Positions 1 to 41,581 of a DNA stretch of 41,581 nucleotides are shown here, in pieces; the stretch's first letter is position 1; every line of letters starts with the position of its first letter. A program made the translations under genes and the position numbers. The notes under the pieces were generated by a model, which made no database searches, was not told where the DNA came from, and saw only the letters and a program-made list of their open reading frames with translations. The stretch is from Candidatus Ancillula kalotermitis. Its GTDB lineage: Bacteria; Actinomycetota; Actinomycetes; Actinomycetales; Bifidobacteriaceae. The stretch spans positions 1 through 41,581 of the forward strand of contig JAISRT010000020.1 in NCBI GenBank assembly GCA_031273495.1, read 5' to 3'.

Positions 1-36
1 TTTTGACTCTAGGCGAAGCCTATCCGAAAAAATCGA

Positions 37-61
37 TAAACCAGTGTGCTACACTGGTTTA
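37..61. repeat. Perfect 11-bp stem-loop
   Basis: TAAACCAGTGT-GCT-ACACTGGTTTA; flanked by AGGC-GAA-GCCT (11-21) and AAAACTGT-N9-ACAGTTTT (67-91). Confidence 0.75.
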
Positions 62-126
62 GTAAGAAAACTGTAACGTAGTCACAGTTTTAAGTCAAGT
101 GTTGCGCTAGCGATTAGAACTCAGGG

Positions 127-252
127 TCACGATAATTCTTGCTCAAACTCCTTGTAGACGCGTTCGAAAACTGCAATCTGCTCATCGACACCCTTCGACT
201 CAATGCCATCGAGCTCTAGTGCAACACGCTTCTCTAAATCATCATCAGTCAT
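127..252 (-). CDS. Small conserved actinobacterial-type protein (41 aa), overlapping the ruvB stop
   Basis: Not in the ORF track (below size cut-off). Translates as [41 protein letters not shown]. Its ATG overlaps the ruvB TGA (ATGACTGA), and it resembles the short actinobacterial 'L..LPVxEHVAVFExVHxxL' protein. Confidence 0.6.
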
Positions 253-1225
253 GCTTCTCCCTCCAGTACTTCAATCCCAAATCAGTAATAACCCTGCCCG
301 AAGGTGTCCGCGAAATCAATCCCATTCGGACAAGAAATGGCTCAACCCCAGACTCGATAGTGTCTGGTTCTTCACCCAAGGACGCAGCGAGTGTTGAAAT
401 ACCGACAGGCCCACCGTTAAAGCGATTGACCAGCAAGTCAACAATTCGGCGGTCTAGCGCATCGAGCCCGAAATTATCAATACCGTAGAGTTCAAGTGCA
501 GATTTTGCCGCCCGCAGGTCAACATTGCCGTTTCCGTGGACTTCTGCCCAGTCACGCACACGTTTCAGAATCCTGTTCGCTATCCTGGCAGTGCTCCTTG
601 ACCGCTTGCCAATCTCCTCTGCCGCGTCATGCTCTACGTTGATGCCCAGTATCTTAGAGCTGCGTAGAACGATTTTTGCCAAGTCAGCGGGCTCATAAAA
701 ATCCATCTGCCCGACCCACCCAAATCGGTCGAGAAGTGGCCCTGGAAGAAGTCCTTGACGTGTCGTCGCACCAATTAGCGTAAAGTGCGGAAGTGGAAGT
801 GCAATCGAGGAGGCACCGACACCTTTGCCTACCACAATGTCCACTCTGAAGTCTTCCATACCGATATAGAGCATTTCTTGCGCAGGCTTGCTCATTCGGT
901 GAATTTCATCGATGAACAGCACTTCGCCTTCAGTTAGTGCGGAAAGTATTGATGCCAAGTCCCCTGCGTGGGTGAGTGCTGGCCCCGAAGTGATTTTAAT
1001 CGGCACACCCGTAGTGTTCGCGACAATTTGGGCAAGTGTTGTTTTGCCAAGCCCCGGTGGCCCTGAAAACAGGATATGATCAGGAACACCTTTGCGCAAC
1101 ATAGCGGAGTCGAGTATTAGCGACAACTGCTCCTTTATTTGAGCCTGCCCTATGAACTCCTCAAGATTATTCGGACGCAACGACTCCTCCGAGACTTTTT
1201 CAGCTCGGTCAACTGGAACCTGCAT
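245..1225 (-). CDS. ruvB: Holliday junction branch migration DNA helicase RuvB
   Basis: 326 aa; RPxxLEEFIGQ, [19 protein letters not shown], [18 protein letters not shown], C-terminal winged helix. Confidence 0.97.
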
Positions 1226-1281
1226 GGTGATTTCTTCTATACTTCAATTATACCACAACACTGTGTCAGAATGGTGCACTC

Positions 1282-3240
1282 TCACTCACCCGCGCGGAAC
1301 CGCTTCCTCTCAAAGTGCTGGACTAGCGCAGTAACCAGTAGTCCTAGTATCAAGAATGTCACGAAATACGCAATGAGCACTAGGGCGTCCTGCCAAACCA
1401 GCATCAAGTTACCGCCGTAGAATGTGTGCCGTAGCGCGTCGACAGCGTAGCCCATAGGCAAAAACTGGTGCAGAACGTGGAAAAATGGTGGCGTCGTCTG
1501 CCAAGGAAAAGTGCCACCCGACGCAGTGAGCTGGAAAATGAGTAGTAACAGACCGAAAAACATACCGACCTCTTTGAGCCCCGCGACCAGTGTGAACAGA
1601 ATCGAACTGTAAGTCAAAGTCATCAGGAGCAGGAACAGGACGGTGATCCCCAGATACGCAGGTGGCATCCCCAACCCGAACCACACCACGAGCAGGAGAA
1701 CAGCCATCTGACAAACACCTATAGTGGCAACCGGTATCCAGCGCGCAAACATTGTCGTAATTATGTCGCGAATATGTCGTAAATGTGGCAGAATTGTTGA
1801 CTTAAACACCCCGCGCGCGACATCCTCCTCGACCTCCACCTCAGTTTGCCAGCTCGACATCAAGTCCTCGCGGCGAAGTGGCTTAACGATCACGAAGAGT
1901 GCGTAGGCACCAATCCAGGACGAAAGCGCAATGAAAAACGGCATCAGGCCCGCAGCATAACCCGACGCCGAAACCGAAGACTCGTTGGTGACTTGAAGCG
2001 GAGACGCCATTATTTTCGCAACACTGCTCGCATCAGAGTCTTTAAAGCTCGGTATAAGTTTTACGCCGTCTTGCAACTTCTGCGCCAACTCACTCGAACC
2101 CGCCTGCAGCTGATCGACACCGTCAACCAGTGCCCCAGTGCCATTTAACAAGTCGTCGAGCCCTGAGGAAAGTTGTTTCGCGCCGTCGTCAAGTTGCGTG
2201 ACACCGCCTAGAAGTTGTCCAGTCGCACCGTTAAGTGTTTTCGCACCGTCCGAGACCTGATTCGCACCACGACTTAACTCATTGATTAGTGCTACATCCT
2301 GATTTGCCTTGGCGTTAAGGTCCTTGAAGTTTGCGTCGACATCCCTCAAAACCCCCTCAAGAATATGTTTCACGTCGGGAAGCAGTGCCGACGAGTTGAT
2401 TGCCTGCGTGAGGTCCGGCTTAATCTGCCGCTCCCAGATGTTGAACACCTCCTGCCCTTTATTCTGCAGACCATTCACCACCCCAGCAACTTGCGCATTC
2501 CCACCGGCAACTTGGCTCGCACCATCACTCAAAGTCTTAGTGCCCGCCTGCATTTGCACCACTGCCGCCTTAAGCTGAGTCAAACCAGTCGAGAGTTGTT
2601 TCGCGCCGTTGTCAAGTTGAGTGACACCGTCTATCAGCGTCGGCAGTTCACCCTTCATCTGGTCCACCCCATCTGCAAGTTCAGTCGCACCGTCCGCCGC
2701 GAGTTGGATGTTGTCGTGGATTTGCGTGTAGCCATTGAGGAGCTCGAGGATTATCTGCTGGACCACAGTTTTCGTGATGATATTGTTCAACTCATTGCCT
2801 AGCGTTGAGGCCGCAGTGTGCACTAAATAACTGTTCGCGTCATTAGTTATGAGCTCGATTTTCGCGCCGTTACCGACATCTACACTGCCGTTTGAAGCAT
2901 TCTTGAGCTTACTTAGGGAGTCCGAAAAGTCAGAGGGGATGAAGATGGCGAAAGAATACTCGTTAACATCTACACCGTCCTTAGCGCTCTGAAGGTCAGT
3001 CACTGTCAGTAGAAAAGGTTCCTCGTCGAGCAGTTGGTCCGCGATCTGTTTACCGTAATCGTCATCCTCACAGACAAGTGCCACTGGGACGTTCTTCATA
3101 TTGCCGTAAGGGTCCTGGTTCGCCCAGAGATACAGCCCTGAATAGAGCGAAGGCACACAAATCAACGCCAGCACCGTCAGAACTAGCATCGGCGTGCGCA
3201 CAAGACTCTTCGCGTTCGAAATCAGGCACTCTATAAACAT
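1282..3240 (-). CDS. YhgE/Pip (EsaA/YueB-like) membrane protein
   Basis: N-terminal TM, long extracellular region with ~7-residue periodic 'DGVxQLxxGAxQLxxGL' repeats, C-terminal multi-TM block; typical of the YhgE/Pip family. TATACT box 8 nt before the ATG. Confidence 0.85.
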   Translation of the reverse strand: MFIECLISNAKSLVRTPMLVLTVLALICVPSLYSGLYLWANQDPYGNMKNVPVALVCEDDDYGKQIADQLLDEEPFLLTVTDLQSAKDGVDVNEYSFAIFIPSDFSDSLSKLKNASNGSVDVGNGAKIELITNDANSYLVHTAASTLGNELNNIITKTVVQQIILELLNGYTQIHDNIQLAADGATELADGVDQMKGELPTLIDGVTQLDNGAKQLSTGLTQLKAAVVQMQAGTKTLSDGASQVAGGNAQVAGVVNGLQNKGQEVFNIWERQIKPDLTQAINSSALLPDVKHILEGVLRDVDANFKDLNAKANQDVALINELSRGANQVSDGAKTLNGATGQLLGGVTQLDDGAKQLSSGLDDLLNGTGALVDGVDQLQAGSSELAQKLQDGVKLIPSFKDSDASSVAKIMASPLQVTNESSVSASGYAAGLMPFFIALSSWIGAYALFVIVKPLRREDLMSSWQTEVEVEEDVARGVFKSTILPHLRHIRDIITTMFARWIPVATIGVCQMAVLLLVVWFGLGMPPAYLGITVLFLLLMTLTYSSILFTLVAGLKEVGMFFGLLLLIFQLTASGGTFPWQTTPPFFHVLHQFLPMGYAVDALRHTFYGGNLMLVWQDALVLIAYFVTFLILGLLVTALVQHFERKRFRAGE

Positions 3241-3335
3241 ACACTATTAGTATAGCACGGACAGTGGTAACATTGTGCTATACTTGGCATAGGTTGATAT
3301 GGCAATAGGTCAGGATTTGAGAGGTGTAGACGCGA

Positions 3336-4535
3336 ATGAATAATGTAAACAGAATATTTTACCAGTTCTTCTCACTAAACTATACTGTTGGCGAGCTTCG
3401 TGCATGGGGCGATTTTCTTGAGTTTATGGGCTACAATTCAGTATATTTGACACCAATTTTCAAGTCGACGGACCATTCGTATGACACTGAGGATTTTCGC
3501 CAAGTGGACCCGCGGATTGGGACGAACTCAGAGTTTAAGCAGCTGGTGGCAGAGTTTCGCTCACGGGGTATCAGCACAGTAATCGACGGTGTTTTTAACC
3601 ATGTCGGGCGTAATTTCTGGGCATTTACGGATGTGCAGCAAAATGGGCGCAATTCGAAGTATTGGGAGTGGTTCAAGGATTTAAGGATGGCGAGTGAGGT
3701 TAGTGATGACACTTGTCGCTCGAAGCAGTATTTCCCCGATGATACGGTGGACTATGAGGGCTGGGAGGGCAATTTTGATTTAGTGCTCTTGAACCATGAA
3801 TGCGAGGACTTAGTGCAGTATTTGATGGAGTGCGCGCGGTTCTGGATTGATGAGTTCGAAATTGGTGGGATACGGCTTGACGTGGCATATTCTTTGCCGT
3901 CGGATTTCGTGCGAAGTCTCCGCGACACAGTGGGACCAGATTTTTATCTACTCGGCGAGCAAATTCACGGCGATTACAAACGTCTACTTGAAGCTGGCCT
4001 CGACTCGGTGACCGATTATAACCTCTACAAAGCGCTCTGGTCATCTGTGCTTGACGACAACCTTTTCGAGGCTAATTGGACACTTGAAAAACATCAGGAG
4101 GAGTATGACGGGCGTCGGCTCTTGACATTTGTTGACAATCATGACACTGATCGCGTGGCGTCGCGCTACACTGCTGACGACGGGGTGCTGAATTTGGACA
4201 AGTTGAAAAAAGTGTACGAACTGTTGTTTCTAGTGCCGGGTGACCCTTCAATTTTCTACGGTTCGGAATTCGCATTAGAGGATAAGTGTATGCGGTCAAT
4301 AAGGGAGGACGGTGCGCCTGATGCTGACAAATTTATTCGTGCGAAAATCAGCGTGCCACGTCCAGAGCAGTTCTCAAACGAACTTTCTGAGCATATAAGG
4401 TCGCTAATCAAGACGAAGAAGGAGACCCCTGCGCTTTGGGGGTGGGACTATACGAAGCTCGAAGTTCAAAACCAGTATTTGAAGTTCGCGCGCGGCGGAG
4501 AAATATTTGAGTTCAATCTTGCTTCTCGAGGCTAA
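3336..4535 (+). CDS. Alpha-amylase family (GH13) glycosidase
   Basis: GH13 motifs: VIDGVFNHVG, GIRLDVAYSLP, LLGEQIHGD, FVDNHDTDR. SD-like gagaggtg upstream. Confidence 0.87.
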   Translation: MNNVNRIFYQFFSLNYTVGELRAWGDFLEFMGYNSVYLTPIFKSTDHSYDTEDFRQVDPRIGTNSEFKQLVAEFRSRGISTVIDGVFNHVGRNFWAFTDVQQNGRNSKYWEWFKDLRMASEVSDDTCRSKQYFPDDTVDYEGWEGNFDLVLLNHECEDLVQYLMECARFWIDEFEIGGIRLDVAYSLPSDFVRSLRDTVGPDFYLLGEQIHGDYKRLLEAGLDSVTDYNLYKALWSSVLDDNLFEANWTLEKHQEEYDGRRLLTFVDNHDTDRVASRYTADDGVLNLDKLKKVYELLFLVPGDPSIFYGSEFALEDKCMRSIREDGAPDADKFIRAKISVPRPEQFSNELSEHIRSLIKTKKETPALWGWDYTKLEVQNQYLKFARGGEIFEFNLASRG

Positions 4536-4623
4536 CCCCGATGATCCTCCTTTCGACGCGGCAACCGATATAATGTGACGGTGAAATACTTAACACATCT
4601 CATTTATGGTCTATACTGATACC

Positions 4624-5418
4624 ATGAGCACGAAAGTTGATGAACTGCAAAACATACTCGCGCGTTCGAAGAGGACCGTATTTTTCGGTGGCGCTGGCGT
4701 GTCGACTGAGAGTGGGCTCAAGGACTTCCGTAGCGTCGATGGGCTGTATAACGAGAAATACGCATTTGCACCAGAAGTGATCTTATCGAACACATTTTTC
4801 AGGACCAAGACTAAGGAGTTCTTTGAGTTCTACCGAGACAAAATGATACTGACCACTGCGCAACCGAACCCGACACATCTGTATCTCGCGCGGAACCAGA
4901 TACCAGTGATAACGCAAAATATTGACGGACTGCACTCACTCGCGGTGGCGCATGTCAAAGGTGCTGAAGTGAATTACGGCACTCCAGTCGATGACACTAT
5001 CTACGAGCTGCACGGGTCAATACACCGTAACTACTGCACGAAATGCCACAAGTTCTACCCATTGAGCAAGATTATCGAGTCCGCAGGTGAGACGGACGGT
5101 ATTCCGCGGTGCACAAGACTTGTTGATGCGGACGGTGAAATACAGCAGAGGAAATGTAACGCAGTTGTCAAGCCAGACGTGGTGTTATATGAAGAGACGT
5201 TGCATCAGGAGGTGTGGGGTGCTGCAGAGCAGGCGCTGTCACAGGCGGACACTTTAATAGTCGGAGGCACTTCGCTGACTGTTTACCCTGCCGCCAGTCT
5301 TGTGAGTATGTTCAGAGGCGGCACACTAGTGTTGATAAACCGCGACGAAACCGCATTCACTAGTGTTGCGGACCTCGTAATCAGTGAGCCGATAGGTCAA
5401 GTCTTCGCAGGGCTTTAG
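4624..5418 (+). CDS. Sir2-family NAD-dependent protein deacylase
   Basis: FFGGAGVSTESGLKDFRS, ITQNIDGLH, ELHGSIHRNYCTKC, VKPDVVLYEE. Start placed at ATG 4624, 6 nt after TATACT, instead of the ORF-track 4606, which overlaps that box. Confidence 0.92.
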   Translation: MSTKVDELQNILARSKRTVFFGGAGVSTESGLKDFRSVDGLYNEKYAFAPEVILSNTFFRTKTKEFFEFYRDKMILTTAQPNPTHLYLARNQIPVITQNIDGLHSLAVAHVKGAEVNYGTPVDDTIYELHGSIHRNYCTKCHKFYPLSKIIESAGETDGIPRCTRLVDADGEIQQRKCNAVVKPDVVLYEETLHQEVWGAAEQALSQADTLIVGGTSLTVYPAASLVSMFRGGTLVLINRDETAFTSVADLVISEPIGQVFAGL

Positions 5419-5452
5419 AACACACCACACCCTCACGCGACGCAGGTCTCCG

Positions 5453-5640
5453 TCCCGTGTCATTCTTGGATGGCTGCTGTCATTCTTGGGTGTTGCTGTC
5501 ATTCTTGGGCTTGTCCCGAGAATCCACGTGAGCGGTGTGTTCAATGGACCCTCGGCATAAAGCCAAGGGTGACAGAGTGGGAGCCAAGGGTGACAGAGTG
5601 GGAGGCTAGGGTGACAGGGTGGGAGCCTAGGGTGATGGAC
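5453..5640. repeat. REP-like palindromic repeat cluster (copy A) with short tandem units on both arms
   Basis: gtcattcttgggcttgtcccgagaatccacg ... ggaccctcggcataaagccaagggtgacag: imperfect inverted arms. The right arm continues as ~21-bp tandem 'gtgacagagtgggagccaagg' units. Confidence 0.85.
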
Positions 5641-5687
5641 ACGAACACTAGCGTGCACTCAGGGCTGAATGTCAATACCCCTGCGTC

Positions 5688-8600
5688 TTAAAACTGCACC
5701 CCGACTGCGCATTCACTTGAAATTATATACCCCCTGCTGTCGCCCTTCTCAATATACTTAAGCTGCGGGATGTCCTCGGATGTCCACTTACCCACCTGCG
5801 CGGGGTCTAGGCTGAGGCACACTATCAAGTCGCATTTCTTAATCTTCGTCTGCGCATTCCAGTCCCCAGACGCCGAGTCATCGATAACGAACACTCCACT
5901 TTCTCCTAAGTCCTCAAGGTTAGATGAGCCGATGTCCCTGACTGCGACCTCACGCATTGACCCCGCCTGGAGAACCCCTTTAAGCACATTCGCAGCCCGC
6001 TTCCTGTCAGCGCGCTTACCTCCAAGTACGCAAACCGCAAGCGCACTGAAATCCGAAATGTGCAGAGTGGACGCTATGTCTAATTCGGAGAGGTCATCAA
6101 TTCTAATTACTGACTGGTGTGGGTCCGCAACTCGCGAAGCCTCCTCTAGTGACTTAATTTGCCGTCTATTCTTGTGCTTGAGTGGCACATCTTCTGGCAG
6201 GGAAATCTGTAACTCTTGCGCATTGAAGATACCGCGCCCCGGAACGAAGCTAAGTGGCACATTCTTCTGATTAATGCCTAGAAACGCGTATTCATTCTCG
6301 TTACTCATCTCTAACACAATTCTCTGCTCGAAGAATGACAGCCAATTATTATAGACCCCACCCGAGCGTGCAACAGTAGCGGCAAGTACTACACCAAGCC
6401 CCGCAGAGTTCGCGAGAATCTGGTTGAACATGCTCAGAATTTGGGTCCCCGCCGGCTTCTCGAACTCATCGCGAAAAATGTCAATCCGGTCGATAACTAA
6501 AGTGCACTTTACCCCGTCCTCAAGAATTGCGCGAAAAAGTCTCCAAATGCGCTCGTAATCGTTAATGTCGACAATCTGAAAGGCATCCTGAATACAGGGC
6601 AGATACTTTGTGCGACTACAGTCAATAATGAACACATCCGTCCCCCTAATAGTCCCCACATTGTCGAGCAGTGCCCACTCCAGCAGCATACTTTCGAGTG
6701 CAACAGTCTTGCCAGCGCCCGTTTTCCCGAAGACAATAGTATTTTTGCGGCAGATGTTCAACTCAACCTGCTCCTGTTTCGCTGGTAGGTCTAATATAGC
6801 AAAATGTGGGCGCGACGTCTCGAACAGGTAGACGTCTTTCAGTGGCTCGAGCCACGGTCGCCGTAAAGCGCTGATATTGTTTTTGCTCGCCGCGCGATTA
6901 CACTCCTCAACCAGTATGCTCAAGAATGTCGATTTAGCATCCCTCAACTCGGTGCCAGGCTTCACCACACTGTTTTCCCGCTGGTTCAGCTGTATTTTGG
7001 TCAGTTCACCCAGTTCGAATTCGTACACCTCAACATCACTTTTCACCTCTCCAACTTCGTAACCCACGTAAGCGGCTTGCATTTCTACGGGGGTCTCGGT
7101 ATCATGTTTTATGAACAACCTGCCAGGGGTCCCACGCTTAATTCCCGCGGCGTCCTTACTGCCGATAATGTCATTTGATTCGTTCTCGTCAGCAACCCGC
7201 AGCGCAATGCGTAGATTAGTGTTAGCCTTCAAATTGTCCTTAATCACCCCGCTGGGACGCTGTGTAGCCATTATCAAGTGCACACCCAGACTTCTTCCCC
7301 GCGCCGCAATGTCTACAATTTGGTCGACGAATTCGGGCATCTCCTTCGCCAGCGCAGCAAACTCATCAACAACAATCAACAAATTCGCTAGTATTGCGCC
7401 CTCTTTCTCTTCAAGCTCTACAATGTCTTTTGCGTGATACTTACCCAATACACCTTCACGAAACTCCAACTCCGCCTTCAACGACACCAGCACTCTGCTA
7501 GTCAAATGCTCGTCAAGGTCAGTGATCATCCCTACTGTGTGCGTCAAAGTCGAACACTTCCCGAACGCAGCGCCACCTTTATAATCAACCAGCAGGAAGT
7601 TCAAGTTCTCTGGCGAACAGTTCAACGCTAGTGAGGCTATCCACGTCTGCAGAAACTCCGACTTGCCTGCACCGGTAGTCCCACCGACCAGCGTGTGTGG
7701 CCCATTTTTGCGCAAGTCAATCTCCACAACATCATTCGCACTCATCCCGACTTCGGCACTCAACTTCACTCCAGTGCCCGTATCAGTATTTGCCCATCTC
7801 GTACATATTTCTGCCCCCAGAAGTTCAGCGTCTAAATGCAGTAGATCCCCTAAGCTAATATACTTCGGAATGTTCTGGTCATTTTCGGGCACAAGACTCA
7901 AATCCCTCTTCGCGCAAACTTTTCTGCTATAATTGAGACACGACGTCTTGTCAGCCTCTGCGCACCTGGAATACTGGTGCTTAATATTTTTTTGCCGGTC
8001 GAAAAGCACATTGCTCTGTAGATTCACTACTTGCCGAACATTAAACGGTATCGTCGACGCATCCCCTGCGAGAAAAATGAAATGCAGCTTGAGCTTCGCC
8101 CCGTCCGCCATTAACTTCTCGATAATGTGCCAGTGAGTGTCAATGATGTTCTCGACAATAATAAGGAGCACCTTCTCTTGCCGTAGTTCTGCATCACTCA
8201 ACTTACTGCGCTCCGAAATCAGTTCCACTAGCGTTTGCAACACACCCAGGAACGACTTCTGCGAGCGTGAACACAGCTTAGTGTCGACATTCTGCACCCA
8301 TTTGAGCCACGCCAACTCGGGATTACTGCCCAGGCTAAGCACACCAATAGTCAAGTCATTCGGGGAGTAAAGAGTCACTAACTCAAGCAGGAAACCTTGC
8401 AGGCGACGCAACGCAAGCGGTGAGTCAACAATCAGTCCGACACCGCGCGTCAAGTCAACTAGTAGAGGCACATTCTGCAGCGTAAGCGGGGTATCATCGA
8501 GCATAACTGACGAGTCGATGTCTGCCACGCCAACTCTAACTTGCAGGAAATCGGGGTCCGACGAGTGCTTCTGCCATAGGTGAACTTGGTCAAAATCAGG

Positions 8601-9251
8601 GTTCCGACACCGTAGGACATCCTCTTCACGGTCGCGCAAACACTCCGCTTTATATCTGACTTCTTTGCACTTTTTCGCGTATTCTTTCTCTTTGCGCTTT
8701 GCCTCCCGTTTGAACTCACGCCGGGACGAAACTGTTGACGAAATCATCAGCAGTGGAGACATCAGCATAAACATAGCAGTCATAGGGTTCGGCATCATGA
8801 AATAAAACATCGCGCCCATCATCATCGGCAGCAACACATTCATTAGCGGCAACTTCGGTTTCTTGTCGTCTTTCGGCTTCTGCGGCATCTTGAACTTTTT
8901 CCCCTCAAGCAAAGGTGGTAGCACCGCGCATCGGTTATAGAACTGAATCTGCTTGTTCTTCGCGCTAGAGTCCACTTCGAGAAATTTGTCCGAACCGACC
9001 TCAACGACCTCAACAACACTGCCGTCATATATATGTGCTTGCCGTAGCATTAAGTCTGGCGCTAGACTTTTAGTGCCGCTCTCAGTTAGAACCGCGATAC
9101 TGAGTTTTCGCTCATTTGTAGTATCACTAGGCAGTAGAACCTTCGCGAGCTCGGAAACCTGCAAAGTGGGCTCGGACTCGACAATAATATCTCTAGTGCT
9201 CGCGCGGGCATTCGAGGGTCCCCGCACGACAAGTGTAAGTTTAAGTTGCAT
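5688..9251 (-). CDS. Type VII secretion EccC/EssC-type FtsK/SpoIIIE ATPase
   Basis: 1187 aa; N-terminal ubiquitin/FHA-like region, TM segment, then FtsK domains: LVGGTTGAGKSEFLQ, NFLLVDYKGGAAF, LLIVVDEFAALAKEMPEF, GVHLIMATQRPSGVI, and a second Walker A, FGKTGAGKTVA. TAGACT box 6 nt before the ATG. Confidence 0.9.
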   Translation of the reverse strand: MQLKLTLVVRGPSNARASTRDIIVESEPTLQVSELAKVLLPSDTTNERKLSIAVLTESGTKSLAPDLMLRQAHIYDGSVVEVVEVGSDKFLEVDSSAKNKQIQFYNRCAVLPPLLEGKKFKMPQKPKDDKKPKLPLMNVLLPMMMGAMFYFMMPNPMTAMFMLMSPLLMISSTVSSRREFKREAKRKEKEYAKKCKEVRYKAECLRDREEDVLRCRNPDFDQVHLWQKHSSDPDFLQVRVGVADIDSSVMLDDTPLTLQNVPLLVDLTRGVGLIVDSPLALRRLQGFLLELVTLYSPNDLTIGVLSLGSNPELAWLKWVQNVDTKLCSRSQKSFLGVLQTLVELISERSKLSDAELRQEKVLLIIVENIIDTHWHIIEKLMADGAKLKLHFIFLAGDASTIPFNVRQVVNLQSNVLFDRQKNIKHQYSRCAEADKTSCLNYSRKVCAKRDLSLVPENDQNIPKYISLGDLLHLDAELLGAEICTRWANTDTGTGVKLSAEVGMSANDVVEIDLRKNGPHTLVGGTTGAGKSEFLQTWIASLALNCSPENLNFLLVDYKGGAAFGKCSTLTHTVGMITDLDEHLTSRVLVSLKAELEFREGVLGKYHAKDIVELEEKEGAILANLLIVVDEFAALAKEMPEFVDQIVDIAARGRSLGVHLIMATQRPSGVIKDNLKANTNLRIALRVADENESNDIIGSKDAAGIKRGTPGRLFIKHDTETPVEMQAAYVGYEVGEVKSDVEVYEFELGELTKIQLNQRENSVVKPGTELRDAKSTFLSILVEECNRAASKNNISALRRPWLEPLKDVYLFETSRPHFAILDLPAKQEQVELNICRKNTIVFGKTGAGKTVALESMLLEWALLDNVGTIRGTDVFIIDCSRTKYLPCIQDAFQIVDINDYERIWRLFRAILEDGVKCTLVIDRIDIFRDEFEKPAGTQILSMFNQILANSAGLGVVLAATVARSGGVYNNWLSFFEQRIVLEMSNENEYAFLGINQKNVPLSFVPGRGIFNAQELQISLPEDVPLKHKNRRQIKSLEEASRVADPHQSVIRIDDLSELDIASTLHISDFSALAVCVLGGKRADRKRAANVLKGVLQAGSMREVAVRDIGSSNLEDLGESGVFVIDDSASGDWNAQTKIKKCDLIVCLSLDPAQVGKWTSEDIPQLKYIEKGDSRGYIISSECAVGVQF

Positions 9252-9299
9252 AACACTAGTCTACTAGAAACGCAGTGCTTCCCCACATCACCGTCACCT

Positions 9300-9317
9300 G
9301 CGGTTAATAAGTGCCAA
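9300..9317 (+). repeat. Short dispersed repeat 'ggttaataagtgccaa' (copy 1)
   Basis: gcggttaataagtgccaa recurs at 9440; core ggttaataagtgcca also at 22375. Confidence 0.7.
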
Positions 9318-9439
9318 GTTTAGGGTTATAGTGCGTTATATGTTATTTTTTTTGACTATTCCATTAAGGGGCCACGGCCCCCCACCACCCGTGGGCATTA
9401 TAGCGTAAAATACTGGTAGAAGCGCGCGGAAAGTGCGCC

Positions 9440-9457
9440 GCGGTTAATAAGTGCCAA
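9440..9457 (+). repeat. Short dispersed repeat 'ggttaataagtgccaa' (copy 2)
   Basis: gcggttaataagtgccaa, identical to copy 1. Confidence 0.7.
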
Positions 9458-9496
9458 AACTATCACCCCGTTATACTTGGACACACCGACTCGCCG

Positions 9497-9683
9497 CCCT
9501 GTCACCCTTGGCTTTATGCCTCCTGTCATCCTTGGGCTTGTCCCGAGGATCCACGCTAATCGCTCGATTTTCTGCGTTTGTCGCCAAAAATGTACAACAA
9601 GTTGTCCATTGTGGCTCGTAAACTTGAAAATCCACTGACACGATGTACTCTATAGACCCTCGGCATAAAGCCAAGGGTGACAC
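9497..9683. repeat. REP-like palindromic repeat (copy B)
   Basis: tgtcatccttgggcttgtcccgaggatccacg ... atagaccctcggcataaagccaagggtgaca: inverted arms around a ~95-bp core. Confidence 0.85.
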
Positions 9684-9717
9684 GGGAACGGACACCCCGC
9701 GCACCATCCACACTAGC

Positions 9718-9777
9718 GAGCGCAGCGGTACATCCTCCCCATAATTAATTTGTTATGAATAGCACTTACTGAATTCG
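9718..9777 (+). repeat. 60-bp direct repeat, copy 1
   Basis: gagcgcagcggtacatcctccccataattaatttgttatgaatagcacttactgaattcg; one mismatch with copy 2. Confidence 0.93.
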
Positions 9778-9803
9778 TCAAATTATTCCGTAGGAAAATT
9801 TGC

Positions 9804-9860
9804 GAATGAAGTTAAATGAAGTTGAATGAAGTTGAATGAAGTTGAATGAAGAATGAAGTC
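9804..9860 (+). repeat. 10-bp tandem repeat (gaagttgaat)n
   Basis: gaatgaagttaaatgaagttgaatgaagttgaatgaagttgaatgaagaatgaag. Confidence 0.9.
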
Positions 9861-9869
9861 AAAAATGGT

Positions 9870-9889
9870 CAAACTCGCTTGCGAGTTTG
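9870..9889. repeat. Perfect inverted repeat (hairpin)
   Basis: CAAACTCGC-TT-GCGAGTTTG. Confidence 0.75.
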
Positions 9890-9920
9890 GCAATTGGCGG
9901 AAGGTGGGGTTTGGGGAGGA

Positions 9921-9980
9921 GAGCGCAGCGGTACATCCTCCCCATAATTAATCTGTTATGAATAGCACTTACTGAATTCG
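9921..9980 (+). repeat. 60-bp direct repeat, copy 2
   Basis: gagcgcagcggtacatcctccccataattaatctgttatgaatagcacttactgaattcg. Confidence 0.93.
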
Positions 9981-10161
9981 ACGCATTTGGTTCGATCGCT
10001 CCGCGCTCTCATTACGCCCCTCGCACAGGCTTCACCAGTGCTCAAACACACTCCGCTCGCTATTGCTTCTGCAAAGCAGGCGCAACTCGCTACGCTGGGC
10101 ATGGGCTTCGCCCGCATGCGAATGAAGTTAGTGCTATACTATAGAAATAGGTACTGATACC

Positions 10162-11127
10162 ATGCGTGAAAACCGTAGTCCTCGGAGCGGTGATGTTTTT
10201 TGTTTGCTAGTGCCCTGCTTTAATGAAGACGAAACCCTGAAAGTTGTTGCCCCCGTGCTGTGCGAGAAGATGGTGGGACTGATTGAGAGCGGTGCAATAT
10301 CTGAAAAGTCATGCATACTATTTGTTGATGATGGCTCCACTGACTCAACGTGGCAAATTATCGAGCACCTTGCGCAAAGTAACCAGATGATCCGTGGGTT
10401 GAAGCTCTCGAGAAATTTCGGACACCAGAACGCACTTCTAGCGGGTATGTCTGCGTCGCTACAATTTTCCGATGTCATCATCAGTATGGACGCCGACCTT
10501 CAAGATGATGTTAACGCAATCGACAAAATGCTCGCTGACTATTCTGCAGGATCCGAAATTGTCTACGCAGTGCGCTCCTCAAGAGAAAGTGATTCTAAGT
10601 TCAAGAAGTCGACTGCGCAGAGTTTCTACAAACTGATGAATGCCCTTGGTGCCTCAGTAGTCTACAATCATGCCGACTTCAGGTTGATGAGCAAGCGTGC
10701 GGTCGAAGAGTTATTGAAGTTTACTGAGGTGAACCTTTTTCTACGTGGGCTCGTTCCACTTCTGGGGTTCAAGAGCAGTAAGGTTGAGTACACTAGAGCA
10801 AAGCGCGTCGCGGGTGAGTCAAAGTATCCGTTAAAAAAGATGCTCAAGTTCGCGTTCGACGGCGTGACGTCATTTTCAGTGAAGCCACTTCGCCTTGTGA
10901 CTATTCTCGGTTTCTTAACGTTTTTCTGTGGTATTTTAGGAACGGTGTATTCAGTTGTGCAATTCTTTCGCGGAGACACTACAATCGGGTGGGCATCAAC
11001 TATCTGTTCGATTTGGTTGCTCGGAGGTGTCCAAATGATTTCCCTAGGGCTGATTGGTGAGTATGTGGGTAAAATATTCAGCGAAACGAAACGACGACCA
11101 CGGTTTATTGTTGAAGAGTTGATTTAA
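10162..11127 (+). CDS. Family 2 glycosyltransferase, polyprenyl-phosphate sugar transferase (GtrB/DPM1-like)
   Basis: LLVPCFNEDETL, LFVDDGSTDSTW, ISMDADLQDD, two C-terminal TM segments, GEYVGKIFSETKRRPRFIV. An in-frame ATA at 10147 lies exactly 6 nt after TATACT and may be the true first codon. Confidence 0.93.
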   Translation: MRENRSPRSGDVFCLLVPCFNEDETLKVVAPVLCEKMVGLIESGAISEKSCILFVDDGSTDSTWQIIEHLAQSNQMIRGLKLSRNFGHQNALLAGMSASLQFSDVIISMDADLQDDVNAIDKMLADYSAGSEIVYAVRSSRESDSKFKKSTAQSFYKLMNALGASVVYNHADFRLMSKRAVEELLKFTEVNLFLRGLVPLLGFKSSKVEYTRAKRVAGESKYPLKKMLKFAFDGVTSFSVKPLRLVTILGFLTFFCGILGTVYSVVQFFRGDTTIGWASTICSIWLLGGVQMISLGLIGEYVGKIFSETKRRPRFIVEELI

Positions 11128-12355
11128 GCAGGCAGTAATACATTGAGTCCGTGCCGTCAAGATGTGTCCAGAGTTGCTGCTCATCAATTTTTTCAAGTTC
11201 GGTATGCGTTCTTAGCACCGCATCCACCACATTAACGGTTTCTTCAAGCAATGGTGAGCATGTGGAATACAATAGCAGTCCACCAGGTTTCAGGGACTGC
11301 ACTGCTGCGGAAAATAGTTCGACTTGAAGGGCACTCAGGCACGCCACCTCGTCGAGTGTCTTGACATTGCGGAGCTCCTGGCGCCTCCGGATAGAACCCA
11401 AGCCAGAACATGGCGCATCGAGCAGTATGCGGTCAAATTTCACGTCACGTCCCGGAATTTCACGAGCATCAAGGTTGGTTAGCGTTACATTCTTGAACCG
11501 TTTCATGGAGTCACTGAGCAGCCTGAATCTGTGCGGGTGTAGTTCGTTCGCAGTCAAACTAGACTTCGCATTGCCTTCTAAGAATGTTGCCAACACTAGC
11601 GCTTTCCCCCCTGGTGCGGCACAAAAGTCTGCCCAAGCTTCCCCTTCTGGATCAACAATTCGTGCAGTAATCAGCCGGTCGGTAACCCTCAGGCTTCCGG
11701 AGTCTTGCACAATCGAAGTGCCTTGTTGAATGTCTGGATCGCTAGCGGGGTTGCCTGACGTAAGAACTCGGCTACATCTGGTCTTTAGGTCCGTTATTTC
11801 GACACTCGGAGCGGTATTATTCGCGGTGAGCAGTGCCTCGAGTTCATCAGTGCGACCCCAATGTTTGAGTGAGCTGTCATACTCGTTAAGTATCCACGAG
11901 GGGCAGGAAAAAGTGAATGCCAACTTGTCGTCGCCATCAAGTTTCGCCTCAAGCTCCACCTCAAGCTCGGGGGTCACTCGGCGCAGGACCGCGTTAAGTA
12001 TCCCAGTAAATTTGTGCAGTTTGAGTTTATGGGCAACGTTAACCATCTCGTTCACGGCGGCATACTTCTTCACGCGCATATTCAAAATCTGGTGTGCTCC
12101 CATGAGTAGCAGCACGAGCAATTCCACATCGAGTTTATCTACATCCTTTCGGACGAGTTCCGCGATAATTCGGGAGTACTTATACTGGTTCCGCACTGTG
12201 CCGTATGTCAACTCCGCAACGAGCGCTTTTTCCTGTAGGCTTAAGTCTGACCCATCGAGTGCCCTGCGAACGGCTAGATTTGCGTATCGTTTGCCCTTTA
12301 TGATTTCAAGAAGCGTTTCAAATGCGAGTAGGCGTGCTTGGTTTTTAACGGACAT
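11105..12355 (-). CDS. rsmB: 16S rRNA m5C967 methyltransferase RsmB
   Basis: NusB-like N-terminus, WADFCAAPGGKALVLA, DRILLDAPCSGLGSIRRR, LLYSTCSPLLEE. Start placed at MSVKNQARLLAF, overlapping the upstream stop. Confidence 0.93.
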   Translation of the reverse strand: MSVKNQARLLAFETLLEIIKGKRYANLAVRRALDGSDLSLQEKALVAELTYGTVRNQYKYSRIIAELVRKDVDKLDVELLVLLLMGAHQILNMRVKKYAAVNEMVNVAHKLKLHKFTGILNAVLRRVTPELEVELEAKLDGDDKLAFTFSCPSWILNEYDSSLKHWGRTDELEALLTANNTAPSVEITDLKTRCSRVLTSGNPASDPDIQQGTSIVQDSGSLRVTDRLITARIVDPEGEAWADFCAAPGGKALVLATFLEGNAKSSLTANELHPHRFRLLSDSMKRFKNVTLTNLDAREIPGRDVKFDRILLDAPCSGLGSIRRRQELRNVKTLDEVACLSALQVELFSAAVQSLKPGGLLLYSTCSPLLEETVNVVDAVLRTHTELEKIDEQQLWTHLDGTDSMYYCLLKSTLQQ

Positions 12356-13493
12356 CTTCACCCAACTGCACCAATTTCGCGTGTTTAGGATGCTCAGCGA
12401 TGTTTTCAATCCACGCCAAGTGCAGCCACAAGATAAAAAACGGTGTGAGATGACGAAGGAAACTGCCATAGTCTGGCTCGAAAACCGACTGCGTGACGAA
12501 GAATGCTAGTATAAAGCAGACTAGTTTCTGGGCTGTCGCGAACTCCTTGGCCTTGTTGTCGAGAAGCGTGGTTCGGAAAATCAACAAGCAGAAAAGCGCT
12601 CCAAGCAGTAGAACTCCGAAAAAGGTTAATATGTGGTATAAACTAAGTATCTCGAGCATAGGCGTGGGGACAATAAGTCGAAATTGTGCGGAAAGTAGGT
12701 TAAAAAAGACTTCAAATAGGTTCTGCGGCACCTCAAACAGGTTCATAATCAAAGAGTGTCCATCACTATTAAAATCAAACTTGAAAGAGGCGTTCGTGAA
12801 ATTCCGTATTGTTGTCAACTCTTGATGATTCGGCACCATAGAAACTAGTGCAACGCATACTGTAGAGCAAAAAACTGAACAGATCAGCCGAAACGCGGTC
12901 ATCTTCTTCCAGTTTAACACCCTTAAAAAGAAGTAAACAGCGAGTGTGATAATATAGTATGCTCGGAAGTTAGCCTGATAGTAAAAGATGGTGTAAAGTA
13001 TCAGAAAGTCACCGTATTTGAAGTTTGACGCGATGAGTACAACAAGTGTAACAACAAAAAACTGCGAAAACTCCTTAGAAGTGTGCGAAAAGTAGATCGA
13101 CGCAGTGATTAGAGCAACACACTCCACCAGAAGCACGGTTTTAGAGGCATAACTTGAGGCGGGGAGGTATTTTTGCCTGAGGAGCAACACAACTATCAGC
13201 ACAACCGAAAAAACAAGCAGTCCTTGAACTATTGGTGTCGAAAAAATGTTGAGGACTGCGACATAGAAAGTTTCATTAGGGCTATATGGCGTAAACTTGT
13301 CGAAACTATTTTTGGCGGCCGCAGTCAAACTAATACTGTCTGCACTCGTACTCTCAACTACATTTTGCTTGACGAAGATGATGGCGTACCCGACTAGTGC
13401 AGCAGCACTTAGCGCAATGAACTCGATATGTGTGCGTAGAAATGCCGAAATCCTGTTGCCCACCGTGTAAATTATGCCAAGTTGTGAAGTCAA
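12345..13493 (-). CDS. Polytopic membrane protein (possible polysaccharide polymerase-like)
   Basis: ~10 hydrophobic segments; FYYQANFRAYYIITLAVYF resembles capsule polymerase-like proteins. TTG start overlaps the upstream TGA. Confidence 0.7.
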   Translation of the reverse strand: MTSQLGIIYTVGNRISAFLRTHIEFIALSAAALVGYAIIFVKQNVVESTSADSISLTAAAKNSFDKFTPYSPNETFYVAVLNIFSTPIVQGLLVFSVVLIVVLLLRQKYLPASSYASKTVLLVECVALITASIYFSHTSKEFSQFFVVTLVVLIASNFKYGDFLILYTIFYYQANFRAYYIITLAVYFFLRVLNWKKMTAFRLICSVFCSTVCVALVSMVPNHQELTTIRNFTNASFKFDFNSDGHSLIMNLFEVPQNLFEVFFNLLSAQFRLIVPTPMLEILSLYHILTFFGVLLLGALFCLLIFRTTLLDNKAKEFATAQKLVCFILAFFVTQSVFEPDYGSFLRHLTPFFILWLHLAWIENIAEHPKHAKLVQLGEDVR

Positions 13494-14128
13494 CTCAGGT
13501 GCACTTTCAGAAACCGCGAAATCTCCTGTACCTCTTCAAGGCAGATTGAATGGTCCATCGGGTAGTTCACGTCGACCACTGATGAGTAGTTGTTTTTGAA
13601 CCAACATTTAGCGCGCTCGGATTCGGCAGGTTCAACAATTGTGTCAAGCGTCCCCCAACCGTGAAACACTGGGATGTCGGGGGTCTCTGCGTGCGTATCG
13701 TCAGCGTCAAACGGCAAGTAACCACTCAACATCACAACTGCAGATAACCTACTGGCGAGTTCCGCACGGTTTAGTAGGTGAGTCACCATCGCACCACCTT
13801 GTGAAAAACCAAGCAGAATAATTTTACGCTGCGGGTCAATTTCCCCTGCACTTTCCTGCTCCTTCAGCCAATTCAAGAAAATGTCACCGGAGAGCTTTGC
13901 CTCATTCTTCCTCTTCGCGCGTTCAACAACAGGGTTTTCGAACCAAGCATAACCGTTCGCATAGGGCAGACTGAACGGAGCGCGGGGTGAAACATAGTCG
14001 ATGTCAAAATCGAGCACATTGACCAGCCCTGGCAGATCGTTTTCATTGGACCCCCACCCGTGTAGCAAAATTAACAGTGGACTGTCGGGATTTCGTGCTG
14101 TTGAACATACCTGAGTAATAATTTCCAC
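13490..14128 (-). CDS. Phospholipase/carboxylesterase (alpha/beta hydrolase, YpfH-like)
   Basis: LLHGWGSNENDLPGL, ILLGFSQGGAMVTHLL, PVFHGWGTLDTIV, YPMDHSIC. GTG start placed just after the upstream TGA with a ggggtg SD-like sequence. Confidence 0.85.
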   Translation of the reverse strand: MEIITQVCSTARNPDSPLLILLHGWGSNENDLPGLVNVLDFDIDYVSPRAPFSLPYANGYAWFENPVVERAKRKNEAKLSGDIFLNWLKEQESAGEIDPQRKIILLGFSQGGAMVTHLLNRAELASRLSAVVMLSGYLPFDADDTHAETPDIPVFHGWGTLDTIVEPAESERAKCWFKNNYSSVVDVNYPMDHSICLEEVQEISRFLKVHLS

Positions 14129-14129
14129 T

Positions 14130-15938
14130 TCACACCCCGTAAATTTCTTTGTCGATCTTCTTTTCGTTAATCCGTAGCACCTCATTGCGACGCACTTTCA
14201 TCGATGCTGTCAGCTGTCCGTTCTCTTCAGAAAAGTCTTCGTCGAGCACTATAAACTTCCGTATTGACTCCGCGCGTGAGACTGTAGCGTTCGCCTTCAC
14301 AATCACGCGCTCAATCTCCGCCTGCACTAATGGCTGTTTTGTAGCCTCTCGTGCAGTTAAAGAGTCGTCGAGCTTGTTTGACTTCAAGAAGTACTTCAGG
14401 TTTTCAGCGTCAAACGTCAGAATCGCAGAAATAAACGGACGCCTTTCGCCAACCACAACAGCATTTGCGATTATCGGAGAGGTTTTAATCAGTTCTTCCA
14501 GTGGGCTCGGACTGACGTTTTTGCCCCCCGCAGTCACGATGATATCCTTTTCGCGCCCCGTAATCTTTAAGAACCCGTATTCGTTGAGTTCACCAATATC
14601 CCCGGAACGTAGCCACCCGTCAGTTGTGAAGAGGCTCTTATTCGCTTCAGGCAGGTTATGGTACCCAGGCGTCACGCTCTCCGATTTGATCTGGATCTCG
14701 TTGCTAGTCTCGTCAATGCGCACCGAGATGCCAGGTAGTGGTTGCCCCACTGTGCCGATATTGTTCAACTTCCCGCGATTTACGAACGCGGGTGCCGCAG
14801 TCTCGGTCAAACCGTAGCCCTCAAGAATGGTCAGTCCAGCACCATTAAAGAAGTGCGCCAGGTCCGCGTCAATTGGTGCGCCCCCCGAAATCAAGAACTC
14901 GACATTTCCCCCGAGTGCGTGCTTAATCTTACTGTAAATCAGTGCTGAATAGAGTTTGTTCACTTTCGGTGCAACTGTTTGCCCCCTGAACTTGCTGTTT
15001 GCCGATTTTGACGCATCAACTGCAGTCTTCGCAGCGCGGGAGAATATCCTTCCAGCAACACCCGTTCCCGCCTTCTGGCTTGTGGCGTTGTAGACCTTCT
15101 CAAAGATGCGCGGAACGCCGAGGATGTAGGTAGGTTTGAACGCAGACAGGTCAGTGAGCAGAGTTTTGATGTCGTTGCTGATCCCGAGGGTCGTAGTTCC
15201 AGCAATCGCAACATATTCTAGATACCGCGCGAAGACATGAGCAAGTGGGAGAAAAAGAAGCAGTCGCGCATTCGGTCGCATCAACACTTCGGGAACTCCG
15301 AGCATACCATTCCGGACGATTGACAAGAAATTCCTGTGCGTTAACTCCACCCCTTTTGGGTTACCCGTCGAGCCTGAAGTGTAGACAATTGTTGCAAGGT
15401 CATCTGCTCTAACCTCGGAAATCGCCTTGCTCAGGCGTGGGTCAGCCTCCGCGGAAAGGCACTCTAGTGTTTTTGCATCCAGGATGAAAATGTTGTCCAC
15501 CTGGTTAGACTTCTCGTTCGCGGCAACAAATTTGTCCATAATGTCAGCCGACCCAGCAAAGGCATATTTAACGCTCGCGTCAAGCAAAATGTGGCTGATT
15601 TGTGCAACTGACGACGTTTCGTAGATGGGAACGACTAGCACTCCAATCATCAACCCCGCAAAGTCAAGCAACACCCATTCGAATGAGGTTGAGGCCGCGA
15701 CGGCGATGGCGTCCCCCTTTTTCAAGCCTAGAGCGAGCAGTCCAGATGCTAAGTTTCTGGCGCGGACTTGGAACTCGGAGGCGGTGACTAACTCCCACGA
15801 TGCACCCGACTTGAACTCGAAAAGCGTTTCGTGCGGGGTCTTCGCGACACGTTCCTGAAGAAGTGTATATATGTTTTCGCCGTCGCGCACAGTTGCACCA
15901 GCCGAAGCCGTAAACTCTTTCAAATTGCTGGTCATCAC
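14130..15938 (-). CDS. Long-chain acyl-CoA synthetase (AMP-dependent)
   Basis: TIVYTSGSTGNPKGVELTHRNF, EGYGLTETAAPAFVNR, GWLRSGDIGELNEYGFLKITGREKDIIVTAGGKNVSP. Confidence 0.94.
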   Translation of the reverse strand: MMTSNLKEFTASAGATVRDGENIYTLLQERVAKTPHETLFEFKSGASWELVTASEFQVRARNLASGLLALGLKKGDAIAVAASTSFEWVLLDFAGLMIGVLVVPIYETSSVAQISHILLDASVKYAFAGSADIMDKFVAANEKSNQVDNIFILDAKTLECLSAEADPRLSKAISEVRADDLATIVYTSGSTGNPKGVELTHRNFLSIVRNGMLGVPEVLMRPNARLLLFLPLAHVFARYLEYVAIAGTTTLGISNDIKTLLTDLSAFKPTYILGVPRIFEKVYNATSQKAGTGVAGRIFSRAAKTAVDASKSANSKFRGQTVAPKVNKLYSALIYSKIKHALGGNVEFLISGGAPIDADLAHFFNGAGLTILEGYGLTETAAPAFVNRGKLNNIGTVGQPLPGISVRIDETSNEIQIKSESVTPGYHNLPEANKSLFTTDGWLRSGDIGELNEYGFLKITGREKDIIVTAGGKNVSPSPLEELIKTSPIIANAVVVGERRPFISAILTFDAENLKYFLKSNKLDDSLTAREATKQPLVQAEIERVIVKANATVSRAESIRKFIVLDEDFSEENGQLTASMKVRRNEVLRINEKKIDKEIYGV

Positions 15939-15966
15939 TCTTGAACGACGGACAGAATACTTGTTT

Positions 15967-16158
15967 CTAGCGGACGCGCTGCACTTTTCCTGCCTTGATG
16001 CAAGATGTGCAAACGTTGAGTTTCATTGGCGTTCCGTTAATTTTCGTGCGCACAGGCTGAATGTTCGGGTTCCACCGACGGTTCGTCTTGACTTGAGAGT
16101 GAGAAACATTGTGCCCAAACTCAGGTCCCTTTTCGCAAACATCACATTTCGCTGCCAT
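15967..16158 (-). CDS. rpmB: 50S ribosomal protein L28
   Basis: [39 protein letters not shown] aaagga. Confidence 0.96.
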
Positions 16159-16213
16159 AATAATCCTTTCGTAACTTTCCTAGTATAGCGCGTTCAGGTC
16201 TTTTTGTTAAATT

Positions 16214-16302
16214 GAGGGGGGAAAGCCTTCCCCCTCGCTGCAACCTCAGCCGCTTCGCGTCGAGTTTTCCGCTACCCCCTTCGCCTAGGGGATATTCCCC
16301 TA
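16214..16302. repeat. Two stem-loops upstream of the acyltransferase gene
   Basis: GAGGGGG..CCCCCTC (16214-16236) and TAGGGGA-TAT-TCCCCTA (16286-16302). Confidence 0.7.
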
Positions 16303-16346
16303 AGACCCCTACTTCTACGCGCGGTGGGTTGTGCTACACTATTGGT

Positions 16347-17366
16347 ATCAACAATACGCAAAGTTTAACTCATAGGTTGGCATTACCCGATGTCCTACGC
16401 GGCGGGGCGATTATCCTTGTTGTCTGCGGGCACAGTTTCCTTCCCTTAGCATCGATGATCCCTAACTATCAACTCGGAATTAAGTATGCTCTGATTTGGA
16501 ACTTCCATATGCCGTTCTTATTCTTTGTCTCTGGGCTTTTTGCATCTCGACTGCTTAAACGAACATTCAAAGATGCGGTAATTCGTAAAGTACGTCAACT
16601 CATTGTGCCGTATTTACTGTTTTCAGCACTCGAAATTACTGTCAACATTTTACTCGGTGGCTTGACAAATACGAAACTTCAACCGATTAACTATTTGACG
16701 ATGTTAGTTCAGCCAGTTCAGGAGATGTGGTTTATTTACGTGTTGTTTTTCTTGTTCATGCTTTATTATGCTATCCACAAACTCTTAGATAAACACTTGG
16801 GAAGCAGTACGAAATTTTCCGTTGAACTTATTTTAGTTGTGCTAGGTTTCATTTTATTTTTTATTGGTAAAGATGTTCAAATATGGGTCATTCCTCAAAT
16901 TATGAATTACTTCGTTTTCTTCACACTCGGTGCGGCAAGTTTCAATCTTCTCAGAAATCCTTCCATAAAGCTTTGGGTAAATATAGTAGTACTGATTCCA
17001 CCTCTTGTTGTTTATGTATTCTTGTGCAAGTTTAACATTTTTATCGCAGACGCGAACCTGCTTCTAGCATTTGGACTGATTCGTACACTATTTGGAATTG
17101 TTACCTTCATCCTTTTATCATTATTGCTGATACGCGTTTCATTGCTCTCAAAGTTTCTACAGTATTGTGGAGTTGCATCAATACTTATTTATTTGCTTCA
17201 GACCTATCCAATGCAAGGGTTTAGGATTATTATCTTCAATGTCACTCATATTCTAAATCCACTAGTATACGAAATTTTCGGGAGTCTTTTAGGTGTTGCA
17301 GTGCCACTAATAATTTACTATTTTTTCAATGGCACAAAAGCATATTCGCTAATTTTTGGCAGATGA
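16347..17366 (+). CDS. Acyltransferase family 3 (OafA/YrhL-like) membrane protein
   Basis: LPDVLRGGAIILVVCGHS motif and multiple TMs. Start drawn at in-frame ATC 16347, 6 nt after TACACT; TTG 16377 is the canonical alternative. Confidence 0.8.
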   Translation: MNNTQSLTHRLALPDVLRGGAIILVVCGHSFLPLASMIPNYQLGIKYALIWNFHMPFLFFVSGLFASRLLKRTFKDAVIRKVRQLIVPYLLFSALEITVNILLGGLTNTKLQPINYLTMLVQPVQEMWFIYVLFFLFMLYYAIHKLLDKHLGSSTKFSVELILVVLGFILFFIGKDVQIWVIPQIMNYFVFFTLGAASFNLLRNPSIKLWVNIVVLIPPLVVYVFLCKFNIFIADANLLLAFGLIRTLFGIVTFILLSLLLIRVSLLSKFLQYCGVASILIYLLQTYPMQGFRIIIFNVTHILNPLVYEIFGSLLGVAVPLIIYYFFNGTKAYSLIFGR

Positions 17367-17408
17367 GCACCAATATGACATACAGTTGTATTAAACTGGG
17401 AGTATGAA
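17367..17408 (+). promoter_or_regulatory. Duplicated promoter, copy 1
   Basis: gcaccaatatgacatacagttgtattaaactgggagtatgaa, identical to 18978-19019; TAAACT box 6 nt before the ATG. Confidence 0.75.
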
Positions 17409-18969
17409 GTTGTTAACTAGTTTTTTGAGCAGGCTAAAGGTCGAACAGGTCTTTAGACTTAAGTTTTTGGCATTTGTAATACCATTTTGCTGGTATGTGC
17501 TTGTAGATTTTGTCTTCAACCCGATGTGGTCAACAAATGATGGTCATCAACTGGCAGTTTTGACGCATGAATTAGGTACAGCATCTCCACTTTGGGACAT
17601 GCAAACAATCCTGTTTTCCCTCTTCTCTAAGCATTATCTGCCAGCACTTCTTGTCATGTCGCTAGTTTCTGCTCTGTCACTATTCAATTTTATACGGGTT
17701 TACTTAAAGTTCAGCAATTCGTCTACAAAAGAGAGGTGGGCATTCAGTATTATCGTATTTTACAGCCTTTTGCCTGTCTACTGGACATTCAACGCATCAT
17801 TCTTTCCGTCAACAAATTATCTTCCGCTAGGGCTTTTTCTGCTATCATTCCTGTTTGAGATTTACCACATTAGGGCAGCATTCTTCTCGCAGTTTCATAA
17901 AGTTGTATTGCTGGCTCTAGTGTTGTTCTGGATTTCTGAAACTCGGCGTGACGCTATGTATGCAGAGTACTTAATGGCATTAATATTTGCGCTAGTGTTT
18001 TTCCTTTCGAAACGGTATCGAACAAATCAAGGTGTATACAGTGAAATCATAGTAGATGAGCTGACGAATCATCATGGCGGAAAAGCTACACTAGTGGTGC
18101 CGACCGGGGCTACAACAAATGTCAGGGGGGGCTTCAATGTAAAGCGTCGAATTTTATTTGGTAAGATTCTACTCATTGTTCTAGTACTCAGTTTCAGTTT
18201 CAGTTTTGCGCAAGTCAGAAGTGTGCTCGGTGTGCCGGTTGCTGATCCCGCAGGTGCGGACTGGGTCTCAACAGGTGTAAGTGTCCCAATTATGATCGAC
18301 GCGAAAGCAATACTCGACAGTCCGAATCTCGAGTATATTTCATACGATGATAACAAGTGGTTCGAGGATCATGGCTTTAACCTCGAATGCCTAAAAGGAT
18401 TTAGGCCCAATATCTCTGACCCAATCAAAGGTTGTTATGTTCTTGCGATGACAAAATATCAAGCGTCGCAACAGGAATTCTTGAGACGAAGTTTGAATGT
18501 AGCTTTTTACCACCCAGAGCATACAATGACAACTTATTTGACATTTATTCGCCCACTTATCGATCCGACATATGAGTTATTCGGACTACAGAATTGGGTC
18601 GCTGCTGGCTGGAAAGATGTGGATGTCTGGATGCGTGACCTTGATGTAAACGCTAACTGTAATAAAATTTGTCAGATGTTTGACTTCGCTGCTCGAGCAA
18701 CTTTCAGGGTTCCAATTCTGAGCGTATTAATTTCAGCAGGAGGTGTCCAAATTTTTGCGTTTATCGTTTGTTTATTTGTCGGGATCCGTAAAAAGAAATA
18801 TGCACCTTTACTCTTTTTCACACCACTTATGTGCAGTTATGCCGTTCTAGCAGTTTCCGCACCAGTGCAACTTCCAGTCTATTCATATTTGGGCATCGTG
18901 ATGGCCCCATTAGCCGTAATCCTGTTTCGAGAAGAAGTTCGGCAAAAGCCTAGTTCTGATGTAGAGTAA
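17404..18969 (+). CDS. Polytopic membrane protein, GT-C-like (unknown specificity)
   Basis: ~521 aa, multiple TM segments, early acidic motif STNDGHQ and large extracytoplasmic loop. Confidence 0.7.
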   Translation: MKLLTSFLSRLKVEQVFRLKFLAFVIPFCWYVLVDFVFNPMWSTNDGHQLAVLTHELGTASPLWDMQTILFSLFSKHYLPALLVMSLVSALSLFNFIRVYLKFSNSSTKERWAFSIIVFYSLLPVYWTFNASFFPSTNYLPLGLFLLSFLFEIYHIRAAFFSQFHKVVLLALVLFWISETRRDAMYAEYLMALIFALVFFLSKRYRTNQGVYSEIIVDELTNHHGGKATLVVPTGATTNVRGGFNVKRRILFGKILLIVLVLSFSFSFAQVRSVLGVPVADPAGADWVSTGVSVPIMIDAKAILDSPNLEYISYDDNKWFEDHGFNLECLKGFRPNISDPIKGCYVLAMTKYQASQQEFLRRSLNVAFYHPEHTMTTYLTFIRPLIDPTYELFGLQNWVAAGWKDVDVWMRDLDVNANCNKICQMFDFAARATFRVPILSVLISAGGVQIFAFIVCLFVGIRKKKYAPLLFFTPLMCSYAVLAVSAPVQLPVYSYLGIVMAPLAVILFREEVRQKPSSDVE

Positions 18970-18977
18970 GATATATT

Positions 18978-19019
18978 GCACCAATATGACATACAGTTGT
19001 ATTAAACTGGGAGTATGAA
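18978..19019 (+). promoter_or_regulatory. Duplicated promoter, copy 2 (purC)
   Basis: Exact 42-nt copy of 17367-17408. Confidence 0.75.
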
Positions 19020-19902
19020 AAGCATTGACGACTGGGAAAAGATAGCTGAGGGGAAAGTGCGCGAGCTTTACGCCCCAAAGTTCGAACACCCCAAAGGTGA
19101 TGTCATTCTTGTTGTTGCATCGAACCGCATTTCAGCATTTGACTTCATTCTCGACGCTGAAATCCCACTGAAAGGTGCAGCATTGACACGGAGTTCAGTC
19201 TTCTGGTTTTACGAAATTGAGGAGAACTTAAACATCCCAACGCATTTTATTAGTGTAGATGACGAGAGTATTCCCGAAGTTTTTCGCGGGCGGGCAATGC
19301 TTTGTAAGAGGCTTAAAATGATTCCGGCTGAGTGCGTTGCACGTGGTTTCTTAACTGGGTCTGCATTTCAAGAATATGCGAAGACTGGTAAGTTCCAAGA
19401 GTTTGACTTGCCTTCTGGGCTAAAGGACGGCGCGAAATTAGACAAACCGATATTCAGTCCAGCGACGAAAGCGGCAGTGGGTGACCATGATGAAAACATA
19501 TCGTTTGACACCTTAGCAGAAATAATTGGTGAGGAACTTGCTGAGAAGTTGAGAAGCACGACACTTAAAATCTTCGAGTTCGCTAGTAAGAAATGTGAAG
19601 AAGTAGGTCTAACTCTAGTTGATACGAAGTTTGAATTTGGCATTGACCCAAGTAATGGTGAACTAACGCTTGGAGATGAAGCCCTGACGCCAGATTCGAG
19701 CAGATATCTAGACGAAAACGCAAAAAGTTTCGACAAGCAGTATGTTCGCGATTGGTTGTTGAACGAGTCAGGATGGGTAAAAGAGTCTGGGGATAAACCA
19801 CCAGCGTTGCCACACGACGTGGTCGGACAAACTTCGGAGCGTTATTTAGACCTGTTGCAGAGGTTTTGGTTGAGCATAAGTGAAGGCAAGAAAGAGTGGT
19901 AG
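19015..19902 (+). CDS. purC: Phosphoribosylaminoimidazole-succinocarboxamide synthase
   Basis: GKVRELY, VVASNRISAFDFIL, ECVARGFLTGSAFQEY, FEFGIDPSNGELTLGDEALTPDSSRY. Confidence 0.97.
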   Translation: MKSIDDWEKIAEGKVRELYAPKFEHPKGDVILVVASNRISAFDFILDAEIPLKGAALTRSSVFWFYEIEENLNIPTHFISVDDESIPEVFRGRAMLCKRLKMIPAECVARGFLTGSAFQEYAKTGKFQEFDLPSGLKDGAKLDKPIFSPATKAAVGDHDENISFDTLAEIIGEELAEKLRSTTLKIFEFASKKCEEVGLTLVDTKFEFGIDPSNGELTLGDEALTPDSSRYLDENAKSFDKQYVRDWLLNESGWVKESGDKPPALPHDVVGQTSERYLDLLQRFWLSISEGKKEW

Positions 19903-19941
19903 ATTTTTTAGTATGAATGTTAGTGAAGTTAGGAGAGAAAA

Positions 19942-20394
19942 ATGAAAATAGCAGTTGCATCAGATCATGCAGGTATTGACCTGAAGTTGCCAATGTTGGA
20001 GGTCTTGAAGGAGAGGGGTATAGAGTTCACTGATTTCGGGACTCATGACCATAATTCTACTGACTATCCTTCTTGGGGTGAGCTTGTTGGCAAAAAAGTT
20101 GCGAGCGGTGAGTATGAAAAGGGGCTGCTGTTTTGCGGAACGGGAATTGGTATTTCACTGGCAGCAAACAGTGTGAAGGGAATCCGTGCGGTTGTCTGCT
20201 CAGACGTCTTTAGCGCGAAAATGAGCAGGGAGCATAACAATTGCAATATTCTTTCTCTTGGAGCGCGCGTCGTCGGGGTTGGCTTGGCAGCAGAGATCCT
20301 TAACGCTTGGCTTGATACCGATTTTGAAGATGGTGGGCGTCATCAACGGCGTGTTGACATGTTGATTGACATTCAGGACGAGAATATGAAGTAG
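19942..20394 (+). CDS. rpiB: Ribose-5-phosphate isomerase B
   Basis: MKIAVASDHAGIDLK, DFGTHDHNSTDYP, GLLFCGTGIGISLAANSVKGIRA; SD aggaga. Confidence 0.97.
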   Translation: MKIAVASDHAGIDLKLPMLEVLKERGIEFTDFGTHDHNSTDYPSWGELVGKKVASGEYEKGLLFCGTGIGISLAANSVKGIRAVVCSDVFSAKMSREHNNCNILSLGARVVGVGLAAEILNAWLDTDFEDGGRHQRRVDMLIDIQDENMK

Positions 20395-20480
20395 ACTGCC
20401 CTGTTGGCAGTGCGACCTTTGTGCAAATCTCGGCTGCGTTCTCGGCTGCGTAGCGCGTTGAACATCATAGTTGTGCCCTG

Positions 20481-21617
20481 TCAGCTGTCACTCAGCGCGG
20501 CAAGTTGTCCGCATGCGCCGTCGATGTCCTGACCACGTGACTCTCTTAGGGTTGTCTGTATGCCTCGGGATCGTAGCGTTTCCAGAAAGGTCGATGTAGC
20601 AGAATCAGTTGATGCGGTCCATGGCGAGCCCTCCACGTTGTTGAGCGGTATCAAGTTGACATGCACCCAGTTTGACCCTCGTCTATTTAGTATCTTTGCA
20701 AGGGTGTTGGCATGTTTTTCCGAGTCGTTAACATTCAGCATTAAGGCGTATTCAATCGAAACGCGCCGCTTCTTAGTCTGGTAGTATTGAAAAGCAGCGT
20801 CTAGCACAGTATCTAAGTCATACTTCTTGTTGATTGGAACGAGTTTGGACCGCAGTTCGTCAGTTGGTGCGTGCAGTGAAATTGCAAGCCGCAGAGGAAA
20901 CTTGGCTTCGGCAAGACGGTTTATTCCTGGAATAATGCCTGAAGTGGAGATTGTTACGTTTCGTGCAGGAATCCCAAAGTTCGGACGCGCAGTTTGCGTT
21001 CTGACTGTTGTGGTTGAGTCGTCAGTGTGGTTGATAGATGGCGCACAGATTTGCTCGAGTGCTTCAAAAATGTTGTCGAGGTTCTGCGTCGGCTCACCCT
21101 CACCCATAAAAACAATGTTCGTTAGTCGTCGTGGCTCATAAAGCGTGTGGACATCAGATGTGTTAGGGCCAAATTTTGCTGGAGAAGTGAGCGACCTGGC
21201 AGCAAAAAAGACTTGTTCGATGATTTCGCGTGAAGAAAGGTTGCGCTTGAAACCTAGCTTACCAGTTGCACAAAACGGACACCCGATGGCGCACCCAACC
21301 TGGCTCGAAATACATAGCGTTGCGCGATCAGGATATAGCATCAACACTGACTCGATGAGGTTACTATCTTGAAGGCGAAATAGTGTTTTTATCGTCTTTC
21401 CCTCATCGCCTATCTGCTGCTTTAGCGGTTCCAGCACCTGAGGAAACGCCACTTCACATAACTCTGGCGCCAGTTTCCCTATGTCAGACATGTCACGCGG
21501 GTCAATGCTAAGGTGTTCAAAATAGTGCACTTCGAGCTGCTTAGTGCGCAGTTTGGCTTGGCGTTCATCTCTGAACAGCGAGGGCGCTGATGCGTAGAGT
21601 GCATGATAATCTAGTAT
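20481..21617 (-). CDS. rlmN: 23S rRNA/tRNA adenine-C2 methyltransferase RlmN
   Basis: LCISSQVGCAIGCPFCATGKLGF, NIVFMGEGEPTQN, ISTSGIIPGI, LAISLHAPTDELR. Start drawn at in-frame ATA 21617, 6 nt after TATAAT; the ORF-track start lies upstream of that box. Confidence 0.93.
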   Translation of the reverse strand: MLDYHALYASAPSLFRDERQAKLRTKQLEVHYFEHLSIDPRDMSDIGKLAPELCEVAFPQVLEPLKQQIGDEGKTIKTLFRLQDSNLIESVLMLYPDRATLCISSQVGCAIGCPFCATGKLGFKRNLSSREIIEQVFFAARSLTSPAKFGPNTSDVHTLYEPRRLTNIVFMGEGEPTQNLDNIFEALEQICAPSINHTDDSTTTVRTQTARPNFGIPARNVTISTSGIIPGINRLAEAKFPLRLAISLHAPTDELRSKLVPINKKYDLDTVLDAAFQYYQTKKRRVSIEYALMLNVNDSEKHANTLAKILNRRGSNWVHVNLIPLNNVEGSPWTASTDSATSTFLETLRSRGIQTTLRESRGQDIDGACGQLAALSDS

Positions 21618-21659
21618 GAAGTCATTATAGCACACGCACACCCCCACGTCATCCCACCG

Positions 21660-21852
21660 CCGCCCAGCGTGGCATAAAGCCAAGGGCAGGCGCGGGCTTG
21701 TCCGTCCCCTGTCATCCCTCATGGATACACTGCCTCCTCATGTCATCCCTCGGCATAAAGCCAAGGGCAAGCGCGGGCTTGTCCGCCCGCTGTCATCCTT
21801 GGGCTTGTCCGTCCCCTGTCATCCTTGGGCTTGTCCCGAGGATCTATCGCAC
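21660..21852. repeat. REP-like palindromic repeat cluster (copy C)
   Basis: ggcataaagccaagggcaggcgcgggcttgtccgtcccctgtcatccc ... gtcatccttgggcttgtcccgaggatcta. Confidence 0.85.
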
Positions 21853-21921
21853 ACACTCCGCGTCGCAACGCCTCCCGCGGCGGTAAATCACCACGCTCGG
21901 GGTTACTCCGCTAGTCACACA

Positions 21922-22299
21922 CTACCTCTTGCTCACTGGTTCCCTAACCTGACGGTTACTCTCAATCCCCAAACGCTTATGCTGCTCTCTTGTAGCCTCC
22001 TCTAAGCTCTGCAACGAAACAAGTAGTAGACGCTTTCCCATCTTCTCAAAATCAAAGAAGTATGTCATATTGGTGTCTCCAACTTCAAAAAACACTGTAA
22101 GAAAGAATGTGTTACCCACAAAAATCCCCTTCGTAATGCTTGCGACTTTGACTGAAGACACTCTATTACAATACTGTTCACGTAATTGTAGTATCCTTTC
22201 CCGCACTACGCCAATGCAGCAGTCTTCTAAGTCACGCGGTCCTTTCCTTTGAAAGATCACAGCAAGGACATATTTTACGATTCCGAAAGCTAAAGCCAT
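21922..22299 (-). CDS. Hypothetical protein (125 aa)
   Basis: Strong SD aaaggagg 7 nt before the ATG, and an upstream tatact. Confidence 0.6.
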   Translation of the reverse strand: MALAFGIVKYVLAVIFQRKGPRDLEDCCIGVVRERILQLREQYCNRVSSVKVASITKGIFVGNTFFLTVFFEVGDTNMTYFFDFEKMGKRLLLVSLQSLEEATREQHKRLGIESNRQVREPVSKR

Positions 22300-22374
22300 A
22301 TTGTTCCTCCTTTTGAGTTCACCCTAATAATAGTATACATCACCAGTCAATCAAACTTACTAGCCTAGTCCTTT

Positions 22375-22426
22375 GGTTAATAAGTGCCATTTTTATGAAA
22401 ATCTGCATACTCAGTTAATAAGTCGC
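22375..22426 (+). repeat. Short dispersed repeat 'ggttaataagtgcca' (copy 3 plus a degenerate copy)
   Basis: ggttaataagtgcca at 22375-22389; cagttaataagtcgc at 22412. Confidence 0.6.
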
Positions 22427-22592
22427 TTGAACCCAGTTAAAATCGGCATCAACAAATGAGCATTTCGCATTTCTAGCGCGTTTTCATGTCTCCTGCAGTA
22501 ATTTCGTGCTAAAATCATACAGACACTGAGGTGCACACTGCCCTGCGTGGAATAAACTGTGTAACTCTGCGTTACTATAATAAGGAGGAATT

Positions 22593-23144
22593 ATGGCAGA
22601 GAACGAGAATAATGAAAATGAGACGAATGACGTTGATAGCGCCGTAAAAGAGGCCGAAGATATTATCAACAATGTGGCAGAGTCCGAAGAGTGTAAGCCA
22701 GAAGAGCCAGCCTGCGGGCACGACCCAGACACATTAGCTGCATTAGCGCGCGAGAGAGCCGATTTTATGAACTTCAAGACAAGAGCGTCGAAGGAGCAAG
22801 AACGTTCGCGAGGCTTTGGGAAACGTGATGCAATATTGACGTTAATTCCCGCGATTGATGAGGTGGAACGCGCAAAGGAACACGGTGACGTGGATGCTGA
22901 GTCGCCAATAGGCAAGATTATCGCGAAGATTGACGAGGCGTTTGAGAAGTTAGGCATCAAGAAGTTCGCGGAGAAGGGTGAAGAGTTCGATCCCAAGGTT
23001 CACGAAGCCTTGATGAACCGCGACGCAGGTGAGGATGATGAAATAGAAGAAGGGAAAGTGCTGATTGACAATATAGTCGAAAAGGGCTATAAACTCGATG
23101 ATGACATTATCCGGACTGCAAAGGTAACTACTGTCAGCAAATAG
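22593..23144 (+). CDS. grpE: Nucleotide exchange factor GrpE
   Basis: [52 protein letters not shown] aaggagg. Confidence 0.93.
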
Positions 23145-23151
23145 GAGAAAT

Positions 23152-23871
23152 ATGAACGAGCAGAATTATTTCAATAAGGACTACTACAAGACACTCGGAC
23201 TGAAGAAAGATGCGAGTGAACAGGACATCAAGAAGGCATTTCGTAAGCTCAGCCGGCAATATCACCCTGACAAGAACCCAAACAACAAGGCAGCGGAGGA
23301 GAAGTTCAAGGAGATCACTGAGGCGCACACTGTTCTGGGCAATCAGCAGGAACGCGAAAAGTATGACCAGATACGAGCGATGGCAGGCGGTGGCCCCCGA
23401 TTTGCGGCAGGCGGAGGGAACGGCGGGTTTCAGGACTTTTTCGGAGGCGGTGCGCCGTTCGGTGGAGGAACCAGTTTCCGCAGTTCAGGTGGCAGTTACG
23501 GAGGCGGTGGGTTCGGTGGCATCAATCTCGACGACATTCTGAGCAGCCTAGGCGGTGGTGGTGGGTTCGGTAGTTCCAATGGATTCCAACAAGCCGCGCC
23601 AACCACACCTAGTGAACCTCAAGTCGACAAGACGATAAAAATTAGCTTCAAGAATGCGATTTTCGGTGCCAAAGTCAAGCACCGTTTCAAGGACGGGTCC
23701 GAGGTGACATTCATTATTCCTGCAGGCACCAATGACGGTAAAATCTTCCTGGTCAAGAGCCCCAGCGGTAAAAAGGAGCGCGTTAAAGTCACAATCAAAG
23801 TGCCCGACGCAACGAAGTTAACTGAGCCCGAGCAGCAGAAACTCAAGGACGCATTGACATTTCTGAGATAG
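23152..23871 (+). CDS. DnaJ/CbpA-like co-chaperone, short form without zinc finger
   Basis: J-domain [37 protein letters not shown]-rich linker, single shortened C-terminal beta domain; 239 aa. Confidence 0.9.
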
Positions 23872-23902
23872 TGACACTGCTTCGTGCTAAACTATTATTG
23901 TA

Positions 23903-26056
23903 GTGGTAAACTTAACGAAAAAAGCAGTCGAGCAAGCGTTCGATTTAATAGTCGCGCAGAAAAAAAATGCGACTAAGCGTCCCCAGCAAGTCAAACTCTC
24001 ACAAGAAATTGCGGCATCCATAAAGAATAGGCAGAACTTTCTTGGGCAGGGCTCAACCGGAATCGGGAAGACCTATGCATACTTAGTGCCTATTATTCTG
24101 TCGGGTGAGTGGACCTTGATATCAACCGCCACCAAGCACCTGTCGACCCAAATTGTAGAAAAAGATTTAGCGTTCCTGAGTGAGATTTTTCCAGATGTTA
24201 GTTTTGCTGAGATGAAGGGTGCACGCAACTACTTCTGCCCCGCAAAAGCGCAAGAGGCACTTAGCGAGTTCAATAGCAGTATTTTTAACGCAGAAGGGGA
24301 GATGCTTGACGCCGAGAAGTATGACGAATATCTCTCGGGAGGTAAACTAGACGACTACACTTTAGCGATGCTCTGGGTGTTGAAACATACTGGCGGATCC
24401 TTCAATTACATTTCGCAGTGCCCGCACAAATTAAAGCCCGACCAAGAGCAGAGCTTAACGGCGTCCTCAATGGGGTGTGCACTAAAAGTCGGTGACCAAA
24501 ACATTAAGGGTAAGACAACCCACGCCAAAGCAGATGCCAACAAATCGAAGAGTTGCAGCTTTGCACTTGAGTTTAAGTGTCCGCTTGCTAACGCGATCAA
24601 TGACGCTGCCAGCGCAAAAATACTGGTGACGACCCACGCCAACGTGGCGTCTTGGATAAATAACGAGGAGTCAATGGGGGTGTTGTCGGGCGTCAATGAC
24701 AAAAACCGTCCGATTTGGGTCGCCGACGAAGCACATGAGCTTGAAGGTGTGCTTGAAAACTGCTGGTCAACAACACTCTCAAAGGTCAACATCAACGAGT
24801 GTGTCACCCGAATCGAAAAACAGAACACAATTAAGCAGTCGCCAATCTCGGCCGGGACTATAAAAACTATCCGGTCACACTGTGAATCCCTATTGAAAGA
24901 AGTCGAGTTATCTTTCAAGAAGCACTACAAGCCTACAGGTGGGTCGAATTACGGCGAAAAAACAGTGACGATAAAAGAGCTTGACCAAGGTATAGTTGAC
25001 CAGATTAATGAGCTACTGTCAATTCTTGAACTCCAGGAGAACTTGCTTCGAGAGTGCATTTCGAACAATAGTATTCCCTCAAACTTGGGTAAGAACTTGC
25101 TGTCCGAGATTTCACGTTTCAAAGAGTTGCTATGCGGCGCGAAGTATATGAGCACTGAGGAATCCCCGCGAGTGCTTTATTTGACCCAGTCTGTTGAGAA
25201 GCGTAAAGAGGAGTATGCCGTCAAGAACTTTCCGCTGAATATAGCACGGGACCTGTCTGACTCGATGCGTGAGATGAATTTGATTGCGCTGTCTGCAACT
25301 ATGAAGGTAAATGACTCATTCGACCCGATAGCGTCAAATCTTGGCTACAAATTCTCGGGGACACCATTTCGCAGTTTCGACGCCGGCACAGTTTTTGACT
25401 ACCGAAAGCAAGGTATTCTCTACGTCCCAGATCAGGATGACTGCCCAAATCCAAAGACAAACCGTGATGAGCATCTTGAACACTTTATGCAGACTTCCGC
25501 CGAACTAATTGAGCAGGCGAAGGGAGGTGCACTCTGCTTACTGACCACAATACGCGAAGCCAAGACCTGTGCCGAATACCTACGAGAAACACTGACTGGT
25601 GATATTGAAGTGCTTTCATTCGACGACACCACGAATCTCGAGGAACTCGTTGAAAACTTCCGTGGCAGGAAAAACTCGGTTCTCGTCGGCACACGTGGCT
25701 TCTTTCAAGGCCTTGACCTTCCTGGGCAAACACTGCGCCTCGTTCTAATCAACAAAATCCCGTTTGCACCACCCTCTCCGATTACTCAAGAGCGCGAAAA
25801 GTTACTAAAACAGCAGGGCGAGAACTCGTTTATGCAAGTTTCCGTGGTCCCCGCCGCGCAACTTCTAGCTCAAGCAGCGGGGAGGTTAATCCGCAATGTT
25901 GATGACAGGGGAATAGTGGCGGTGTTTGACCCGAGAATTAAGACTACGGGCTGGGGGAGAGTGATCCTAAACTCACTTCCACCATTCTACAGAATCTCAT
26001 CACTTGACGTCTTGTTCAAGTCAGCAAAGGGCCTTGGCAAGCTCTCTAGTGAGTGA
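23903..26056 (+). CDS. DinG/XPD-family ATP-dependent DNA helicase
   Basis: GQGSTGIGKTYAYLVPI, Fe-S-type cysteines, WVADEAHELEG, GTRGFFQGLDLPGQTLRLVLINKIPF, QAAGRLIRNVDDRG. Confidence 0.88.
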   Translation: MVNLTKKAVEQAFDLIVAQKKNATKRPQQVKLSQEIAASIKNRQNFLGQGSTGIGKTYAYLVPIILSGEWTLISTATKHLSTQIVEKDLAFLSEIFPDVSFAEMKGARNYFCPAKAQEALSEFNSSIFNAEGEMLDAEKYDEYLSGGKLDDYTLAMLWVLKHTGGSFNYISQCPHKLKPDQEQSLTASSMGCALKVGDQNIKGKTTHAKADANKSKSCSFALEFKCPLANAINDAASAKILVTTHANVASWINNEESMGVLSGVNDKNRPIWVADEAHELEGVLENCWSTTLSKVNINECVTRIEKQNTIKQSPISAGTIKTIRSHCESLLKEVELSFKKHYKPTGGSNYGEKTVTIKELDQGIVDQINELLSILELQENLLRECISNNSIPSNLGKNLLSEISRFKELLCGAKYMSTEESPRVLYLTQSVEKRKEEYAVKNFPLNIARDLSDSMREMNLIALSATMKVNDSFDPIASNLGYKFSGTPFRSFDAGTVFDYRKQGILYVPDQDDCPNPKTNRDEHLEHFMQTSAELIEQAKGGALCLLTTIREAKTCAEYLRETLTGDIEVLSFDDTTNLEELVENFRGRKNSVLVGTRGFFQGLDLPGQTLRLVLINKIPFAPPSPITQEREKLLKQQGENSFMQVSVVPAAQLLAQAAGRLIRNVDDRGIVAVFDPRIKTTGWGRVILNSLPPFYRISSLDVLFKSAKGLGKLSSE

Positions 26057-26076
26057 AACGTTGCACATTGCGCTCA

Positions 26077-27765
26077 TCACCGCATAATACGGTTGAACGC
26101 ATTAGCCCATAATTCTCCCAACGCGGCATACCCCTTAGTTGACAAGTGGACACCATCTGAATAGAAAAATAGGTTAGCGTTGTCCTTGAAGATGTTAAAC
26201 CCATCGAAGTCACCCGGAAAAACGAATGGATCCTGCTCAATAATCTTATCAATCGCGCTGTCAATTTGCCCTGTTATGAAGGAGTTAGTCTGCGCAGTGT
26301 CGTCTTCTGCGCCGTATTTCCCCTTAACGTAAATCGGTTTGCTCAATATAATATACTCTATACCCGACTGCTCAAGGCGCGCGACCACACTTTGCATTTC
26401 CTGCAGGAAGTTACCGTAATTCGAACTCAACGCATTATTTGTCCCCATCATCATATGCACGACTTTGATGTTCTTCTCCTTCAGGTCATTGAAAACGAAG
26501 TCATCTTTTGCCAGGTCCCCTGCAACTGAACCACCCACACCGTAATTCTCAAGCGAAAAGCCAGGTCCTAGTATTTTGAGCGCGGTGTCTGGCGCGTTAA
26601 CACATCGATAAGTGGAATAACACATAGCACCACGAGTCAAGGAATCACCAACAAACCCGATTTTCGTCACAGTCTCTGGCAACTTAACGCGTAGGAAGAT
26701 CTCAATTGCGTCGATGTAATCTGTAGAGTCGGTTAATGTTCCAGCGAATGTGCCGTTAAAATGCCAGCCACCCCACTTTGAATTGTTCGCATGCACCCGG
26801 TAAAACACGTCGTATTTCTGCACAATCGGACCGCTCAGCAGAATTTGCACAGCACTTAGCGCCCTCGACTTCTCTTTTTGTAAACCACTGCCATTGACTG
26901 ACCAAGGTGTCCAAGTCTTAATATCATTCATAAAAGCACGGTATTTCACTCCTGAACTCTCCGAAAACTGCGTATTAGGATCAAGCTTGATGTTCAAGTC
27001 CGAAATAGGCAGCCCACGGTCAATCGTCCCGCTCATCAGGCCGTTCATTCTGGTATTGTCTTGTCCAACCGTTGGGATGGTCGTATAGTATGAAATCGAA
27101 CTACCCGTGTTGTCCTCTGCGTCATTCGACTGAACACCTTTTGAATCCAGAAGCTTAAGTGTGTCCTTTGATTCAGCACGGTTATTCCTAATGCGAAGTT
27201 CATAGGCGTCAAGAACATTTTTGCCACTAAGATCACCGGCAGCTTCACCAGCGTTAACCCACGGCTCCCAGTCCGCGCCGTTGAAGAAGTGAACTCGATA
27301 ATATAGCGTTAAGTGCTCGGAAGTCTTAGTATTCACGTTGATTTTGATTGCCGAAATTGCATTGCCCTTGCCCTCCCAGCCCGCAGTCTGTCCATTCGAC
27401 CTGGTCTCTTGCCACCCGCGCTCGGAACAATATGCTGAATATTCTACACTAGCGTCAAACTCATCGAACTGTGCTTGAATTTGAAACTGCCTTAATGTTT
27501 CATCGCCTAGTGGGTCCCCCGCCGACTCGCCGTCACTGACCCAAGGTTGCCATCCAGTCGAAGAAATGTCTGCGTTGTAGAAAAACCCATTGCGCTGGTC
27601 ATCTTGTAGAACTGGTGAACTTGAATTAACACCTGCACTCTGCGTCAACTTTAGATCCGCGAAAAATAGCGTTCCTGACAGGGCAGTCAAGCATACAAGA
27701 CACACGAGGACTGCTGTAATTGTGCCGCGCGGTAACTTTCTTGCACTTGAATCGTGTGACGTCAA
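26077..27765 (-). CDS. SGNH-family hydrolase with N-terminal ChW-like repeats
   Basis: N-terminal TM; repeats such as LYYRVHFFNGADWEPWVNAGEAAGDLSGKNVLDAYELRI and VFYRVHANNSKWGGWHFNGTFAGTLTDSTDYIDAIEIFL; catalytic GFVGDSLTRGA, MMGTNNA, FFYSDGVHLSTKGY. Confidence 0.85.
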   Translation of the reverse strand: MTSHDSSARKLPRGTITAVLVCLVCLTALSGTLFFADLKLTQSAGVNSSSPVLQDDQRNGFFYNADISSTGWQPWVSDGESAGDPLGDETLRQFQIQAQFDEFDASVEYSAYCSERGWQETRSNGQTAGWEGKGNAISAIKINVNTKTSEHLTLYYRVHFFNGADWEPWVNAGEAAGDLSGKNVLDAYELRIRNNRAESKDTLKLLDSKGVQSNDAEDNTGSSISYYTTIPTVGQDNTRMNGLMSGTIDRGLPISDLNIKLDPNTQFSESSGVKYRAFMNDIKTWTPWSVNGSGLQKEKSRALSAVQILLSGPIVQKYDVFYRVHANNSKWGGWHFNGTFAGTLTDSTDYIDAIEIFLRVKLPETVTKIGFVGDSLTRGAMCYSTYRCVNAPDTALKILGPGFSLENYGVGGSVAGDLAKDDFVFNDLKEKNIKVVHMMMGTNNALSSNYGNFLQEMQSVVARLEQSGIEYIILSKPIYVKGKYGAEDDTAQTNSFITGQIDSAIDKIIEQDPFVFPGDFDGFNIFKDNANLFFYSDGVHLSTKGYAALGELWANAFNRIMR

Positions 27766-29756
27766 TATTCTACCACCTCTAGATTATCGTCAGGGTTCTC
27801 CTCAACAACTCTACGTACATTCTCACTGGTCTGCAAAAATAGGCGGTAGTTAATCCCGAACTTGTTGGCGCGGTTAGCAAAAAGTTCATACGTTAGCTTG
27901 TTCGTATTGTAAAGTGTGTTCAGATTGGATGGTGCGCAATGGTTTAGAGTAATATGGTTCGTTAAGTTGTTGGCAAGGTTCGTGGAAATAATTCCGTTGA
28001 TGTATGGCTCTGTGACGAACACTATGCAGTCATTGTGGATAGGATCACTCACAGTGTGTTCTAGTTTGTCGATAATCGTCTTTTCGGCGGTTAAATCAAG
28101 CATACCGCCATTGTTCTTGAAGTCCTTAACGTATGCCAAATAGTCATTGCCTGGTTCGAAAATCTTCACCGACCCGAAGTAGAGGAGTGGAACTAGTATG
28201 AAGGTTAAATAATATAGCGGTTTAATTTTTGCCCGCGCCACCAATTGTATTAAGAAAACGCAGACCACTGGTATGAAAACCGTCAAGCAGACTGTCTCAA
28301 ACTTCAGCACATAATAACTGCTGCCTTTCGCTGCGACATACATGTAGACATACAGAGCAAGCAACACTGCAGTCGAGACCATTAAAAAGACATTTAACAG
28401 GTCGAGTGAACGACTCCTGAAGAGCACACGGTCGTAGATGACGAACGCTAAGATTATCAGTATTATAGCATAAACGAAGTATCTAGGCATCGTGGGGTAT
28501 CCGCCTTGAATTAACAGCGCATCAGAGGCATTTGGCGTTTCGGGCGACGTCAAGAATAGTAGCAGAATGAGGATCAGTGAGATCAGGCTCAAAGTTAGAG
28601 GCGGTAGAACCCAAATCAGTTTACTTTTATGGACACACCGCGTGGCAGTGACTATCAGGACAATTAGAACTACTGGTGCGGCAATAAACCAAGTCGTGGT
28701 GATCGCGCAAAGGACTATGAACCCGTAAATACAAACCAGCCGTCCACCTCCGTGATTCGCGGCCAGCAGTAGCGTGCAAATAACCAAGACATAGCCGAGC
28801 ACAGGGACGAAGGAATAGAAACCGTTACGATACATCGGCGTGATAATGAAAACTGCAAGCGCTAGTGAAAGTAGTTGGATGATGATATAATCGCCAGCGC
28901 CCTTATTTTTCGCGTGTGGAAGAACAACGCGGCGGTATAACTTGTGCACGAACACTGTCAAGGCTAGTGTTGCCAAAGCGAGCGCAAGAACCTTGAAGAA
29001 GCTGTAAAAATACACCATCCAGATAGCACTCGGGTCCGACACGCTCGAAATTAGCGAGCGGCTCAAAAGCGAAGTTGTCCATTCTTGCCCTGCGGTGTAG
29101 CTGTCGTTGAAATATGAAGAGTTGTTGTCCGTGAAGAACTTCCCGAAAATATAGAGGTGGTTACCGCTGTCATCTTCAGCTTTCGCTAAGTTCTGCAAAA
29201 TCTTGTGGTCCGAGAACTCCAAGTGCGTGAAACCGTTCATGAAAATGCAAGCGCTGTAGAAAAAGAACACCAGAGTGGCAGGAATAAAATCTAGCATACT
29301 CCGTTTCGCGATGACCAACTCTCTCTTCCCGAATAGCACCAAAATCGCGGCGAACACATAAAGCACAAGGTTAAAAACAAGCGGACAGAGCTTCACTGAT
29401 GACCAATAAGTCCCAAGCGCAAATGTCGAATAATACGCAAAGACCAAGGAAATCGACAGCAGCACCCTAAATGGAAAGTTAAAGGCAAGTCGGGCTGGGA
29501 GTGGAAGATACCGCACTAATATGACAATGGCGACGAGCGGTAAAGTGATTTGCGAAATAGTTAACGCGATGATTAACGCGAGGACCAACAAAACGATGTC
29601 TAGCATCTTCTTTCCGGCCCTCAAGTCCACCAGAATACTCTTTTTTGAAGACTTGCGCGACTCTATAATGCCCTCGGCTTCGGAGTGAGGTGACTCCAAC
29701 TCGGTCTCCACAATTTTCGGTAGGACCTGTGTTGCTTCAGCATCAGAACTAGCCAT
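27762..29756 (-). CDS. Large polytopic membrane protein, GT-C-like
   Basis: ~665 aa, many TMs, C-terminal soluble domain; ATG overlaps the upstream TAG (ATGGCTAG). Confidence 0.75.
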   Translation of the reverse strand: MASSDAEATQVLPKIVETELESPHSEAEGIIESRKSSKKSILVDLRAGKKMLDIVLLVLALIIALTISQITLPLVAIVILVRYLPLPARLAFNFPFRVLLSISLVFAYYSTFALGTYWSSVKLCPLVFNLVLYVFAAILVLFGKRELVIAKRSMLDFIPATLVFFFYSACIFMNGFTHLEFSDHKILQNLAKAEDDSGNHLYIFGKFFTDNNSSYFNDSYTAGQEWTTSLLSRSLISSVSDPSAIWMVYFYSFFKVLALALATLALTVFVHKLYRRVVLPHAKNKGAGDYIIIQLLSLALAVFIITPMYRNGFYSFVPVLGYVLVICTLLLAANHGGGRLVCIYGFIVLCAITTTWFIAAPVVLIVLIVTATRCVHKSKLIWVLPPLTLSLISLILILLLFLTSPETPNASDALLIQGGYPTMPRYFVYAIILIILAFVIYDRVLFRSRSLDLLNVFLMVSTAVLLALYVYMYVAAKGSSYYVLKFETVCLTVFIPVVCVFLIQLVARAKIKPLYYLTFILVPLLYFGSVKIFEPGNDYLAYVKDFKNNGGMLDLTAEKTIIDKLEHTVSDPIHNDCIVFVTEPYINGIISTNLANNLTNHITLNHCAPSNLNTLYNTNKLTYELFANRANKFGINYRLFLQTSENVRRVVEENPDDNLEVVEY

Positions 29757-31389
29757 TTGCACCCGCCTCCGCACGATTTTTCGCTAGCTCGGCAAGTAAC
29801 TTTTGTCGCTGAACTTCACTAGTGATTTTGGATCCAGTATACGGGTCGCGCCCTGCGTTGATCATTATCTCGGCGGTCGCGGCATTCTCTAGCCTGACCT
29901 TATTGACTTCTGCCTTCGCATCGCCTAGCGTGGGGTATGTTGTCGAAATGGTGTAATTAGCGCTCTGGAAAATATACAGAGTCAGCAGTAGGCACATCAG
30001 AATTATCGTCATCTTCGGAACAAAGCTCTCCTTCTTGAACTTCAGCCCGACAAATTTACTTACCCAAGCACCCAGTGGCACGAAAAGAAGTAGTGTGATC
30101 GTGAAATAGCGCCCTTGAATACCGTCTATATGATCCGCACTTTCTCCGAGTTGCATTACTGACCAAGAAGTATACATCACATAGCAGATAACGGCAAGAA
30201 AAAGCATCCAGCATCCAGTAAAAATCGGTGTGGAGAGTTTCGGCAAGTTTTGCAAGAATTTCTTCTCCGACTCAGGGCGCCAAATAAGAAGGACTAGCAA
30301 TAGGACGAAGATGATGCATATCGGCAAGACTGTCAACTTGTACTGGAATGTGGAAAATGTGCCGAAAAAGCCACGGTAAAATGTTTCAGAATAGTCACCG
30401 AGGAATGTGTTGTAGAGGATGCGGAAGATGAGTGAAGGATGTTCAACAAGCGGGCTGACATTATTGGAATAGTCGACAAGGTTACGTCCGATGTGCGAAG
30501 TCCACCAAATCATTGTGATGCCATATCCGAGAATGCCAAGCAATCCGAACGCCCACTTCTGAATATTGAATGGCACTTTTGCGAGACTACCTGTATTAGC
30601 AGCGAACCGATTTTTTGACAAAAACAAGAGCGGGAACAGCAAGAAAATGTTGTTCACTTTGGTCAGGGCACTCAGAACGCCTATCAGTATTATAGCACAA
30701 AGCTGTTTCTTAGTCAGTTTTTCAGTAGTCGTGAATATGTTCAGGAGAAATACTATCACTGCAGCCATAAAGATGTTATTCACGTTGTCGGGTGAGACTG
30801 ACGGAGCTTGATGCAACAACATCGGCATTAACGCGAGAAAGAGTAAGAGCCATTTGCCGACGTTGAGACGCTTAATTAGGAAGAAGAAGCAGACGATGTA
30901 GAAGATTAACGAGAAGAGCGACCCGAAGAAAACTAGGCTTCCTGGGCTATTCCACACGAGTTCACCGAACCAGATTCCCAAAACACTCGGCGCGTAAAGA
31001 ATAGGGGAGTAGTTGGCATAGTGGCAATATGTTCCGGCTCGGTCATTCACGTCGATTTTTTCCGCCCAGTCGAAGGAGAATTTGTTGTAGAGCTTGTTGT
31101 CAAACTTGTCTTGCATCATTTGCGGGACGTAAGAAGTTGTGGGGCAAAACGGACCATCAATCGTCACGGAATATGCGCGTTGAAAGTGCCCTTCTGCGTC
31201 AGTTTGACTAAGAGGTGCGACTGCAAATAAACTAGCGAGCCCGAAAACGACCGCCAAGATTAAGAACGCGCGTTCTGGTGCGGACAAAACTCGTCTCAAA
31301 CTAGCCTTCAGAGCGTGAGGCGATGTGTGGGATTTCTGAGTGTGTATTAAATCTTCATTGCTCAAACTTGTGGGGCTACTTGCCTTCAT
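29749..31389 (-). CDS. DUF2142-like polytopic membrane protein
   Basis: VAPLSQTDAEGHFQRAYSVTIDGPF resembles the DUF2142 N-terminal loop; multi-TM, QGRYFTITLLLFVPLGAWV. Confidence 0.75.
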   Translation of the reverse strand: MKASSPTSLSNEDLIHTQKSHTSPHALKASLRRVLSAPERAFLILAVVFGLASLFAVAPLSQTDAEGHFQRAYSVTIDGPFCPTTSYVPQMMQDKFDNKLYNKFSFDWAEKIDVNDRAGTYCHYANYSPILYAPSVLGIWFGELVWNSPGSLVFFGSLFSLIFYIVCFFFLIKRLNVGKWLLLFLALMPMLLHQAPSVSPDNVNNIFMAAVIVFLLNIFTTTEKLTKKQLCAIILIGVLSALTKVNNIFLLFPLLFLSKNRFAANTGSLAKVPFNIQKWAFGLLGILGYGITMIWWTSHIGRNLVDYSNNVSPLVEHPSLIFRILYNTFLGDYSETFYRGFFGTFSTFQYKLTVLPICIIFVLLLVLLIWRPESEKKFLQNLPKLSTPIFTGCWMLFLAVICYVMYTSWSVMQLGESADHIDGIQGRYFTITLLLFVPLGAWVSKFVGLKFKKESFVPKMTIILMCLLLTLYIFQSANYTISTTYPTLGDAKAEVNKVRLENAATAEIMINAGRDPYTGSKITSEVQRQKLLAELAKNRAEAGANG

Positions 31390-32338
31390 ATTCTGCTCCT
31401 AGAACTCGTTTGAAGGCGTCATACCAGAACTTTCCTAGAATTTCATGCCCTTTCGCGTTCGGGTGGATGCCGTAGATGTCATAATTATCTCCATTCGCGC
31501 CGACATTTGCAAACCAATCGGCAGCCGCAGTGTCACCCATAAATACGGCGGGATCCTGGTTCGCTATGTCGTCCATAACTAGCAGGTACTCGTCAAGTGA
31601 AATATTATCGTTACTAGCGCGCGTGTTTTCGCGGTTTTGTCCAATAATATAGGTCGGTCGGTGTATAATAATCTTCTGAACACCTGCACTTTCGAGCTTT
31701 CTAATCATCTCGGACAACGCGGTCCGGTAGTTATCCTTGGTCCACAGTTTCGTCACGCCACCAGCGAGCGCATCATTGGTCCCGAGCATAATCTGCACAT
31801 ATTTAATCTTCTTGTCTGTGATGTAGGTCTTCAAATAGTTCGCGTCCATTGCGGCGTCATACGCTTGCGACTGTTCTGCACCGAGTGATAGGTTCTCGAA
31901 ATTGTAGTGCTCATAGCCGATTAGGTCCGCTTCTATATTTGCAGCAGAATTCGGGCACTTCTCGTCCTTGCTAGGGTCCAGGTCCTTCGAGCAGCCGTAG
32001 CCTGCCATAATTGAGTCACCGATGAATGCTATTCCAGGAAGCCCTTCTTTCCACGCCTTTGGGTCAGTTTTTGGCGCCTCTTTCTTCGGTTGCTCGCTCT
32101 GCACTGGCTCTGGCTCGGCTTCTTCTTCGTGTTTCGCGTTTAGAAGTGGATTTTCCATTACGGGGACTTTGGGCTGTAATTCTACTGGGACAGGCTTTTC
32201 ATACCATTGACTACCGGGTGCGATGAAGTAGCATGCGAATGATAACGCGGTTAGGACAAGAAATACTGCGGAAATAATTAACTTGTATTGCTTCATTTTG
32301 CTCTTATTTTCGGCTGCTACTGGGTGCTGTTTTTCCAT
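31376..32338 (-). CDS. Membrane-anchored SGNH/GDSL hydrolase
   Basis: N-terminal TM; IAFIGDSIMAGYGCS, IMLGTNDALAGG, YDIYGIHPNAKGHEILGKFWYDAF. Start at MEKQHP with SD gggaggtg. Confidence 0.87.
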   Translation of the reverse strand: MEKQHPVAAENKSKMKQYKLIISAVFLVLTALSFACYFIAPGSQWYEKPVPVELQPKVPVMENPLLNAKHEEEAEPEPVQSEQPKKEAPKTDPKAWKEGLPGIAFIGDSIMAGYGCSKDLDPSKDEKCPNSAANIEADLIGYEHYNFENLSLGAEQSQAYDAAMDANYLKTYITDKKIKYVQIMLGTNDALAGGVTKLWTKDNYRTALSEMIRKLESAGVQKIIIHRPTYIIGQNRENTRASNDNISLDEYLLVMDDIANQDPAVFMGDTAAADWFANVGANGDNYDIYGIHPNAKGHEILGKFWYDAFKRVLGAEYEGK

Positions 32339-33599
32339 TTTTTTCACCTCCCGATTTTTTGTCTGATGTATATTTGTCAAGCAGATTTTTCAAATTCTCA
32401 TCAAGTTCAACAATAGGCTCTACTTTAGCCAATCCTTCTGCCAGTGAATTTGGCGTCACTATATCGAATTTCTTTGTATTACGCGGATGCCGGACACGCT
32501 GCAGAATGGGGTGTTCAACAAAAATCCAGCTGAGAGTCGCGAATATCACGGTAAGTTCGATAGTTGTGATGATATAGAGCCAAATCGGCGGTTGTGGTAT
32601 ATAATGGTTGATGACAAACACCATAATTATCTGCTGGAAGACCCATCCGTAAATGTAAACGCCATACGAGATGTCATTTTCACTTGTCAATTTGCCGAGT
32701 TTGCCGAATGTGCACGAATTGCTGAACCAGAGTAGAAAATATGTCGCGAAGGGTGCGATAAAGCCAAGTTTATTCTCGTTCATTTCGGGGACTAAAACTA
32801 AATACGCGATGCAAACCAACGCACAAATCAGTGCCACAATCCAGTATAGTTTCTTGACCTTCTCCTGAATCAAGTAGACAAGCGTTCCGCCGAGGAAAAT
32901 CGGGACGAGTCGCACCATAATTTGGAAAACGTTATGCCCAGTAATTGGTTGAGATGATGGGTCCCAAAGTATAAAGCGTGAAAATGTGAACTGCCCTATA
33001 ACACCTGCTGCCCAGATAATTCCTATTGCCCACTTATTGCGCGTGACCACCCAACTCAACAGCAGTCCAACGATTAAGTAACACGAAAACTCATAAAACA
33101 GCGTGTAGAGCGGTCCGTTCCAAGTGTGCACCACTGGGGTGTCAACAAGTGTTTTGCCAATGCCGTAGTGGTCCTGCCAGAGTGAAAGCGTTAAATTCTT
33201 TAATAGATAACTAAGTGGAGTGGGCTCCTCAGACATATAGCCCTTCAGGCTGCCGTCGTTGATGAGCTTCGCGAGCGGTGCGAAGAGTATAACTACCAGA
33301 ACCTGGATCACTAGAAATGCAGGATATATGCGCGCAATCCGCTTGACAAGGTAGTTGCCTAGATTAGTGTGCATACGGCTTGATGCGATTAAATAACCCG
33401 AAATGCAGAAGAACCCCGCCACTGCCCAGGAACCCAAGTCGACGCCGAGCACTTTCGGGGGCTTTCCGTATCCGCCGAGGATGAACGCGTGGGAAACGAT
33501 AACCAGTAGTGCAAGAAAAAGGCGCACGAGGTTCAGGGAGTTCCGTTTTGTGTTGAACTCCTTATTTAGGTTGATCTGTTTCTTGTCTGCTGCAGTCAT
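32304..33599 (-). CDS. Acyltransferase family 3 (OafA/YrhL-like)
   Basis: NLVRLFLALLVIVSHAFILGG, FFCISGYLIASS, IARIYPAFLV, FVEHPIL. TACACT 6 nt before ATG 33599. Confidence 0.92.
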   Translation of the reverse strand: MTAADKKQINLNKEFNTKRNSLNLVRLFLALLVIVSHAFILGGYGKPPKVLGVDLGSWAVAGFFCISGYLIASSRMHTNLGNYLVKRIARIYPAFLVIQVLVVILFAPLAKLINDGSLKGYMSEEPTPLSYLLKNLTLSLWQDHYGIGKTLVDTPVVHTWNGPLYTLFYEFSCYLIVGLLLSWVVTRNKWAIGIIWAAGVIGQFTFSRFILWDPSSQPITGHNVFQIMVRLVPIFLGGTLVYLIQEKVKKLYWIVALICALVCIAYLVLVPEMNENKLGFIAPFATYFLLWFSNSCTFGKLGKLTSENDISYGVYIYGWVFQQIIMVFVINHYIPQPPIWLYIITTIELTVIFATLSWIFVEHPILQRVRHPRNTKKFDIVTPNSLAEGLAKVEPIVELDENLKNLLDKYTSDKKSGGEKNGKTAPSSSRK

Positions 33600-33646
33600 T
33601 TCTATAGTGTAGCACAACTGTGTGTCATGTTAAGGTAAGCCGAGTT

Positions 33647-33668
33647 CTACAGTACCCCCGCTGGGATT
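33647..33668 (+). repeat. tRNA-Lys 3'-end fragment repeat, copy 1
   Basis: ctacagtacccccgctgggatt, identical to 34031-34052 at the tRNA 3' end. Confidence 0.85.
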
Positions 33669-33708
33669 ACTACTCGCTACGCTGTCCGCAATGTAGCTCA
33701 GTTGACTC

Positions 33709-33730
33709 CTACAGTACCCCCGCTGGGATT
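33709..33730 (+). repeat. tRNA-Lys 3'-end fragment repeat, copy 2
   Basis: ctacagtacccccgctgggatt. Confidence 0.85.
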
Positions 33731-33816
33731 ACTACTCGCTACGCAAGCAGACTCCTTCGTTCGCGGTTAGAATCCTTCAAACAAGTTTGATGATTCTACG
33801 CTCACTTCAGTCGTAT

Positions 33817-33862
33817 CGAACCCAGGACACCCTGATTAAGAGTCAGGTGCTCTAACCAACTG
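33817..33862 (-). pseudogene. Partial tRNA-Lys copy (anticodon arm plus flanks)
   Basis: 46 nt identical to 34053-34098 inside the intact tRNA; lacks acceptor stem. Confidence 0.88.
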
Positions 33863-34036
33863 TCATATTTTTGCCTCGCTCCTCAGCGCTCGCTTCGCTC
33901 GCTATATCGTCGCTTTCCGGCGCGGACCTCGCCTCGCCTACGCCTCGGCTCAAGCACACTTCGCTCGTTTAACGCTTCTGCAGAGCAGGCGCTACTCGCT
34001 ACGCTGTCCGCAATGTAGCTCAGTTGATTTCTACAG

Positions 34037-34110
34037 TACCCCCGCTGGGATTCGAACCCAGGACACCCTGATTAAGAGTCAGGTGCTCTAACCAACTGAG
34101 CTACGGAGGC
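34037..34110 (-). tRNA. tRNA-Lys (anticodon CTT)
   Basis: gcctccgtagctcagttggttagagcacctgactcttaatcagggtgtcctgggttcgaatcccagcgggggta folds as a cloverleaf; anticodon loop CTCTTAA; CCA not encoded. Confidence 0.95.
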
Positions 34111-34199
34111 GTGTTGATTGTAGGTGGCGCTAGTGAGGCGTCAACACACAACTAGTATATTTTAGCAAACTTGAGGCAAATTGTTAAATCGCCCTGCAC

Positions 34200-34505
34200 C
34201 TAGACCGCATCGAAGCAAGAAGTTGCACCCGTGTGGCAAGTCGGCCCGTCTGGTGTCGCCAGGAACAGCAGTGCATCGTCGTCGCAGTCCGCACGAATAG
34301 ATGTGACGTGTAGGAAGTTCCCCGAGGTCGCACCTTTCACCCAGAGCTCGTTGCGTGACCGAGACCAGAACGTCGCCAGTCCAGTCTCCTTCGTCTTCTC
34401 GATTGCCTCGTAATTCGCAAACCCCAGCATCAAAACTTGCCTTGTCGCCTCGTCTTGCACTACAACAGGAACTAGCCCGACGGAATCCTGATCAAGCGTC
34501 TTCAT
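34200..34505 (-). CDS. hisI: Phosphoribosyl-AMP cyclohydrolase
   Basis: LMLGFANYEAIEKTKETGLATFWSRSRNELWVKGATSGN, RADCDDDALLF, GPTCHTGATSCF. Start ATG 34505 overlaps the end of obg. Confidence 0.93.
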   Translation of the reverse strand: MKTLDQDSVGLVPVVVQDEATRQVLMLGFANYEAIEKTKETGLATFWSRSRNELWVKGATSGNFLHVTSIRADCDDDALLFLATPDGPTCHTGATSCFDAV

Positions 34506-36129
34506 CGATCTCATACTCCTCAACCCCCTGATATGCGTGCTCGGCGTCAAAGTCCGGCTCTGCCCAATAGCCCTTTTTCCGGTCCTGCTCAAACTCTTCA
34601 CGTGTGGCAGCCCTGGCGTCTTGCCGCTGGTGGAACTGATCACGCTTCTCTTTGCGCGTCATCCGGCTGACCCTCTCGTTCATGTCAATGCGCGTGTCTT
34701 CGCCCCGTATATTCGAGTACAGTATCTCTGAACCTGCAGAAAACGCCGGCTCGAAGCTAAACGCGTAGTACTCCTGCTCAGTCTTCACGTATTTAGCACG
34801 CGAATTCGTCGTCAAAATCCTGACCTCATCATGCTCAACTGCACCAAGTTTGGTCAACTCTTCCTCAACGCCCACTTTCGCTAGTCGGTCTGCAAGGTAT
34901 CCCACCGCCTCGTCATTCGCGAAGTCTGTCTGCAACACCCAGTTTCGCAGTTTCTCACTCTCCACCTCAAAATACGGACTACTCGCGCCGCCCTTCTTCG
35001 TGATCTTGAATGTTGCTGTCTGCCCGTCACGCTTGCGGTGTAGTGGTTTAATCGTTATCTCTTCGAGTTCGTCTGCCGCCTGCGCAGTCTGCACGTATTC
35101 GTTCGCCTTAACTTCCTGGACGAGCCTGCCGAGCTCCGAAACGAATACATCAAGCCCCGCGTGTGTCGCTGCTGAAACCGAAAATGTAGTAACACCTCTA
35201 GACCTGAACTCCGCTGCAGCAAGTTCTGCTAAATCGGATGCTGCTCTGTCATCAATCTTGTTCAGTAACACAAGTTTAGGCCGCTCCAAAATCGGTGACC
35301 CTGAGTCATTATGTAACTCATCATACCGCGCTAACTCTTCAACAATTGTATCGAAATCTGAAATGGGGTCACGCCCCGGCTCGTAAGTCAAGCAGTCGAT
35401 CACATGAACTATCACTTTTGTGCGCTGGATGTGCCGCAGAAACTCGTGCCCCAACCCTTTACCTTCAGAAGCACCAGGAATCAGACCAGGCACGTCAGCA
35501 ACCGTAAAAGTGAAACCGTGCGATGACACTACACCAAGATTAGGCGTCAGCGTGGTGAACGGGTAGTCCGCGATTTTTGGACGCGCCGCTGAGATGGCAG
35601 CAACAATAGAACTCTTTCCAGCGCTCGGAAAACCCACCAGGGCAACATCAGCCAGCAGTTTCAGCTCGAAAATGAGGTCAGCTTCCTCACCCTTCACGCC
35701 GTTTAATGCAAAACCTGGTGCCTTGCGTGTCGAGGAGGCAAGTGCGGCATTACCGAGACCACCAACCCCACCTTTTAGCAGCATAAACTCCGCGGTCTCG
35801 CCAGACATATCGACAATAGTTTCACCTTCACTCGACTTTACCACTGTCCCCACGGGCACCTCAAGAACAAGGTCATCGCCACGTTTCCCGTCTTTATCGC
35901 CACCGAGTCCTTGTGTCCCCGAATCAGCACGTCTTGTGGAGTTGAAATGGAAGTCTAATAATGACTGGATTTGTGAGTTTGTCCTGAGAATGATTGACCC
36001 ACCGTTTCCGCCATTACCGCCGTTCGGTCCTGCTAGCGGTTTGAACTTTTCACGCCGAATTGAGGCGCACCCATTCCCACCGTTCCCAGCTTTGAGGTGC
36101 ACTACGGCACGGTCAATGAAGTCTACCAA
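34492..36129 (-). CDS. obg: GTPase Obg/CgtA
   Basis: MVDFIDRAVVHLKAGNGGNGCASIRREKF, GFPSAGKSS, DVPGLIPGASEGKGLGHEFLRHI; actinobacterial C-terminal domain (WVLQTDFANDEAVGYLADRLAKVGVEEEL). Confidence 0.97.
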   Translation of the reverse strand: MVDFIDRAVVHLKAGNGGNGCASIRREKFKPLAGPNGGNGGNGGSIILRTNSQIQSLLDFHFNSTRRADSGTQGLGGDKDGKRGDDLVLEVPVGTVVKSSEGETIVDMSGETAEFMLLKGGVGGLGNAALASSTRKAPGFALNGVKGEEADLIFELKLLADVALVGFPSAGKSSIVAAISAARPKIADYPFTTLTPNLGVVSSHGFTFTVADVPGLIPGASEGKGLGHEFLRHIQRTKVIVHVIDCLTYEPGRDPISDFDTIVEELARYDELHNDSGSPILERPKLVLLNKIDDRAASDLAELAAAEFRSRGVTTFSVSAATHAGLDVFVSELGRLVQEVKANEYVQTAQAADELEEITIKPLHRKRDGQTATFKITKKGGASSPYFEVESEKLRNWVLQTDFANDEAVGYLADRLAKVGVEEELTKLGAVEHDEVRILTTNSRAKYVKTEQEYYAFSFEPAFSAGSEILYSNIRGEDTRIDMNERVSRMTRKEKRDQFHQRQDARAATREEFEQDRKKGYWAEPDFDAEHAYQGVEEYEIDEDA

Positions 36130-36132
36130 AAC

Positions 36133-36387
36133 TTAGGCTGGCACGACGATGTCGACGACTTTACGGTCACGCCTCTCGCCAAACTTAACTTCACCTTTTG
36201 CGAGTGCGAATAGAGTGTAGTCTTTACCTAGACCAACGTTCACACCAGGGTGGAAGGATGTACCGCGTTGACGGACGATAATTTCACCAGCATTAACAAT
36301 TTCACCACCGAAGCGCTTCACTCCGAGTCGTTGTGCATTTGAATCGCGACCATTTTTTGATGACGATGCTCCCTTTTTATGTGCCAT
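36133..36387 (-). CDS. rpmA: 50S ribosomal protein L27
   Basis: [48 protein letters not shown]. Confidence 0.97.
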
Positions 36388-36410
36388 ACTATTCTACCTC
36401 CTAAACCTAA

Positions 36411-36743
36411 CTACGCTTTAATTCCAACAATTTTCAACCGAGTCTGCTCTTGGCGATGACCCCAACGCTTACGATACCCAGTCTTGTTCTTATACTTCAT
36501 GCCAACAATTTTAGTGCCACGTTCTTGATTCAAAACCTCTGCGGTCACTTTAACCTTTTCCAGCTTCGAAGAGTCAGCAACTACGCCTCCCTTTTCGTCC
36601 ACGTATAGGACTGCTGGCAGGTCAACTTTTGCTCCGTCAGCAAGAACTTTTCCCTTATTGTCTTTAATTCTGTTAACAACAATTACATCATCAACGCTTA
36701 CTTTTGCTTGGTTTGCACCAGTCTTTACAATTGCGTATGTCAT
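36411..36743 (-). CDS. rplU: 50S ribosomal protein L21
   Basis: MTYAIVKTGANQAKVSVDDVIVV ... KMKYKNKTGYRKRWGHRQEQT-type C-terminus. Confidence 0.96.
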   Translation of the reverse strand: MTYAIVKTGANQAKVSVDDVIVVNRIKDNKGKVLADGAKVDLPAVLYVDEKGGVVADSSKLEKVKVTAEVLNQERGTKIVGMKYKNKTGYRKRWGHRQEQTRLKIVGIKA

Positions 36744-36816
36744 AATTTCCTTTCTAACCTATCTATTGTAGCGCGTATTGGTCTAAAAGTTAAATCAGTT
36801 CTGCTACACTATAGAC

Positions 36817-37362
36817 ATTCGACTTGGAAACGGCGTAGATTTGGTCAACATTGGCAGTTTTGCCGACGTGTTGACTTCGGATGCTGGCGCCTGGAAGAGG
36901 ATGGTGTTCACTGGGAACGAGTTGCGCGACGCGTTGACAAGGCCGTCAGAATTTGAGACACTGGCAGGGAAGTGGGCAGCGAAAGAGGCGTTTGTCAAGG
37001 CGTGGTCAAGCTTCGAGATTGGAGTGCCACCCAAAATCCCCGACAACCTCTGGAGCGAGATTGAGATTCTCCGAGATGTGTATTCTAGACCGCTAATCAG
37101 GTTAACTGGCAGGACAAAACGTGCCTTCGAAGAGGAGCACCCCAACGCCACCATCACGCTATCGATTTCACACGACTCCGCCCCCCACGACACTCCGCAC
37201 GCAGCGCACCCACTAGCGCAACAGTCCGCACCCCACGCCTCGCAGTCCACGCCTTCCGCAAGCTGCGTGTCCAACATTACTGCGCCGTCAGTGCCGCCAG
37301 TGACAGTCCCTGAAGGCTATGCAATCGCACAAGTCATCATCATTCACCCCCATTCACTCTAA
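36817..37362 (+). CDS. acpS: Holo-[acyl-carrier-protein] synthase
   Basis: GNGVDLVNIGSF (metal-binding Asp), AGKWAAKEAFVKAW, ITLSISHD, YAIAQVIII. Only ATT 36817 or ATA retains the GVDLV motif; the ORF-track TTG start (36841) loses it. Confidence 0.87.
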   Translation: MRLGNGVDLVNIGSFADVLTSDAGAWKRMVFTGNELRDALTRPSEFETLAGKWAAKEAFVKAWSSFEIGVPPKIPDNLWSEIEILRDVYSRPLIRLTGRTKRAFEEEHPNATITLSISHDSAPHDTPHAAHPLAQQSAPHASQSTPSASCVSNITAPSVPPVTVPEGYAIAQVIIIHPHSL

Positions 37363-39571
37363 GGACATCGAGGCACCATGCGAACTCAAACGCCGTCTGT
37401 TTCCAGGAGTTGTAGCGCCCCGAAACCCCACCGTGCCCGGCTTCCATTTCGCACTTGAGCAATGCGTCATACCCGTTTTCCTGCAACTTCGCCACCCATT
37501 TTGCAGGCTCAACGTAAAGCACCCGTGTGTCGTTCAGAGAAGTAGTCGCTAAAATTCGCACCCCGCGCTTCTCATTCACGCATTTTTCAACCCCTGTAGT
37601 TCGTGTGTCCAAAGGGGCAATGTTTTCATACGGCGAGTAACTCTTCATATATTCGTAAACATCGCGGTCCTCAACTGGGTTTCCCCATTCCTCCCACTCA
37701 GGGATTGTCAGTGGCAGTTCTGGCTTTAATATACTCGTCAAGGGGTCCACAAACGGCACGTCGGCTTCAACCCCAGCGTAAAGCTCAGGCGCAAGGTTCA
37801 AAGCAGCGCCGACTAATAGGCCACCAGCACTACCGCCATTCGCAATGAGCCTGTCTGGTGCGGCAACCCCACTTTCGATCAGCCACTTCGAGCAGGCCAC
37901 GAAATCAGTGAAACTGTTACGCTTCTTGAGCAATTTCCCGTCAAGATACCACTTCCGACCCTTCTCCGACCCACCTCGAACATGCGCAACTGCGAAAACC
38001 ACACCCCGATCAAGCAATGACAACCGTGGCACAGAAAAGTAGGGATCAAGCGAAATGCCATAACTACCATAGCCGTAAATTATCGTCGGGCGGGCAATCA
38101 CACCCAAATCATCATCACATTTTGCGCCCTGCACATTTTCATGTTTCTTGTACACAATCGACATCGGAATCTTCTCGCCGTCTTCCGCCTCGACCCACAC
38201 ACGCTTTTCGCAGTATTCCGCCTGATTAAACACTGTTCCGTCCGCTAGTGCTAGAACTTCGTGCTCATCAATCAACTTCTGCTCAGCGTTCCTGACGTCA
38301 AGTGCCAGCAACTTTGATGGAGAGGTGTACGAAACGTAGGACCAACACACAATAGGCGACTTGAAGTCCGTTGCACTTGCCCCAACTGAATAGATCTCAA
38401 GTCCCTCAGGGCGTATTTCGGATGCCCGTCGCATTGCTTTGACCTTATCGTCGAGAAAGTCCTGCATTTTGAGCAAATACACCCTGTTTAGCGTGTCTTT
38501 CCGCGCGGAAACTAGTAGGAAGTCCTGATAATACGACACCCCGTTGATTTTACCCCATTCCACCGAGCTAGCGAACCTACCGAGTTTCTTGCCCAACTTC
38601 GCTGAGTTTGAGTCTTGTGAATTAGCACTTTCTGCACGAATTTCCAGCTCATATAGGTCAATGTCAAAGTCGTCGGAGTCGCGATTGTGCACCAAAAACG
38701 CTAAGTTCTGGTCAGTCAGTAGCACGATTTCTGCTTCAACATCCTTTTCCCGGGGCAGTATGCATTCGAACACACCACTCGGATTGTTGGCGTCAAGTAT
38801 CCAGATTTCGTCACTCGTTTTTGACGTCGACTCCAAATATAACCACCGTTTGTCCCTAGAAATGTCAGCCCCGACGTTAAACCTCTCGTCGTCTTCCTGA
38901 AAAACTAGCACATCCGCCTCGACTTCAGTCCCAATCTCGTGCCGCCAGACCTGAAAACTCCTCCAGGTATCGTCAAGTCTAGTGTAAAATACATACCGAC
39001 CGCTGACGTCAAAAGTTGCACCTGCCGCAGTGTCGAGTATTACATCATTTAGGTCCTCACTAGTGTTCAAATCACGAATATGTAGCTCGTATCGCTCGTT
39101 CCCCTCAACATCAAATGCGTAGAGCATAAATGCACCGTCTTCGGTAATGTCAGAGCTACCGAGGCTGTAGAACTCCGCGCTGAGCTTCTTCACTTCAACA
39201 TTTGGGTCAAAAATCACTTCAAACTCATCCTCGCGCAGAGTGTCCGACTTTCTAGGCATCCAGTCGTCCTCATTTACAACCGGGAAACGGCAAGTTAGCG
39301 CGTAGTTTAGGCCTTCAACAGTCTGCGAAAAGTACCAGAAATCGCCTACCCGTGCCGCGACCGACATATCAGTTTCCTTGGTCCGCGCCTTAATCTCAGC
39401 AAAAATCTGTTCCTGGAGCTCATTAGTGTGTGCAGTTCTCTTCTCAGTCTCCGAGTTCTGACTGTTCAGGAATTCCAACACATCTACATCATCCTTCGCG
39501 CGCATCCACTCATACTCGTCAATGAAAACATCGCCGTGGAATATACGCTCAGTTGCGACCTTCTTCACCAT
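37340..39571 (-). CDS. ptrB: S9 prolyl oligopeptidase family protein (oligopeptidase B)
   Basis: YGSYGISLDPYFSVPRLSLLDRGVVFAVAHVRGGSEKGRKWYLDGKLLKKRNSFTDF, ANGGSAGGLLVGAALN, EAGHGGVSGRY. Confidence 0.94.
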   Translation of the reverse strand: MVKKVATERIFHGDVFIDEYEWMRAKDDVDVLEFLNSQNSETEKRTAHTNELQEQIFAEIKARTKETDMSVAARVGDFWYFSQTVEGLNYALTCRFPVVNEDDWMPRKSDTLREDEFEVIFDPNVEVKKLSAEFYSLGSSDITEDGAFMLYAFDVEGNERYELHIRDLNTSEDLNDVILDTAAGATFDVSGRYVFYTRLDDTWRSFQVWRHEIGTEVEADVLVFQEDDERFNVGADISRDKRWLYLESTSKTSDEIWILDANNPSGVFECILPREKDVEAEIVLLTDQNLAFLVHNRDSDDFDIDLYELEIRAESANSQDSNSAKLGKKLGRFASSVEWGKINGVSYYQDFLLVSARKDTLNRVYLLKMQDFLDDKVKAMRRASEIRPEGLEIYSVGASATDFKSPIVCWSYVSYTSPSKLLALDVRNAEQKLIDEHEVLALADGTVFNQAEYCEKRVWVEAEDGEKIPMSIVYKKHENVQGAKCDDDLGVIARPTIIYGYGSYGISLDPYFSVPRLSLLDRGVVFAVAHVRGGSEKGRKWYLDGKLLKKRNSFTDFVACSKWLIESGVAAPDRLIANGGSAGGLLVGAALNLAPELYAGVEADVPFVDPLTSILKPELPLTIPEWEEWGNPVEDRDVYEYMKSYSPYENIAPLDTRTTGVEKCVNEKRGVRILATTSLNDTRVLYVEPAKWVAKLQENGYDALLKCEMEAGHGGVSGRYNSWKQTAFEFAWCLDVLRVNGGE

Positions 39572-41484
39572 ATATCCACTCTTTCTTCAGGTGCAACATA
39601 CATCCCATCGCCTGGCTTGACGTCGAATGCCACCTGAAATGCATCAAGGTTACGCACAGTGTTCGCTCGAAACTCAGCAGGGGAGTGCGGGTCTATGGCA
39701 AGTAATGTGGTAGCGAACTCGTCAGTCGCCTTATTCCGCCAGAGCAGTGCGAACGCCTCGAAGAACTTCTGCACGCTAAATCGGTCTGCAAGGAGTAGTT
39801 CATCAATTGTTTCGAAGCCACGTGCTATACTATAGGAAAGCAATGCGATTTTCAGTCCTGCGAGGTCTCCCACGTTCTCGCCAGTAGTCAATTTGCCGTT
39901 GACATGTGCATCAGGATTACCTTCAAGTTGGAGTGGGACAAATTTATCAAACTGTGCATTGAGTTTATCTGTGAGTGCGTTAAATTTCGCTTTGTCCTCT
40001 TCGAGCCACCAGTTCTCAAGTTCACCATCTCCGCCGTATTCTGAGCCTTGATCGTCAAAACCGTGCCCAATCTCGTGCCCAATAACTGCACCAATTCCGC
40101 CGTAATTTTCCACTTCTGGGCGGTTCGGGTCAAAGAAGGGGGGCTGAAGAATCGCCGCTGGGAAGACTATCACATTTTCTGGTGGGTTATAATACGCGTT
40201 CACAGTCTGTGGTGTCATATGCCAGAGCAGTTTGTCCACTGGCTGCCCGATTTTCTTGCACTTTTCCGAATAGTTGAATCTGAGGTAGCTGAGCATATTT
40301 TCCCAGAGTGCGTCCTGAAACTGCAGGTCGGAGTAGTCATGCCAGTGCTTTGGAAGCCCAATTTCATAGGTGAACTTACTCAACTTGACTAGCGCCTTCT
40401 CCTTCGTTTTACTTGACAGCCACTTCGCCTCGCCAATACTCTTTCGATACGCCTTAATCAGATTTTCTACAAGGTTCTCCATTTGTTCACGCGCTTCTGG
40501 TGGGAAGTATTTCTCGACATACACTTGCCCAATTTCGTCACCGCAGAATGAATTGACAAGCGAGACACCCTTTTTCCAGCGCGGCGGCTCAGTTTGCATA
40601 CCCGAAAAGATGCGTGTGTATTCAAATTTGAGCGCTTCTGCCTTTTCCGTCAAAACATTTGCAAACGCCTCTACTAAATGACACTTTGCCCAGTTCTTCC
40701 ACTCAAGAAAATGTTCAGCATTCCATAGTGTTTGCATATTTTCGAAAAAGTCTACTTGGTTAATGTCAACAACAGTGTCACCGTCCACTTCGGTATACAA
40801 CTCATCTAAATGGAAATCGGCAAGCAGACTGCAGGCTTGCGAAAATAGCATCGGGTTATGGGTTTCCTGCACAATTCGGCACCTCGCGGCATCCCAATGT
40901 AACTTGGCAATCGCGGACTCAAACTTGAACACTTTCGCCGCGTCCGCACTCAGGACTGTCCCAGTGCAGATGTAGTCAACTAGATTCTGCAGTTTCGTAG
41001 TCGCTAACTCACGTAGTTCTTGATACTGCGGCTCACGATAATACGACTCGTCTGGCAAGCTCAACCCCCCTTGCGCAAAGTGCAAAGTGTTAAAGTCTGG
41101 GTTGTCGAGGTCGTTGTAGACATCAGCCCGCAAGGGTAGGAGCCCGAAAGTGCTATAGTTCTTCACTAGCCAATCGTTCAAGTCACCCCAGCTCGCGAGA
41201 TTCTCCACTTCTGCGAGCAGTTCAACTAGCGGTGCAACTCCTCGTGTTTCAATGGCATCGACATCCATATAGCTTGAATACAGCCGAAAACTCAGTGGTA
41301 TTGACCCTTGGGACCCACTATCCTCAAGCAACTCGCGCTGCACTTTTAATGACTCCTCGGCAAGTATGTCGAAACTTCCCCAACGAGGCTTATCGCTCGG
41401 GATTGTCGTATTCTCCAGCCACTCGCCATTTACCGCACGGAACAAATCATCTTGCGGACGCACTTTTTCTACATATTCACTCAT
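39565..41484 (-). CDS. pepO: M13-family metalloendopeptidase (PepO-like)
   Basis: DDLFRAVNGEWLE, NAYYNPPENVIVFPAAILQPPFFDP, GAVIGHEIGHGFDDQGSEYGGDG, ENVGDLAGLKIAL. TATACT 6 nt before the ATG. Confidence 0.95.
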   Translation of the reverse strand: MSEYVEKVRPQDDLFRAVNGEWLENTTIPSDKPRWGSFDILAEESLKVQRELLEDSGSQGSIPLSFRLYSSYMDVDAIETRGVAPLVELLAEVENLASWGDLNDWLVKNYSTFGLLPLRADVYNDLDNPDFNTLHFAQGGLSLPDESYYREPQYQELRELATTKLQNLVDYICTGTVLSADAAKVFKFESAIAKLHWDAARCRIVQETHNPMLFSQACSLLADFHLDELYTEVDGDTVVDINQVDFFENMQTLWNAEHFLEWKNWAKCHLVEAFANVLTEKAEALKFEYTRIFSGMQTEPPRWKKGVSLVNSFCGDEIGQVYVEKYFPPEAREQMENLVENLIKAYRKSIGEAKWLSSKTKEKALVKLSKFTYEIGLPKHWHDYSDLQFQDALWENMLSYLRFNYSEKCKKIGQPVDKLLWHMTPQTVNAYYNPPENVIVFPAAILQPPFFDPNRPEVENYGGIGAVIGHEIGHGFDDQGSEYGGDGELENWWLEEDKAKFNALTDKLNAQFDKFVPLQLEGNPDAHVNGKLTTGENVGDLAGLKIALLSYSIARGFETIDELLLADRFSVQKFFEAFALLWRNKATDEFATTLLAIDPHSPAEFRANTVRNLDAFQVAFDVKPGDGMYVAPEERVDIW

Positions 41485-41544
41485 ATTTCAAGTATACTGC
41501 GCTAGTATGTCAAATTGGCAACGATATTGATGCACCCGCGCCTA

Positions 41545-41581
41545 TTGTCACCCACCTTGTCATCCTTGTGGTGTCCGTCCC
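41545..41581. repeat. REP-like palindromic repeat (copy D, cut by window end)
   Basis: tgtcacccaccttgtcatccttgtggtgtccgtccc. Confidence 0.55.

Follow-up and report, generated by a model that had tools for sequence, protein, structure and literature searches.

The window, meaning here the whole stretch of 41,581 nucleotides that was analysed (GC content 48%), carries on its reverse strand an intact tRNA-Lys gene with anticodon CTT (34036-34110; ARAGORN; Rfam tRNA, 71.4 bits). Beside this gene lie several partial copies of it. Followed in the direction of the tRNA, the first half of the locus (33647-34110) consists of the gene with its trailer, the D-arm copied in inverted form over 12 nt (CAACTGAGCTAC), the motif GCGTAGCGAGTAG and a dispersed repeat; the second half consists of a truncated copy of the gene, an 85-nt insert, the tRNA 3' end with its trailer, a second inverted D-arm with GCGTAGCGAGTAG and, finally, the 3' end again. 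The repeat units are spaced 62-384 bp apart.

The truncated copy (33816-33862, reverse strand) covers tRNA positions 13-59, and its 47 nt are 100% identical to 34052-34098 of the gene. Its acceptor stem has no 5' strand, and the copy is broken off in the T-loop, where it is split by the 85-nt insert (33731-33815, reverse strand), which contains the hairpin TAGAATCaTCAAActtgTTTGAaGGATTCTA and ends with GCGTAGCGAGTAG. Two copies of the tRNA 3' end with trailer, one from position 59 onward (33709-33730) and one additional (33647-33668), both on the reverse strand, match 34031-34052 exactly. The inverted copies of the D-arm (positions 7-18) are on the forward strand and have the same 12-nt source (34093-34104): (i) GTAGCTCAGTTG, found by inverted-repeat search just beyond the 3' trailer (34015-34026); and (ii) a second copy at 33693-33704. 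The former stands at the end of a 36-nt block, CTACTCGCTACGCTGTCCGCAATGTAGCTCAGTTGA (33992-34027), which is repeated exactly at 33670-33705, neither block being assigned to a strand. The initial annotation had already listed the internal fragment, both 3'-end copies and the duplicated block; all are real, the 3'-end copies at exactly the coordinates then given and the fragment one nucleotide longer than described (46 nt from 33817). That list is incomplete, as it omits the two inverted D-arm copies and the dispersed repeat (33873-34011, no strand assigned).

Chance does not account for these repeats at tRNA-Lys, since the window holds 17 local repeats of at least 15 nt, five of them at this locus, whereas each run on a first-order Markov randomisation of the entire window yielded 0-1. 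The dispersed repeat has related copies at about ten further places in the same genome (G000; 1.07 Mb, 62 contigs, 81% complete). As single-stranded DNA it folds no better than shuffled sequences (z +1.56), and a strong hairpin is not supported on that basis. Other repeats are dispersed in G000 as well. Composite repeats (GAATTCAGTAAGTGCTAT..., CAGCGTAGCGAG..., CAAACTCGCTTGCGAGTTTG) occur at 9300-10100 of the window and at four other loci (L015, L017, L020 and L021). They directly precede promoter-like TGCTATACTA motifs belonging to several genes and look like substitutes for the upstream parts of the promoters. A second family, TGTCATCCTTGGGCTTGTCCCGAGGATC / GGCTTTATGCCGAGG, forms intergenic clusters at 5475-5604 and 21671-21836 of the window and at many other loci of G000. 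Between 5688 and 9251, on the reverse strand, the window encodes a protein of 1187 aa with FtsK/SpoIIIE and AAA domains.

An observation restricted to tRNA-Lys is far too small, as roughly every second tRNA gene in G000 shows the pattern. Each tRNA was compared with its own flanks (up to 500 nt, E<0.005) after masking all other tRNAs; 75-nt windows inside long reading frames (n=168) served as control. Self-fragments were found at 17 of 33 tRNA genes (excluding one tRNA at a contig end, whose match is a gene-call artefact) vs. 3 of 168 protein-gene windows, all three of these matches being short (Fisher p = 5e-13); the random expectation for the tRNAs is below one. In about 128 kb of G000 surveyed for local repeats, nearly all the gene-touching direct repeats that do not belong to dispersed families lie at tRNAs. 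Fragments were also looked for at rnpB and tmRNA, likewise structured, and none were found; structured RNA in general was thus rejected as the target.

There are two exceptions in that survey, both flanking a copy of the dispersed repeat present at tRNA-Lys: (i) a 45-nt direct duplication, itself a quasi-palindrome, in L011 (G000:C43:16000-17200; 490-534 and 660-704); and (ii) a 97-nt direct duplication in L022 (G000:C17:33700-34540; 349-445 and 573-669). In consequence, the process is not strictly bound to tRNAs. A reading frame in L011 for an rsgA-like GTPase, named from its sequence motifs, is apparently cut short by the dispersed-repeat copy.

The fragments form cassettes with two layouts, here read segment by segment, by eye, on printed sequences. 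In the upstream layout, the promoter or leader is followed by a 5' piece of the tRNA and a filler that can form a hairpin. Next come, in most cases, another sense piece and then an inverted stretch that overlaps with it, an AT-rich linker and the intact tRNA. The 5' piece starts at about -2 to +1 and usually ends at positions 16-21, in the D-loop. Cassettes of this type precede about ten tRNAs in G000 (Pro-TGG, Arg-TCT, Met twice, Ser-GCT, Ser-CGA, Leu-GAG, Val-TAC, Tyr and Gln-TTG) and six in the congener G002 (Ala, Gly, Pro, His, Met and Tyr). The downstream type is the mirror image and was found at Lys and Val-GAC in G000, Pro in the congener G001, Met and Tyr in G002, and Asn and Asp in G006, from another genus of the same family. 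As seen at Lys and Val in G000, the intact tRNA is followed by an inverted stretch, filler, a truncated copy that is broken at the T-loop, and 3'-end copies; the truncated copies of this type are without their 5' side and often have hairpins in their loops. This mirror symmetry argues for an origin at the DNA level and not in RNA processing.

Assuming that the junctions are independent, 13 of 26 right-hand ends of sense pieces fall at positions 16-21 (p = 8e-7) and 28 of all 53 junctions fall in loops, which is a modest excess (p = 0.004). The duplications measure from about 20 to more than 100 nt. The fillers are mostly unrelated to one another and unique within the DNA examined, and a single repeat family of fillers was rejected for that reason. 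One hairpin, AAAACATCAAGAAGTTTT, occurs exactly twice in G002, in the leader cassettes of Pro-TGG (L246) and Ala-TGC (L247), and this sharing suggests a transfer between cassettes. The linker motif ACAACTnAATAY has nine occurrences in G000, eight of them upstream of tRNAs, whereas the reversed pattern has none, so that chance was rejected there; one operon-internal Gly-TCC tRNA is preceded by the motif and has no fragments. Its counts in G001, G002 and the third congener, G003, are near those of the control and, hence, the exact motif is specific to G000; AT-rich linkers resembling it were seen by eye in G002. We infer that the linker serves as an unstructured spacer favourable to processing.

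Among the draft, metagenome-type assemblies compared, self-fragments were found in the congeners at 7 of 31 tRNAs (G002), 2 of 23 (G001) and 1 of 23 (G003), and in other genera of the family at 3 of 16 (G006), 1 of 9 (G016) and 0 of 26 (G011). The affected tRNAs differ mostly from species to species: the process is therefore common to them and the events are independent and repeated. Pro-TGG and Tyr have cassettes in two species; their breakpoints, filler and fold-back site differ, which identifies them as separate events. No fragments of tRNA-Lys(CTT) were found in the family members examined, congeners included, and the Lys event thus belongs to the lineage of G000. The earlier suggestion of recent or ongoing duplication fits both the identity, or near identity, of the copies and the mostly different tRNAs hit in each species. 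At the tRNA-Asp of G006 (L271), the entire downstream unit (about 150 bp) is present as two nearly identical tandem copies.

In minimum-energy folds of the precursors, the inverted stretch is predicted to pair with the D- or anticodon arm of the intact tRNA, and the acceptor strand of the truncated copy often with the real 3' acceptor strand. The cassettes might accordingly be functional, leader and tRNA forming a precursor with two stable states: the inverted stretch would sequester the D- and anticodon arms, the truncated copy would compete for the 3' acceptor strand, and the maturation of the tRNA would be regulated or a decoy made. The mean coupling predicted between leader and tRNA is -9.0 kcal/mol for 17 upstream cassettes and -1.3 for 45 ordinary leaders (p = 1e-7), with a mean z of -2.6 against shuffled leaders, and the linker motif recurs directly upstream of tRNAs. 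Nevertheless, the coupling follows automatically from the presence of inverted copies and, hence, is no proof of function; co-transcriptional self-folding of the leader may even avoid it. Moreover, breakpoints, arms and fillers vary with the tRNA, those tRNAs hit in two species carry unrelated cassettes, the downstream cassettes have no linker, and some truncated copies (Pro and Tyr in G000) are decaying through substitutions. A regulatory role is, on these grounds, unlikely.

An unrecognised mobile hairpin, mobilised in trans, could insert into tRNA-gene loops and duplicate a long stretch of its target, the survivors being only those insertions whose duplication covers the nearer end of the gene. 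The fillers are mostly hairpin-forming, lie in D-, anticodon- and T-loops and have direct duplications on both sides; a dispersed repeat is present at the window locus, and one filler hairpin is common to two cassettes of G002, and to those only. It is difficult to reconcile with such an element that most fillers are mutually unrelated, that the length of the duplication varies so widely, that the supposed element would contain inverted pieces specific to the tRNA, and that neither a Y1 transposase nor a reverse transcriptase was found in G000 (81% complete). A similar hairpin recurring at many sites, as would be expected of double-hairpin-type (DHE/RHE) elements, was not seen, the one shared filler being present at two sites. 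The mobile hairpin is thus considered rather doubtful. The same tentative standing is given to its broader form, a tRNA-directed hairpin-insertion system of reduced Bifidobacteriaceae that would act on single-stranded tRNA loops, with the intact copy regenerated and precursors left with two competing folds. The tRNA-derived mobile repeat once proposed at Lys does not hold as worded: the fragments match the adjacent tRNA best, so the pieces appear not to travel between loci. Off-target matches, mostly shorter than the cognate ones, are shared arm sequences or neighbouring tRNAs with a common flank, and movement of tRNA pieces between loci was rejected. What survives of that proposal is the dispersed repeat and the hairpin fillers, which keep a mobile element under consideration. 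Searches for Y1 (IS200-like) transposases (PF01797) found none in G000 (81% complete) or in 34 relatives, and RAYT-driven spread of REP sequences was rejected. Reverse transcriptases (PF00078) were not found in G000, at the same completeness, nor in G002 or G003 (there is one in G001 and there are two in G006), and reverse transcription or retrohoming was rejected for G000.

Scars of att sites from lost integrative elements, also proposed in the initial annotation, have in their favour the 3'-end duplications, which resemble attL/attR remnants. Yet 5' and inverted pieces are equally common, fragments stand on both sides of the tRNAs and in both orientations, and the units are merely tens to a few hundred bp apart; where att sites would leave nothing but directly repeated tRNA 3' ends at the borders of a former element, tRNA-Lys has 5', internal and inverted pieces. 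The PF00589 integrase family has two matches in G000 (81% complete), both on other contigs (C30 and C37); at 306-323 aa these proteins look Xer-like, judged on size and number only. This origin is scarcely credible. Artefacts of assembly or amplification, with chimeric or inverted joins, deserve consideration with draft, metagenome-type assemblies, and amplification chimeras can be inverted. Against this, the cassettes are concentrated at tRNAs, several separate assemblies show the same layout, each time at tRNAs and at many of them overall, some truncated copies have accumulated substitutions, and G011 has nothing of the kind; such an artefact is therefore very unlikely to be the cause.

The best explanation, to which an even chance is given, is a recurrent mutation process at the DNA level that strikes tRNA genes in this lineage: fold-back template switching, after which selection would retain only products with an intact copy. 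While a tRNA gene is being copied, DNA synthesis would break off within or beside a stem-loop, most often in the D-loop near G18-G19 and also in the anticodon and T-loops. The nascent end would then fold back or switch strand, copy a short inverted stretch together with hairpin filler, and restart outside the tRNA gene. This would yield an intact tRNA accompanied by a truncated copy, with an inverted stretch lying between the two or to one side, while events without a surviving intact tRNA would be lost, which would explain the mirror-image upstream and downstream layouts. Template switching would thus be the cause and selection the filter. Inverted pieces adjoin many of the fragments, that is, a local reverse-complement copy stands beside its source, and template switching is known to produce reverse-complement repeats and RNA hairpins, also in RNA genes (PMC8794818). 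In termite-gut Bifidobacteriaceae, many DNA-repair genes have been reported missing and no transposable elements were detected (PMC11707648). Judging by its order, its GC content and the size range of the family, G000 probably belongs to this group, as an associate of termite flagellates. The clean rnpB and tmRNA and the modest excess of junctions in loops count against template switching. Furthermore, the filler hairpins, the conserved linker and the filler common to two G002 cassettes are more than a single simple switch would produce, and for this reason the mobile hairpin is retained as an alternative.

No description of such tRNA cassettes was found in the literature searched, which lay mostly outside the subscription journals. 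As far as can be told, the elementary template-switch step is known and its genome-wide, tRNA-focused and stereotyped form in bacteria is new. If the process is mutational, these genomes would preserve fold-back events by the dozen, on genes whose structure is known, so that predicted sites of polymerase template switching can be checked against the arms of the tRNAs; if the system is instead mobile or regulatory, it would be a new mode of targeting tRNA genes. Either way, essential RNA genes of a reduced genome can be reconstructed repeatedly alongside their own debris, and many pseudo-fragments are to be expected in tRNA annotation and tRNA-fragment RNA-seq of such genomes.

Several known systems share features with these cassettes. 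At tRNA att sites, tRNA 3' ends are duplicated as well; the cassettes differ in their 5' and inverted pieces, their very short spacing and the lack of a candidate integrase nearby. Rickettsia palindromic elements enter genes, RNA genes included. Like these and the REP/RAYT systems, the window genome has dispersed intergenic repeats in a bacterium, although the repeat of the window is not unusually stable as a hairpin; unlike REP/RAYT, no Y1 transposase was found and the tRNA fragments are local and cognate, with no dispersed family. The mobile hairpins of organelles (double-hairpin elements and the hairpin-forming elements of sponge mtDNA; PMC2800124) are also small non-coding hairpin insertions whose dispersal mechanism is unknown, but they are repeated families, whereas most fillers here are unique and it is the host tRNA itself that is duplicated. 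There are further parallels with template-switch mutations (the Ripley model; Monttinen and Loytynoja, PMC8794818), in which short reverse-complement copies also adjoin their source, hairpins are created in RNA genes and fold-back takes place on existing stem-loops. Unlike those mutations, the footprints described here are multi-part (duplication, filler and inversion), leave whole truncated gene copies behind and, within a single genome, are seen at roughly every second tRNA gene.
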